From: Malacoplasma iowae
Lineage (GTDB): Bacteria > Bacillota_I > Bacilli_A > Mycoplasmatales > Mycoplasmoidaceae
Direction of reading: 5' to 3'
Length of the DNA stretch: 64,000 nt
NCBI RefSeq assembly: GCF_900660615.1
Contig: NZ_LR215023.1
Location: 434,001-498,000 of the forward strand
Shown piece by piece: positions 1 to 64,000 of this stretch; the stretch's first letter is position 1; the number at the start of each line of letters is the position of its first letter. The notes beneath the pieces are model-generated. The model ran no database searches. It had not been told where the DNA came from and was given only the letters and a program-made list of their open reading frames with translations. The position numbers were made by a program, and so were the translations under genes.

Positions 1-1
1 T

Positions 2-133
2 ATAAAATATAAATTAATAATGCAAGTTGTTTCAAGACCTGGATATGAATGACATAGTGATAAATTTGGAAGTTGAAAAGATAAAGACTTAACATTTGAA
101 TTAAGTAATAATACTAGTACAAATCAACAATAA
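2..133 (+). CDS. C-terminal end of an unidentified protein (partial)
   Basis: An open frame runs in from the left edge and stops with TAA at 131-133; about 43 codons are visible. Two in-frame UGA codons (50-52, 74-76) must be read as Trp. The visible tail is polar, with several Asn, Ser and Thr at the very end, as in many secreted mycoplasma proteins, but no family can be named. A hairpin (150-175) 16 bases downstream would be its terminator and is the target duplicated by IS copy 1. Confidence 0.5.
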
Positions 134-149
134 TTAATTTAAATTTAAC

Positions 150-175
150 TTACAGTTTAAAAATAAAAGCTGTAA
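150..175. repeat. Left target duplication of IS copy 1 (26 bp inverted repeat)
   Basis: Begins TTACAG and ends CTGTAA, so it is itself a hairpin. It is identical to 1338-1363 on the other side of the element. It was probably the terminator of the gene ending at 133. Confidence 0.9.
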
Positions 176-1337
176 CCCTAACTGACATGTGAAGTGCAAC
201 ACTTCAATGTTACATTAAACTCTCGACTTTGAAATATAAGTTGAGAGTTTTTTTGTTTTAAATATTTTCTTGATACATTTGGTAAGCTGTTTTATAACCA
301 AACATTTTTCTTGGGATGTTGTTTACTTTTCATTCAAGAGTTTTTATTTTATCTTCACTTACTAAACTGAAGTCAGTTCCTTTTTTATATCATCTTCTAA
401 CTATCCCATTTATGTTCTCGTTGGACCCTCTTTGAAATGAAGAATAAGGTTGGCAATAATAAACTTTAAAGTTGAATTGTTTTGCAGTTATTCCCATCAT
501 TTGAAACTCTAACCCATTATCAACAGTGATGCTTTTTATTGGGAGTTTTTCATCTCGAATAATGGTATACATTTTAGCCATCATTGATCTAGCGTTCTTC
601 CCTTTTATTTTTCTAATAATTGCCAACCTTGTTTTTCTTTCCACTAATGTCAATAAGTGGTAATAACCACTTTGCCTTTTACTAACTATTAGATCAGCTT
701 CTCAATGTCCAAATTCTTTTCTATTGTTTATCTTTTCTGGTCTTAGACTATAAGGAATGCAGTATTTTCCATCAATTTTAGAAAATATACCTATTTTTCT
801 TCTTTTCCCTTTAACATATTTTCTTCTTAAACAATCTCTTCTTTGTATCTTTCAAATCTTGCTATTGATTCATCTAAATACTTGCCTAGCACTTGGAACT
901 TTAACTAATGGATAGTTTTCTTTTATTCAAAAAATTGTAGCTTCTACACCATGAGATTTAGGATTAAATTTTTGAATAAAAAGATCTGTGAAGTTTTTGT
1001 ACTTCAACATAAAAAACATATGACAATTTGATTTTCTTCTAATGTATTTTTTGTGAGCAGTTGATGAATAATAAATCCCTGTTGAAGATGTGTTTCTTTT
1101 TAATTCTCTTGATATTGTTGATTTGTTTTTATTTAAGATTTTTGCAATCTTATTCATAGAATATTTTTCTTTATTTCAAAGAAAATAAATTAAGCATCTT
1201 TCTTCTTTTGTTAAATGTTTATAAGTTTTCATAAGCACTCCTAATATTCATTATCTTTTTATTAGTGAACACTTACAAACAAAACAAATGAAGTGCACAC
1301 TCTTTTTTGAGTGTTGCACTTCACATGTCAATCGAGC
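176..1337 (-). mobile_element. IS copy 1, IS30 family (IS1630-like), 1162 bp
   Basis: One of five near-identical elements in the window. Its ends share the inverted repeat GACATGTGAAGTGCAACACT; the outermost bases differ (CCCTAACT at the transposase 3' end, GCTCGATT at the 5' end). It holds one transposase gene on the minus strand. A hairpin with the arms AACTCTC and GAGAGTT lies downstream of the transposase. The 5' terminal repeat is followed at once by its own reverse complement, giving a second hairpin. Long duplications of inverted repeats are the documented behaviour of IS1630 of Mycoplasma fermentans. Confidence 0.93.
258..1232 (-). CDS. IS30-family transposase (copy 1)
   Basis: 324 residues. 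An N-terminal helix-turn-helix region includes the motif STISRELKRN typical of IS30 transposases. The catalytic DDE residues are visible as Asp180 in HWEADLI, Asp238 in TVDNGLEF and Glu272 in RGSNENING, with a D-E spacing of 34. The product cuts and joins the IS ends. UGA codons are needed as Trp, so the gene looks broken under the standard code but is intact under code 4. Start ATG at 1232, preceded by AGGAG. It differs from copies 2, 4 and 5 by a few mostly silent changes and looks functional. Confidence 0.93.
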
Positions 1338-1363
1338 TTACAGTTTAAAAATAAAAGCTGTAA
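1338..1363. repeat. Right target duplication of IS copy 1
   Basis: Exact copy of 150-175. Here it is followed by a T-rich run, so this copy retains the full form of an intrinsic terminator. Confidence 0.9.
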
Positions 1364-1452
1364 GTTTTATTTTTCTGGACTATCAGGAAATAAAATTTAT
1401 TTCTGAACCTTCCGTGAAATTAATATTTATTAATAAACTTAAAAAAAGTTTC

Positions 1453-1479
1453 AAAAAAACGGTTAATTTACCGTTTTTT
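1453..1479. terminator. Hairpin, likely bidirectional terminator
   Basis: The arms AAAAAACGG and CCGTTTTTT are separated by eight bases. A-rich on one side and T-rich on the other, so it could stop transcripts from either direction just upstream of the lipoprotein gene. Confidence 0.55.
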
Positions 1480-1524
1480 ACAGTAATAGCACCCTTGGGA
1501 AAGTTATATGTATATTTTTTTTGG

Positions 1525-1530
1525 TATACT
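1525..1530 (+). promoter_or_regulatory. Probable -10 box of the lipoprotein gene
   Basis: TATACT lies 25 bases before the ATG at 1556 in an otherwise T-rich stretch. No clear -35 box is seen; TTGGGA at 1495-1500 is a weak candidate. The word AATAGCACC at 1485-1493 recurs as the stem of the terminator after the gene. Confidence 0.4.
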
Positions 1531-1555
1531 AAGGTCAAATAAGGTGAGGTAGTTT

Positions 1556-2083
1556 ATGAAAAAAAACAAAATAGTTAAATTTGCTCTAATGTCAGGGCTA
1601 TTGGGGGTTGGTGCTGTTGTGCCTATAACATTAACGTCCTGTAGTAAACCAGCGCAAACAGTTGGTGCTGATTTAAATACATTTAATGTAATTGGATTAA
1701 ATCAATACCAAAATAACCAGTTAGTTTTAATTATTTCTTCATCGGTTAGTAAATTGATGACTAAAGAAGAAAAAACAGAAAATCAAACTAATCAAGTTAT
1801 AACTAAAGAGGTTGTTGAAAAAAATATAATGGATCAAATAAAATCAAATGCAGCATTTACAGAAAACTTAAAATTATATATGGAAAAAGTTACTTTAACA
1901 TATGCTGGCAATGAAATTGGATCTTATGGTAAAAAATTTAAAAGTTATAATGTAACTATTGATTTAAAAGCTGGTTATACAATTCAATTCTATAGTGATG
2001 CAATAGCTTCATTTAAAGTAAATAAAAATTCTATTACATCAATTAAGACTTACTTATCAAAAGAAGAAGCAAAAACAGAATAA
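1556..2083 (+). CDS. Surface lipoprotein
   Basis: 175 residues. The N-terminus is a classic lipoprotein signal: basic MKKNKIVK, a hydrophobic stretch, then the lipobox LTSC with the acylated Cys at residue 29. The mature protein (about 147 residues) would be lipid-anchored and exposed on the membrane. It is hydrophilic and Lys/Asn-rich, with no recognisable enzyme domain. ATG start with AAGGTGAGG about 10 bases upstream. It is flanked by hairpins and by gene debris (2418-2660), as is common where lipoprotein families turn over. The signal peptide recalls lipoproteins of the Mycoplasma penetrans/iowae group, but that link is only impression. Confidence 0.8.
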   Translation: MKKNKIVKFALMSGLLGVGAVVPITLTSCSKPAQTVGADLNTFNVIGLNQYQNNQLVLIISSSVSKLMTKEEKTENQTNQVITKEVVEKNIMDQIKSNAAFTENLKLYMEKVTLTYAGNEIGSYGKKFKSYNVTIDLKAGYTIQFYSDAIASFKVNKNSITSIKTYLSKEEAKTE

Positions 2084-2163
2084 TATTTAATTTTAATTAG
2101 AAATTTTTTTAGATAAAAAATAAATATTTTTTATAGAAAATTAAATTAAGGAAAATGCATCAC

Positions 2164-2201
2164 AATAGCACCTTTTGGTGCTATTTTTTTTTTTTTTTTT
2201 T
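2164..2201 (+). terminator. Intrinsic terminator with an 18-T tract
   Basis: A perfect stem AATAGCACC / GGTGCTATT (2164-2172, 2177-2185) with a 4-base loop, running into 18 consecutive T (2184-2201). It ends the lipoprotein transcript. The left arm also occurs at 1485-1493, upstream of the gene. Confidence 0.85.
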
Positions 2202-2417
2202 GTAAATTAATACTATTTGATTGTTTATAAAAAAGTTATAAAAAATTATCAAAAAACAAAAAACTAAAATTTCCTGCTAAATAAATTTGTTTTTTTATAT
2301 TTGATGTTTTAAATGTATAAAATGAACTAAAATCTAATAACCATTTTTTATTTTTTAGTAATTTATTTAAAAATATCTAATTAAGTTATGCTATTACAAT
2401 AAAATTTATTTTTTTAA

Positions 2418-2660
2418 AATAAAGTTAATAATGATATAGATTCTATCAATATTATTAAAATAAAAATCACACCTAAAAAAGGATTTAGTTTTAAAAAATC
2501 TTTTGAACTAAACAACATTAACTACAACAAAGAAATTAGCGGTGACAAATTCTTATACATTAGTTTCACTTATAAAAATGAAAATAATTTTGCTGAATCA
2601 GCTATAGCATATAGCAATAATATAACTAATGAATTTGAATTTGTAGCCAATTCTATTTAA
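2418..2660 (+). pseudogene. Remnant of a secreted or lipoprotein-like gene (C-terminal part)
   Basis: An open frame of about 80 codons with no start codon and no signal peptide, ending TAA at 2658-2660. The encoded residues (ITPKKGFSF..., LYISFTYKN..., FEFVANSI) have protein-like composition, and codon use resembles neighbouring genes rather than the intergenic background. It is followed by a proper terminator (2735-2776). The likely origin is a degraded paralogue of a lipoprotein gene; no similarity to the lipoprotein at 1556 is evident by eye. The stretch 2202-2417 before it holds nothing I can identify. Confidence 0.5.
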
Positions 2661-2734
2661 TAATAAATTTAAATAAAATTGAATAATAATCACAATTTTT
2701 TAAAATATATAAATTAAATTATTATTTTAAGGTT

Positions 2735-2776
2735 AAAAACACATGATCTTTTTTTAAAAAAACATGTGTTTTTTTA
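2735..2776 (+). terminator. Intrinsic terminator before the mannitol operon
   Basis: The arms AAAAACACATG and CATGTGTTTTT enclose a T/A-rich loop, followed by T residues. It separates the upstream gene remnant from the mtl promoter. Confidence 0.75.
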
Positions 2777-2817
2777 ATTATTTTTGTTCAAAATAGCATG
2801 TATATATAAGTTTTATA

Positions 2818-2885
2818 AGTTATATATACATGTTGTGTTAATATATATCAAAGTACATCTTATGATAACCATAAGAGAAAGGAGA
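2818..2885 (+). promoter_or_regulatory. mtl operon promoter and leader
   Basis: A 30-base block, 2818-2847, containing ACATGTTGTGTTAATATATA, is repeated exactly at 8459-8488. It is followed by the inverted repeat CTTATG-ATAAC-CATAAG, a possible operator, and a strong ribosome binding site AAAGGAG at 2878-2884. The conservation of this block in two places argues that it is the promoter, although the exact -35 and -10 boxes are ambiguous in such AT-rich sequence. Confidence 0.5.
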
Positions 2886-2891
2886 TTTTTT

Positions 2892-3335
2892 ATGATTAAA
2901 AATTATTTAAATACAAATAATATTTTAATTGGTGTTGACATTAAAAATAAAAATGATGCTTTTAATAAAGTGTTTGAATGTTTAAAAAAGCAAAATGCCA
3001 TAGAGGATAAATATCTTAATTCTATGATAGAAAGAGATAAAAATTCTAGTGTAGCTATTGGTAATTTTATAGCAATAGCACACGGAACTGTTGAAACAAA
3101 GGATTTAATTAAAAAAGATGCGATGTGTATTTTGGTTTTAAAAAATCCAATTGATTGAGATGGTAATGAAGTAAAAGTTGTTTTAGGTCTTGCTTTGTCT
3201 GGAGATAAAACAATGGATGTAATTGGAAATATAGGCGTTGCTTTTTCTGATGAAGAAGAAGTTAAAAACTTTTACTATAAGAATGATTTAACTTCAAATG
3301 AAGTACTTAAATGATTGGTGGCTCATGATGAATAA
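2892..3335 (+). CDS. mtlF: PTS mannitol-specific enzyme IIA
   Basis: 147 residues, usual size for a free-standing mannitol IIA. It takes phosphate from HPr and passes it to the IIB domain of MtlA. The phosphorylation site is His64 in AIAHGTVE; the C-terminal part (VVLGLALSGD) is also typical. One UGA codon (Trp, after KNPID) and another near the C-terminus are read through. Start ATG at 2892 is 7 bases after AAAGGAG; the longer open frame upstream has no ribosome site. First gene of the operon; its 3' end overlaps mtlD by 8 bases. A decayed second copy lies at 8459-8730. Confidence 0.9.
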
Positions 3336-4338
3336 TAAAGTTATTCATTTTGGTGCTGGTAATATAGGTAGAGGATTAATCGCTGAATTAGCAAGCATAA
3401 ACAATCTTGATATTTTATTTGTTGATGTTTCAAAAGATTTAATAGATAAAATTAACAAGGAAAAAAAATATGCAATAAATTGTTTACCATCTAATAAGAA
3501 AATTACTATTGATAATTGTAAGGGTTTAAATTTAATAAATCAAAAAGATGAATTAATAGATCTTATTTCTAAAGCAGATATGGTTACTACATCAATAGGT
3601 GTTAATAACCTTATTAATCTTTGTGAAATTATTAATTCAAGTTTGGAAAAAAGAACAAATCAAAATAAGTTAGTTATTGCTTGTTTTGAAAATGGATTTA
3701 AAGCATCAGAATACTTGTTTGAAAAAATAATTGAGAAAAATAATGCTAATTTATCAAAACTTGATTTTGTTAATGTTGTAGTTGATCGATTAGTTCCAGA
3801 TCAAAGCAATGATAGTTTAGATGTAAATGTAGAAGATTTTTATAGTGTTTGATATAAAAAAAATAATAATTCAACAACTTGGTTATTTAATTTGAACACA
3901 ACATCTATTGATGGAAAATATGAAGATTTTTTTAATAAGAAATTCTACGGTGTTAATGGTCTACATTTTTCTATAGCTATGATAGGTTACAGTAAAAAAA
4001 TGAAATATATTAATGAAACTATTAATGACAAAGAATGCTTATCTATAATAAATAATTTAATAGAAGAAATGAGTGTTGCAATATCTAGTTTAACAAATTT
4101 AGATTTAAAAGATATTGAACAATATTTAAAAAATAATGTTGAAAGATTTTCAAACAAATATTTGCTAGATGATATTGATAGGGTTGCACGTAATGCAAAA
4201 CAAAAAATCAGTGATAACGAAAGAATATTACCTATGTATAAATGATTGATAGAGAATAAAAAACAACATGATACATTTAATGAAATTTTAAAAATTGCAA
4301 ATAAATATATAGAAGAAAAAGGTGTTAAAAATGAATAA
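3328..4338 (+). CDS. mtlD: Mannitol-1-phosphate 5-dehydrogenase
   Basis: 336 residues. Oxidises mannitol 1-phosphate, delivered by MtlA, to fructose 6-phosphate with NAD. The N-terminal NAD-binding motif HFGAGNIGRG and the family pattern around VVDRLVP are clear. Slightly shorter than the roughly 370-380 residues of many bacterial homologues. Two tandem ATGs (3325, 3328) exist; 3328 is favoured because GGTGG lies 6 bases upstream of it. The start overlaps the end of mtlF and the stop overlaps the start of the next gene, so translation is probably coupled. Frame intact under code 4. Confidence 0.92.
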
Positions 4339-5182
4339 TATTTTAAAAGCTAAAATAGGATTTGGTACATATAAAATCCTTGATCAAAATGATATGGATA
4401 ATGCTATTAAATGGGCCATTGAATCTGGCTATGATTTTATCGATACTGCAAAATTATATAACACAGAACCACTTGTTGGGAACTCTTTAGAAAAATTAAA
4501 AATGGAAAACCCATCGTTTGTTTATCCAATACTTCAATCTAAAATTTGACCATCTGACTTTAAAAATGGAGTTGAATTTGAACTTAGAGAATCTCTAAAA
4601 AGATTGAAAATATCAAAAATTGACTGTTATATGCTTCATAGACCACACGTTGATAACACTATGAATGTTAGGGCTTGAAAAGAACTTATTGAGTGTAAGA
4701 AAAAAGGTTTAGTTGATGTCATAGGTGTTTCAAATTTTGAACCTGATATGATAAGAATTTTATACAATGAAACAGGTGTTTATCCTGAAGTTGTTCAAAA
4801 TGAAGCAAGTTTAACTTATATAAGAAGAGATAGAATGGTTTATTGCAAAGAACATAACATTGCTATGCAAGGTTGAAGAGCTCTTGGAAATCCAAAAGTA
4901 AATTTTAATAGTGAGTATTTAAGACAATTAGCAATTAAATATAATTGTTCAGTTGCTCAATTATTAGTTGCATATTCTTATAATTTAGGTTTTTGTCCAG
5001 TAGTTAGAAGTGCTATTGAATCAGAAATAAAAGAAAATGTAAATGCAATAAATATCAAGATTAGTGAAGTTGATATGCTAACTTTAGAATTGAAATTTAA
5101 TACACATAAATCAACAACTCACAACGAATGTGATTCTTATGCTAATTTAGCATTAGATGATGATTGATACAAAACAAATTAA
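4331..5182 (+). CDS. Aldo/keto reductase
   Basis: 283 residues. Member of the NAD(P)H-dependent aldo/keto reductase superfamily (TIM barrel), which reduces aldehydes and ketones to alcohols. Seen: GFGTYK at the N-terminus, catalytic Asp and Tyr in DFIDTAKLYN, Lys in QSKIW, His in LHRPH, and GVSNFEPD. True ATG at 4331 overlaps the mtlD stop by 8 bases. Placed between mtlD and mtlA, it may reduce a carbonyl product of polyol or sugar-phosphate metabolism; the substrate is unknown. A paralogue is at 33558-34427, with the same order of motifs and even the phrase ILYNETGVYPE. Confidence 0.85.
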
Positions 5183-5184
5183 TT

Positions 5185-7758
5185 ATGAAAAGTATATTTA
5201 AACCAACCCAATATGAGTTAACATATAAAACACCCTTAACAGGTAAGTTAAAACAATTGGGTAATAAAACAGATTCATCTAAAAAATTTTTAGCTAAAGT
5301 TAGAAAATTTGGATCATTTATGGCTGGTATGGTTATTCCTGCAATAGGTGTTCTAATTGCATGAGGTCTTTTTACTGCAATAATTCTTGGTGTTAAAACA
5401 GGTATAGCTTATCAACATAATATAGCAATAGATAAATGAACATCATCAGATTCATCTAAATATTTATTTAATATGGATAAAGTTATTGATCTTGGAATTC
5501 AATTTACCATTCCATTGATAATTGCTTTTCTTGGTGGAAGGCAAATATATGATTGAAGAGGTGCTCTTGTTGGTTTTGCTAGTGTAATAGGAGTTATTGC
5601 TTATTCACAAATTTCATTACAGTCTAATATATCAAATATCAATGAACTTACACATAAATGAACATTTAATGCAATTATGGTTCAAATTACTGGAGATGTA
5701 AAATTAATAAATACTGGTGCATCCCCAATGATATTGGGTGCTTTAATTTCTGGTCCTTTGTTTGCTTGATTATTTAAAAATTTTGAAAAGCTTTACAAAA
5801 ATCATATAAAACAAGGATTTGAAATGTTGGTTAATAATTTTTCTCTTGGAATATTTGGCTGTGCAGCAATAATTGTGTGTTTCTGAGGAATTGGTCCATT
5901 AATGGCAGTATTACAAGTTGTATTTTTCTTTATAATACAAGGTATAAATAATGCTGGATTATTGTTTGTATTACCTATATTTGTTGAATTTGAAAAAATA
6001 TTATTTTTAAATAATGCTGTTAATCATGGTATCCTTGGACCTTTAGGATACCAAGCTGTTACAAGTGTAGGTTATTCTCCTCTATTTTTCCTTGATCCAA
6101 ATCCAGGACAAGGTTTAGGATTATTGTTGGCATATATTTGTTTTGGTACTAAAGAACAAAAATCACAAGCTACTGCTGCTACACCTATTCATTTTGTAGG
6201 TGGTATTCATGAAGTTTACTATCCATTTGTTCTAATGAAACCAATTAATTTATTATTTATGATGGCTGGTGGTGTTTTTGCAGGAGCAATTTATCAAATA
6301 TTTAATTTTGGTGGTATATTCACACCAAGTCCTGGTAGTGTAATTATGAACTACCTTGCAGTTTATAGTGCTAAACCATTAAATTATTTAGCACTAACAA
6401 TTGCAATATTTGGAGCTGCTGCTATTGTATTTGCACTTACATCTTTAAGTTTATTGTGAGTAAATATTAGAAATGGACAAAGAATTGTTTTAAACCCGTT
6501 AAAAATAAAATTAATTTCAAATATTTATAAATCAAAAGAATTTGACTCAATTAAAGATATTAATATTACTAAAAAGATAAAAGATGTTAAGTATGAAAAT
6601 GTTAAAGATAAAAATAATTTCTTATGAGAAATTGTAACTTTAAAAGATGGAAGTCAAGAATTTTATCCAATTAAAGAAAAAGATAAAAAAATTGAAAGTG
6701 TTTCATACAAAATTTATGATAAAGATGAAAATAAAAAAGAAAAATATTGTGAAAAATTTTATTACAAAGAAAGTTTTGATTTATCAACTGTAAAAAATAA
6801 AAGAGATAAATTAACTAATAAACTTAATTTAAAAATTGATCAATTCAATAAAAAACATGATGAAAAAATTAAAGAAATTAATTTATGAAAAGAAACTATT
6901 GATTCTAAATTAAATCCAATGGATACTTTTAGTAAAGAAAATTTAGAAAAAGATTTTAAATTAAAAGTTTCTAATGAAAGTTTTAAATATAACAAAAAAC
7001 TTGATTTACTTAAATTCAAAATAGTTAAAAATAATTTTTATGATGCTAAAAGAATTAAAGTTTCTTTAGAAGAAAGTGAAATTGATTCAATAAATTATGA
7101 GCAAAAACAAATTGAATTCTTAAAAAGAACTATAGTATTTGAAAATAATTTAGAACAGAAAAAAATAGATAAACAAAAAATAAAAGAACTTAAAAAAGAG
7201 TATTTAAATAACATTAAAAACTTAAATGAAAGTGATAATGTAAAAATTAAAATCGAAAAAGACAAATTAAAAAAAGAATTAAATAATAAAATTAATGCAT
7301 TGATAAAAATTGATGCAGATGGAAAACTAATCAAGAAACAATACTTTAAAAATGATGTGAAATTGATTGATGTTGATTCAAAACAAGAAAATATTAATGA
7401 TATTTTAAATGTAAAAGAACTAAAAGATCAACTATCAAATAATGATGAACTATTTAATGTAGTTAAAAAAGCAAAAAAAATAATTTTTGCTTGTGAAGCA
7501 GGTATGGGTTCTTCGGCTATGGGTGCTGGCATGATTAAAAAAATGATTACAAGTCTTGGTGTTAAAGATATAGAAGTTACAAATTGTGCTATAAAAGATT
7601 TACCAAATGATGTAGATATAATTGTTACTCAGAAAACATTTAAAGAATTTGTAAACAAAAATCATCCTAATAGCTATGTATATGGAATAAATCAATTTTT
7701 GAAAAAAGATGAGTATAAAGAACTTATTGATACTATTAAAATAGTTAAAGTTAAATAG
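5185..7758 (+). CDS. mtlA: PTS mannitol-specific enzyme IIC-IIB with giant charged insert
   Basis: 857 residues, against roughly 450-500 for usual IICB mannitol permeases. Residues 1-430 form the membrane IIC domain (several hydrophobic helices; GGIHEVYYPF is the conserved mannitol IIC signature). Residues about 430-760 are an extremely Lys/Glu/Asn-rich segment, largely predicted-coiled-coil-like, with no homologue I recognise. Residues 765-857 are the IIB domain with the phosphocysteine loop FACEAGMGSSAMGA (Cys770). It transports mannitol and phosphorylates it. Start ATG is 2 bases after the preceding stop. Many UGA-Trp codons; ends TAG. The insert looks in frame, not an artefact, because codon pattern and frame continue unbroken into IIB. 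Confidence 0.9.
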
Positions 7759-7790
7759 TTTATAAAAAACTTAAATATTTGAATGTGATG

Positions 7791-7832
7791 AAAACATGAA
7801 ATTTGAATTTTATTTAAATTTCATGTTTTTTA
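7791..7832 (+). terminator. Terminator of the mannitol operon
   Basis: A 14-bp stem AAAACATGAAATTT / AAATTTCATGTTTT followed by T residues, about 30 bases after the mtlA stop. Confidence 0.85.
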
Positions 7833-8458
7833 TATTAACCAAATTTGGTTTTTTGAATCAATTACTTTTAAATTGTTAACAACTTAGTAAGCAATTTTAA
7901 AGTAAAAACAGTTTAAATTTTAAAGAATTATTTAAATCAATAACTAAAAAGTGTTTGATATTTTATTAAACTTATAAATTGGATTTAATGTTTTAATTTT
8001 GTATATTTTTTAATTAAAAAATATTTTTCAAACTAATCACTTTATTAAAAAAATATACAGATTTTTGTATTTTTACAAATAATGATTTTTTTAATACTTT
8101 ATATTGTGTTGTAAATATTTTTGAATAATTTTTAGTTAAACACCAAACACTAGTAATTTAATTTATTACTAAATGATTTATTTTTTAAAAAAACTTTTAC
8201 ATAGATATCATATGAATTTTTGCTTAAATTTTTGCAAATTACTACATATATTTTTTTATGAAAAAATGTCTATTTTTAATTTGATATTAAAAAATATTAT
8301 GCACACATAATGGTTAGTTTTTAGATATTAAGAATAATAAAAAATCAAGTATAAAATTAACAATTAAATTTAACGTTTAAACTTATCTTTTAAGCTATAT
8401 ATTTATTTTAATTTGTTAATTTATGTATGATTATTATGCTTTTTTATAAGATATTATG

Positions 8459-8730
8459 AGTTATATATACATGTTGTGTTAATATATAGGCAAGGTAAAT
8501 ATTATGTTTGCCAAAACTGAAAGGAGATCATTAACGATCGAACATTATTTGATATAGATAACATTTTAATTATATAAATGAAAACAAAAGAAATATAAGT
8601 GCTTAGTAAAGTGTTTTAATTACTTTAAAAATTAAATGCAATTCATTTACTACACTTTAATTCAACTATTGAAACTATGTAAGTTTCTAGTTTACCAATT
8701 GATTTTTCAAAATGAAATTTATTAAATTAA
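8459..8730 (+). pseudogene. Decayed duplicate of the mtl promoter and mtlF
   Basis: Positions 8459-8488 repeat the 30-base mtl promoter block exactly. The GAAAGGAGAT ribosome site (8519-8528) is kept, but the start codon is lost. Downstream, recognisable pieces of mtlF persist (for example ACATTTTAATTATAT..., TTTAGTAAAGTGTTT-like and TCTAGTTTACCAATTGAT-like stretches) with many substitutions, indels and stops. This is a dead IIA gene whose promoter region has drifted much less than its coding part. The rest of the 1.3-kb gap (7833-8458, 8731-9087) is AT-rich with nothing I can name. Confidence 0.6.
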
Positions 8731-9087
8731 TTAAATAACTCATTTGTTAAAAATGTAATTAATGAACTAATTTTTAAAAATTAATTGATTAAAAAAAAGA
8801 AGTTAAGATTATGTTTATGCTGACTTTGTTTTAATTCAAAACAGTATATTAAATTTAAATTATCTATTATGGTTTTTTGTCAAAATAAAATTTTAGTTTT
8901 TGTATTAATTAAAAAAAATAAACTAATTATTTTGATAAATAGATAGATTCAAAATTTTGTTTAAAATGCATTTTAAAAATAAGTTAAAAAATATGTTTTA
9001 TAACTGAACAACATTTTTATTTTTAAAAGGTATTTTTAAAAACAATTTTGTAAATTTTCAATTTTTATATATAAATAGGAGGATTTA

Positions 9088-11133
9088 ATGAAGACAATAT
9101 CGAAAACAAACTACACCGAGAAAATGATTAAAGCATTTTCAAAGTTAGCAGTTAATAAACAATTATCTTCTTTAAGAGATGGTTTTGCTTTTATTACTCC
9201 TTTGTTAATTGTTGGTGCTTTAGGTGTTGTTTTTGTTGTTTTTATATTTGGGGGATGGGGTTCCAATAATGCATCGTTATTGGGTCTGATAGCTAGAATT
9301 GATGCATCAGTTAATGGTAATGCAGCAGCTGGTGTAACAATTGATTCAAATAACATCCTATCTTTCAATGCTAACTCTGCATATCAAACCATTAGTAATA
9401 TAGGAGTTAAAATTTTTGAACCTTTATGATCAGCAACAGTTTCTGGTGCTTTATCAATTTATACATCTTTCACAATAGGTTATTTTTATAGTAGAACAAG
9501 AAATGCTTCTCAACCAATAATAACTGGATTATTATGTATGGTAACATTTTTTATAGTTACTGGTTTCGATTCAAGTTTATTTGGTCCAAATGGATCTTTA
9601 ATTTCAATAATTATTACTTTCATCACAGTTGAAATTTATATAGCTTTAGAAAAGTTAGATAAACTTAAACTGAAAATGCCAAATGGTGTGCCCCCAGCAG
9701 TAGCTGTATCATTTTCTAAATTATTTCCTTTAATGATAACAGCTGGTGGTATGGCTTTGGTTAATGCGCCTTTTATTATAATGAATCAAATAGTTGGAAC
9801 TGATGCATCAAGTTTTGGAAAGGCTATTTATCTTGCTTTACAAGCGCCATTTATTTCTTTGGCAACTAACCCTAGTGGTCAACTAGGAATTGGTATATTA
9901 TTTGTAACATTGGTTTGTTTCTTTTGATTTTTTGGTTTGCATGGTTCAAATATATTAGATGGTGCTGTGAATCCGATCTGATTTGTTTTATTAGCATTAA
10001 ATACAGAAGAATTATCAAGAGGACAAACTCCATCACAAGCAATGGCTAAAGGGTTCTGAGATGCTTATATCTATGTTGGTGGTACTGGGTGTACATTAGG
10101 ATTATTAATTGCTACACTATTTTTCTCAAAAAGAAAAGATACAATTCAAGTTGCTAAATTTTCATTACCAGCAGGACTTTTCCAAATTAATGAACCAGTT
10201 ACTTTTGGTTACCCTATGGTATTAAACCCAACTTTCTTTATTCCATATATATTCTTGATGCCAGTTTTAACTGTGATAAGTTGAGCTGCTATTTCAATCT
10301 TGAAATGAGTTCCAGGTGGTATAGTTGCAATACCTTGATCTACTCCAATGTTGTTAGGTGCTTTCTTGCATTCTGGTTCATGACAAGGAATAATATTAGC
10401 GCTATTGAATTTAATAATTTCAATAGTGGTATATGTACCATTTGTTTTAATTTACAACAAAGCAATTGATACAAACAATTCATTATCTGTTGCTAATAAA
10501 ATATTTTTATTTGGAAAACTAAAAAAAGAAAATAGAGAATTAAAAGAAAAAATTAAATTATTAGGTGTTGAAAAACTACAAGAATATGAAAATTTAAATG
10601 ATTCTTTAAAACTAATAGCTAAAAATACAAAATTAAACATTAAACAAGAAATTAAAAATTTAAAATTGGAATATGAACAAAAATCTAGTGATTTAAACCT
10701 AGAATATGTAATGAAATATAATGACATAAATAATGTTATTAGAAAAGGCCATGATATGTCTGATGATGAATATTTAAATTATTTAAAAGATTCTGACATT
10801 ATTTATAATGAGTATTTAAGTAAAATAGAGCAAGAAAAAAATGATAGTTCAAAATCAAAAAATTCTAAAAAAGAAAATGTTAAAAATTTAAAAGCTGAAA
10901 TGTATTACAAATTAGATGTTGCTAAAAATAATAAAATTGTTGATCAATCATCAATTGATAATTATTATGAAAAAATATCTAGTTTATGAGTAGAACATGA
11001 TAAAAAACAAGATGAATTAAAACAAGAATTAGAAAACAAAATAAAAAAAGCTAGAAGTAACAAAAGTGAATATAATGAGACATTAAACAAAATTAACGAA
11101 ATTAAAGAGAGTGTAAATAATGAAAAACATTAA
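9088..11133 (+). CDS. celB: PTS beta-glucoside/cellobiose enzyme IIC with coiled-coil tail
   Basis: 681 residues, versus about 430-450 for usual lactose/cellobiose-family IIC proteins. Residues 1-465 form the IIC channel: RDGFAFITPLLIVG near the N-terminus, and the substrate-loop signature INEPVTFGYP. Residues 466-681 are a hydrophilic, Lys/Glu/Asn-rich extension that would lie in the cytoplasm and reads as coiled coil (KLKKENRELKEKIKLLG...). Strong ribosome site AGGAGG upstream. The protein imports a beta-glucoside while IIB phosphorylates it. First gene of the cluster; its end overlaps the next gene by 14 bases. The added tail parallels the insert in MtlA. Confidence 0.9.
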
Positions 11134-11803
11134 TGTTAATTCTACTAACAAATTTAATTTAATTTTTAGAACAACCTTTTTATCTGAAAATAAAAAAATA
11201 AAAAACACTTATAATTTTTCATTATATTCATTAGTTACTATATTATTCTTGTTTGCAATATTCTTGTTGGTGATAATATATTCATTAAATTTAACTATTG
11301 ATAATTTTGTTAAAGATTTAGATACGTCTGTAAAAATTAAACTATTTGGGGATATTCAAAAATATTCTGAATGAACAAGTAACACATCCTTAAATTATAC
11401 TAATACTGGTTCTAATAATGGGACAAATATGAATGTTGTTTCTATTGGTGGTGCTGTAAGTTTAGCAACAACTTTAGGATTATCATCTTTATTATCAGCA
11501 TCTTTGGCTATGGGATTTGTTTCTGTTGCTTTCTGTTTGATAACAATTATTTTTAAAAAGAGAACTATAGCTTCTTTTGTCTCATTAGGTATTTCTTTTC
11601 TTCTGTTTATTGTTGTTTTAACTTTATTTTTAATATTGGTAATTGAAAGCTCAATTTATGTAAAAGATTTTAATACTTATGGTAATGCTATTACTAATGC
11701 AATAAATGCTGATATACAAAGTTCTAATACTAACAATTCCTTTACTCAAACTCAAGAAGCTTTTAAAAAAATGAAAGAATTCTTACAAACATTAAATAAA
11801 TAA
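11120..11803 (+). CDS. Membrane protein of the beta-glucoside PTS operon, unknown function
   Basis: 227 residues. Three to four hydrophobic segments: about 33-57, a Gly/Ala/Ser-rich pair about 105-145, and about 150-180; the loops are Asn/Thr-rich. No family recognised. Its ATG lies inside the end of celB, so the two are translationally coupled, and the next gene starts 14 bases after its stop. The position between the IIC and a phospho-glucosidase suggests an accessory role in sugar uptake, but nothing in the sequence proves it. Confidence 0.75.
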
Positions 11804-11816
11804 TTATAGAGTTTTT

Positions 11817-13271
11817 ATGATGAAAAAATTTCCTGAAAAATTTTATTGAGGTGGTGCGATAAGTGCCATTCAAGTTGAATCTACAAAAGATTTAAAATCA
11901 GAAACAAATTGAGACATATTTTATAAGAATAATAAAACAATTTTTTTTGATGGTATTGGTCCAGATAATACTTGTGATCATTTAAAACATTTTAAAGATG
12001 ATTTAAAGTTGTTTAAAGAAGTTGGTTGCAATTCATTTAGAACAAGTATATTATGAGCAAGAATTTTTCCTAAACAAAATGAAATTGATTATGAGTCTGT
12101 AAAAAGATATCATGAGTATTTTGATTATGCAAATGAGTTAGGTTTAGATATTTTTCTTACTTTAAATCATTTTGATGTTCCAGATTGGGTTTATGAGAAA
12201 AAAGGTTTTGAAAGTAAAGAAGTAGTTGAAGAATTTGTAAAATTTTCAAAACTAGTGCTAGATGAATATGGAAATAAAATAAAAGTTTTATGTACGTTTA
12301 ATGAACCATTAATTCCAATTCTTCATGGTTACTTGTCAAAAATACATCCTCCAGCTATTATAGATCCAAAAAGAGCTGTTCAAGCAGCATATGGAATGGT
12401 TTTGGCTCATGCAAAAGTTTCAAACTTATTTTATGAGGAATATAAAAATAAATATCCAAACTTAATGTTATCAGTAATTTTAAACTTAACTCCTGCTGTT
12501 CCAAGAGATGGAATAAAATACACTAAAGAAGATAAAATAGCAGCAGAATATGCTGATACATTATTAAATGATTCATTATTGTACCCAATGGTTAAAGGGG
12601 TTATAGATAAAAAATTAGTTAATATTTTATCTGAAAATAATTTAATTCCAGAACACACTCAAAACGAGTTATCAATTATTAGAAAAACTAAAATTGATAT
12701 ATTAGGAATTAATTATTACCATCCTTCAAGAGTTGTTGCACCAAATGGTAATGAAACAGGTTTTCTTAAAAAATTTTTTGTGGATTACAATTGGGATAAA
12801 GCTAGAATTAATGTTTTTAGAGGATGAGAAATTCTTCCAAAATCAATTTATGATTTGGGAATGATAGTTAAAAATAAGTTCAATAATATTCCATGATATA
12901 TTTCTGAAAATGGTATGGGTGTTGAAAATGAACATCTTTATAAAGATGAAAAAACAAATATTATCCAAGATGATTATCGTATAGCTTTTATTAGTGAACA
13001 TTTAGAATGACTTCATAAAGTTATTGAAGCTGGTTCAAATTGTAAGGGTTACCACTTGTGATCTTTAATAGACAATTGAAGTTTTAGAAATGCTTTTAAA
13101 AATAGATATGGATTAATAGAAATGGACCTTAATACTAAAAAGAGAACAATAAAAAAATCTGGTTATTGATTTAAAGAACTAACTTCAACAAATGCATTAA
13201 CAATACCTTACAAAAAAATCGAAGATACAATTGATTTGAAAAATATAAAGTATAAAGAATCATATAATTAA
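11817..13271 (+). CDS. 6-phospho-beta-glucosidase (GH1)
   Basis: 484 residues, full length for family GH1. Hydrolyses phosphorylated beta-glucosides such as cellobiose 6-phosphate in the cytoplasm. The acid/base Glu163 lies in TFNEP and the nucleophile Glu364 in ISENGMG. The C-terminal motif Ser-x5-Lys-x2-Tyr (WSFRNAFKNRYG) matches the phosphate-binding set of 6-phospho enzymes. Tandem ATGs at 11817 and 11820. Close paralogue of the gene at 20117 (both share the QAAYG and NLTP regions). Downstream of the IIC gene in the same operon. Confidence 0.92.
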
Positions 13272-13287
13272 AATATAAGGGGTTTTT

Positions 13288-14406
13288 GTGGCAAGACTTG
13301 GTATATCAATATACCCAAATTTAATAAGTGTTGATCAATGTATTAATTACATTGATCTTGCTTATAAGTATGGGTTTAGTAGAATTTTTACAAATTTTTT
13401 AGAGATTGAAAACGAAAGTGAAATGAATAATTTTAAAAAAGTTTGTAATTATGCAAAATCTAAAAATTTTGAAATTATCTTTGATGTTAATCCTAGTGTT
13501 TTTGAGACTATAAAAAAACAAACATCTGATCCATTATTATTTTTTGTCAACTTAGGTGCTTCTGGAATAAGAATGGATGAGGAATATGATGGTCAATTTG
13601 AAGCAGAATTTACAAAAAATAAATATGGCTTAAAACTAGAAATTAATGCATCATCAACAACAGGGCTTTTAGAAAATATAATTAAATATAACGGTGATTT
13701 AAAAAATGTAATTAGCTGTCATAATTTTTACCCTCAAAGATTTACAGGATTAGATAGAAAATTATTTGAAGAAAAATGTTTGTACTATAAATCAAAAAAC
13801 ATTAAAGTTGCAGCTTTTGTATCATCACAAAACTTAAATGCTATTGGTCCTTGACCATTGAAAGAAGGGTTGCCAACAATTGAAGATCATAGAAATATTT
13901 CTCTTGTTGATCAAGCAAAGGACCTAATTGCTACAGATTATGTTGATGATATAATAATTTCAAATCAACCGGCAACTGAATTGGAAATGTTAGAACTTAG
14001 CAAGCTATCGCATGTTGGATTTAATTTTCACATTAGTTTGGAAAAAGATATAACTGAACTTGAAAAAAGAACATTATTTGATGCTGATGTTGATTATATG
14101 GGTAAAAAAGTGGGTACACAAGTAAGACAAGATTATTCACCATATATGATAAGATGTACAGCTCCAAGAATTAAGTTTTCAAATAATCCAATTGAACCAA
14201 AACCTATAAACAAAAAATATTTTGAAATTGGTGATGTTTTAGTTTTAAATAAAGAGTTTGGTAGATATAATGGTGAAGTGCAAATAGTTATGAAACAAAT
14301 GCCATATGATAGTAGAAAAAATTATTTAGGAAAAATAAACAAAAACGATATTGAATTATTTAAATATATAAAACCTAATAAAAAGATCAAATTTATTGAA
14401 GTTTAA
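13288..14406 (+). CDS. DUF871/MupG-family 6-phospho-glycosidase-like protein
   Basis: 372 residues. GTG start with AAGGGG upstream. N-terminal TIM-barrel part begins RLGISIYPN, and the C-terminal part (NYLGKINKND) matches the DUF871 family. A characterised member is MupG of Staphylococcus aureus, which cleaves 6-phospho MurNAc-GlcNAc during wall recycling. This organism shows no wall genes, and the gene sits in a beta-glucoside PTS operon, so another phosphorylated disaccharide is the more likely substrate (inference). One UGA-Trp in the middle (13855). A 16-base gap follows the phospho-glucosidase gene. Confidence 0.75.
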
Positions 14407-14412
14407 ATTAAT

Positions 14413-15195
14413 ATGACAATTAAAAAAATAAGAAATTGAGAAACAATAAAAAATAATGATGGATATTATAATTCTGTAATGGATGAAATAAACAGAAATT
14501 ATAATTTATCAAAAAAAATAGTTGTTGAAGGAGATATCAACAATATCTTTAAAAAAATACTTGTTGCTTTACATCAAGCATATAATTTAAACAAGGTTTT
14601 TATTAAGGACTTAGAATTTTCTTTTAGTAGTAAAAATGATAATAATAACCAAATTACAATAAATTATAAGGTTGATTTTTTCTCTTTTGGTAAATGCATT
14701 ATCATAAGATGAAAAAATAATGATGATTATTATTGAACTGAATTTTTATTTAAACAAAAAGGTAACAAAGTAATCATTAAATATTCTGAATCAGTTTTAA
14801 AAAAGAATACTATATCTGGAATACAAGGGATGATTGATACATCTTGATATCGTGTAAACTTTAGAAAAAGTTATAGAAAATGAAAAAACATGTTAACTTT
14901 AGATTCAAATAAAATTAATAAGATAAATTTAAAGATTGATAATTTAGATAAAAAAATTAATGAATGTTATCAAGACCCAAAATTTATAGAAGCTAATGAA
15001 ATATTAAAAAAATATATGGGTAAAAAAAGATTAGATAATGAACAGTTATATAAATATAGAAATGCTAAAAACTATATTGAAAAAAATACTAAAAAAATCA
15101 AAGGAATTCAAAACAAATTAGTTGATTATAAAAATAGTTTATTTATATTAAAGGATAGTTGAATTGATTTTGTAAATCAAAATTATATAGAATAG
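14413..15195 (+). CDS. Conserved-looking hypothetical protein in the PTS operon
   Basis: 260 residues, six bases after the preceding stop. The first part (to about residue 155) is a mixed domain ending in a beta-rich stretch (KVIIKYSESVLKKN) that vaguely recalls the DUF3284 proteins often found beside PTS genes; I am not sure. The C-terminal 100 residues are Lys/Asn-rich and helical, likely coiled coil. No signal peptide or membrane segment, so cytoplasmic. Several UGA-Trp codons. It is the third coiled-coil-containing protein in this sugar region. Confidence 0.65.
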
Positions 15196-15197
15196 TT

Positions 15198-15401
15198 ATG
15201 ACTTTATTAATAGCTTTTTTATCAGTTGGAATTATATTTATATTTTTGCCATTTTTGTTTTGGTTTTTTAGAAATATTATGCTTTTTATATTTCATAAAA
15301 ATTGGAATGTTTTCAACTACTTTAAATGATTTATATTAATTGGAATAATATTAGGAATTTGTTTTATAATCGCAGGTATTTTGATTTATATTATTAAATA
15401 A
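15198..15401 (+). CDS. Small membrane protein
   Basis: 67 residues, ATG two bases after the preceding stop. Two hydrophobic helices (about residues 2-26 and 43-66) joined by a short aromatic/basic loop (FHKNWNVFNYFKW). Its coupling to the preceding gene and the IIB gene 10 bases downstream argue that it is real. Function unknown. Confidence 0.65.
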
Positions 15402-15411
15402 GGAGATTTAT

Positions 15412-15714
15412 ATGATAAAAATTTTATTAGCATGTTCAGCAGGTATGTCTACATCATTGTTAGAAAAAGCAATGAAAGATCATGCTGCTAATATTGGAAT
15501 TGAATGTGAAATTATTGCGCAAGGTTCTGAAACAGCAAGACAAGTTATTAAAAATTATGACATTTGTTTATTAGGACCACAAGTAAGATTTATGGAGTCT
15601 CAGTTTAAAAGTGAAGCTGGTGATGTTCCAATTGTTGTTATTCCACCACAAATATATGCATTAGCTGATGGTGAACAATGTTTAAAATTAGCAATGGACA
15701 ACATTAAAAAATAA
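15412..15714 (+). CDS. celA: PTS lactose/cellobiose enzyme IIB
   Basis: 100 residues, standard size. Accepts phosphate from IIA and transfers it to the incoming sugar on the IIC protein. The phosphocysteine is Cys8 in LLACSAGMSTS, the family signature. AAGGAG precedes the ATG. It is followed by a terminator-like hairpin, so the IIC-to-IIB block may form one transcription unit and the next two genes another. Confidence 0.93.
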   Translation: MIKILLACSAGMSTSLLEKAMKDHAANIGIECEIIAQGSETARQVIKNYDICLLGPQVRFMESQFKSEAGDVPIVVIPPQIYALADGEQCLKLAMDNIKK

Positions 15715-15724
15715 TAATATTTTT

Positions 15725-15752
15725 AAATTAAGGTTTGCCTTAATTTTTTTAT
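15725..15752 (+). terminator. Hairpin terminator or attenuator inside the PTS cluster
   Basis: The stem AAATTAAGG / CCTTAATTT is followed by T residues, between the IIB gene and the next phospho-glucosidase. It may uncouple expression of the two halves of the cluster. Confidence 0.7.
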
Positions 15753-15790
15753 TTTTTAAATTTAACTTTATTTTAATTTGGAGGTTATGT

Positions 15791-17284
15791 ATGAATAAAA
15801 AATTTATATGATCAGTATCATCATGTGCTTTTCAAATAGAGGGAGGAAGAAATCTTGGTGGTAGAACTGATTCTATTTGGGATGAATTTACAAAAAGAAA
15901 TTATTATATACCAGCAGTTGGTAAAGCAGAAAGAGAAATTAATTCTATAGAAAATGCAGCTGATTTTTATCATAAATATAAAACTGATGCAAAAATAATG
16001 AATAATGCTGGCATAAATGGTTTTGTTTATAATATGGACTGAAATAGAATATTTCCCAAAAATTCTGAGTACATAAATGAAGAAGGTTTGAAATGACATA
16101 TTGATATGTTTGAAGAAATGGTAAAAAACAATATAAAACCAATACCTATACTTTTTCATTGAGATACACCATTATGAGCACAAATTCAGGGTGGATGAGA
16201 AAATCCAAAAATTATTGATTGATTTAGAAATTATGCAAAAGTTGTTTTTGAACATTTGGGTAAATATACAGATTTATGATTTGTTAATGATGAAAATTCC
16301 ACATTTACATTACTTGGATATTTAGATGACTATTTACCACCACAAAGAAAAGATAAAAATGCATTTGTTAAATCGATTCATTATTTAAATCTTGCAACAG
16401 CTGCTGTTAAAAAAGAATTCATTTTAGCAAAAGAAAAAGGCTATATTAAAAATGATGCTTTATTAGGAATAGTGCATGATTGAAGCCCGCCAATTCCATA
16501 TGATAAAAATGATAATAATGATATTCAAGCAATTGAATATTATAACAAATGATTTTTAAATTTTTGATTAGACCCAAACATGTTGGGAAAATACCCAGAT
16601 GAATTTTATCAATGAATTAAAGAAAATAATTTGAAATTTGTTATAAAAGATTCTGAACTAGATTTTTTAAAAAAATACACTTTAGATTTCATAGGATGAA
16701 ACTACTATAGACCATGTTACATATCAGATCCAAATAAGAAAATTGACCCATCATTATTAAAGAAACCATCAGAGTCATTTTTTGTAGATAAGTTTAAGTT
16801 AGTTTACCCATCAAATGGTGTTAGATATACTGACTGAAAATGGATTATTGATAGTTCACAACTTACTGTAGGAGCAAGAAAAATTGCTGAACGTTATAAT
16901 AATGTTCCACTAATGATAGTTGAAAATGGAATGGGTGCTTTTGATGATAAATCAAAAGAGATGATTATTGATGATTATAGAATTAATTATTTAAAAGAAC
17001 ATATTGAGCAAGTTTTAATTTCTAAAAAAGAAGGAATTAATTTTATTGGTTATTCTTTATGAACTTATTGTGATATATTTTCACCTTCAGGGGGATATAG
17101 AAAAGATTATGGTTTAATATCTGTAGATTTTAATTCTAAAAACAAAACAAGAACTCCAAAACTTAGTTATGTTTGATACAAACAAGTTATTAATTCAAAT
17201 GGTGAAAATTTAACTTTTGATATTGAAAAATTAAAAAATGATTTAAGTAAAGAAATAGATAAATGAGATTTTAAAATGAGGTAA
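15791..17284 (+). CDS. GH1 phospho-beta-glycosidase with altered acid/base motif
   Basis: 497 residues. GH1 features: SCAFQIEGG near the N-terminus, DWNRIFP, HWDTP, nucleophile Glu378 in VENGMG. The usual TFNEP is replaced by FVNDEN: aligning from the following conserved GY, Glu168 keeps the acid/base position but the preceding Asn is Asp. The C-terminal Ser-x6-Arg-Lys-x-Tyr (SPSGGYRKDYG) still resembles the 6-phosphate site. GGAGG precedes the ATG. More distant from the other two GH1 genes than these are from each other. Lies upstream of the IIA gene. Confidence 0.85.
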
Positions 17285-17291
17285 ATATAAT

Positions 17292-17618
17292 ATGAGTTTT
17301 ACATATGAAAAATTAGCAGAAGTTGCATTTCAAATTATAACTTTTACAGGAGAAGCAAAATCGTTTGCTATGTTAGCAATTTATGCTGCTAAGGACAAGA
17401 AATTTGAAGAAGCAAAAGAAAATATAAAGAAAGCAAATGAAAACATTAATAAAGCAAGTGAACAACATTTTGATTTAATTCAAAAAGAAGCATCAGGAGA
17501 AACAATAAATGTACCACTAATATTAATGCACGCTGAAGATCAACTATTATCTACACAAACATTGATATTAATGGCTGAAGAGATGATAGATTTACATAAG
17601 AAATTAGATGAAAAGTAA
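17292..17618 (+). CDS. celC: PTS lactose/cellobiose enzyme IIA
   Basis: 108 residues, standard size for this helical family. His80 in LMHAEDQL is the phospho-accepting residue, receiving phosphate from HPr and giving it to the IIB at 15412. It starts 7 bases after the preceding glycosidase gene. With the IIC and IIB genes it completes one PTS. Confidence 0.92.
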   Translation: MSFTYEKLAEVAFQIITFTGEAKSFAMLAIYAAKDKKFEEAKENIKKANENINKASEQHFDLIQKEASGETINVPLILMHAEDQLLSTQTLILMAEEMIDLHKKLDEK

Positions 17619-17690
17619 TTGTTTAAAAATTGAATTACAAAAAAGTTTATATTTTAAAAAAATAACTTTAATAAAAACTCAACAACAACA

Positions 17691-17720
17691 AAAAATCACC
17701 AATTATCAGGTGATTTTTTT
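17691..17720 (+). terminator. Terminator after the IIA gene
   Basis: The stem AAAAATCACC / GGTGATTTTT has an 8-base loop and runs on into T residues. Confidence 0.85.
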
Positions 17721-17728
17721 GTTTGTTA

Positions 17729-17769
17729 AATTATATTTAATAACTTTATATAAGTTATTAAATATAATT
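17729..17769. repeat. Left target duplication of IS copy 2 (41 bp inverted repeat)
   Basis: Starts AATTATATTTAATAACTT and ends with the reverse complement, a long perfect-looking hairpin. Repeated at 18932-18972. It was a hairpin between the convergent IIA and kinase-like genes. Confidence 0.9.
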
Positions 17770-18931
17770 CCCTAACTGACATGTGAAGTGCAACACTTCA
17801 ATGTTACATTAAACTCTCGACTTTGAAATATAAGTTGAGAGTTTTTTTGTTTTAAATATTTTCTTGATACATTTGGTAAGCTGTTTTATAACCAAACATT
17901 TTTCTTGGGATGTTGTTTACTTTTCATTCAAGAGTTTTTATTTTATCTTCACTTACTAAACTGAAGTCAGTTCCTTTTTTATATCATCTTCTAACTATCC
18001 CATTTATGTTCTCGTTGGACCCTCTTTGGAATGAAGAATAAGGTTGGCAATAATAAACTTTAAAGTTGAATTGTTTTGCAGTTATTCCCATCATTTGAAA
18101 CTCTAACCCATTATCAACAGTGATGCTTTTTATTGGGAGTTTTTCATCTCGAATAATTGTATACATTTTAGCCATCATTGATCTAGCGTTCTTCCCTTTT
18201 ATTTTTCTAATAATTGCCAACCTTGTTTTTCTTTCCACTAATGTCAATAAGTGGTAATAACCACTTTGCCTTTTACTAACTATTAGATCAGCTTCTCAAT
18301 GTCCAAATTCTTTTCTATTGTTTATCTTTTCTGGTCTTAGACTATAAGGAATGCAGTATTTTCCATCAATTTTAGAAAATATACCTATTTTTCTTCTTTT
18401 TCCTTTAACATATTTTCTTCTTAAACAATCTCTTCTTTGTATCTTTCAAATCTTGCTATTGATTCATCTAAATACTTGCCTAGCACTTGGAACTTTAACT
18501 AACGGATAGTTTTCTTTTATTCAAAAAATTGTAGCTTCTACACCATGAGATTTAGGATTAAATTTTTGAATAAAAAGATCTGTGAAGTTTTTGTACTTCA
18601 ACATAAAAAACATATGACAATTTGATTTTCTTCTAATGTATTTTTTGTGAGCAGTTGATGAATAATAAATCCCTGTTGAAGATGTGTTTCTTTTTAATTC
18701 TCTTGATATTGTTGATTTGTTTTTATTTAAGATTTTTGCAATCTTATTCATAGAATATTTTTCTTTATTTCAAAGAAAATAAATTAAGCATCTTTCTTCT
18801 TTTGTTAAATGTTTATAAGTTTTCATAAGCACTCCTAATATTCATTATCTTTTTATTAGTGAACACTTACAAACAAAACAAATGAAGTGCACACTCTTTT
18901 TTGAGTGTTGCACTTCACATGTCAATCGAGC
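17770..18931 (-). mobile_element. IS copy 2, IS30 family (IS1630-like), 1162 bp
   Basis: Same element, ends and internal hairpins as copy 1 and in the same orientation. Copies 1 and 2 therefore bracket the whole mannitol/beta-glucoside region as direct repeats. Confidence 0.93.
17852..18826 (-). CDS. IS30-family transposase (copy 2)
   Basis: 324 residues, intact under code 4, with Asp180, Asp238 and Glu272 and the RGSNEN motif. Differs from the other intact copies by silent changes (for example the Thr codon in MYTIIR). Confidence 0.93.
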
Positions 18932-18972
18932 AATTATATTTAATAACTTTATATAAGTTATTAAATATAATT
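18932..18972. repeat. Right target duplication of IS copy 2
   Basis: Exact copy of 17729-17769, six bases from the stop of the kinase-like gene on the minus strand. Confidence 0.9.
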
Positions 18973-18977
18973 TAAGT

Positions 18978-19784
18978 TTAATATTGGATTAAATGTTCAA
19001 AATCAATAAACCTTTTTGAACTGTTGGGAAGATACTTATCTAAAAATTCTTTAACATGATTGTTTTTTAATAAAACAGAACCTGTGAAAATAAAATTTTC
19101 AGTTTTTAAAAAAGAAATATAATCCAACACTTCTTTAATACAAGGAATAATAAAATTATCTATTGTATTATCATCTTGTTTAGAAATTCAATTTGTAACC
19201 TTAGTTACATTTTTTACATCATTTATTAATGAAATATAATCTCTTATACTTTTAAGTTCAAAGTCTTGCAAAAACTTTTTGTAAATATCTACATGATTTT
19301 CTGTATCTTCACACATGGTTAAAAATTTTAAAAAATTTATCCCTATATAATAACCACTTCCTATATCTCCAACAACTCTCCCCCAACCTAAAAGTGATTT
19401 AAAAGAATTGTTTTTAAAATTAACACAAGCTGTTCCAGTACCTAAATTTAATAAAGTAAAATCTATATTAAATTTTCTAGAACATAAAATAGCAAACATT
19501 TCTACATCGTTAAAAATTTCAATTTCTCTATTTGTTTTTGTTTTTAAGTCTTTTAATATAATATCTATTTTGTCTTTAACATATTCAGAACCAGCCAACC
19601 CAAACATAGCCTTATCAAAATTATTTTTATGATCTTCTATGATTTTATAAATTGTTTTTATTGATTCATCATAATTGGTATTTACATTTGATTGATTATA
19701 TAGCTCTTTTTTTATAATCTTGTTATTTTCAACTAGATAAACAGCGGTTTTTGTTCCTCCACCATCAACATATAATATTTTCAT
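18978..19784 (-). CDS. BadF/BadG-type ATPase, N-acetylglucosamine-kinase-like
   Basis: 268 residues. The ASKHA fold is visible: phosphate-1 loop YVDGGGTKTAVYL at the N-terminus, then LFGLAGS-like sequence, FNDVEMFA, NLGTGTACV and GWGRVVGDIGSGY. This matches the BadF/BadG/BcrA family that includes N-acetylglucosamine/glucosamine kinases. It probably phosphorylates an amino sugar or another hexose released in the cytoplasm; the neighbourhood of glycosidases and a MupG-like enzyme agrees with that. One UGA-Trp (19188-19190) must be read through, adding about 70 C-terminal residues. Confidence 0.8.
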
Positions 19785-20116
19785 TTTTATTCCTTATTAT
19801 TTCTATTATTTAAATTATATTTAAAAAGTAGATTTTGGTTACCTTTAATTATTTAAATAAAAAGTTCAATTTAACTATGTTTAAATTCATTTAATGTTAT
19901 AGAACTTTATAATGGTTTTTTTGATTGATATATTTTTTTTGTTTATAAAAATTTGTTTATAAAAAATTAATGTGTTAAATCAAATAATTTTAAAGATATG
20001 GTTGATTTTTAAACTATAAAATTCTAATCTTGTTTCTAAAAAAAGCATTTTGAATAAAAGAAAAAAATAATGTTAAAAATAATGTAGATACATTTTTAAA
20101 AATTAAGGATGTAAAT
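19785..20116. other. Divergent intergenic region, 332 bp
   Basis: Lies between the divergent kinase-like and phospho-glucosidase genes, so it should hold both promoters. It is very AT-rich; no box or operator stands out clearly. AAGGATG precedes the ATG at 20117. Confidence 0.4.
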
Positions 20117-21535
20117 ATGAAAATTAAGTTTAGTAAAAATTTTTGATGAGGAACAGCTACAAGTGGACCACAAAGTGAAGGTTCTTTTAATAAACAAAAT
20201 ATTAATATTATGGAGGAATGATACAGAACTTCTCCTAATGATTTTCATAATTTTATTGGACCTTATACAGCATCTAATGTTTATTATCAATATAAAGAAG
20301 ATGTAGAAATGATGAGTAATTTAAAATTAAATAGTTTTAGAACATCTATACAATGAACAAGATTAATTAAAAATTTGCATACAAATGAAGTAGATGATGA
20401 TGCAGTAAAATTTTATAGAGATTATTTTTCAAAATTAAAAAGTAAAAATATTATAACTATTGTAAATTTATTTCATTTTGATATGCCAAAAATTTTTCAA
20501 GATATAGGTGGTTTTGAAAATGAATATGTTATTGAAAAATATAAAGAATATGCTGAATTGTGTTTTGAAATTTTTGGCGATATTGTAGATTATTGATGTA
20601 CATTTAATGAACCTGTTGTTCCTATAGAAGCATGTTATTTATATCAATGATATTATCCAAAGATTGTTGATTTTAAAAGAGCTATACAAGCAGCATATGG
20701 AACTATATTAGCTCATTCAAAAGCAGTTGAAAGTTTTAGAAAAATTTTTAAAAATGATAAAAATAAAAAAATATGTATTATTTTAAACCTTACTCCAACA
20801 TATCCAAAAGATGGAAAAACATTCACAAAAGAAGATAAAGAATCCGCTGAAATAAGAGATATGTTTTTTAATAAAGTTTTTTTAGATCCAGTTGTTGGTA
20901 AAGGATTTCCAAAAAAAATTATTGAACTTTTAAAAGAACATGATTTATTACCAAAATATAAAATTAATGACATTAATATAATTAAAAATAATAGAATTGA
21001 CTTTTTGGGAGTAAATTATTATCAACCAGCTAGAGTTCAAAAAAGAGAGAGTAAATACTTATGTAAGTATTTAATGCCAGAATATTGATTTGAATATTTT
21101 GATTGAAAAAATAAAAGAGTTAATCCTTATAGAGGTTGAGAAATATATCCTAAAACTATTTATGACATAGGGATGCTAATAAAAAATGAATATGGAAACA
21201 TACCTTGATTTATTTCTGAAAATGGAATGGGCGTTGAAGGAGAAATTAAATATAAAAATGATTCAATGATAAATGATGATTATCGTATAGACTTTATTAA
21301 AGAACACTTATATTGATTAAATAAAGCAATAGAAAACGGATCAAATTGCTTTGGTTACCATCTGTGAACATTTATTGATTGTTGAAGTTGAGCTAACTCA
21401 TATAAGAATAGATATGGATTAGTTGAACTTGACTTAATAACACAAAAAAGAACAATAAAAAAATCTGGTTGATGATTAAAATCTATTATTGAAAATGGAA
21501 ATGAAATAGAAATCGATGATAACTTAATAAAATAA
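20117..21535 (+). CDS. 6-phospho-beta-glucosidase (GH1), paralogue
   Basis: 472 residues, full-length GH1. N-terminal KNFWWGTATSGPQSEG, acid/base Glu165 in TFNEP, nucleophile Glu368 in ISENGMG, and the 6-phosphate-binding pattern WSWANSYKNRYG. Same subfamily as the gene at 11817. It stands alone, outside the PTS operon, beside the remnant of an RpiR regulator. It converges with that remnant, with the two stops two bases apart. Confidence 0.92.
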
Positions 21536-21536
21536 G

Positions 21537-21863
21537 TTATCATTTTATTTTTTCTATTATGGTGTCATATTCATCTTTTTGTTTTTCATATATTTTATCA
21601 AATAGATAATTACATATTATTAGTAATATTACCATTGAATCACTTGGTAATTCTTTGCTATCCATCCTGAAGTTATCTATGCAATTTCCAGCTAGAACAT
21701 AATCATAGTCATAATTGTTTTTAATTAATTGATTTGTGGTTATGATAATTGATTCTGCATTAGGACACACATTTTTGAACATACTAATTTTTTGTGTAGC
21801 GATTCATTTATCATTGTTGAAGATAAAACTATAAAAAGAAGATAAAACTATAAAAAGAATGTT
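21537..21863 (-). pseudogene. Remnant of an RpiR-family regulator (C-terminal SIS part)
   Basis: An open stretch of about 108 codons without a plausible start or helix-turn-helix domain. The end resembles the last part of the sugar-phosphate-binding SIS domain of MurR/RpiR regulators: SIIITTNQL, then a Ser-rich region, then LLIICNYLFDKIYEKQ. A UGA-Trp codon is the last sense codon. The upstream edge contains a 19-bp perfect tandem repeat (21819-21837 and 21838-21856), and upstream of that the frame closes at TAA. Inference: a deleted regulator of the adjacent glucosidase genes. Confidence 0.5.
21819..21856. repeat. 19-bp tandem repeat, two copies
   Basis: GAAGATAAAACTATAAAAA occurs twice without a gap, at the broken edge of the RpiR remnant. 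Probably a replication-slippage scar. Confidence 0.9.
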
Positions 21864-22147
21864 TTAGTAATATATAGATTAAAACCATTTGAAATTATTG
21901 TTATAGAATTTCTATTTTATATAGAGTTTCAATTGTTTTCTTTATTCTACTTTTATTATTGATTTTTGAATATGTGTTTTTTATAGTTTGAATTAAATGT
22001 TTTCTTAAAATTGTATTTTATTAAAAAAAGTAACATTATTTTTTAAATTAGAAAATAAATACATTTTAAAATATTTGAATCAATTGAAACCATTTTTTGA
22101 AAATATTCTGTTTACAATATATAAAAAATATATGATGATTATTATAA

Positions 22148-23032
22148 ATGTTAACTTGGGATTATATGGAAAAAATAGAAATAAAATCTAGTCAAATTTT
22201 TGATGCTATAAAAAAGTTTCTACCAATTTATTTAAAATATATAAAATATTTTACTTTGTTATTTATAACCATGTTTGTTTGTCTTGGTTTAACATCTTCT
22301 ATAATTTATTTAATTAATTGTAATCAATCTTGGAATGCTGTTGTTTTAAATCCTAATACTAACAATGGAAATATAATTATTAATAGACAAAACTATTATG
22401 ATTTCAATCATTGGTTGTTTACAAATAAAAATGCTGTTTATATTGCATTTGTTGCTTCTTTTTTTGGTTTTGCAACTTGTTTAAGTTTGGTTGCTGAAGT
22501 TATTTTAATGATTAAAGATAATAAAGTTGTTAAATGAAAATTATATGTATATTTTTTTGTATTTATATTATTTTTTGTTTCATCTTTTATGATGTCATAT
22601 GGATTTAACAACTCAAATATACCTATAGGTATTGAAAACAATTTAATTAAAACACAAGGTCCGTTAATGGATACTCAAGTAATTAAGGTTACAGAAAGTA
22701 AAGTTCCTTGAACTAAAATTGAATTACCTGGATCAAGTAGCGAAAATACAATGTCACAAATTAATATTTCTATAGGAGATAATCCAGAAAAAGGAAACTA
22801 TATACCATATTTGGTTTCAACAATATCAATATCTGTTTTAGGAAATATTTTATATTTAGTTAATAAAATTTTAAGAAAATTAAATATTAAAATCATATGA
22901 GATGGTTTTAAAAATAAAGGTGAAAATGATAAAGTAAATGAAATTAGTGATTCTAAATTAAATAATGATATGGACAATATTGTTAAATTAGACAAAGTAG
23001 ATACAAATAATGAAGGTTCTAAAAATGATTAG
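22148..23032 (+). CDS. Membrane protein of unknown function
   Basis: 294 residues. Four hydrophobic segments (about 38-60, 98-122, 129-150 and 222-245) and a charged Lys/Asp/Asn-rich C-terminal tail. A second ATG at 22166 is an alternative start; neither has a good ribosome site. No family recognised. A convergent terminator separates it from thyA. Confidence 0.7.
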
Positions 23033-23198
23033 AGAATTGTCAAACAAAGATTTTTATTATGCAGTTTTTTGTAATTTAAATTTCATTGTTATATAAATTA
23101 CTTTTTAAATTTATTTTTATATTTGAAAATACTACTTTTTTTAAATTGATTAAATTTATTTATAAATTAAAGTAACAATACTAAAGTTATACAGATTA

Positions 23199-23230
23199 AA
23201 AAATGCACATTCTATTAATGTGCATTTTAT
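23199..23230. terminator. Bidirectional terminator between the membrane gene and thyA
   Basis: The stem AAAATGCACAT / ATGTGCATTTT is flanked by A-rich sequence on the left and T on the right, in a convergent gap. Confidence 0.85.
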
Positions 23231-23239
23231 TATTTATAT

Positions 23240-24106
23240 TTATACAGCAACTTTAGCTTCTATTTTTTCATGTGGTTGATAATCTATTAGTTGTATGTCA
23301 TCAAATTTAAAATCTAATATATTTTTAATATTAGGATTAAGTTTTAATGTTGGTAATTTTTTAGGTCTTCTTTTTAACTGAATTTTAACTTGATCAATAT
23401 GGTTTTCATAAATGTGAGCATCGCCTATAGTATGTATAAATTCATGTGGTTCTAAGTTTGTCACTTGAGCAACCATATATGTTAATAATGCATATGATGC
23501 TATGTTAAATGGAACACCAAGAAATAAATCAGCACTTCTTTGATATAATTGGCAAGACAATTTATTACCATTTACATAAAATTGATAAAAGCAATGACAT
23601 GGTGGTAATGCCATATTATTTATCTCTTTTGGGTTTCATGAAGACACTATTATTCTTCTACTTCTAGGGTTATTTTTTAAATCATTAATTGCATTAATAA
23701 GTTGATCAACTCCATCAAAATTTCTTCATTGTTTTCCATATACTGGACCAAGATTTCCTCATTTTTTTGCAAAATCCTCATTTGTTTTAATTTTTTTTGC
23801 AAATTCTTCAATAGTTTCATTTTTATATTCTTTTGAATTTTTAAATTTTTCATATGGTCATTCATTTCATATTCTGACATTATTATCCACAAGGTATTTG
23901 ATATTTGTGTCACCTTTTATAAACCATAAAAGTTCATGAACAATTGCTTTAAAATAGACTTTTTTTGTTGTTAATAAAGGAAATGATTTTGAAATATCAT
24001 ATCTTGTTTGAGTACCAAAATAAGAAATTGTATTTATATTTGTTCTATTTTCTATAAGTTCACCTTTTTTTAAAACTGTTTTCAATAATTTCAAATATTG
24101 CTTCAC
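23240..24106 (-). CDS. thyA: Thymidylate synthase
   Basis: 288 residues. Converts dUMP to dTMP using methylenetetrahydrofolate. The catalytic Cys170 lies in [22 protein letters not shown] and the ending (GDAHIYENH) are also characteristic. The start is GTG at 24106, supported by AGGTG about 9 bases upstream, inside the end of folD. Several UGA-Trp codons interrupt the frame under the standard code. FolD just upstream makes the same cofactor pool, so the pair is a small folate/thymidylate operon. Confidence 0.93.
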
Positions 24107-24108
24107 TT

Positions 24109-24957
24109 TTATTCACCTACTTGTTGTTTAATTAAATCAATTAAATTTTTAAAAACATTAATAACTGTTAGTTTACCAATACCATTTGGAACAGGAGTAA
24201 TATAACTTACATAATTTTTAAGTTGATCAAAATTTGCATCACCATAAACTTTTTTATTTTCAACATTTATTCCAACATCAATAACAAAGGCTTTTTTGCT
24301 AACCATTGATTTATTAATAAAGTTTCTTTTTCCAACAGCTGTTATTATTACATCTGCTTTTTTTGTTATTTTGCTTAATTTTTCAGTTTTTGAATGACAA
24401 ATTGTAACAGTAGCATTTTTTGATAATAATAAATTTATTAATGGTTTACCAACAATATTGCTTCTATTTATAATAACTACATTCTTGCCTGTTAAATCAT
24501 AATTAACACTATCAATTACATTAATAACACCTCTTGCTGTACAAGGTGCAACAATACTGTTTTTTGAATTTAATCAAAAAGAACCAACAGTATCAAAACA
24601 TAACCCATCAACATCTTTAGAACTTGATATATATTTATATATATTGTTTACATCCAATTCTTTGTATATTGGAAGTTGCACAAGAATACCATGAGTATTT
24701 TTGTCATTATTATACTTTTTGATGATTTCTATAAAATCTTTATTATTTTTTTTATCAAATTTTTCAACTATTACATCAACACCTATTTCTTTGCCTTTTT
24801 TAACTTTGTTATTTATGTATTTTTCACTTGCTAAATCATCATTGGCTCTAATGATGACAAGTTTTGGTTTTATTTTTTTATTTTCTTTTAAATAAATTAT
24901 TTCATTTTTTAATTGTTCTTCAATTTCAGAAGATATTTTTATACAATCAATAACCAT
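24109..24957 (-). CDS. folD: Methylenetetrahydrofolate dehydrogenase/cyclohydrolase
   Basis: 282 residues, normal length. Interconverts methylene-, methenyl- and formyl-tetrahydrofolate. Motifs seen: [33 protein letters not shown], the NADP-binding NRSNIVGKP and the terminal [11 protein letters not shown]. One UGA-Trp. AGGTGG lies upstream of the ATG. Its stop is 2 bases from the thyA start codon. Confidence 0.93.
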
Positions 24958-25044
24958 AAAACCACCTTTTCAAATTAAGTTAATTTAAACATAATTTTTT
25001 ATCATCTCTTAAAGAATATAATTTTAATTATTAATTATTTATAT

Positions 25045-25083
25045 AAAAAAACACCAAAATGAATTTATCACTTTGATGTTTTA
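25045..25083 (-). terminator. Terminator of the small membrane-protein gene
   Basis: On the minus strand an imperfect hairpin (AACATCAAAGTG paired with CATTTTGGTGTT) ends in a T run, 23 bases after the stop of the gene at 25106-25432. Confidence 0.65.
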
Positions 25084-25105
25084 AGTTTTTATTATGATAA
25101 GAATT

Positions 25106-25432
25106 TTATTCTTTATTTTTTTTATTTAATTTTGAGTAAATAAATAATAAAGTTGGAATTGCTACTAATACTGTTGATATACCAAATGATCATTTATAAA
25201 AAGTTTGGTGATCTTTAGCTTTGTCAATCACATCCCCAAAAGAGTTAGGAAGAGTTTGAACAAAGAAAGTATATAATGAACCAAAAATTGGAACACCTTG
25301 AATAGTTGATTGGAAACTAGATGGTGCTCATAAAGCTACACCGTAACTAAAAGCTGCAGAAAGTATCAACAAAAAACCTATTATTACAAATAAATAGTTA
25401 AAACCCTTTAATACAGTAAATTTACCTTTCAT
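25106..25432 (-). CDS. Small two-helix membrane protein
   Basis: 108 residues. ATG at 25432 with a strong GGAGG 4-5 bases upstream. Hydrophobic helices at about 11-33 and 82-100 flank an extracytoplasmic loop (SSFQSTIQGVPIFG...). C-terminus is lysine-rich. Not recognised; own terminator, divergent from the ribosomal operon. One UGA-Trp in the second helix region. Confidence 0.7.
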
Positions 25433-25589
25433 ATTTCCTCCGAATAGTAAAATTATTATATCATTATTAGAAATTTAAATAAATATCATAAAAATAAATT
25501 AACTTCAATAAGATAGTAAATATAAAATATTGATTTTGCATTAATGAAAAACAAAATTAATATATTTAATAATTATGATATCATTAATA

Positions 25590-25691
25590 TGCTGTATATC
25601 AAACTATGCAGCTTCAACCGCACTTATAGGTTTTTTAAACATACTTTGTATGTACCAATTGAGGCGAGTCTAAGTATAACATAGGAGGATA
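25590..25691 (+). promoter_or_regulatory. Probable L21 leader (5' UTR of rplU operon)
   Basis: Less AT-rich than its surroundings, with a CATACTTTGTATG hairpin and a conserved-looking tail before AGGAGG. Its position fits the L21 leader motif described in Firmicutes, thought to be autoregulatory. Assignment is from position and general appearance, not from an alignment. Confidence 0.45.
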
Positions 25692-25698
25692 TAAATAT

Positions 25699-26001
25699 AT
25701 GTTTGCAATTTTTGAAACTGGAAGTAAACAATACAGAGTCAAAAAGGGTGATGTTATTTATGTTGAAAAATTAGATGCTAAAGAAGGACAAACTATGTCT
25801 TTTGATAAAGTTCTAATGGTTGATTCTAAAGTAGGTTCTCCATTTGTTAAAAATGCAACTGTAAGTTGTAAAGTTATTAAACAAGGAAAACAAAAAAAGA
25901 TAAGAATCATTAAACATAAAAGATACTCACGTTATTTAAAAAGACAAGGTCATAGACAACCATATACAAAACTTGAAGTAACAAGTATTAGTGTTAAATA
26001 G
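25699..26001 (+). CDS. rplU: 50S ribosomal protein L21
   Basis: 100 residues, normal size. [21 protein letters not shown] at the N-terminus (shown in part) and the basic [12 protein letters not shown] region match L21, which binds 23S rRNA. AGGAGG upstream. Followed directly by prp and rpmA, the standard Firmicutes order. Confidence 0.97.
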
Positions 26002-26006
26002 TTAAA

Positions 26007-26309
26007 ATGATTAACATTGATTTTTATAAAGATGGTTTTCAAGTAAGAAACCATTCTAATTATGATGTTCATAATAGAGACATTGTTTGTGCAGGCGTGA
26101 GTGCTGTTGTTTTGGGATCAATCAATTGATTTCAAGAAAAAGATATATTAGATATTGTTGTCGATAATACTATTCCAATAGTTAAGTTAAAAATTAAATT
26201 AAATCCTAAAACAATTGCTGGATTAGGATTAATCAAAAACCAATTACAAGAAATTTCACGTTCTTATGCTGATTATGTATCTCTTATCGAACATAATGAA
26301 AATATTTAA
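26007..26309 (+). CDS. prp: Ribosomal-processing cysteine protease Prp
   Basis: 100 residues. The catalytic pair is visible as His in VRNHSNYD and Cys in DIVCAGVSAVV. Prp removes the N-terminal extension of L27 in Firmicutes and related bacteria. It lies between rplU and rpmA with gaps of 5 and 9 bases, and the L27 here does carry the cleavable extension, so enzyme and substrate are co-encoded. One UGA-Trp. Confidence 0.9.
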
Positions 26310-26318
26310 GGAGCGATT

Positions 26319-26621
26319 ATGAAACCATTAAATTTTAAATTTAATTTGCAGTTTTTTGCTTCTAAAAAAGGGGTTGGTTCAACTAAAAACGGTAGAGACT
26401 CTAACCCTAAATATTTAGGAGCTAAAAAAGCTGATGGTGAATTTGCTAAATCTGGTCAAATAATATATAGACAAAGAGGAAATAAAATTCATCCAGGAAA
26501 AAATGTTGGAGAAGGTAAAGATAATACTTTATTTGCTAAAGTAGATGGTATTGTTAAATATTCTTCTTTTGGAGATAATAAAAAAAGAGTAAGTGTTGTT
26601 GCTGTTAATTCAAGCAAATAA
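26319..26621 (+). CDS. rpmA: 50S ribosomal protein L27 with cleavable N-terminal extension
   Basis: 100 residues. The first 14 residues ([14 protein letters not shown]) form the extension typical of Firmicutes L27, ending in LQFFA before [14 protein letters not shown]. Cleavage by Prp after the Phe-Ala region exposes the mature N-terminus that reaches the peptidyl-transferase centre. AAGGAG upstream. Last gene of the operon. Confidence 0.97.
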
Positions 26622-26710
26622 CACTTTTTTCTTTTTCTTTTATATTTTTTAATTTTAAAAATAGTAGTGTTATTGTTGATAACTTTAACAAATTACACTT
26701 TTTTTCTTCT

Positions 26711-26756
26711 TATTAATATTTTTTAATTTCAAAAAGGAAATATTAATATTTTTTTA
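26711..26756 (+). terminator. Terminator after rpmA or attenuator before the ula operon
   Basis: The stem TATTAATATTT / AAATATTAATA is followed by seven T. An additional weak repeat AATAACACT / AGTGTTATT (26617-26625, 26666-26674) spans the space just after rpmA. Confidence 0.6.
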
Positions 26757-26805
26757 TTTTAAAAAGGTGTATATACAAGATATAATATTCGAAGGAGATA
26801 AAATA

Positions 26806-27246
26806 ATGAATGATAAAAATATGTTTGTAGAAATGGATTTCATTGTTGCAGATAGTTTGGATTACAAACAAGCTATTGAATTAGGTGTTAAACTTCTTGA
26901 AAAAAATAAGAAGGCTACTATCGAACTTAAAGATGCAATACTTGAATCAATAGAAAAAAATGGTCCATATTTTATAGTTTCTCCAAAGTTAGCATTAGCT
27001 CATGCTGCTCCTGGTGATTATTGCTTGGAACCATCTATGTCTTTAATAGTTTTTGATAAACCAATTAGTTTTTCAAATGATAAAAAACATGATGTTCAAG
27101 TTTTAGTTACTTTATCAGCACCAGATGCTACAAAACATATGGATTTAATTGTTTGGTTTGCCAAGATTTTTGGTAATCAAGAAATTGTTGAAAAATTATG
27201 TAATGTTAAATCTATAAATGAAATAAAAACTATATTAGGAGATTAA
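26806..27246 (+). CDS. ulaC: PTS enzyme IIA, ascorbate (UlaC/SgaA) type
   Basis: 146 residues. Fructose/mannitol-IIA superfamily, ascorbate branch; phospho-His66 in LALAHAAPG. ATG at 26806 chosen because GAAGGAGA lies 8 bases upstream; the longer open frame lacks one. TATAAT at 26780-26785 may be the -10 box, which would give a very short leader. Passes phosphate to the IIB gene 3 bases downstream. Confidence 0.88.
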   Translation: MNDKNMFVEMDFIVADSLDYKQAIELGVKLLEKNKKATIELKDAILESIEKNGPYFIVSPKLALAHAAPGDYCLEPSMSLIVFDKPISFSNDKKHDVQVLVTLSAPDATKHMDLIVWFAKIFGNQEIVEKLCNVKSINEIKTILGD

Positions 27247-27249
27247 GAA

Positions 27250-27528
27250 ATGAAAAAGATTGTCACAGTTTGTGGTCAAGGATTAGGTTCTTCATTAATA
27301 GTTGAACTAAATGTTAAACAAGCTTTAGAAGAATTAGGCGTTGCTAGTGAATTTGAAGTTACACATGAAAATTTAAATACTTATTCACCAGAAAATTATG
27401 ACATTGTAATTTGTGGTGAAGATATAGCACCAAGCGTTATGGTTGCTGAAGGTACTGAAAAAGTAGTTTTAGTTAACATAATGGATACAAACGAATTAAA
27501 AGAAAAAATTTCTAAGGTTGTTAAATAG
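27250..27528 (+). CDS. ulaB: PTS enzyme IIB, ascorbate (UlaB/SgaB) type
   Basis: 92 residues, standard size. Phosphocysteine Cys8 in TVCGQGLGSS. Transfers phosphate from IIA to the sugar acid carried by the IIC protein. Tightly spaced between IIA and IIC. Confidence 0.9.
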   Translation: MKKIVTVCGQGLGSSLIVELNVKQALEELGVASEFEVTHENLNTYSPENYDIVICGEDIAPSVMVAEGTEKVVLVNIMDTNELKEKISKVVK

Positions 27529-27530
27529 AG

Positions 27531-29207
27531 ATGGATTTTGCAAATTTAATTATTAATGCAGCAGAAACAGCCACTCAAGCTACTGCTCAAATATCAGCTG
27601 GAGATTTCTTTTTAGGTCTTTTTAAAAGCTTTTTTGGAACTCCAGCAATACTTGTTGGTATTTTCTCGCTGTTAGGATCAATTTTATTAAGAAAAAAATT
27701 TACTGAAGTTATTACTTCATTCTTTAAAACAATTGCAGGGTTTTTAATATTAAGTGCAGGTGCTACAGTAATTCAAACACCATTGAATAATTTCCAAGCA
27801 TTATTCCAAGACTTGTTTAAAGTCTCTGGTACCATTCCAAATAATGATGCGTTTGCAGCTCAATTCTTCACAATAGCAAAAGATGCTGCACAACTTGGAA
27901 GTATTGTGATGGTTTTAGCAATTGTTTTAAACCTAATTTTATCTGGTTTTTCAAGATTTAAATATGTATTCTTAAGTGGACATGTTTTATTTTATATGTC
28001 AATAATGCTTTCAGCAGTTATGGTTTATTCTAATAATAAAGGTTTTTTAAATTTAGATAACCCTGGAGATTATGTAATTGCATTATTTTCATCAGCCTTT
28101 TTAATGGCAACATATATGGTGTTATCAGCTGCAGCGTGTAAAAGATTTGTTCAACAAATAACTGGGCAAAATAATATTTCACTTGCTCATACTGGTTCTT
28201 TATCATATATTACAGCTAGTTGAATTGGGGAAGCAGTTTATAAAATAAAAAAAGGTCAAAATATAAAAAGTACTGAAAAAATAAACTTTCCAAAATGATT
28301 ACAATTTTTTAGAAACACATTCATATCTGTTTCATTAACTATGTTAGTTATTTTCTTAGTTATTTATATTCCAGAAGGTATTATGTACAATACTGGAATT
28401 AAACAATTAAGCGAAATATCAGATCAAGGAATTAAAACAACTTTAACTGCGTTATTTAGTAAAGATGCTGGAACTAATTGAGTTATTCAAATGTTTTTAG
28501 ATGCATTTACATTTGCAGCTGGTGTTGAAATCTTACTATTTGGTGTGAGAATGATTATTGGTGAAATTGTTCCATCATTTAAAGGTATCTCAACTAAATT
28601 CATTAAAAATTCACAAGCATCATTAGACTGTCCAATTGTGTTCCCTTATGCACCAAATGCTGTTTTAATAGGTTTTGTTTGTTCATTAGCAGCAGGGTTT
28701 ATAGGAATGGCTATAAGTATTGGTGTAGCTTCTGTTTCAAGTTTATCTGTAATAATTCCTGGTGTGATTCCACACTTCTTCTTGGGTGCTACAAGTGGTG
28801 TTTTTGGAAATGCTAAAGGTGGTATTTGAGGATGTAGTATTGGAGCATTTATAAATGGTTTAATTATTACTTTTGTGCCATGAGTATTTATTGGTGCTGG
28901 TTGAACACCTGGTAGTGAGTTATCATGAGGTGATACTGACTTCTTACTAGGGGTAATTCCTGGATTATTAGCTTTAGCTGGTGGAGTTGCTGGTAGAGTT
29001 CTTGTTGTGCTTGTTCCAGTTTTAATTTATATTGCTTTAATTATTGATGGTATTGTTAAATGAAGCATTGATAAAAAGAAATCAAGATTAAACACAACTT
29101 TAAATGAAGTTGTTATTTCTAGTGATAATTCAAGTAAAAACCAATCAAACGAAAATGATGATGATTCAAAAAAATTAGAACAAGAAAATAATGATTCTAA
29201 AAAATAA
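27531..29207 (+). CDS. ulaA: PTS enzyme IIC, ascorbate (UlaA/SgaT) type
   Basis: 558 residues, somewhat longer than the usual 450-480. About ten to twelve hydrophobic helices; signature parts are FFGTPAILVGIFSLLG near the N-terminus, SLSYITASW, and GVIPHFFLGATSGVFGNAKGG. The last 50 residues are a Ser/Asn/Asp/Lys-rich cytoplasmic tail. It transports L-ascorbate or a related compound with phosphorylation. Frame needs many UGA-Trp. Two bases after the IIB gene. Confidence 0.9.
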
Positions 29208-29221
29208 TTAATATTCTAATT

Positions 29222-29252
29222 AAATACTTTTCAATTATGAAAAGTATTTTTT
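29222..29252 (+). terminator. Hairpin after the IIC gene
   Basis: The stem AAATACTTTTC / GAAAAGTATTTT ends in T residues. Genes downstream on the same strand may depend on read-through. Confidence 0.7.
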
Positions 29253-29265
29253 ATAAGGTTAAATT

Positions 29266-29970
29266 ATGTTTGAAAATAAAAATATAGAAATAACAATAAT
29301 TGTTTTGATATGTGTTGGTACAATTGCATTAATATCAGCAATAGTTTGAACTAAAATAATTAAGAAAAATGATTGAATTGATTGTAATAAGACACTTTTT
29401 ACTATTAATTTAATAAAGAAAGATATTTCTAAAAATTTCAGTGATAAAGAAAAATATGTATTAATGAGTGATATTTTTTATAGTGATACTGAAACTAATA
29501 AAATATGTTTTTTCTATTTAAATAATGTTTTAATTACTTCAAAAAATATTTTTCTTATAACATATGAACTTTCGAGTAGGGGAAGAGAAGTTAGAAAAGT
29601 AGCCAATGAATTAAAAGTTATTGACAAGAAAAATAAAGAATTTAACTTTCCAATTGAAATTGATACTGTTTTTAAAAATTTTAAAAATATTAAAAAAAGT
29701 CTTGATAATAAAGAAATCAAAATTATTGTTCCATGTAGTTATAAGGATTTTAAATATTATTGTTCAGAAATAAATCCTTCTATACATTTTGTTAATAGCA
29801 ACAAAATATCTGATACTATTACAGAGATTGAAAACAATTCAGTAGATGTTGTTAATACTGATTTAAATTCGATTAGAAAAAAGATTGCATCACACAATTA
29901 TCAAAAAAGAATTAAATTACCTTTTGTAAATTTACCGTTAAAGGATACTGTATGGGAAAAAAAGAAATAA
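29266..29970 (+). CDS. Single-pass membrane protein, unknown
   Basis: 234 residues. One N-terminal membrane helix (about residues 9-30), then a soluble, Lys/Asn-rich domain with alternating beta and helical character. No family recognised. Its last codons overlap the next gene by 19 bases, so it is co-translated with the epimerase and probably part of the ascorbate-type operon. Confidence 0.7.
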
Positions 29971-30611
29971 AAATAATATCACCAAGTTTGCAAGCATTGC
30001 CAAATTTTAATTTTGATTTAGGTTTAAATGAATTAATTAATAGTGAAATAAAAGCTTTGCATATTGATCTAATGGATGCAACTGTAACCCCATCTTTTGG
30101 GATTAATCCTAATGTATTATTAAATAAAAAAATTGAAAATTTAATAATAGATTTTCATATTATGTCATCAAACCCAATTAATTTGATTAAAACAATTCCT
30201 AATGTTAAAAACTGTTTTGTTCATACACATTTAAGAATGGTTGAAAATTACTTTGATTTTATTAATGAAGCAAAAAGATTTAATTATGATGTTGGTGTAA
30301 CAATTGATTTAAATGATAATTTAAATGAACTTAAAAGTTTTATATCAGAAATTAAATTTGTGAATTTTATGTCTGTTGTTAACATTGGAAGAACGGGTGA
30401 AATGTTTGATGAAAGAGTTTATAAAAAAATAGATGAATTTAAAAATCTTTATGGGAATCAGTTTATTTTTTGTGTGGATGGTTCAATTAGAGAACAACAT
30501 TTAAAAATACTAAAAAACAAATCTAACTTAATGGTTGTTGGTAGTATTTTATACAAAAGCGAAAACTGAAAAGAAAAAGTATTTGAATTAGAAAAGACTT
30601 TAAATAGTTAG
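29952..30611 (+). CDS. rpe: Ribulose-phosphate 3-epimerase family protein
   Basis: 219 residues, normal TIM-barrel length. Motifs: HIDLMDATVTPSFG (normally HxDxMDGxFVPN), DFHIMSSNP and VDGSIRE, giving the expected metal/catalytic His, Asp, His and Asp. The family interconverts ribulose 5-phosphate and xylulose 5-phosphate, or other ketose phosphates. In ascorbate-type operons a pentulose-phosphate epimerase completes conversion to xylulose 5-phosphate, so a dedicated role here is likely. Confidence 0.8.
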
Positions 30612-30697
30612 TTTACTTTTTAAAGATTAATAGCAAAAAATGAATTTATTTGTTAAAATTCTTAATATCATATAATAAATAATCTAATAGGTTTAGT

Positions 30698-31060
30698 ATG
30701 AAGAAAAAATTAGATCTCAAAAACAGAAATATGAATATTGATAAAAAATTTATTGGTATTGTAGTTTTATTATCAGTATTAATAATCGCATTATTAATTA
30801 CTGGATCAATATTAATAGGTCTTGGACATAAGAACTTTGTTGTATATTCTGAATTAATGTCTTGAGCTAAATTAAATAATTTAGATTTTGCTGAAACACT
30901 TAAAATATATAATGCGAATGTGACAAGTTCTAATGAATGAACAAAAGCAAGTATAGATATGTTTGCACCAGGATTAACATTTTTTATATTATCTATTATA
31001 TTAATAGCTCTAACTACTTGATATGGAATTAATCACAAAAAATCTAATAAAAAATTCTAA
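30698..31060 (+). CDS. Two-helix membrane protein, unknown
   Basis: 120 residues. ATG at 30698 after AATAGGTTT. Basic N-terminus, helix at about 20-45, an extracytoplasmic loop with two UGA-Trp codons, helix at about 88-108, then a basic tail. Followed by a terminator. Not recognised. Confidence 0.65.
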
Positions 31061-31073
31061 ACTTCAATCTACT

Positions 31074-31107
31074 AAGAACCTTTAATTGGGTTCTTTTATT
31101 TTTTTGT
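31074..31107 (+). terminator. Intrinsic terminator
   Basis: The stem AAGAACC / GGTTCTT is followed by a T-rich run. Confidence 0.8.
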
Positions 31108-31213
31108 TAAAATTTATTATTACACCAAATTAACCTTTGGTACTTTTTTATGCATTGTTAAAATGTTATAATTTTAATGTTATATTGAATTTTTAACATT
31201 CAGTGAGGTTTTT

Positions 31214-32299
31214 ATGGGAATCTTTAGCAAAAAAAGCAAGCAAGATGAAAATTTAATTGTTGATGATAATTGAATGAGACATGACTATATATTAGTTGAT
31301 AACAATATCTCACCAAAAGATTTAAAACCATATCAGAGATTAATTGTTCTAAGAAAACCAACAGGAGAACAAAAATGTGTTGTTGATGTCTCTTTGCCAT
31401 ATGAGGAATTAAAAAAATTACAAGCAGAAGTTAACACTAAAGGTTATGCAAATATATTGGATGATCAAATTACAAGAATAATTCCAAGTGAATATGAATA
31501 TAGTAGATACTTTGATCATAAAATAACAGAAGAAAAAGCAGATAATATTTCTTCTATGTTTTCTTCAACAAGTGATAAAGAGTTTGAAGAAATAAATCAA
31601 CAAAATTTACCTTTTGATGTTCCCAATGCTTCATTAATTTCTCTAAAAGATAATTCTATTGATATTAGTTTAGTTGATAATAACCCTATAGAATTAGATC
31701 CAGAAGTTGATAACATCGATAATGTTGAAATAATTATTCCAAGTGAAGATAGAAATGCTAATTGAGCCGATTTTGGTGATTCTTTTGGTGAATCAACAAA
31801 TGAACAAATTAATAATGAAGTATCACCAAACGAAAACAATAATGAAATATATTATCAAAATGAACTTACTATTGCTGAAGAAAATTATTATGATGAGAAT
31901 GGTTATCAACTTGAACAACCTCATGATCCAACTTTTGTAGATGAACAAAACAATCAAGAAAATATAGATTATCAAACAGAAAATGACAATGTTGATAATT
32001 ATAATGTTCCAGTAAACCCTCAAACTGATTATGTTGATTACAATGATGAAAACCAAGCTTTAACTATTGAAAACAAAGAACAAGAGCAAGTTTATTCTTT
32101 CTTTAAAAATAAAGTTGCATTAAGACAATATGAAGAACAAAAAAAAAATGGTCAAAGAAATTATTATTCTTTTTATAAAGTTCCAGAGTCAAATGGTAAT
32201 CCTGTTAAAAAAGTAATGTTAAACAAAAAAGCAAAGATGTTTGCTTATAGAAGAAAAATTGATAAAAGATTATTAGATATGAAAAGTTCTAGTAAATAA
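31214..32299 (+). CDS. Acidic cytoplasmic protein of unknown function
   Basis: 361 residues. N-terminal 130 residues are ordered-looking (MGIFSKKSKQDENLIVDDNW, then a segment with YEELKKLQAEV). The middle (about 140-290) is a low-complexity Asp/Glu/Asn/Gln linker, and the last 65 residues form a basic, conserved-looking domain (YSFFKNKVALRQYEEQKK... YSFYKVP). Two UGA-Trp codons. No signal peptide. I do not recognise the family; the two end domains joined by a disordered acidic linker suggest a scaffold. Confidence 0.75.
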
Positions 32300-32306
32300 T
32301 GGATAT

Positions 32307-32352
32307 TTAAAAATAAGTGCTCTACAGTAATTGCAGAGCACTTATTTTTAAA
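32307..32352. terminator. Strong bidirectional terminator
   Basis: A 17-bp perfect stem (left arm contains AATAAGTGCTCT) with A and T tracts at both sides, between convergent genes. Confidence 0.9.
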
Positions 32353-32365
32353 TAGATAATGAAAA

Positions 32366-33469
32366 TTATTTTTTTGCAACATTTTTAAGAAATTCTTTAA
32401 ATGAATCCATCATTTTTTCATCAAGCAAATCATCATCATTGTCATCATACATTTCATCAAAATATTTTATTTTTGAATCATTTTTATTTTCTTTTTTTGG
32501 AGTCCCCAATATTTTTTCCAAAGTGTATGGAGAGTTAATGAATTTTTGTCTTTCTTTGCTTAAAACATTCTTTTTATATCAATTTGGAATTATTGATTCA
32601 AAATTATTAAATTGATTTAAAACATTTTGAATCATTTCCTTAATTTTAATTTTTGTAGATATAACCTCTTGTTTTGAAGCTCATAAAAATAATGTTATGC
32701 AATTATATGCAGCATAATAAGCATATTTTAATCAGAAAGTATCAGGAATTTTTCTATTATAAAAATAACCATCTATGATACCTTGTGCAAATTGTTCACT
32801 ATAGTAGCTGTTGTATATTTCGTTTTTTGAAAAATCTTGAACATAATCACCAAAATAACATTGATTGTAATCTATTAAGCTGATTTCATCATTATTTTTA
32901 ATGATGAAATTTTTTATTGAATAGTGTCCATGAAGGAAACATATTTTTTCATCTTTAATTTTTGAATTATTCTTTAATATGAAATCAATAATTATATTGT
33001 CATTTTCAAATCTTTTATTTTGATGATAATATTCTATTATTTTTCTAACTGGAAGTTCTTCAACTTGTTTTAATTCTTCATCTCTAATTGGCAAATCATG
33101 AATCAATTTTAAAGATCTACCAGCTTTAAATCCAAAAGAGTATTGTTTGTTAGAAGGATAATTTTTAATTTGATCTTCTAATATTTTTCCATCTATTCAT
33201 TTATATATTGAACATATGTACCTATTTTGATTAAAAACACATAAATCTACAATTTCACTTTTTTCAAACGGTAAATGCTCAATTCTTTTTGCAAACCTAA
33301 ATTCATTAACCTTGTTATCAAGGTGGATTATAGAATTTATTTTGAATAAATATCTATTCATTTCGCTATCTTTTACAATGTATTTTAGTTCTTTGTTGTT
33401 TCCACGACTTATTTTTGAAAAGTTAATAAAATTTATATTTTTGCTTAAATTTGAAAAATTAATACTCAT
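32366..33469 (-). CDS. APH/choline-kinase-like phosphotransferase with altered catalytic motif
   Basis: 367 residues. N-terminal lobe has an ISRGNNKELKYIV glycine loop and YLFKI lysine strand. The catalytic loop reads LHGHYSIKNFI (residues 179-189): the expected His-x-Asp-x4-Asn has His182 where the catalytic Asp should be. The metal-binding Asp200 in LIDYNQ and the following GDYVQDF are kept. The last 70 residues are a Lys/Asp-rich tail. The fold is that of aminoglycoside/choline kinases; the missing Asp questions kinase activity. Several UGA-Trp codons. Substrate unknown. Confidence 0.7.
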
Positions 33470-33557
33470 ATGACACCTAATATTTTAATTATAATTATTT
33501 AAAAATATAGTTAAACAAATATACAATATTTATTATAAATAAATTGGAAATAATTTT

Positions 33558-34427
33558 ATGGATAAAAGTATATTAAATTCAAAAATAGGTTTTGGAACAT
33601 ATCAAATGAGAGATGAAACAGAACTTTTTAATGCAATTATGTGCGCTATAAAAAATAAATATGATTTTATAGACACTGCAACATATTATAAAAATGAAAA
33701 ATTAATTGGAAAAGTTATAAAGTATGCAAAGAAACACAATTTTAACATTCCATATATTCAAACAAAAATATGAGTTGATAAATTTGACAAAAATATAATT
33801 AATGAAGTTAAAAAATCAATTAAAAATTTAAATGTAGATTATTTGGATTCAATACTATTACATAGACCCCATACAAATATGGAATTAAATGTAAAAGCTT
33901 GAATTGGATTGATAAAAGCTAAAGAACTAGGATTGGTACATCACATAGGTGTATCAAATTTTGATAGAGATATGATTGAAATTTTATACAATGAAACAGG
34001 AGTATACCCTGAAATAAATCAAATAGAACATTCAGCAACATATTGTAGATTAGATAGGTTAAATTACAATAAGAGTATCAATGCTTCAATTCAAGGATGA
34101 AGACCTCTTGGATTATTATCAGAAAATTTGGAAAACAAAACATTAAAAGCTATTGCACGTAGACATAAATGTTCAGTAACTGATGTCTTAATTTCTTTCT
34201 GTAAGAATTTTAATGTTATTCCTATTGTTAAAAGTTCTAGTTGCGAAAGAATAACAAAAAATAAGAAAAGTTTAAAAATAAAACTTACTAAAAATGAAGT
34301 TGAACTTATTTTATTAAAAGTTAATACACATGAACCCACAACTTCAGCTAAAAATGATACCTTTGCAAATTTATCATTAAGCAATTCTTGATATAAAACA
34401 AAAAAGACAAAATATAAAATGATTTAA
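33558..34427 (+). CDS. Aldo/keto reductase (second copy)
   Basis: 289 residues, paralogue of 4331-5182. Catalytic set present: Asp and Tyr in DFIDTATYYKNE, Lys in QTKIW, His in LHRPH; also GVSNFDRD. Divergent from the kinase-like gene. It stands alone with no polyol genes around it, so its role may be general aldehyde reduction. Two UGA-Trp inside plus one near the C-terminus. Confidence 0.85.
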
Positions 34428-34896
34428 TATAATTATTTTTTAAATAAAATTCAAACCCTTATATTGGTGTTATAAAACCATCAATTTGAAATTGTAATTC
34501 ATATATAATTTACTTCATTTAATGTAAAGTATAATAATTGCTAATTTTATAATAAATTGAATTAAAAAAATTAAATTCGAAAAGTTCAATTCATTTAAAG
34601 TTAATTGAAATCAAATGGTAAAAAATGCAGAGATTAAAAAATAACAAAATTATTGATAATTGTATAAGTTGTTTTCACTTTGAATTTCATTTAAATTTAA
34701 TGTGTTTGTATTATGTATCTTAAATTTTTAATTTTATTGTATAATTATTAAGCACAGTCAGCATAGGTGTATTTATTAAATAAATATAATAACAAAATGT
34801 TTTATTAGTAAGTTTTGCTGAAATACTGAAAATATCAATATTATATTTTTTAATTTAGAATACCTAAACTCTGTGTATAGATTTGAGAGGTAATAT
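34428..34896 (+). promoter_or_regulatory. rpsD promoter and long leader
   Basis: A 469-base gap. TATAAT at 34740-34745 is the best -10 box and is followed by a leader of about 145 bases that is less AT-biased (AGCACAGTCAGCATAGG, then several short repeats) before GAGAGG. S4 leaders are often autoregulatory; here no known motif can be assigned by eye. The first 300 bases hold nothing I can name. Confidence 0.4.
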
Positions 34897-35505
34897 ATGT
34901 CAAGATATTTAGGCAGTATTACTAAGAAGTCTAGACGTTATAATTTTTCATTATTAGAAAACGAAAATGAATTTGCTGGTGGTAAGAAAAGAAGATATGC
35001 ACCAGGTCAACATGGTAATAGAAGAATTAAATTATCAGGTTATGGTGAACAGCTACAAGAAAAACAAAAAATGATGTACTTGTATGGTCTAAATGATAGA
35101 CAATTCAGAAGAACGTTTAAAATTGCTAAACATATGAAAGGTGCTCTTACTTTAAACCTTTTCATAGTATTAGAAAGTAGATTAGATAATTTAGTGTTTA
35201 GAATGGGATTTGCTCCAACAAGAAGAGCAGCTAGACAATTAGTAAACCATGGTCATGTTTTATTAAATGGCAAAAGAGCTGATATCCCTTCAATTATTTG
35301 TAAATTAGGTGATGAAATTTCTATTCATGAAAAATCTTGCAAACTTCAAATAGTTGAAGATGGTGCTAAAAACCCTCAATTTAAATTTGTTGATTCTGAT
35401 TTAAAAACTAAAAAAGGTAAATATACAAGATATCCAGAACGTAGCGAACTTCCAGCAGAAATTAATGAATCTTACGTTGTTGAATGATATAACAGACTTA
35501 CTTAG
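34897..35505 (+). CDS. rpsD: 30S ribosomal protein S4
   Basis: 202 residues, normal size. Binds 16S rRNA early in 30S assembly. N-terminal SRYLGSITKKSRRYNFSL and the S4 RNA-binding domain (LESRLDNLVFRMGFAPTRRA, LVNHGHVLLNG) are clear. Ends with a short stretch after a UGA-Trp codon. GAGAGG upstream. Monocistronic; its terminator was the target of IS copy 3. Confidence 0.97.
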
Positions 35506-35511
35506 TAAAAA

Positions 35512-35537
35512 AAATATTAGGGTTAAACCTAATATTT
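35512..35537. repeat. Left target duplication of IS copy 3 (26 bp inverted repeat)
   Basis: The halves AAATATTAGGG and ACCTAATATTT surround a short centre. It is the terminator shared by rpsD and the convergent phosphatase gene, copied at 36699-36724. Confidence 0.9.
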
Positions 35538-36698
35538 GCTCGACTGACATGTGAAGTGCAACACTCGAAAAAGAGTGTGCACTTCATTTGTTTTGTTTGT
35601 AAGTGTTCACTAATAAAAAGATAATGAATATTAGGAGTGCTTATGAAAACTTATAAACATTTAACAAAAGAAGAAAGATGCTTAATTTATTTTCTTTGAA
35701 ATAAAGAAAAATATTCTATGAATAAGATTGCAAAAATCTTAAATAAAAACAAATCAACAATATCAAGAGAATTAAAAAGAAACACATCTTCAACAGGAAT
35801 TTATTATTCATCAAATGCTCACAAAAAATACATTAGAAGAAAATCAAATTGTCATATGTTTTTTATGTTGAAGTACAAAAACTTCACAGATCTTTTTATT
35901 CAAAAATTTAATCCTAAATCTCATGGTGTAGAAGCTACAATTTTTTGAATAAAAGAAAACTATCCATTAGTTAAAGTTCCAAGTGCTAGGCAAGTATTTA
36001 GATGAATCAATAGCAAGATTTGAAAGATACAAAGAAGAGATTGTTTAAGAAGAAAATATGTTAAAGGAAAAAGAAGAAAAATAGGTATATTTTCTAAAAT
36101 TGATGGAAAATACTGCATTCCTTATAGTCTAAGACCAGAAAAGATAAACAAAAGAAAAGAATTTGGACATTGAGAAGCTGATCTAATAGTTAGTAAAAGG
36201 CAAAGTGGTTATTACCACTTATTAACATTAGTAGAAAGAAAAACAAGGTTGGCAATTATTAGAAAAATAAAAGGTAAAAACGCTAGATCAATGATGGCTA
36301 AAATGTATACCATTATTCGAGATGAAAAACTCCCAATAAAAAGCATCACTGTTGATAATGGGTTAGAGTTTCAAATGATGGGAATAACTGCAAAACAATT
36401 CAACTTTAAAGTTTATTATTGCCAACCTTATTCTTCATTCCAAAGATGGTCCAACGAGAACATAAATGGGATAGTTAGAAGATGATATAAAAAAGGAACT
36501 GACTTCAGTTTAGTAAGTGAAGATAAAATAAAAACTCTTGAATGAAAAGTAAACAACATCCCAAGAAAAATGTTTGGTTATAAAACAGCTTACCAAATGT
36601 ATCAAGAAAATATTTAAAACAAAAAACTCTCAACTTATATTTCAAAGTCGAGAGTTTAATGTAACATTGAAGTGTTGCACTTCACATGTCAGTTAGGG
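35538..36698 (+). mobile_element. IS copy 3, IS30 family (IS1630-like), 1161 bp
   Basis: One base shorter than the other copies because an A run near the 3' end has six instead of seven A. The 5' end reads GCTCGACTGAC instead of GCTCGATTGAC. It is the most diverged of the five copies. Confidence 0.93.
35643..36617 (+). CDS. IS30-family transposase (copy 3), probably impaired
   Basis: 324 residues, frame intact under code 4, Asp180, Asp238 and Glu272 present. Three amino-acid changes against the other copies: Thr58 to Asn, an Asn to Lys before the first catalytic Asp, and Gly269 to Trp, which turns RGSNEN into RWSNEN three residues before the catalytic Glu. That Gly is part of a strongly conserved IS30 motif, so activity is doubtful. 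Confidence 0.9.
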
Positions 36699-36724
36699 AA
36701 ATATTAGGGTTAAACCTAATATTT
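36699..36724. repeat. Right target duplication of IS copy 3
   Basis: Exact copy of 35512-35537, now followed by a T run and four bases from the phosphatase stop. Confidence 0.9.
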
Positions 36725-36727
36725 TTT

Positions 36728-37549
36728 TTATAAATATTTAAATATAAAATCAGCTACTCCAGATTCATCAAATGGTTTTTCTGTAATATAAGTTGCACTT
36801 TGTTTTGCTAACTCACTTCCATTCATTAAAACTACAGAGTTTTTAGTTATATTAAACATACTAACATCATTTTCGTTATCACCAAAAACAATAAGTTCAT
36901 CTAGATCTTTTTCTGTGGCCTTAAATATCCAATTAATTGATTTTCCCTTACTTGTCTTATTACTAAAAATATCAATTAAATCATGTTGTGAACTAACAAT
37001 CTCAAAGTTTTTAAAATTGTTTATTAAAGAAATATAAAATTCTTTTTGTTCTTGATTATCAAATGGTATTAGAATTTTTATCGGATTCAATCTTTTTAAT
37101 TTGTCATAATTTGGTTCAAAAACTAGTTTAAAAGTTTTTTTGTATCTATTATTTAATACATCTTGTCTCATTTTTTCAAAGAAGGGAATATCAGCTTTTG
37201 TTGAATAAATCCCATCTAAGGTATAAACCATAAAATGAATATTATTTTTTCTAAAAATATCAATAGTATTTAAATAATCTTTATAATCAATATAATTTGA
37301 GTCTAAAACTTGTAAATCATTGTTAACAATACAACCACCATTCATAGCAACAGTTGGTAAATCAGGTTCAAGTTCATTGATTGCATATTGAGTCATAAAA
37401 AAACTTCTACCTGTTGCAATTCCAATTTTTATTCCTTTATTTTTTAAATAATATATTGCTTTAATATTTTCTTCTGATATCTTTCAATCTTTATTAACTA
37501 TTGTTCCATCAAGATCAAAATAAGCATATTTGATTTTTTTGTCCATCAT
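36728..37549 (-). CDS. Cof-type HAD phosphatase
   Basis: 273 residues. HAD superfamily, Cof/YidA branch: nucleophile motif YFDLDGTIV at the N-terminus, IATGRS motif II, and the C-terminal VFGDNENDVSMF with the metal-binding Asp residues. Such enzymes dephosphorylate sugar phosphates, FMN or other small phosphates; substrate unknown. Tandem ATGs at 37549 and 37546; GGAG lies upstream. One UGA-Trp near the N-terminus. Confidence 0.9.
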
Positions 37550-37669
37550 ATATAAACTCCTAAATTTTATAATTTAAATTATTTTTCATTACAAATAAAA
37601 TAAATAAACTTTTTCCCAACATATTTATTCTATATTTTTTTATTTTAGTTAATAAAAGTTTTTATTTTA

Positions 37670-37675
37670 TATAAT
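37670..37675 (+). promoter_or_regulatory. Probable -10 box of the alcohol dehydrogenase/decarboxylase operon
   Basis: TATAAT, 31 bases before the ATG at 37706; the -35 region is not clear. Divergent from the phosphatase gene. Confidence 0.45.
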
Positions 37676-37705
37676 TATTTTTAGGATTAAATTGAGGTAA
37701 AAAAT

Positions 37706-38863
37706 ATGAATTATTTTCACTTAAAACCAAAATATTATTTTGGGGATAATGCAATACAAGGATTAGAAAAAGAATTAAAATTAAAAAGTTTTAAAAAAGT
37801 TATGATTTTATCTGGAAAAAGCTCTATTTTTAAAAATGGTATTTATGATCAAATAACAAATATTTTGAATTCAGTTGGTGTTGAATTTGTTGTTTTTTCT
37901 GGAATTGAACCAAACCCAAGAGATACCACTTTGGACAAAGCAATTGAACTTGGTAGATATGAAAATGTTGACCTTATCATTGCAGCTGGAGGTGGAAGTG
38001 TTATTGATGCTTCAAAGGTTATAGCAACATTAATAACAAATACAAATTATGATAACTCATGGGATTATGTAAAAGATAATAGTAATATAACAAATAAACC
38101 TGTTCCAATAATATCTATTATTACATTAGCTGGAACAGCTAGTGAAAATAATTCAGGTAGTGTAATTACAAATGAAGCATTAAAAGAAAAATGCTCAGTG
38201 CTTAGTGTTTATGCAACTCCGTATGTTGCAATAGAAGATCCAAGATATACTTTTACTGTTAACAAATGACAAACTGCTTCTGGGATATTTGATTGTTTTA
38301 GTCATTTGTTAGAGCAATATTTTGGTGAACAAACCTTTGATTGAACTAAAGAGATGATTTTTGCAAACATGAGAGTTTTATTAAAAAACTCTTTAAAGTG
38401 TTTACATGAACCAAGTAACTTTTTAGCAAGAGCCAATGTTCTTTGAACAACATCAATGTCATTAAATGGTATAACAAGTTTTTCAAGTGATTCTGACTGA
38501 AGTGTACATGTTATTGAACATGCATTTAGTGGATTGTGAGATATTACTCATGGTGCTGGTTTAGCTTTAATTACTCCTGTTTACATGAAAATTAGAGGCG
38601 AAAAAGAAGAATGATTCAAAAATAAAGTAATTGAGTTGGGAAAAGAAGTTTTTAAAACAACTAGTTTTGATTCAACAATTACTTTTATTGAAGATTTTAT
38701 AAAATGTATAGGACTTCCAAGTAAGTGAAATGAATTTGAAGAAATAAAAAAATTTGATGATGAAGATGCACTACATCTATTAACACACACAATTAAATTT
38801 GGAGAACCAAAATTAAAAGAAATATATAAAGAAGTTATAAACACAATTAAAAACAATAAGTAG
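37706..38863 (+). CDS. Iron-containing alcohol dehydrogenase
   Basis: 385 residues, normal length for group III dehydrogenases of the BDH/YqhD type. NAD(P)-binding AAGGGSVIDASKVIA; metal ligands Asp196 and His200 (FDCFSHLLE), His268 (VHVIEH) and His282 (ITHGAGLAL). Reduces an aldehyde to an alcohol with NAD(P)H. AGGT precedes the ATG. The decarboxylase gene starts 6 bases after its stop on the same strand, so the natural substrate is probably the aldehyde made by that enzyme. Confidence 0.9.
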
Positions 38864-38869
38864 GTTATT

Positions 38870-40496
38870 ATGTATACTGTAGCAAATTATTTATTAGATA
38901 AAATTTCAAAACTAGGTGTTAAAAAAATATTTGGTGTTCCAGGTGATTTTAATTTAGAATTTTTAGACTTTATATTAAAAAATGATAAATTGGATTGAGT
39001 TGGAAGTGTTAATGAATTAAATGCAGCATATTGTGCTGATGGATATGCCAGAGTAAATGGTGTTGGTGTAGTTGTTACAACTTATGGTGTTGGTGAATTA
39101 AGTGCAATTAATGGAATTGCTGGTAGTTATAGTGAAGATATTCCAATTATTCATATTGTTGGTGTTCCTCCAACTTTTTTAGTTAATAGTAATAAAGTTG
39201 TGCATCATACTTTGGGAAATTATAAATTTGATGAATTTAAAAAAATTTATGAAAATGTAACTTGCCATCAAGTGTGAATTGATTTTATAAACCCAATAGA
39301 TCAAATTAATTCAGCAATTCAAAGTTGTATTATATATAAAAAACCAATTTACATTATGTTACCAACAGATGTTATGAAAATGGAAATTGGTCCTATAAAT
39401 AGAGATATTTATTTCCCAACAATTTATGATTTTGAATCTGTTAATAATGTGACAAATGATTTATATAATAAAATTAAGAATTCAAAACAAGCTGTAATTA
39501 TTGCTGGGAATAAAATTACAAGTTATAGATTGAAAAAATATTTTAATAGATTTGTTAATAATGCAAAAATATCAGTTGTTAATACAATGTATGGTAAAAG
39601 TAGTTTTGATGAAAGTAATGATTTTTTTGCAGGAATATATATAGGTAAAAATACAGCAGATAAACAACTTCAAGAATTTGTAGATAATGCAGATTTAATT
39701 ATTTCTGTTGGAAATAAATTTACAGATTTATCAAGTTCAAATTTTCAATTGGGATTTAATAAAGAAAAAATGTTTATCATTGATGATAAGTGTGTATGTT
39801 ATGATGGAAAACAAATTGATAATATTTTATTGAATTCAGTTGTTAAAAAATTATCTAATATGGAATTTAATTATGATGGTATAAACTATAAAGCGAAAAA
39901 TATTTTAAGTAAAAGTGTTGATCCAAAAGACAAGATTACTTATGATGATTTTTATTCAATATTGAATTCAACAATTAGTAATGATGATATTGTTGTGTCT
40001 GATATGGGAACATGTAGTTTTGCTGCTCAATATCTTAATTTAAAAGAGAATACAGAATTTATTATGCAACCATTTATATGCGTCAATTGGTTTTAGTTTA
40101 CCAGCTAGTATTGGTGTAAAAATGGCTAAATGAAACAGTAGAGTTATCAATATTATTGGAGATGGTGCTTTCAATATGACTTTAAATGAAATTGCAACTA
40201 TAGTTAGAAATAAAATACCAATGATAACATTCTTAATTAATAACAAAGGATACACGATTGAAAGAGTTATTCATGGTCCTAATGAAATTTATAATGATAT
40301 AGGTGTTATAGATTATTCAAAATTACTTGAAGGTTTTGATAATAAAAATAGACATATACTTTATTTTGATATTCTAACCAATGAAGACTTATTGAACTGT
40401 TTGATAAAAATTAGTGATATTGATGACAAATACATTTTTGTTAATGTAAATATTGATCCATTAGATATCCCTAAAAGTTTAAAAAGTGTGTTTTAA
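38870..40496 (+). pseudogene. pdc: Pyruvate/2-keto acid decarboxylase, frameshifted
   Basis: About 541 residues once the frame is joined. Thiamine-diphosphate enzyme of the pyruvate/indolepyruvate/ketoacid decarboxylase family: FGVPGDFNLEF, Glu49 in VNELNAAY, the diagnostic His112-His113 pair in VVHHTLGN, IIGDGAFNMT with the later INNKGYTIE. Frame 1 covers 38870-40096 and stops at TAG; the rest reads in another frame from about 40077 (YASIGFSLPA). Removing one base near 40076 restores QPF-YASIGFSLP, which matches QPLWGSIGYTFP of lactococcal decarboxylase. Either a recent pseudogene or a sequencing error. Product would be acetaldehyde from pyruvate, or a longer aldehyde. Confidence 0.85.
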
Positions 40497-40517
40497 AATA
40501 GGATTAACTCCTTTTTT

Positions 40518-41099
40518 TTATTTTCTAATATATTTTTTATAAATCGGTTTTAACTCATTTTTGATTTCTGAATTATCTAAAGTTGTTACAATTTTACAAC
40601 CACTATCTAATACATTTTTTTGAAATATAATTTCATTATTTTTTATTAGCTTATTAATCAGATTGTTAAATTCATTAAAATTAACATTAAGCTCATAAAT
40701 GTTTGTTTCTACTAAATTACATAATTGCGTTTCATTTATTAAAGAGTTTGCAGCATTAAAATAACTTCTTGTTAATAACCCTAACCCAAGCTTTGATTTA
40801 CCCATAAATCTTATTACAACTATTAAGCAATTATATAAGTTGTTATTTTGAATAACATCAAAAATTTTCTTTCCACTAGATCCTGATGGTTCACTACTTT
40901 CTTCAATCTTTATTTCATTATTAATTAATCTATATGCATAACATATATGTTTTGCTTTAGGGTTATTAATAGTTATTTCATTTATGATTTTTTTGATTTC
41001 ATCATTGTTTTCAACATAAAAACTATATGTTGTAAATTTTGATGTTTTTACAACAAGTGTATTATGAGTATTAGTTTTTATTGTGTTAAATGTTTTCAT
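40518..41099 (-). CDS. YigZ/IMPACT-family protein
   Basis: 193 residues. N-terminal IMPACT domain with KHICYAYRL, ESSEPSGSSGKKI and VVIRFMGKSKLGLGLLTRSY, the hallmark of the UPF0029/YigZ family; C-terminal small domain. Role in bacteria unclear (linked to translation regulation in eukaryotes). ATG at 41099 preferred; a TTG at 41114 is possible. Converges with the decarboxylase; the short AGGA-TCCT hairpin at 40500-40518 with T run may serve both. Confidence 0.88.
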   Translation of the reverse strand: MKTFNTIKTNTHNTLVVKTSKFTTYSFYVENNDEIKKIINEITINNPKAKHICYAYRLINNEIKIEESSEPSGSSGKKIFDVIQNNNLYNCLIVVIRFMGKSKLGLGLLTRSYFNAANSLINETQLCNLVETNIYELNVNFNEFNNLINKLIKNNEIIFQKNVLDSGCKIVTTLDNSEIKNELKPIYKKYIRK

Positions 41100-41233
41100 A
41101 TCAATTTTATACAACTAATAAAATTATAATTTTTATTTCTATATAATATTTATATAAAGTTAATTTATTCAAGTTAAATTAAGTATTGCAGGTAAATGAA
41201 TGAATATAACACTTTTTTTAAAAAAATGTAGTC

Positions 41234-41262
41234 TTGAATTATTTTTCTAAAAATTGTTTAAT
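41234..41262 (+). promoter_or_regulatory. Candidate promoter of a non-coding RNA
   Basis: TTGAAT (41234-41239), 17 bases, then TTTAAT (41257-41262). Predicted start near 41269, where the sequence changes from AT-only to mixed composition. Confidence 0.45.
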
Positions 41263-41268
41263 ATATAT

Positions 41269-41557
41269 GTACGGTGATTAGATAATAAAAGTATGATTTA
41301 ATTTCTTGAAACTAACGTGAAAATTAAAATAATGTTTATATGGCGTTAGGTATAAAAAATTGTTTGACCAGCAATGATATATATCAATTTTTATATTAGT
41401 TGATAGAGCTTAATGAGTATAATAAAACAAAAGCTGTGCAAGGGTTTGTGAATAAAACAGATATTATATGTATTTTATTTTGTCGAGAAAATGTACATCT
41501 AATAACTTCTGGTTTATGATGCAACGTGCGGGACTGATCGGGTGTCTCGCTTTTTTT
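41269..41557 (+). ncRNA. Candidate structured RNA, about 290 nt, unidentified
   Basis: No coding frame. Composition is more balanced than the flanks, with several stems: CTAACG/CGTTAG (41312-41317, 41344-41349), AAAAATTG/CAATTTTT (41355-41362, 41385-41392), ACAAA/TTTGT and ATGTA/TACAT, ending in a GC-rich hairpin GCGGGAC/GTCTCGC with seven T. It lacks the hallmark sequences of tmRNA, RNase P RNA and SRP RNA that I know. It could be a free small RNA, or the leader of the membrane gene at 41694. Confidence 0.5.
41528..41557 (+). terminator. GC-rich intrinsic terminator
   Basis: Seven-pair stem GCGGGAC / GTCTCGC (one G-U pair), 9-base loop, then TTTTTTT. Unusually GC-rich for this genome. Confidence 0.85.
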
Positions 41558-42339
41558 ATTTATATAAACCTAACACTGAGAAAATAATTTTATTAAATGT
41601 ATAAAAATATTATTTTTAATTCTAATAATAATGAAAATATGTATCTAAAGATGATGTTTATAGTTTAGAATATTTGCATTAAAAAGGAATTATATGGAAA
41701 ATCAAAAAGAAACAAAAATTGAGAATCAAGAAATAATTGAGAATCAAGAAATTCGAAAAAATATTACTGATTATTTTAACAGTAAGAGAGAATCTGGTGA
41801 ACTTTTTAAGTTAAAAATTTCCCAAGATAATTATGATAAACTTAAAAATACTAGTGATTTCAAAGAGTATTCTAAAAGTATCTTTGTAAACAAAGCAAAT
41901 AAAAGGATATATAAGTTTTTTTGATCTAATTTTTTTATTGAATGAATTTTATTTTTATTTTGAATTGCAACTATATTTGCTGCTATTGATTCTTTTTCTA
42001 ACAAAGACTTGCTTAGTACAAAAGGAATTGTTTTCATAGCTGCAAGTGCATTCTATATTTTATATAGCGGATTGACGCAATTATTTATGTTTAATCTATA
42101 TAATAGTTGGCAAGTTGATTCATCTACTAACAATAGATTGGATATTAAAAAAAATTGAAATTGTAAGTTTTTTGTTGAAGAGTATTTGAAATGTTCTTTT
42201 GAATTTGTAAATAATGTAGAAATATCTGAGGAGAGAAAACAAGAGTGAGAAAAAAATTTTTCTGCATCCCAATATAAGATTCAAAAAAAGGGAAAAGATC
42301 TTGAAAACAAGAAACCTTCTTTTTTAGTAAAGAAAATGA

Positions 42340-42380
42340 ATAAAGAAAATTATATTAGAAAATCTAAAATATTTTCTTTA
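42340..42380. repeat. Left target duplication of IS copy 4 (41 bp inverted repeat)
   Basis: Begins ATAAAGAAAATTATATTAG and ends with nearly its reverse complement. Unlike the other targets it lies inside a coding region. Copy at 43543-43583. Confidence 0.9.
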
Positions 42381-43542
42381 GCTCGATTGACATGTGAAGT
42401 GCAACACTCAAAAAAGAGTGTGCACTTCATTTGTTTTGTTTGTAAGTGTTCACTAATAAAAAGATAATGAATATTAGGAGTGCTTATGAAAACTTATAAA
42501 CATTTAACAAAAGAAGAAAGATGCTTAATTTATTTTCTTTGAAATAAAGAAAAATATTCTATGAATAAGATTGCAAAAATCTTAAATAAAAACAAATCAA
42601 CAATATCAAGAGAATTAAAAAGAAACACATCTTCAACAGGGATTTATTATTCATCAACTGCTCACAAAAAATACATTAGAAGAAAATCAAATTGTCATAT
42701 GTTTTTTATGTTGAAGTACAAAAACTTCACAGATCTTTTTATTCAAAAATTTAATCCTAAATCTCATGGTGTAGAAGCTACAATTTTTTGAATAAAAGAA
42801 AACTATCCGTTAGTTAAAGTTCCAAGTGCTAGGCAAGTATTTAGATGAATCAATAGCAAGATTTGAAAGATACAAAGAAGAGATTGTTTAAGAAGAAAAT
42901 ATGTTAAAGGAAAAAGAAGAAAAATAGGTATATTTTCTAAAATTGATGGAAAATACTGCATTCCTTATAGTCTAAGACCAGAAAAGATAAACAATAGAAA
43001 AGAATTTGGACATTGAGAAGCTGATCTAATAGTTAGTAAAAGGCAAAGTGGTTATTACCACTTATTGACATTAGTGGAAAGAAAAACAAGGTTGGCAATT
43101 ATTAGAAAAATAAAAGGGAAGAACGCTAGATCAATGATGGCTAAAATGTATACCATTATTCGAGATGAAAAACTCCCAATAAAAAGCATCACTGTTGATA
43201 ATGGGTTAGAGTTTCAAATGATGGGAATAACTGCAAAACAATTCAACTTTAAAGTTTATTATTGCCAACCTTATTCTTCATTCCAAAGAGGGTCCAACGA
43301 GAACATAAATGGGATAGTTAGAAGATGATATAAAAAAGGAACTGACTTCAGTTTAGTAAGTGAAGATAAAATAAAAACTCTTGAATGAAAAGTAAACAAC
43401 ATCCCAAGAAAAATGTTTGGTTATAAAACAGCTTACCAAATGTATCAAGAAAATATTTAAAACAAAAAAACTCTCAACTTATATTTCAAAGTCGAGAGTT
43501 TAATGTAACATTGAAGTGTTGCACTTCACATGTCAGTTAGGG
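42381..43542 (+). mobile_element. IS copy 4, IS30 family (IS1630-like), 1162 bp
   Basis: Same ends and length as copies 1, 2 and 5. The 5' end hairpin (TGAAGTGCAACACTC at 42395-42409 with GAGTGTGCACTTCA at 42416-42429) and the 3' AACTCTC hairpin are intact. It inactivates the membrane protein gene. Confidence 0.93.
42486..43460 (+). CDS. IS30-family transposase (copy 4)
   Basis: 324 residues with catalytic Asp180, Asp238 and Glu272 and intact RGSNEN motif. AGGAG upstream of the ATG; a weak promoter (TTGTAA, 18 bases, GATAAT) lies before it. Looks functional. Confidence 0.93.
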
Positions 43543-43583
43543 ATAAAGAAAATTATATTAGAAAATCTAAAATATTTTCTTTA
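43543..43583. repeat. Right target duplication of IS copy 4
   Basis: Exact copy of 42340-42380. Confidence 0.9.
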
Positions 43584-43670
43584 TTAGTAACTGATTGTTT
43601 TTGAGTTTTTAGTGGATTCTCTATTATTTCAATTATAGTTTTAGTGATTATTGTTACAACTATTTTATAA

Positions 43671-44502
43671 AAAAAATATATTTATAAATTTTGTTCTATA
43701 TCTAAGAAACTATTTTAAAATTTTTCTAAAAAATGTTGTCTTTGTTAATTTATTTATAATATGTTTTTTTAATATGACTCTTAAATCTATAATTTTTATT
43801 TTGTTAAGTTAAATTACGTTGTATGAATTGCATTTTTATTTGATGCAATTCATTTTTTGTCAAACTATTGAATTTAGGAATTTTTGTTTTAGATATATAT
43901 GTATTTTATTTTAGTGGAAACATTATATGTTAAATTACATATTTAAAATAAAGGTATTAATTAAAAAAAGTTGAATTATGAAAACATAAATATAATTAAT
44001 GATAACTATGATAGTATGCAATTTTTGGAGAAACTCATTTTTTATATTAGGTTATCCATTAAATTAATTCTTAAGAACCATTTTATATAACATAATCTAT
44101 CAAAAATTATATAGTCAATTGATTTATTGAGTTAATTAAGAGTAGTTTTTTAATTATGATTTTATTTATGGATTAAGTGTACATACATATATTTGTTTTT
44201 ACAAGTTTAATTGAATTAAATGCATATTAACACTATTAACTTTGATATTTTTTACTAAATTTCAATTTTCATCTTATTTATTACATGTAACTCTCTTTAT
44301 TAGAATTTATTTCAAACTTTTTTCTAGATCTAGTTTCTTCAAAAATTTGTACACTACCTATAAAATTGGGACAGTACATAAAACTTTAAACGAAGTTTTT
44401 CAAATATTAGATAAGTTATGTAATTTTTATTATTTTTTAAAACTTTTAATCCAGGAAAACTATTTATTTAAATTATAATTAGCTTGTAATTAGGGAGTTT
44501 AT
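43671..44502. other. Long intergenic region, 832 bp
   Basis: AT-rich with no convincing gene. It holds a strong terminator at 43823-43857 (ATGAATTGCAT / ATGCAATTCAT, then T), probably for the IS-split gene. A short open frame at 44242-44478 has no start codon or ribosome site and looks spurious. TAGGGAG precedes the ATG at 44503. Confidence 0.5.
43823..43857 (+). terminator. Intrinsic terminator
   Basis: Eleven-pair perfect stem ATGAATTGCAT / ATGCAATTCAT, 9-base loop, followed by T residues. Confidence 0.85.
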
Positions 44503-45846
44503 ATGATTAAAAAAAGAAATAAATCAATTGTTTGAGCAAGTTTATTTAGTGTATTATTTGCTTCATTTTCTGCACCTTTTATATATAGTAACGCAAGTAA
44601 TAATAGTCAACATATAGTAAATAATTATAATTTTGACTATGATGATAGTTTATAAAAAATTTCTGATCTAACATTAAACAAACAGAAAGAAATTTTTAAA
44701 AATGTTAAAGTTGATGATATATTGACGGAAATTAAAAATCCAAATAGCATTCTTTATAATTCTACGCAAGGATTAAATAACAATTTGGATTATCATGACT
44801 ATAGTAAAATGAATGTTTATACAGAAATAAATAATAATATTGATGAATTTAAATCAATAGCTACGAACATACTAAACGGAACTACAAATGTTAATTTTAT
44901 AAAAGAAAATTTAGATAATTTTAAAAATAATAATCCTTATGAATATGGCAAAATTATAGAAAAAATTAATAAGACAATAGTAAATTTTAATGCGGAAAAT
45001 AACAATAATAATTTAATTAATTATGATAAAAACATACATATGAATTCTATGCTTCGTTCATCATCTAATAAAATAGAGGATATAGTTGTAGAATTTGAGG
45101 ATAATGAAAAAATTACTATTACTGCAGATCAAATTGCTTTTTTCACTAAGTCAGAGAAATTTTTGTCTAGATTATCCATATATAGAGACAAAACATATGG
45201 TGTTGCAGTTGCATCTGCGACTTTAACAGCAGCATCATGAGCTATAGCAGCATTTTATTGAGGTGCATGATGAATGTTTGGAGGTAATATACCATTTGCT
45301 GTAGCTGCAACTGTACAAGCGGGTATTTCAACTTACCTATCAGTAAGAAGTTTTGATGAATATTACGATATAAGAGATAGAGTAAAAGATTTAAGTGACG
45401 TTGTTTACTCTAAAGAATTTAAAGATATGAAACTTATATCTGAGTGCTTATTGGATGAAGCGAGAAATCAGTTAAAAAATTCTGCTATAAATTTTATTAA
45501 ATTTATAGCAAAATTTACCAATGTTATTCAATTATATAAGAAAGCTATTGAATTAATAATAAAAAAAATCTCTATTGAATTTGAAAAATATATTAATACA
45601 ATTGTAAATAATACATCATGAAAAAATGTTATAAGTTTTGCTAATAAAACTCCTTTCAAATCTTTAATAATGCAAATAAATAAAAAGTCTACAGAATTTG
45701 TAACAGAAATAGTAACTAAAAAAGCTTTAATGAAAGGTTTGAGTTGAGCATCTAATGCAATTCTTGTCATTGATATAATCATAAGTATATCTAGTTTTTT
45801 TATTGATGTAGGAATATTTAATAATAGTGAACTATCATCTTGATAA
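44503..45846 (+). pseudogene. Secreted protein gene with an in-frame TAA at codon 51
   Basis: Under one continuous frame, 447 codons with a single interruption: TAA at 44653-44655. Upstream part is a signal peptide (WASLFSVLFASFSAPFIYSN) and 20 more residues. After the stop the frame stays open for almost 400 codons with normal codon use. The protein is Asn-rich, then has hydrophobic Ala/Gly/Trp-rich segments at about 232-280 (VAVASATLTAASW, GAWWMFGGNIPFAVAA) and another near the C-terminus, which suggests membrane insertion. No family recognised. A recent nonsense mutation or a sequence error. Confidence 0.7.
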
Positions 45847-45891
45847 GATGCATTTTTAATTCTTAGTGGCAAATATAAATGGAGTTTTCTT

Positions 45892-46824
45892 ATGGAAGGC
45901 AATAGCACAATATATAACAATGAAGTTAATAATGATAAATTAGACACAGAGAGTGAAATTAAAACTAATACTAAAAAGAAAAAAAAGAAATTTGATATAG
46001 AAGAATTAAAAAAAGGATACCCTTTATATATTTCATACCCCAAATCATATTATGTATGTTTAGATGAAATTGATGAAATATCTAAAACTAATGAAATTAA
46101 AAAATTATTGTCTTATAATAATTCATTTTTAAAAATAAAGAAAAACAAACATAAATTTATTTTTAACCTTATGTTATTCATTCTTTCAACATTGATTGGA
46201 CCAATGGTTTGAATTGCGGTTTTATTTTTGGTTATTTATATTACATTGATTTTAAATCATAACAATAAAAGATCAGCTTTTTTAGATTATGGAATAGCAG
46301 TTATTTTTTTATGAATATATAGACTTTTCAGTTTGTGTATTTGACAACTATCTTGATTAAAAAAATTTAATCCTTCAAAATATAAAGAAAGTTATCCATA
46401 TATTTCTAAAAGTCCTTTTACCATAGCTAGTTCTTCTTTTATGTCAATTTTGCTTTGATATTCTTGTAACTTATTTTATAAAAATTTTAAAATCAATATT
46501 ACAAATGATAATAAATTTAAACCTATTGATAAGAGTGAAGATTTTAAAAATTATATTTGTTCAACATGAACTTTTTACCAACAAAGTTTAGATTCTATTC
46601 CATTTATTAATTGTGATAAAAATGATTTTAAAGCCAAATGTACTTATGTTGAAAACATCGGTGATAAAGATCAATTATATGTGAGAAAAGGTTTTGAAAA
46701 GAAGCTAAATTTTTTAGATAATTTATATTTTTTATTTCTTTTAAAACAGTGAACGCTTCTAATTCCACATGTTTGTATTTATGGAACAGTAGCATGATAT
46801 ATTTATCCATTATTAATTAGATAA
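45892..46824 (+). CDS. Multi-pass membrane protein, unknown
   Basis: 310 residues. Hydrophilic, Lys-rich N-terminus (TKKKKKKFDIEELKK), then membrane helices at about 88-125, 132-155, 175-195 and a final one at the C-terminus, separated by a loop with four Cys residues. GGAG precedes the ATG. Starts 46 bases after the secreted-protein gene on the same strand and ends in a terminator, so the two are probably one operon. Confidence 0.7.
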
Positions 46825-46833
46825 TATTAATTT

Positions 46834-46866
46834 AAATTGTAGTTTATATAGCTACAATTTTTTATT
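46834..46866 (+). terminator. Intrinsic terminator
   Basis: The stem AAATTGTAG / CTACAATTT is followed by T residues. Confidence 0.85.
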
Positions 46867-47785
46867 TACTATTATGAATGGGTTTTTACATGATTATATT
46901 TGTAAACAGGTATAAAAATTGCTTTTCGCAAGTTCAAAGTGATTTTGTACATGAAATGAGTTAATGAGTTCTAAATGATTTTGTCTCTTTTAAGATTCTA
47001 GTTTAGTTTTTAAGGTTAACTTATGAAATATTATTAATTAAAATACAAATTCAATAATACATTGCAATAGGTCAATTCAATGTTTTGACCTATTAACAAT
47101 TAATTTTTGATTTTATTACTTGATTGCTAATTAATATTTTTTTAAACCAAGGGTTTATAGATTGTCTGTTTGTTTTTAAGATAAAATGCTTTTATTTTTC
47201 TAGTTAGTTTAATTGAACATAATATAAATTACATTCTATTTCTTAAAAATTTTTGTCACATTAATTACTTTTTAGTATTTGATTTTTGCTACATTAATAA
47301 TTCATGAAATTTATTTTTGTTCCTAATATAATAGCAATTTTTTGGAAATAAACTAGCATTAATTCATATGTGTTCTTGATATAAAGGCCTTTTAATCGAA
47401 TTTTTATTATTAATTTTTACTAATAATTGAGACTAAAAGTATTTTATTTACAATATTTTGTAGTAGTATAAAAGCAAGAAGGGGATGGAAAATTTATGAA
47501 AGGGAATGCTAAGCAAGGATAAGTGACATATTTTATTTGTTTATTCTAATATTTTTATATTAGTATAAATGTTTTTTAATACTGTTTTCACAATAGTTAA
47601 ATAAATATTATGTTTGTGAAATTTAGATTATACTATTTTGATTTAAATCTATTATTAAATTATTTTATAAATAGAAAATTATTTTAATGTTAATGCAGTA
47701 TCAGTAATTTAATTCAATGGTGGTTTTCTAAAATTTTGCTACCAAATAATATGTTTACTTTTGCTTAAGTTTTTAGGGTTATATT
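46867..47785. other. Long intergenic region, 919 bp
   Basis: No gene seen. It contains a 10-bp perfect inverted repeat AATAGGTCAA / TTGACCTATT (47066-47075, 47085-47094) without a T run, and a purine-rich patch near 47477-47520. The promoter for the large protein at 47786 should be at the right end, but no box is clear. Confidence 0.5.
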
Positions 47786-50700
47786 ATGTCGAGTAAGTTT
47801 ATTAAAAAAACATTTAACAAGAATTATTTTATTAAAAGGAAAAAGACATTTTTGTTAATTGGACCATTTGTTATAGCAACTGTTCCAATACTTTCATCTG
47901 TTTCCTTATCGCAAAATTTTTCAACATTAAATCAGTATTTTGGTCCATATTCATTTGGCGATAAATTTTTTGCTTCTTATGGTGATTTAGTTGATTATGT
48001 TGATAAAAATTCAAAAGTTATTAATCTTGAAGGAAATAATTCAAAATGAACTGCAACAATAAATGGAGTTACTAGAACATTCAACGATCCAAATGAGTTG
48101 AGACAAACTTTACTTGAAAATCTTGTAAAAGTTAAACAAGTTAAAACAGATGTTGATTTAAGTAAATATGCTGGGCCTAATGGTATATTAGGGTTAACTA
48201 ATCAAGAAGTGTGAAAACATATCACTCCGGTTTCGAATGAAAAAAACATTGTTTACCAAGGAAATAATGATCAAACATACACAAACCAAGAAGATGCATA
48301 CAAATCATACTTTCACACTAAAGAAGGATATATATTTAATGGTATTACCTTTTCTGACAAAACATCTTTAAAAAATTATTTAGAAAGAGACTATTTCCCT
48401 AATAGACAAAACACAAACAACACTGTGGTAATAACATCACCAAATGGTAAGTCATTACCAATTGATTTAACTAAACAAAATGCACAAGAACTTTTAAATA
48501 ATTTCATCACTGAAAATGCTGAACTAAGATTAAATTACAAAACAAATGAAAACAATATAGTTGATATTACAAGAAATAATCTTAGTTCAACAATGGATCA
48601 AGTTAATATTAAAGATTTAAATTACCAACACATTCAATCAAATGAAGGTGAAAGTAGATACATTATAGATAATAGTGATAATGCAGATTTAATTGGTCCA
48701 TATTTCTATAAAGGAATTTTAGATATTTCATCATTTAAAAACAAAGACATGTGAAAAAAAGTTAATGGTGTTGCAAAATCAGTTTATGCTGAGTCTAAAG
48801 TTGATTCAGTTATTGGTTCTTTCTTCACTTCAATTATTAATGATGATAACAACCTAAATAAAATTCAAGCAGAAAGTGATAATACCAACACTTTGTTATT
48901 CAGAACACTATTGAGTGTTACAGATAATTCAACTGAAGGAGAAGTTAAAGAAAAATCATATGATCAATGATTTTTAGAAGAACTAAGAATTAAGAGTCCA
49001 GAATTAGCGAGAGCTGTTATTAAAGCAAATGATGCTATGATGACTGGTAAAAAATATAATTCATTCTACAAGATTCCAGTGCTTTATAGTTTTTTAATGC
49101 AAAGAGCAATTTCTTGAGAATTGGGACAAGACGTGATTAATCTAATTGTTGATTACTTTACAAATGTATGTAATTTCATCCAAGATATTTTAGAGTTTGC
49201 ATCTTTATACAATGGTAACTTGCTATTAAGTAAAGATAAACAACACACATTTGATATGGTAAAGTTTTTTCAGATTGGTAATCCTGAATATGACATTAAT
49301 ACTTCAACAGCATACTTTCTAAATGAAATTAAAACAAATTATCCAAATCTTGTTGCAATGACTTATGCTTATACTCAAGCTGAAAATAACATTTCATTAG
49401 CTGGTGGGATGATACCATTTGATTCGGTGAGTTTTGACTTCTTGTGAGAAAGTGGAATTATAGATGCAAATGATTTATATGCAATTAAAGAAGATTTAAG
49501 AGGTGTTTATAACACATTCTCTCAATTAGATATTAAAGACATGGTTCCAATCTATGTAATAAATAATAAAAACCCTGAAGTTAAAAAAATCCAATTAGAA
49601 GAACCTGATGTTTCAAAATGAGGTGATAAGTTAAAAACTATAAAGACAACTAGAAGTGGTCAAGATCTATATTTTTTATTGAGCGCAATTGGTGCTAAAA
49701 ACAATCAATATTTCTCAATGGCTGAAGGTGTTTTAGGTTCTGAGATAGCTATATTTGTTGAAAGTGGCACGATTGTTAGTGGCGGATATTTAGATAGATT
49801 ACAAAAGTCTCGTAGGGATGTTGATCTATTACCTTTATTTATTAATTTGGTTAAAGCAAACGAAGGAAAAATTAAAGCATATAGAATTTACCTTGCGTTT
49901 ATGTTAGATTCTAAAACAAAATCTAATGTATTTGCTAATCGTAAAGATGACATGTCATATGATGAATTCACAAGAAGACTTGCATATTTAATCACTATTG
50001 TATTTGGTTCTGCTTCTTTAGTTGCATCATCGTTAAGAGGAGTATACACTACTAGTAAGAATGATGGTGTTGGTGATTCTTTACAGTCAGGGAAAGTTAT
50101 CCAAGTTGATAAAAACCCAATATTTGATATTTTAGATCCTGTAGACACAAACCATGGAGATAGTGTAAGTGTTAATGTTGGTGACCAGATTGATAGAGGA
50201 AATTTACATAGATATGATGGTGATATAAATTCAGTTCGTTCAGATTTTTTAAATCCGAATGTTGCATCAGGAGGGATTACATCAAGAGAGTACTGGCTTC
50301 AAATAGATTCACTTACACGTGAAATAATAAATCAAGGTACTTCTGAAATTGAATGAATTGTTAATGATGGTTTAACTTCATCTTCTGTTCGTAGAAATTC
50401 AACATCTTCGACAATTATAAACCCTATTGATAATGTTCAAATATCACAGGCTTCTAGTTTTGCTGATGAAGCTGATCTAATATCGTTGCACTCATCAAGT
50501 TCAAGTAGTGACGTTAATCATAAAGTTTCCCCTGAATTTAATAAAACAAAGAAAAATTGATGATCTGGATATACTAGTAAATTTGAAAAAATCAAAAAAA
50601 ATATATTAACTGTTTTGGATCATGCATTAGAAATCTTTGCTGCTACATTATCTATTCTTGAACTTGCGTTCTTCTTTTATGATTTATTTAAAGAAACTTA

Positions 50701-51778
50701 TACTCAAAACTTTTACCAATACACAACAGCAGATGGTACAAGTTTCTATTGAAATGGTGGATTATCGGTTTCTAAGTATTTTGGTTTTGTTAACTATGAA
50801 ATTTCAAATATTAGTCAAATGGAACTAATTGACCCAGTAGTAATAACACTTCCACAAGTAGAAGAATATTATTACTATAATGGTATAAAATACTATGACT
50901 CTAGTGAGTTAAAGAGAAGAATATTATTAAATTATATTAATGGTAATGATTCTCCAAGAAACCCTAAATTTAATAAATACTTTGCTTTAATAGGTAATGA
51001 AGATGCAACTTCAAAAACAATTGAAGAACTAACACAAAAAGTTATTAAAAGTTTAAATATTACTATGAATCAAAATGGATCTTTTGATATTAGTAAATTA
51101 AATAAAGAGTCGCCATACATTCAAACTTTAAGTGCATCATATGATTATGGTTATGTTATTCCTGATAGTGATAATAATGTAACGTTAATACAAAATATTG
51201 TTGATAATATCAGACCAGCTTATTTTGTTAAACTTCCATCTGTTAATAGTAATAATATTGCACAAGGACAAGCGGGAGAAATTACTAAATTACCTGGAAA
51301 ATATTGAGATGGAATGAAAGTTGTTGATAATGGTGAAGTGCCTGATGTTTTATTTGATAACTCAGCAAACGATCTAAAAGAAGGTATTAAAGATCAAAAT
51401 ATTTGAAATAGTGAAAATTTTAAAGAATCTGTTTATACCACAGCAAGCTATCAATCGTTACAAAAATTATATGAAACATTTAAAACTAAATTTAATATAG
51501 CAAGTAAAGAAATTTTAAATATCGCTAACACAAGTGGTAAATATAACCAATTACCAAGTGGTGTTACTATTCAAAATTTATACGAAGTAAAAGATGCTAG
51601 GACAAATAGAATATATACTTTTTATGACATAAACAAAGCATCGTCATTTATAAGTGAAAATGTTAAATTCAATAAGATAATAGATTCGTCTGAAATCAAA
51701 ATTGAATTTGAAGGAAAATACTTCTCAAGTAAAAATGAATTATTTGATTGGGTTCATAGGAATATGACTTCGTTATAG
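47786..51778 (+). CDS. Giant membrane/surface protein with repeated motif
   Basis: 1330 residues, intact under code 4. N-terminal basic stretch and membrane helix (about 21-44) act as signal anchor; further hydrophobic segments at about 731-752 and 941-970. The region 1-205 and the end carry a degenerate motif of about 20 residues, aromatic-x-Gly-x-x-[FY]-x-[ST]-x-x-[ED]-L-x-x-[YFW]: DKFFASYGDLVDYVDKN (59-75), NGVTRTFNDPNELRQTLL (93-110), NGITFSDKTSLKNYL (185-199), NGIKYYDSSELKRRIL (about 1031-1046), EGKYFSSKNELFDWVHRN (about 1309-1326). A Ser-rich linker lies near 870-920. Probably a surface protein; no family recognised. Confidence 0.85.
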
Positions 51779-51808
51779 CAATATAAAAAATATTTAACAA
51801 AATATATA

Positions 51809-51852
51809 AACTAGGACATTAAAATGGATCAAAACATTTCGATATCCTAGTT
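51809..51852. repeat. Left target duplication of IS copy 5 (44 bp inverted repeat)
   Basis: Starts AACTAGGA and ends TCCTAGTT, the likely terminator of the giant-protein gene. Copy at 53015-53058. Confidence 0.9.
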
Positions 51853-53014
51853 CCCTAACTGACATGTGAAGTGCAACACTTCAATGTTACATTAAACTCT
51901 CGACTTTGAAATATAAGTTGAGAGTTTTTTTGTTTTAAATATTTTCTTGATACATTTGGTAAGCTGTTTTATAACCAAACATTTTTCTTGGGATGTTGTT
52001 TACTTTTCATTCAAGAGTTTTTATTTTATCTTCACTTACTAAACTGAAGTCAGTTCCTTTTTTATATCATCTTCTAACTATCCCATTTATGTTCTCGTTG
52101 GACCCTCTTTGGAATGAAGAATAAGGTTGGCAATAATAAACTTTAAAGTTGAATTGTTTTGCAGTTATTCCCATCATTTGAAACTCTAACCCATTATCAA
52201 CAGTGATGCTTTTTATTGGGAGTTTTTCATCTCGAATAATGGTATACATTTTAGCCATCATTGATCTAGCGTTCTTCCCTTTTATTTTTCTAATAATTGC
52301 CAACCTTGTTTTTCTTTCCACTAATGTCAATAAGTGGTAATAACCACTTTGCCTTTTACTAACTATTAGATCAGCTTCTCAATGTCCAAATTCTTTTCTA
52401 TTGTTTATCTTTTCTGGTCTTAGACTATAAGGAATGCAGTATTTTCCATCAATTTTAGAAAATATACCTATTTTTCTTCTTTTTCCTTTAACATATTTTC
52501 TTCTTAAACAATCTCTTCTTTGTATCTTTCAAATCTTGCTATTGATTCATCTAAATACTTGCCTAGCACTTGGAACTTTAACTAACGGATAGTTTTCTTT
52601 TATTCAAAAAATTGTAGCTTCTACACCATGAGATTTAGGATTAAATTTTTGAATAAAAAGATCTGTGAAGTTTTTGTACTTCAACATAAAAAACATATGA
52701 CAATTTGATTTTCTTCTAATGTATTTTTTGTGAGCAGTTGATGAATAATAAATCCCTGTTGAAGATGTGTTTCTTTTTAATTCTCTTGATATTGTTGATT
52801 TGTTTTTATTTAAGATTTTTGCAATCTTATTCATAGAATATTTTTCTTTATTTCAAAGAAAATAAATTAAGCATCTTTCTTCTTTTGTTAAATGTTTATA
52901 AGTTTTCATAAGCACTCCTAATATTCATTATCTTTTTATTAGTGAACACTTACAAACAAAACAAATGAAGTGCACACTCTTTTTTGAGTGTTGCACTTCA
53001 CATGTCAATCGAGC
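51853..53014 (-). mobile_element. IS copy 5, IS30 family (IS1630-like), 1162 bp
   Basis: Same element as copies 1, 2 and 4. It lies in inverted orientation to copy 4, so the two bracket the accessory locus 43543-51852. Confidence 0.93.
51935..52909 (-). CDS. IS30-family transposase (copy 5)
   Basis: 324 residues with catalytic Asp180, Asp238 and Glu272; RGSNEN intact. No disabling change seen. Confidence 0.93.
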
Positions 53015-53058
53015 AACTAGGACATTAAAATGGATCAAAACATTTCGATATCCTAGTT
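53015..53058. repeat. Right target duplication of IS copy 5
   Basis: Exact copy of 51809-51852. Confidence 0.9.
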
Positions 53059-53227
53059 TAATATTTTGTAGTTGATCTGTTTTGGAAAATTAAAAAGATA
53101 GTGATTTATTATAATTTTGAGAATATATACTATATATTTTTATTTACATCTTTTATAAACTTATTCTTAATATATTTTTCTTAATATAAAAATATTTATA
53201 TAATTTAAATTATAAGGTGAGTTAGTT

Positions 53228-54474
53228 TTGAAAATTTACCAATTAAAAGATAAATTCAATAATTCTATTTTCTTGAAAAATATATTAATGTCAAAAATTA
53301 ATATAATTTTTTCTTCTATATTTTTCATTTTTCAATTAGTATCACTTTTTGTGTTTGTTGTTTCGTATATATCTGGTGGTACTAAGTTACTATATTTTGA
53401 TTATGTTAATTTACACTCAACTATATTAATAGTTTCAAATAGTTTTTTTGCTATGATAATTGGTGGCATATGATCTCATAAATTATTTATTTCTAAAGTT
53501 AATATTGAAAAAAGTAAAATTGATTTTGGTAATTTTAAAAATAAATTTTTAGTTCTATTGTTTCTATCAACTATTTATTCGTTTCTAATATTTTTTATGT
53601 TTTCAATATTTATGTTGCCATTAAAACTATATTTATTGATGAATAGTCCATTATTATTTTTCTTGTTTCTTTTTGTTGGTACATCAATACTTATTATTAC
53701 TTTTGCAATGTTTTATATTTTATTTCATTTAATGTTTACTAGAAAATTTTTTATTCCAATCTATTTAGTTATTTTTTCTTTTTTAAGTATATTTTTTGGT
53801 TTTGGTGCAAATACATTACCTTCTGGTGGAGAAGTATCTCAATTTATAACAGTTAATAATGCACAAAGACAAATAAAATTTCAACACTATAAAATTAATG
53901 ATGCTATTTATTTTGTTCCATACTTTGTAACTGAAAAACTTCTTCTAGTGAAGGATCTTTAACCACTGGTAGAAATGTGAATTTATTTTTAGTGGATACT
54001 TCTGAATTTAAAGATCTTGAAAATAGAATAAATAATTGAGATGATAAAGTAAAAATATATTCTAATTATTCTTTTTTCACTTCTTATTACATAGCTTCTT
54101 TTACACAAAACACAAACTATAGTAACTACATTGATACTGTTGGTGCTTTATCATCAAATTCTATTTTGAATATTTCTTTTTATGGAACAAATCAAAAAAT
54201 TGTTAAGAATTCATCAAATGATATGTTTCCAAATTTGTTAGAAAAAATAAAAACAAATGATAGTGATTTAATAAATTACAGCATTGATGAAATTACATCA
54301 AATAATACAAACAATAAAAACTTTATGTACATTGAAATTGGAAAAGATACTAATCCGTATTGGATTTTTATGATATTACTTGTAGCAATGACAGCAATTA
54401 TTCTTTTAATAAATTGATTTTTAATTGATAAAAAATATTTAATTTATAAAAGAATAATTAAAGAAAAAAAATAA
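53228..54474 (+). pseudogene. Multi-pass membrane protein with a frameshift in an A run
   Basis: TTG start with AAGGTGAG upstream. The first frame runs 53228-53962 with five hydrophobic helices (about 23-50, 60-82, 108-135, 140-165, 170-190). It stops soon after an A5 run (53934-53938). Adding one A restores GAA AAA ACT TCT TCT AGT and joins the downstream frame, which runs to TAA at 54472-54474 with a further helix near its C-terminus (WIFMILLVAMTAIILLINWF). The joined product is about 415 residues: a membrane N-half, an extracytoplasmic domain and a last helix, an arrangement like ABC-2-type permeases, though no motif proves this. Confidence 0.7.
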
Positions 54475-54746
54475 AAAGGAAATCTAAAATTTTTTTGTAA
54501 TCATATATAAAAAATATTATTTTTAGTTTGTTTAAATTTTTATACATATAATTCATGAATAACCTTATACAAAACAAAAACATATAATGTTATTCATTTT
54601 TTGCTTTTAACTTGTTTCAAGTGATTTTACGCAAATAATGATTTGAAATTAATGTTTTAAAAAAATTTGAAAAAACTGTTCTTAAATTTTTATCTCTTTT
54701 TTATATTATAATCATAAGCATATATAAATTTAATTTGAGAGAAATT

Positions 54747-55604
54747 ATGGCTAAAAAAAGAACTTGTATTATTGTTGACTCATCTAGTGGCATTAATAAA
54801 GACGAAATTAAAGATGTTTATTTGATTCCTCTTCATATTACAGAAATCACAAAAGATAATAAAACTAAAGACTATCTTGATTCAGTAGATATTAATACAT
54901 TAGATGTAATGCACAAAATAAAAAGTGATATTGATCTTAAATCTTCACAAGTAGCATTGGGTGAGATATTTAATACTCTTGAAGATTTAAAAGGTAAATA
55001 TGATAGATTTATTGCAGTTCCTATATCTAAACAAATTTCTGGATCTTATAACACTTGAAATATGGTAAAAGAAGATTTTCCAGAATTAGATATATTAATA
55101 GTTGATGCAGAAGATATTTCTGTTGGTATCAGAAATATAGTATTAGGTATTAAAGAGCTTGTTTCAAAAGATGCCACTAATGATGAAATTGTTTCTTTTG
55201 TTGAAACAAGAAAAAAAACTAGATACGGAATGCTAATTGTAAAAGACTTATCTCAACTTGAAAAAGGCGGAAGAATAAGTAAGTTTAAAGCAATGGTTGC
55301 AACTATGCTTGGATATAATATTTTAATTTCTTTTAGCGGTGGATTAGATTTTTATGACAAAACTATTAAGTTTGAAAAAGCAATTGATTTGGCTTTAAAG
55401 GGAATAGATGAAAAAAACAACTTCATGTCTAAAGGAATTAAAAACGCTTATATGTTTACAACTTTTATAGATGAAGAAAAAAATAATGAAATAATGAAAG
55501 AAATTTCAAAAAAACTTAACCATGAAGTTTCAATACATTATTTTCCAGCTGTTATAGCAATTCATGTTGGTGAAGGATTTGCTATTTATATTGAATCTAA
55601 CTAA
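54747..55604 (+). CDS. DegV-family fatty-acid-binding protein
   Basis: 285 residues, normal length. DegV proteins bind fatty acids and, in some bacteria, deliver them to fatty-acid kinase FakA. Motifs: IIVDSSSGI at the N-terminus, PISKQISGSYNTW (fatty-acid headgroup loop), and KDLSQLEKGGRIS. ATG at 54747 with GAGAGAAA upstream; the frame extends to a TTG at 54735 that is less likely. One UGA-Trp. Confidence 0.92.
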
Positions 55605-55636
55605 TATAATTTATTGATTCATATTTGTTATTTTTT

Positions 55637-55669
55637 AAAACTTTTGGAATATCAATCCAAAAGTTTTTT
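55637..55669 (+). terminator. Terminator of the degV-family gene
   Basis: Twelve-pair stem AAAACTTTTGGA / TCCAAAAGTTTT followed by T. Confidence 0.85.
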
Positions 55670-56240
55670 AATCTAATAAATTATTTTAAATAAAAAAATA
55701 TCACATAGTTAAAATAAATAGGTTCTAATATTCTATTTTTTATTTTTTGATAAGTACATATTGTTTTTGAAACAATATTAAGGTTTATAAGCTTTAAAAA
55801 AATTATTTTGAGTTTCATATTTAATGTTTTTTATTTCATCTATTAGTTATATGTCCTAAAAATAGCATGAAACAAATGATGATAAAATTAATATGACACT
55901 AAAGTATATATTTATTTGAAATAATATATTTTTATATTACTGTAGTGTTTTTCTAATCTTGTTTGTGTTTTTTCAACTAAACATCAATATCAAAATATAT
56001 TAACTTAATCAAAGTAATTTTTTCTTTTGATTAATTAAATTGTTTATGCAAATAATTCTATAATATATTGGTTTATATTTTATAAGTTAATTATTTTCTT
56101 AAATAGAATAAAAATAAACAATAATATAATTTTATAACTACCTCTTTTTTGTTTTACCTATAAATTTATTTTTTTAAAGTTAATGAAGATAGTTGTATTT
56201 TTTTGTGAGAACAAAATCTTATAAAGATTAAAAAAATTAA
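55670..56240. other. Intergenic region, about 570 bp
   Basis: No gene seen. It contains a small hairpin ATATTGTTT / AAACAATAT near 55757-55778 and a larger one at 55896-55953 (ACACTAAAGTA with TACTGTAGTGT, then T residues) that looks like a terminator with no gene before it. This could mark a short transcript or a lost gene. Confidence 0.45.
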
Positions 56241-56289
56241 AAAAGAACATTAAATAGAATTGTACTCTATTGATAATGTTCTTTTTTTT
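56241..56289. terminator. Bidirectional terminator next to pta
   Basis: The stem AAAAGAACATTA / TAATGTTCTTTT also contains an inner stem AATAGA/TCTATT. T runs are present in both directions. Confidence 0.8.
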
Positions 56290-56299
56290 ATAAATTTAT

Positions 56300-57295
56300 C
56301 TATTGAGATTTTTTTAGGGCTTGTAATGCAGTTATATAACTTAAAGATACAACCTCATATAAACCAGCCCCACGACTTAAATCATTAACTGGTTTATCTA
56401 AACCAATAATAATTGGCCCAGTAACTTCATACCCTCCACATCTTTGCATCATTTTATATGATATATTTCCTGAATCGATTTGTGGGAAGATGTAAACATT
56501 AGCACCACTGTTTCAATTTAAATTTGGAGCTTTTTTTGATCTAACTGAATCAACATAAGCTGCATCAAATTGAATTTCTCCAAATACATCTGTTTTAGTG
56601 TATTTGTTTGCAAAAGTATTTTTATATATTTCATAACCTTGTTTTACTTTATCAACTGATGCACCTGCTCCACTACCATTAGTTGAATAACTTAACATTG
56701 CAACTTTATTATTTACAAGTTCTAAGTCTTTTTCTACAAACTTAACAGCATTATCTGTAATGTTTGCAAGTTCTTCAGCTGTTGGATCAATAACTAAACT
56801 TACATCTGAATAAAATAATGTTTCATCATTTTTTTCAAGGATTAAGATACTACTAACAATTTTAGATTCTTTTGATGTTTTGATAATTTGAAGAGCGGGT
56901 CTTAATGTATCTTTTGTAGTGTATTCTATTCCACAAATTGCACCATCAGCTTCGCCCAATTTAACAATTAAAGAACACATGTAATTTGGTTGCAAAACTA
57001 ACTTATTTGCTTCTTCTAAAGTCATACCTTTTTCTTTTCTAAGTTCATATAAGAAATTTGCATACTTAGATAAATCATTTTGATTTAAGATAATGTTTTT
57101 AACATTAGAAACATTATTTGAATTGTTGAATTCTTCAATTGTTCTAAAAATTAAAAGTGGTTCAATGATACCCTCATTTTTTAATGTTGATGCAGCCTCT
57201 TGTATTATTGGGTTTCACCCTTCTGCAAAAACTATTAATGGTTTTTTAAAACTATTATTTGAAAGTTCTTTTTTGATTGTATTTATTATAGACAT
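56300..57295 (-). CDS. pta: Phosphate acetyltransferase
   Basis: 331 residues, normal length. Converts acetyl-CoA to acetyl phosphate, which acetate kinase (not in this window) turns into ATP plus acetate. Motifs: VFAEGWNPIIQEAA near the N-terminus, LVLQPNYMCSL, MLSYSTNGSGAG, PNLNWNSGANVYIFP, and the glycine-rich end DLSRGAGLYEVV. AAGGAAAA precedes the ATG. Works with the PDH genes that follow on the other strand. Confidence 0.93.
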
Positions 57296-57436
57296 ATTTT
57301 TCCTTTCATTAAACTTCAAATATAACAAATTATATTACTTTATTAAAATCATGATTAACAATATTTTATTAATAATATTCTGTATAGAAAATAGATAATT
57401 AAACTACTTTAAACTAATTAAATTAATATTAATAAT

Positions 57437-58057
57437 ATGAAAAATAATTTTAATGAAATTTATAAATATGATTTTAATTTAAGAAAAAAATATCCTAACA
57501 TACTGGGCATTGATGAGGTTGGTAGAGGATGTGTTGCTGGTTCTTTATTTGTTGTTGGATTAATATTAAAACCAGAATATTTTAATAATGAAATTAAGGA
57601 TTCAAAGTTAATTAAATCAATTGTTAAAAGAAAACAACTAGCAGAAGAAATTTTAAATAATACAATTCATTTTAAATGTATAAGAATTGAACCAAATAAA
57701 ATATTAAATCCTAAACAAGATACTAAAAAAGCAATGTTGGAAATTGCAGTAAGTTTAAAAAGTGTTTATGATATTGTTTTAACAGATTATGAAAAAATAG
57801 AAGATGATTCAATAAATCAAATCAATATTGTTAAGGGTGATTCAACAAGTTTTACAATTGCTGCAGCTTCAATAGTTGCTAAACATTTTAAAGATAATGA
57901 AACATTAGAACTAAACAAAATTTTTCCTCAATATCATTTTATTAATCATCATGGATATTTAACACAACAACATAAAAAAATATTAGAACAACTTCCGTTA
58001 TTAGAAAATGTTTATAGGTACAATTACCCAATAATTAAAAAAATATTAAAGAAATAA
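57437..58057 (+). CDS. rnhB: Ribonuclease HII
   Basis: 206 residues. Cleaves RNA in RNA-DNA hybrids and single ribonucleotides in DNA. Catalytic Asp-Glu in GIDEVGRGCVAGS (Asp26, Glu27) and a further Asp in VLTDYEKI; KGDSTSFTIAAASIVAK is the conserved fourth motif. Weak ribosome site. Monocistronic. Confidence 0.93.
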   Translation: MKNNFNEIYKYDFNLRKKYPNILGIDEVGRGCVAGSLFVVGLILKPEYFNNEIKDSKLIKSIVKRKQLAEEILNNTIHFKCIRIEPNKILNPKQDTKKAMLEIAVSLKSVYDIVLTDYEKIEDDSINQINIVKGDSTSFTIAAASIVAKHFKDNETLELNKIFPQYHFINHHGYLTQQHKKILEQLPLLENVYRYNYPIIKKILKK

Positions 58058-58458
58058 AAATATTATTTTTTTATTAAATTATTTATTTTTATATTTTAAT
58101 TATTTTTAAAAATAGCATTGTATTCCATCATTAAATTTTTAAAAAATAAACAATAAGATATATTTCAATAATTTAATTATTAAATTTAATAAAAAATAGT
58201 GATTTAACCACCTCTTATCACATAAAATTAGTACCATTTTTACCTATAACCAAAATAGAATATATTTATTTTCATATACACTATTTATTAGTATTAAATT
58301 GGACAAAAACATTGCTTTTTTCAATATTTTTTATTGTTTTTTTATTTCAAAATGAGTTAACTTATAAAAATAATAGTTATATATGCAAATTAGTTTTACT
58401 TATTAATATTATATGGAGTAAAATTAATACCGTATAAATATATAGAAAGAGGAATAGT
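58058..58458 (+). promoter_or_regulatory. Upstream region of the pdh operon, 401 bp
   Basis: AT-rich. TATAAATA at 58434-58441 could be a -10 box but lies very near the ribosome site AAAGAGGA (58446-58453). A long leader cannot be excluded. Nothing else identified. Confidence 0.35.
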
Positions 58459-59535
58459 ATGTTTATAAATAAATTTGATAAAAAAACAGAAACATATTCT
58501 GTTTTAGATATTAATGGAAACATAACTAAAACTGGTTACAAAATTCCATTATCAAATGAACAAATTTTAAAAGCATTTTATTTCATGAAGTTAAGCCGTA
58601 AACTTGATGAAAAAATGCTACAAATGCAAAGACAAGGAAGAATGTTAACTTTCCCACCAAACATGGGTGAAGAAGCTTTACAAGTTGCTTCAGTTTTTGG
58701 AATGGATAAAGATGACTACTATGTACCAGCATTTAGATCTGGTGCTGTAGCTTTAACTATGGGAATTAAACCATGACAACTTATGTTATTGTGAAATGGT
58801 AATGAATATGGAAATGTAGCTCCAGAAGGTATTAATTTCTTACCTCCAAACATTACAATTGGTGCACAATATTCACAAGCTGCAGGTATTGGTTTAGCAT
58901 TAGCATACAAAAGAAAACCAAATGTTGCTGTTACAGTTATTGGTGATGGTGGTACTTCAGAAGGTGAATTCTATGAAGCAATGAATTTTGGAAACGTAAG
59001 AGGAGTTCAAACTATTTTCTGTATCAATAATAACCAATGAGCTATTTCAACACCAACAGCAAAAGAAACTTTTAACACTGATTTAGCTGTTAAAGCAATT
59101 GCTGCTGGTATGGATTACATCAAAGTTGATGGTAATGATATTTTTGCAAGTTATGAAGCTTTTGTTGCAGCTAGAGAATACGTATTAGCTAACAAAAAAC
59201 CAATTCTAATTGAATTTGTTACATATAGACAAGGGCCACATACAACAGCTGATAACCCAAGAGTATATAGAACAGAAGAATATGAACAAGAAAACAACAA
59301 AAAAGATCCAATTACTAGATTAGAAAAATACATTTTAAATAATGGTGTTGCCACTCAATCTGAATTAGATTCTATTGTTGAAAAAATTGAAAATGAAATT
59401 AATGAATCTGTTCCAATTATGGAAAGTAAAAAAGCTGTTACAATCGACGAAATTTTTGACTTTACATATGCTGAAAATTACGACGAATTAAAAGAACAAA
59501 AAGAAGAAGCTAAAAGAATTTTTGGAGGTAAATAA
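58459..59535 (+). CDS. pdhA: Pyruvate dehydrogenase E1 alpha subunit
   Basis: 358 residues. Thiamine-diphosphate-binding half of E1: VIGDGGTSEGEFYEAMNFG followed 15-20 residues later by CINNNQWAIST, and GPHTTADNPRVYR, the phosphorylation-loop region. With PdhB it decarboxylates pyruvate and transfers the hydroxyethyl group to lipoyl-E2. First gene of a compact operon pdhA-B-C-D-lplA. Confidence 0.96.
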
Positions 59536-59537
59536 CC

Positions 59538-60533
59538 ATGGGTAAAATTACAGTAAACAATATTGAAGCTTTAAATAATAGTTTAAAGCTTAACATGGAA
59601 AAAAATCCTGACATTTTATTATGAGGAGAAGACTCTGGTTTTGAAGGTGGTGTTTTTAGAGCTACTGAAGGTCTTCAAAAATTATTTGGTGAAGAAAGAG
59701 TGTTTGATACTCCTATTGCTGAGGCTGCAATTGCAGGTATTGGTGTAGGTGCAGCAATGGCTGGATTAAAACCTATCATTGAAATTCAATTTGAAGGTTT
59801 TTCATTCTTATCAATACAACAAATTTTCTGTCACGCTGCAAGAATGAGAAATAGATCAAGAGGTAGATGAACTGTTCCAATGGTTGTGAGAATGCCGTTT
59901 GGTGGTGGTGTTAAAGCTCTTGAACATCACTCAGAAGCTTTAGAAGCTATCTATGCACACATTCCTGGAATAAAAGTTGTTATTCCTTCAACACCGTATG
60001 ACACAAAAGGTTTAATGACTGCTGCTATTAACGATCCAGACACAGTTATTTTCTTTGAACCAAAAAGAATTTATAGATCATTCAAACAAGAAATTCCTGA
60101 AGAACTATACGAAGTTCAAATTGGAAAAGCTAATGTTATGTTTGAAGGGAATGATTTAACAATTGTAACTTATGGTCCACAAGTTCATGATTGTTTAGAA
60201 GCTATTAGCAAAATTAAACAAACTCATCCAAATGTAAGTATTGAATTAATTGATTTAAGAACAATTAAACCAATGGATGTTAAAACAATTATTAAATCAG
60301 TTAAGAAAACAGGAAAAATTTTAGTTGTAAATGAAGCTGTTAAATCTCATAGTGTTTCAGCTGAAATTATTGCTTTAGTTAATGAGTTAGCATTCTATAA
60401 TTTAAAAGCAGCTCCTGCAAGAGTTACAGGATGAGATGTTACTGTTCCTTGAGCACAAGGTGAAAAATACTTTATAGTTACACCTGATCAAATAATTGAA
60501 AAAGCACTAGAATTAATTAACACTAAGGAGTAA
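59538..60533 (+). CDS. pdhB: Pyruvate dehydrogenase E1 beta subunit
   Basis: 331 residues, ATG two bases after the pdhA stop, with GGAGG inside the end of pdhA. Typical motifs: LLWGEDSGFEGGVFRAT, DTPIAEAAIAGIGVG, and RMPFGGGVKALEHHSEA. The C-terminal part has LIDLRTIKPMD and VTGWDVTVPW. Confidence 0.96.
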
Positions 60534-60537
60534 TAAA

Positions 60538-61896
60538 ATGTATTCATTTAAATTTGCAGATATTGGAGAAGGAATTCACGAAGGTAAGGTTGGTGAAATC
60601 CTTGTAAAAGAAGGTGATACGGTAAAAGATGGTACAAATATTATCGTTGTAGAAACTGATAAAGTTACTACTGAAATTGCTTCTCCAGTTAATGGAACAA
60701 TTTCGAAAATTTTAATTAAAGTTGGAGATACTATTCATGTAGGCCAAGAACTATTTTTAATTGATACAGGAAGTGGTTTTACAACTTCTCCTTCTCCAGC
60801 TGAAGTTCCAGTAGAGAAAAAAGAAGAACCTAAAGAAGAAGTAGGAGCTTCTGTTGTTGGTGAAGTTAAAGTTTCAAATAATGTTCTTCCATCTTTTGGA
60901 AGTGAACAAGTTGAAATGTTCTCTTCAAAAGAAGAAAGTTCAACTTATCACAATGCAGATGTATTAGCTAGTCCAGTTGCTAGATTATTAGCACTTGAAC
61001 ACAATGTTGATTTATCTACAATAAAAGGTACAGGTCCATCTGGAAGAATATTGAAAGATGATATTTTAAGTTTAATTTCTAAAGATTCATCATCAAGTCA
61101 ACCAGTACAAACTACTGTAACTCAACAAGTTGTTACAGCTCCAGTTGCAAACTCACAAGTTGTAACTGCAAATGTTTCTCAAACTTCAATCGCTACAAGA
61201 GAAGATAAAGCTATTGAAACAACTCCAATGAGAAAAGCTATAGCAAAAGCAATGAAAGAATCTTGAAGTAATGTTGCTTATACTAATCTAGCTGTTGAAA
61301 TTGATGTTACAGAATTATGAGATCAAAGAAATAAATTCAAAGATTTAATCTTAGAACAAGAAGGTATTAAATTAACATTATTACCTTTCATTGTAAAAGC
61401 TATTTCAAAAGCATTAGTTAAATACCCTACATTTAATTCACATGTAGATGAAGCTAATGGTCAAATTATTCAAAAAGGAGCAGTTAACATTGGTATTGCT
61501 ATAGATACTAAAGATGGATTAATTGTTCCAAACATCAAAAATGCTGATAGATTATCTGTATTAGATATTGCAAAAGAAATTACATTATTAGCTGAAAAAG
61601 CTAGAACTAAAAAAATTCAAATGAGTGACTTAGCTGGAGGTACTTTCTCTATTTCAAATTATGGTTCACTTGGTGCTTCTTTTGGTGTTCCTGTTATTAA
61701 ACATCCAGAAATCGCTATTGCTGGTATTGGTACACTTGAAAACAAAGCTAAAAGAGTTGGACTACATTTTGTAGAAAGAAAAGTTATGTACTTAACAGTT
61801 GCTGCAGACCACAGATGAGTTGATGGTGGTGATATTGCTAGATTTGTTGGTTTAGTAAAACAATATCTAGAAAATTTCACTTTACTATTCATTTAA
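60538..61896 (+). CDS. pdhC: Dihydrolipoamide acetyltransferase (E2)
   Basis: 452 residues. One N-terminal lipoyl domain with Lys42 in VETDKVTTEI; a Pro/Glu/Ser-rich linker; the peripheral-subunit-binding domain about 140-180 (SPVARLLALEH, GTGPSGRILKDDI); a second linker rich in Val/Thr/Gln; and the catalytic domain ending in ADHRWVDGGD, with catalytic His and Asp. Forms the core of the complex and makes acetyl-CoA. AAGGAG upstream. Confidence 0.96.
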
Positions 61897-61916
61897 TTTA
61901 AAAAAGGTTATATAAA

Positions 61917-63308
61917 GTGAAAAAATATGATCTCATAGTTATAGGTTCTGGTCCTGGTGGTTATATTGCTGCAGAATATGCATCAAAACAAGGCCTATCA
62001 ACTATGATAGTTGAAAAAGAAAATTTCGGTGGTGTGTGTTTAAACAAAGGGTGTATTCCTACAAAAACTTTGTTAAGATCTTCAAAAATTAATGAATACA
62101 TTAAACATGCTATTGAATTTGGTGTGGACGGAATTAATTTAGAAAATATTTCATTAAACTGAGAAAAAATCCAATCTAGAAAAAATTCAGTTATTTCAAA
62201 ATTTCAAATGGGTATTGGTGGTTTAATGAAAATGGCTAAAGTTGATGTTGTTATGGGTAATGCTGATATTGTTGATGATCACACAATTTTAGTTAATGGT
62301 GAACAATATTCTTTTGATAAATTAATTTTAGCTACAGGTAGTGAACCTAGAAAATTAAACCTTCCAGGTTTTGAACTTGGTTATCAAACAAAAAAAATAA
62401 TGACATCTGATGAAGCTTTAAATTTAACATCTATTCCTAAAAAATTTACAGTAATTGGTGGTGGTGTTATTGGGGTTGAGTTTGCATTGTTATATGCAGA
62501 ACTTGGAAGTCAAGTAACAATCCTTCAAGGTGTTGATAGAATTCTTGAAGTTCTAGATAAAGACATTTCAAACGAAATCACTAAATTACTTTTAGATAAA
62601 GGTATAAAAATTATCACTGATATAAAAGTATTAGAATATAGTGATAATAAAATTGTTTATGAAAAAGATGGTTCAAGACAATATGATGAAGCTGATGTAA
62701 CATTAGTTTCTGTTGGTAGAGTTCCAAATGTTGAATTAGCAAATAAACTTAATTTAAATATTGAAAGAGGTTTTATAGTAACTGATGAACATATGGTTAC
62801 TTCTAAACCCCATGTTTATGCAATTGGTGATTGTACAAGTAGAATTATGTTAGCTCACACTGCACATAAAAATGCAATGGTTGCTGTTGATACAATCTTA
62901 GGTAAACAAAATAAATATGTACCTTTAAAAGTTCCATCATGTATTTATACTCATCCTGAAGTAGCATCTATTGGTTATACTGAAGAAGAGTTAATTGATA
63001 AAAATATTCCATATTATAAAGTTAAAACTCCAATGTCTCACATTGGTAAAGCTTTAGCTGATGGAAGCTATAACTTTGGTTTTATTAAATTAATGGTTGA
63101 TAAAAAAACTGGTGAAATTCTTGGATGTCACATTATAGCATCTACAGCAAGTGATATAATTGCTGAAATTGCTCTTGCTATGGAAACTGAATCAACAGTA
63201 TATGAACTTGCAAACACAGTTCATCCACATCCAACAGTTAGTGAAGCAATTTGAGAATCAGCTAAAAAACTTTTAATGGAAAATTTCAAAGATAAAAAAT
63301 GATTCTAA
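61917..63308 (+). CDS. pdhD: Dihydrolipoamide dehydrogenase (E3)
   Basis: 463 residues. GTG start with AAAGG upstream. FAD-binding VIGSGPGGYIAAEYA, the redox disulfide GGVCLNKGCIPTK, NAD-binding VIGGGVIGVEFA, and HPHPTVSEA near the C-terminus with the catalytic His. It begins directly with the flavin domain: no N-terminal lipoyl domain of the kind fused to E3 in some mycoplasmas. Reoxidises E2 lipoamide with NAD. Confidence 0.96.
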
Positions 63309-63320
63309 TTGGATATTATA

Positions 63321-64000
63321 ATGAAAATTATTAGAATGAATAATGATAATAATTCGTATTATAATCTGGCAAGTGAAGAATATTTATTAAAATATGATAA
63401 AGATCTTCTTAATGAAGATCTTTTTATTATCTGACAGAATAATAATGCAATTATTATTGGTAATAATCAAAATGCTCATAGTGAAATAAATCAAATTTAT
63501 ACTTCAAAAAACAATATTGCAGTTGTAAGAAGAATTAGCGGTGGTGGTGCTGTTTATCATGATGATGGAAACATAAATTTTACATTTATAAAAAGAAAAG
63601 CAAGAGATAAATTTAAATTTACTACATGTTTATCAGATATATTAGATTTTTTTGTTTCTATAGGGCTTAATGCTACCTTTAGTGGTAGAAATGACATTGA
63701 AGTTAATGGGTTCAAAGTTGTTGGTAATGCAGTTTATTTTTATGAAAATGATTATTTACTTCATGGATGTATTTTATTTGATACAAATCTATCAATTTTA
63801 GCTAGTGCACTAAATGTTGATAAGTCAAAACTAATTTCAAAAGGAATTGAATCAGTTAAAAGCAGAGTTACAAATATTAAACAGTTCTATAATGTTTCAA
63901 TTGAAGAATTTATTTCTAAAATGATTACTTATTTTGAAAATAAGTATAATACAGTTTGTGAATTAATTGATTTTAGAAATATAGAAAAAGTTAAAGAACT
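63321..64000 (+). CDS. lplA: Lipoate-protein ligase A (partial, runs off the window)
   Basis: At least 226 residues visible. Attaches scavenged lipoate to the lipoyl domain of E2. Motif RRISGGGAVYHDDGNINFTF (lipoate-binding and adenylate region) and GRNDIEVNGFKVVGNAVYF are clear. Starts 12 bases after pdhD, so substrate enzyme and ligase are co-expressed. The 3' end lies beyond base 64000. Confidence 0.93.

Follow-up and report, generated by a model that had tools for sequence, protein, structure and literature searches.

The intergenic region between yigZ and a split membrane gene

The window analysed here is a 64-kb stretch (C1:434001-498000) of the 1,278,574-base genome of Malacoplasma iowae, and its genes are open throughout in genetic code 4. 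It contains an intergenic region of 579 bases (41115-41693) that separates yigZ (UPF0029; 40518-41114, minus strand; PF01205, E 6.5e-25), the divergent upstream neighbour, from a membrane-protein gene that begins at 41694 on the plus strand. The 5' part of this gene is an open reading frame in code 4 (41694-42386, plus strand) and is split off by an IS30-family insertion. The nearest upstream plus-strand genes end at 40496, with yigZ intervening on the minus strand. About 1 kb beyond their end, within the intergenic region, lies a candidate small RNA of ~289 nt (41269-41557, plus strand), marked by a step in base composition and by a sharp predicted structural ensemble.

The G+C content of 41269-41557 is 28.4%, compared with 13.0% in 41115-41268 and 14.9% in 41560-41693, and it is 24.6% when the terminator described below is left out. 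The composition had been called balanced in the initial annotation; this holds in so far as the stretch is less A+T-rich than both flanks, but it remains 72% A+T despite the step. No open reading frame in 41115-41693, small ones included, has a Pfam match above cut-off, in agreement with the earlier description of a non-coding stretch of ~290 bases between yigZ and the split membrane gene. Open reading frames within the candidate are at most 55 codons long, and the longest one extends through the terminator. Judged by these reading frames, 41269-41557 is non-coding, as is expected of a stand-alone intergenic small RNA.

Several features of the neighbourhood are also of interest. The membrane-protein cluster (41694-46824) has diverged paralogous copies near rnpB, both in the same genome (C1:1119000-1138500) and in the sister species G007, and its first gene, which starts at 41694, shares ~30% protein identity with its paralogue. 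The IS30-family element that interrupts this gene (42340-43583, with the transposase at 42480-43460) is bordered on both sides by an exact duplication of 41 bp. This is unusually long, as is the case for IS1630-type elements. Near-identical transposase copies occur at 35637-36617 (plus strand) and 51935-52915 (minus strand). On the other side of yigZ, a pyruvate-decarboxylase-like TPP enzyme gene (38870-40496) is broken into two frames (38870-40096 and 40122-40496), while the sister species has an intact version of 541 amino acids.

Terminator, predicted fold and start site

The candidate ends in a predicted intrinsic terminator (41528-41557, plus strand) that was identified by sequence scan and pair probability. 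It consists of a G+C-rich stem of seven pairs, a 9-nt loop and a run of seven T (GCGGGAC-TGATCGGGT-GTCTCGC-TTTTTTT). A stock scanner missed it because the loop limit of that scanner is 8. We searched both strands of the 64 kb for strong terminators, defined by a stem of at least six pairs, at least five G-C pairs and at least six T. The hairpin at 41528-41557 is the single match, and four simulated 64-kb sequences contain none, which bears out the strong GC-rich terminator of the initial annotation. On its sequence, the candidate possesses the intrinsic terminator that a stand-alone intergenic small RNA should have. The pair probability of the terminator is 0.99-1.0 in the isolated RNA.

The predicted fold contains two further parts. 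The 5' domain (41269-41439; pair probabilities 0.76-1.0, most above 0.9) comprises a closing helix (41269-41275/41433-41439), a large internal loop and a long arm (41304-41325/41386-41407) that carries two terminal hairpins (41330-41348 and 41359-41375). It is followed by a 3' hairpin domain (41447-41523; pair probabilities ~0.7-1.0). When flanking sequence is added, the helices are mostly kept and the 5' domain holds from 41234 onward. In the whole 579-nt intergenic context, the 5' domain is weakened to 0.62-0.81, with 0.62 for the closing helix, and the basal helix of the 3' hairpin domain falls to ~0.5 in longer 3' context.

The minimum free energy of 41269-41557 is -58.4 kcal/mol, with a z-score of -1.4 to -1.8 (about -1.7), compared with -4.2 for RNase P RNA, -3.4 for tmRNA and -3.1 for SRP RNA of the same genome. 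Taken alone, the predicted free energy is a weak signal and appears unremarkable. The ensemble is more distinctive: 42% of bases are paired at p > 0.9, against 39% for both RNase P RNA and tmRNA of the same genome and a shuffle mean of 14%. This share is matched by 0 of 150 shuffles and attained by two of the 876 stretches of equal length into which the window was sampled, and two of 150 shuffles equal the candidate when the terminator is removed; the fold statistics are somewhat optimistic because the boundaries 41269-41557 were picked by eye in the initial annotation. The predicted ensemble thus seems to be about as sharp as those of the RNase P RNA and tmRNA of this genome. The opposite strand folds at chance level (z -0.39), so the fold signal belongs to the terminator-bearing strand. 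The several stems noted earlier, for which an RNAfold check had been suggested, are recovered as a well-defined predicted fold, albeit one with a z-score of about -1.7.

The start of the RNA is less distinct. The initial annotation proposed a promoter of its own with 17-base spacing (TTGAAT, 17 bases, TTTAAT; 41234-41262, plus strand), and this putative site is weak. The 800-base region around it contains 11 promoter-like sites, where 8.1 +/- 2.9 are expected, and 41234-41275 lacks any -10 site that has A2 and T6 and agrees at five or more of the six positions; the proposed promoter is not distinguishable from chance. A start near 41269 is instead suggested by the composition step and by the pairing of the first base (41269 with 41439, p 0.99).

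Searches for relatives

No Rfam 15 family matches the candidate region at its gathering score. At E <= 10, the region yields only noise (i.e. mir-553, E 0.36, and the L20 leader, E 5.6, both far under cut-off). This Infernal scan had been named as the check that could overturn the initial annotation. Its result, together with the predicted fold and the strong terminator, leaves the proposal of a structured RNA of no recognised family standing. The sole Rfam match within the window is an L21 leader (RF00559, 51.6 bits) at 25606-25681. RNase P RNA (C1:1127380-1127728, minus strand), tmRNA (C1:800705-801098, minus strand) and SRP RNA (C1:868685-868781, plus strand) each have their own copy elsewhere in the genome. 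All three lie outside the window and are rejected as identities of the candidate, in line with the earlier statement that it lacks their landmarks.

Sequence comparison gave no homologue in a BLAST search of 59 relatives and 320 genomes of the order; the hits obtained, with E values of roughly 1e-6 to 1e-4, correspond to short A+T-rich segments. Nor did a covariance model built from the single sequence find a relative in 95 genomes of the family, and no relative occurs in the phage and plasmid collections searched. Exact-pattern 16-mer matches in viral and genome contigs were judged to be chance, as was a 20-mer match in Kribbella, a distant actinobacterium. Likewise, yigZ as query against genome contigs found no relative, and the own genome contains no long antisense match to the candidate.

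As a positive control, RNase P RNA, tmRNA and SRP RNA were recovered by blastn (E <= 1e-15) in every congener locus tested. Since these housekeeping RNAs are found in congeners and the candidate is not, it is not conserved in the manner of a housekeeping RNA. However, the tracrRNA of this genome is likewise invisible to BLAST in the cas loci of congeners, so a missing match does not prove the absence of a fast-evolving homologue.

The comparison of gene order gave no positional homologue. In congeners, the pyruvate-decarboxylase-like gene and yigZ follow each other on a single strand, separated at most by a membrane gene. The sister species G007 keeps the genes on both sides of the locus, and these flanks align with 83-92% DNA identity over the matched stretches. 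It has neither yigZ, nor the candidate RNA, nor the first membrane gene in orthologous form; its assembly is a draft (94% complete), so loss of the block is likely rather than certain. On present data, the candidate is most likely restricted to one species or lineage, as far as sequence comparison can tell. The earlier suggestion of a mollicute-specific small RNA was too broad in its range, given that no relative occurs in the 320 genomes of the order or the 95 of the family.

A candidate small RNA and alternative explanations

We favour the interpretation, at a probability of roughly 0.55, that 41269-41557 encodes a candidate stand-alone, lineage-restricted small RNA. Transcription would begin near 41269, yield a ~289-nt RNA in which a branched 5' domain is followed by a 3' hairpin, and halt at 41528-41557, sparing the membrane gene, as the stability of the terminator suggests. 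Such an RNA would most probably act in trans as a regulator, or through protein binding; no target was found. The points in favour include (i) the unique terminator, (ii) the two-sided composition step and (iii) the sharp ensemble; those against are (i) the weak free-energy z-score, (ii) the chance-level promoter, (iii) the lack of a homologue and (iv) the absence from the G007 draft. In common with bacterial intergenic small RNAs that end in a terminator, the candidate lies in the spacer of divergent genes, is non-coding and structured, has a G+C-rich hairpin followed by a U run at its 3' end, and is confined to one species or lineage. It differs from typical examples in that its promoter is not recognisable, and ~290 nt is at the long end for this group. 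The candidate would thus be ordinary in kind, and an orphan small RNA is plausible but unproven.

Genome-reduced mollicutes have few transcription factors, and a dedicated, strongly terminated RNA, if real, would be a candidate regulator in such a factor-poor organism. In the annotation of one Malacoplasma iowae genome, three non-coding RNAs are listed (PMC9872633). This equals the number of housekeeping RNAs located in the present analysis (RNase P RNA, tmRNA and SRP RNA), and any fourth would thus be new. As a single orphan candidate with no assigned function, it carries limited weight.

A regulatory leader had also been considered in the initial annotation, and the candidate could, with a rather low probability, be an attenuator that controls transcription of the membrane gene starting at 41694. 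By default, the 5' end (GUACGGU) would hold GCUGUGC (41433-41439, plus strand) and the terminator would form; a ligand, a protein or a stalled polymerase might then open the 5' helix, upon which GCUGUGC would take the terminator arm at 41526-41531 and allow readthrough. The candidate is on the same strand as the gene and ends 137 nt upstream of it. Duplex energies mark GCUGUGC as a partner of either the 5' end (-9.3 kcal/mol) or the 5' arm of the terminator (-7.0 kcal/mol), i.e. as a possible antiterminator in mutually exclusive helices, and predicted transcripts ending at 41541-41544 populate both. However, the antiterminated full-length fold (41434-41439/41526-41531) is less stable by 8.3 kcal/mol, and an alternative pairing of six pairs arises easily by chance. 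The 5' end also resembles the terminator arm, but 94% of random windows do so at least as well; the resemblance is not significant, and the two were rejected as a repeat. Because the pair probability of the terminator is ~1 in the complete RNA, termination ahead of 41694 would be the default. Two -10-like sites lie between the terminator and the gene (TATAGT at 41659 and TAGAAT at 41666), so that the gene could do without the transcript of the candidate. On inspection, no such leader precedes the paralogous gene or the congener copies, which indicates that the element does not travel with the gene family, and the gene itself is interrupted by the insertion sequence. Terminator/antiterminator leaders such as the L20 leader (RF00558) share with the candidate a structured RNA, a terminator before a co-oriented gene and a possible antiterminator. 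The candidate differs in its RF00558 score (14.4 bits, where 58.7 is the gathering score), in the gene, which encodes an unrelated membrane protein, and in the spacer of 137 nt.

It is unlikely that the locus encodes no functional RNA at all and is an ordinary divergent intergenic region, in which the terminator punctuates spurious or upstream plus-strand transcription. The weak free-energy signal, a promoter at chance level and the complete lack of conservation in the genomes searched agree with such an explanation. Against it, both the step in base composition and the sharpness of the ensemble span all 289 bases and thus extend beyond the terminator, as the shuffles without it indicate. There is also no obvious transcript for the terminator to end, because the plus-strand genes stop ~1 kb upstream and yigZ runs in the opposite direction. 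A new RNA class that is confined to, or arose in, one mollicute lineage is improbable; it would comprise a 289-nt RNA absent from Rfam that senses a ligand or protein by a switch in which its 5' end exchanges partners with the arm of its own terminator.

An unrecognised 6S RNA is very improbable. With its closing stem, large internal loop and long arm, the 5' domain resembles 6S RNA (RF00013) in outline, and the slot is empty: RF00013 matches none of 79 mollicute genomes (this genome and 78 relatives), while Escherichia coli, Bacillus subtilis and others are positive, and 6S RNA seems to be lost or unrecognisable in the order. However, the region has no RF00013 match at E <= 10, the candidate shows no conservation among congeners, unlike housekeeping RNAs, its arm is branched and its closing stem has just seven pairs.

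We regard a CRISPR-associated RNA (i.e. a tracrRNA or an scaRNA-like guide for the type II system of this genome) as the least credible identity, although the genome has Cas9 (C1:700091-703468) and an array with 67 matches to the repeat GTTTTAGTTCACATGGATATGGTATCAAAACAAAAC, both Cas9 and the candidate are missing from the sister species, and the candidate contains TGTGAATAAAAC, a near-match to the end of the repeat. A tracrRNA is disfavoured by the canonical tracrRNA that adjoins cas9 (C1:699964-700044; repeat pairing -45 kcal/mol) and by chance-level complementarity: the anti-repeat pairing of the candidate is -18 to -19.5 kcal/mol, which 9-10% of 289-nt stretches equal. An scaRNA is defined by a repeat-like segment that pairs with tracrRNA, plus a start site and a terminator (PMC6199352). 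This identity is disfavoured as well, since random stretches match the identity of the candidate to the repeat in 51% of cases (anti-repeat 5%, tracrRNA 7%) and ~10% pair with tracrRNA equally well. The candidate resembles the tracrRNA of this genome in being structured, in its G+C-rich intrinsic terminator and in being invisible to BLAST in congeners, but it has no significant anti-repeat and lies ~225 kb from cas9. Among the first 30 spacer matches listed, none is strong to the window or to other examined loci. Mollicute tracrRNAs are usually located in the cas locus (PMC6882279); the type II CRISPR-Cas locus of this genome spans C1:693000-712000, with its tracrRNA on the minus strand.
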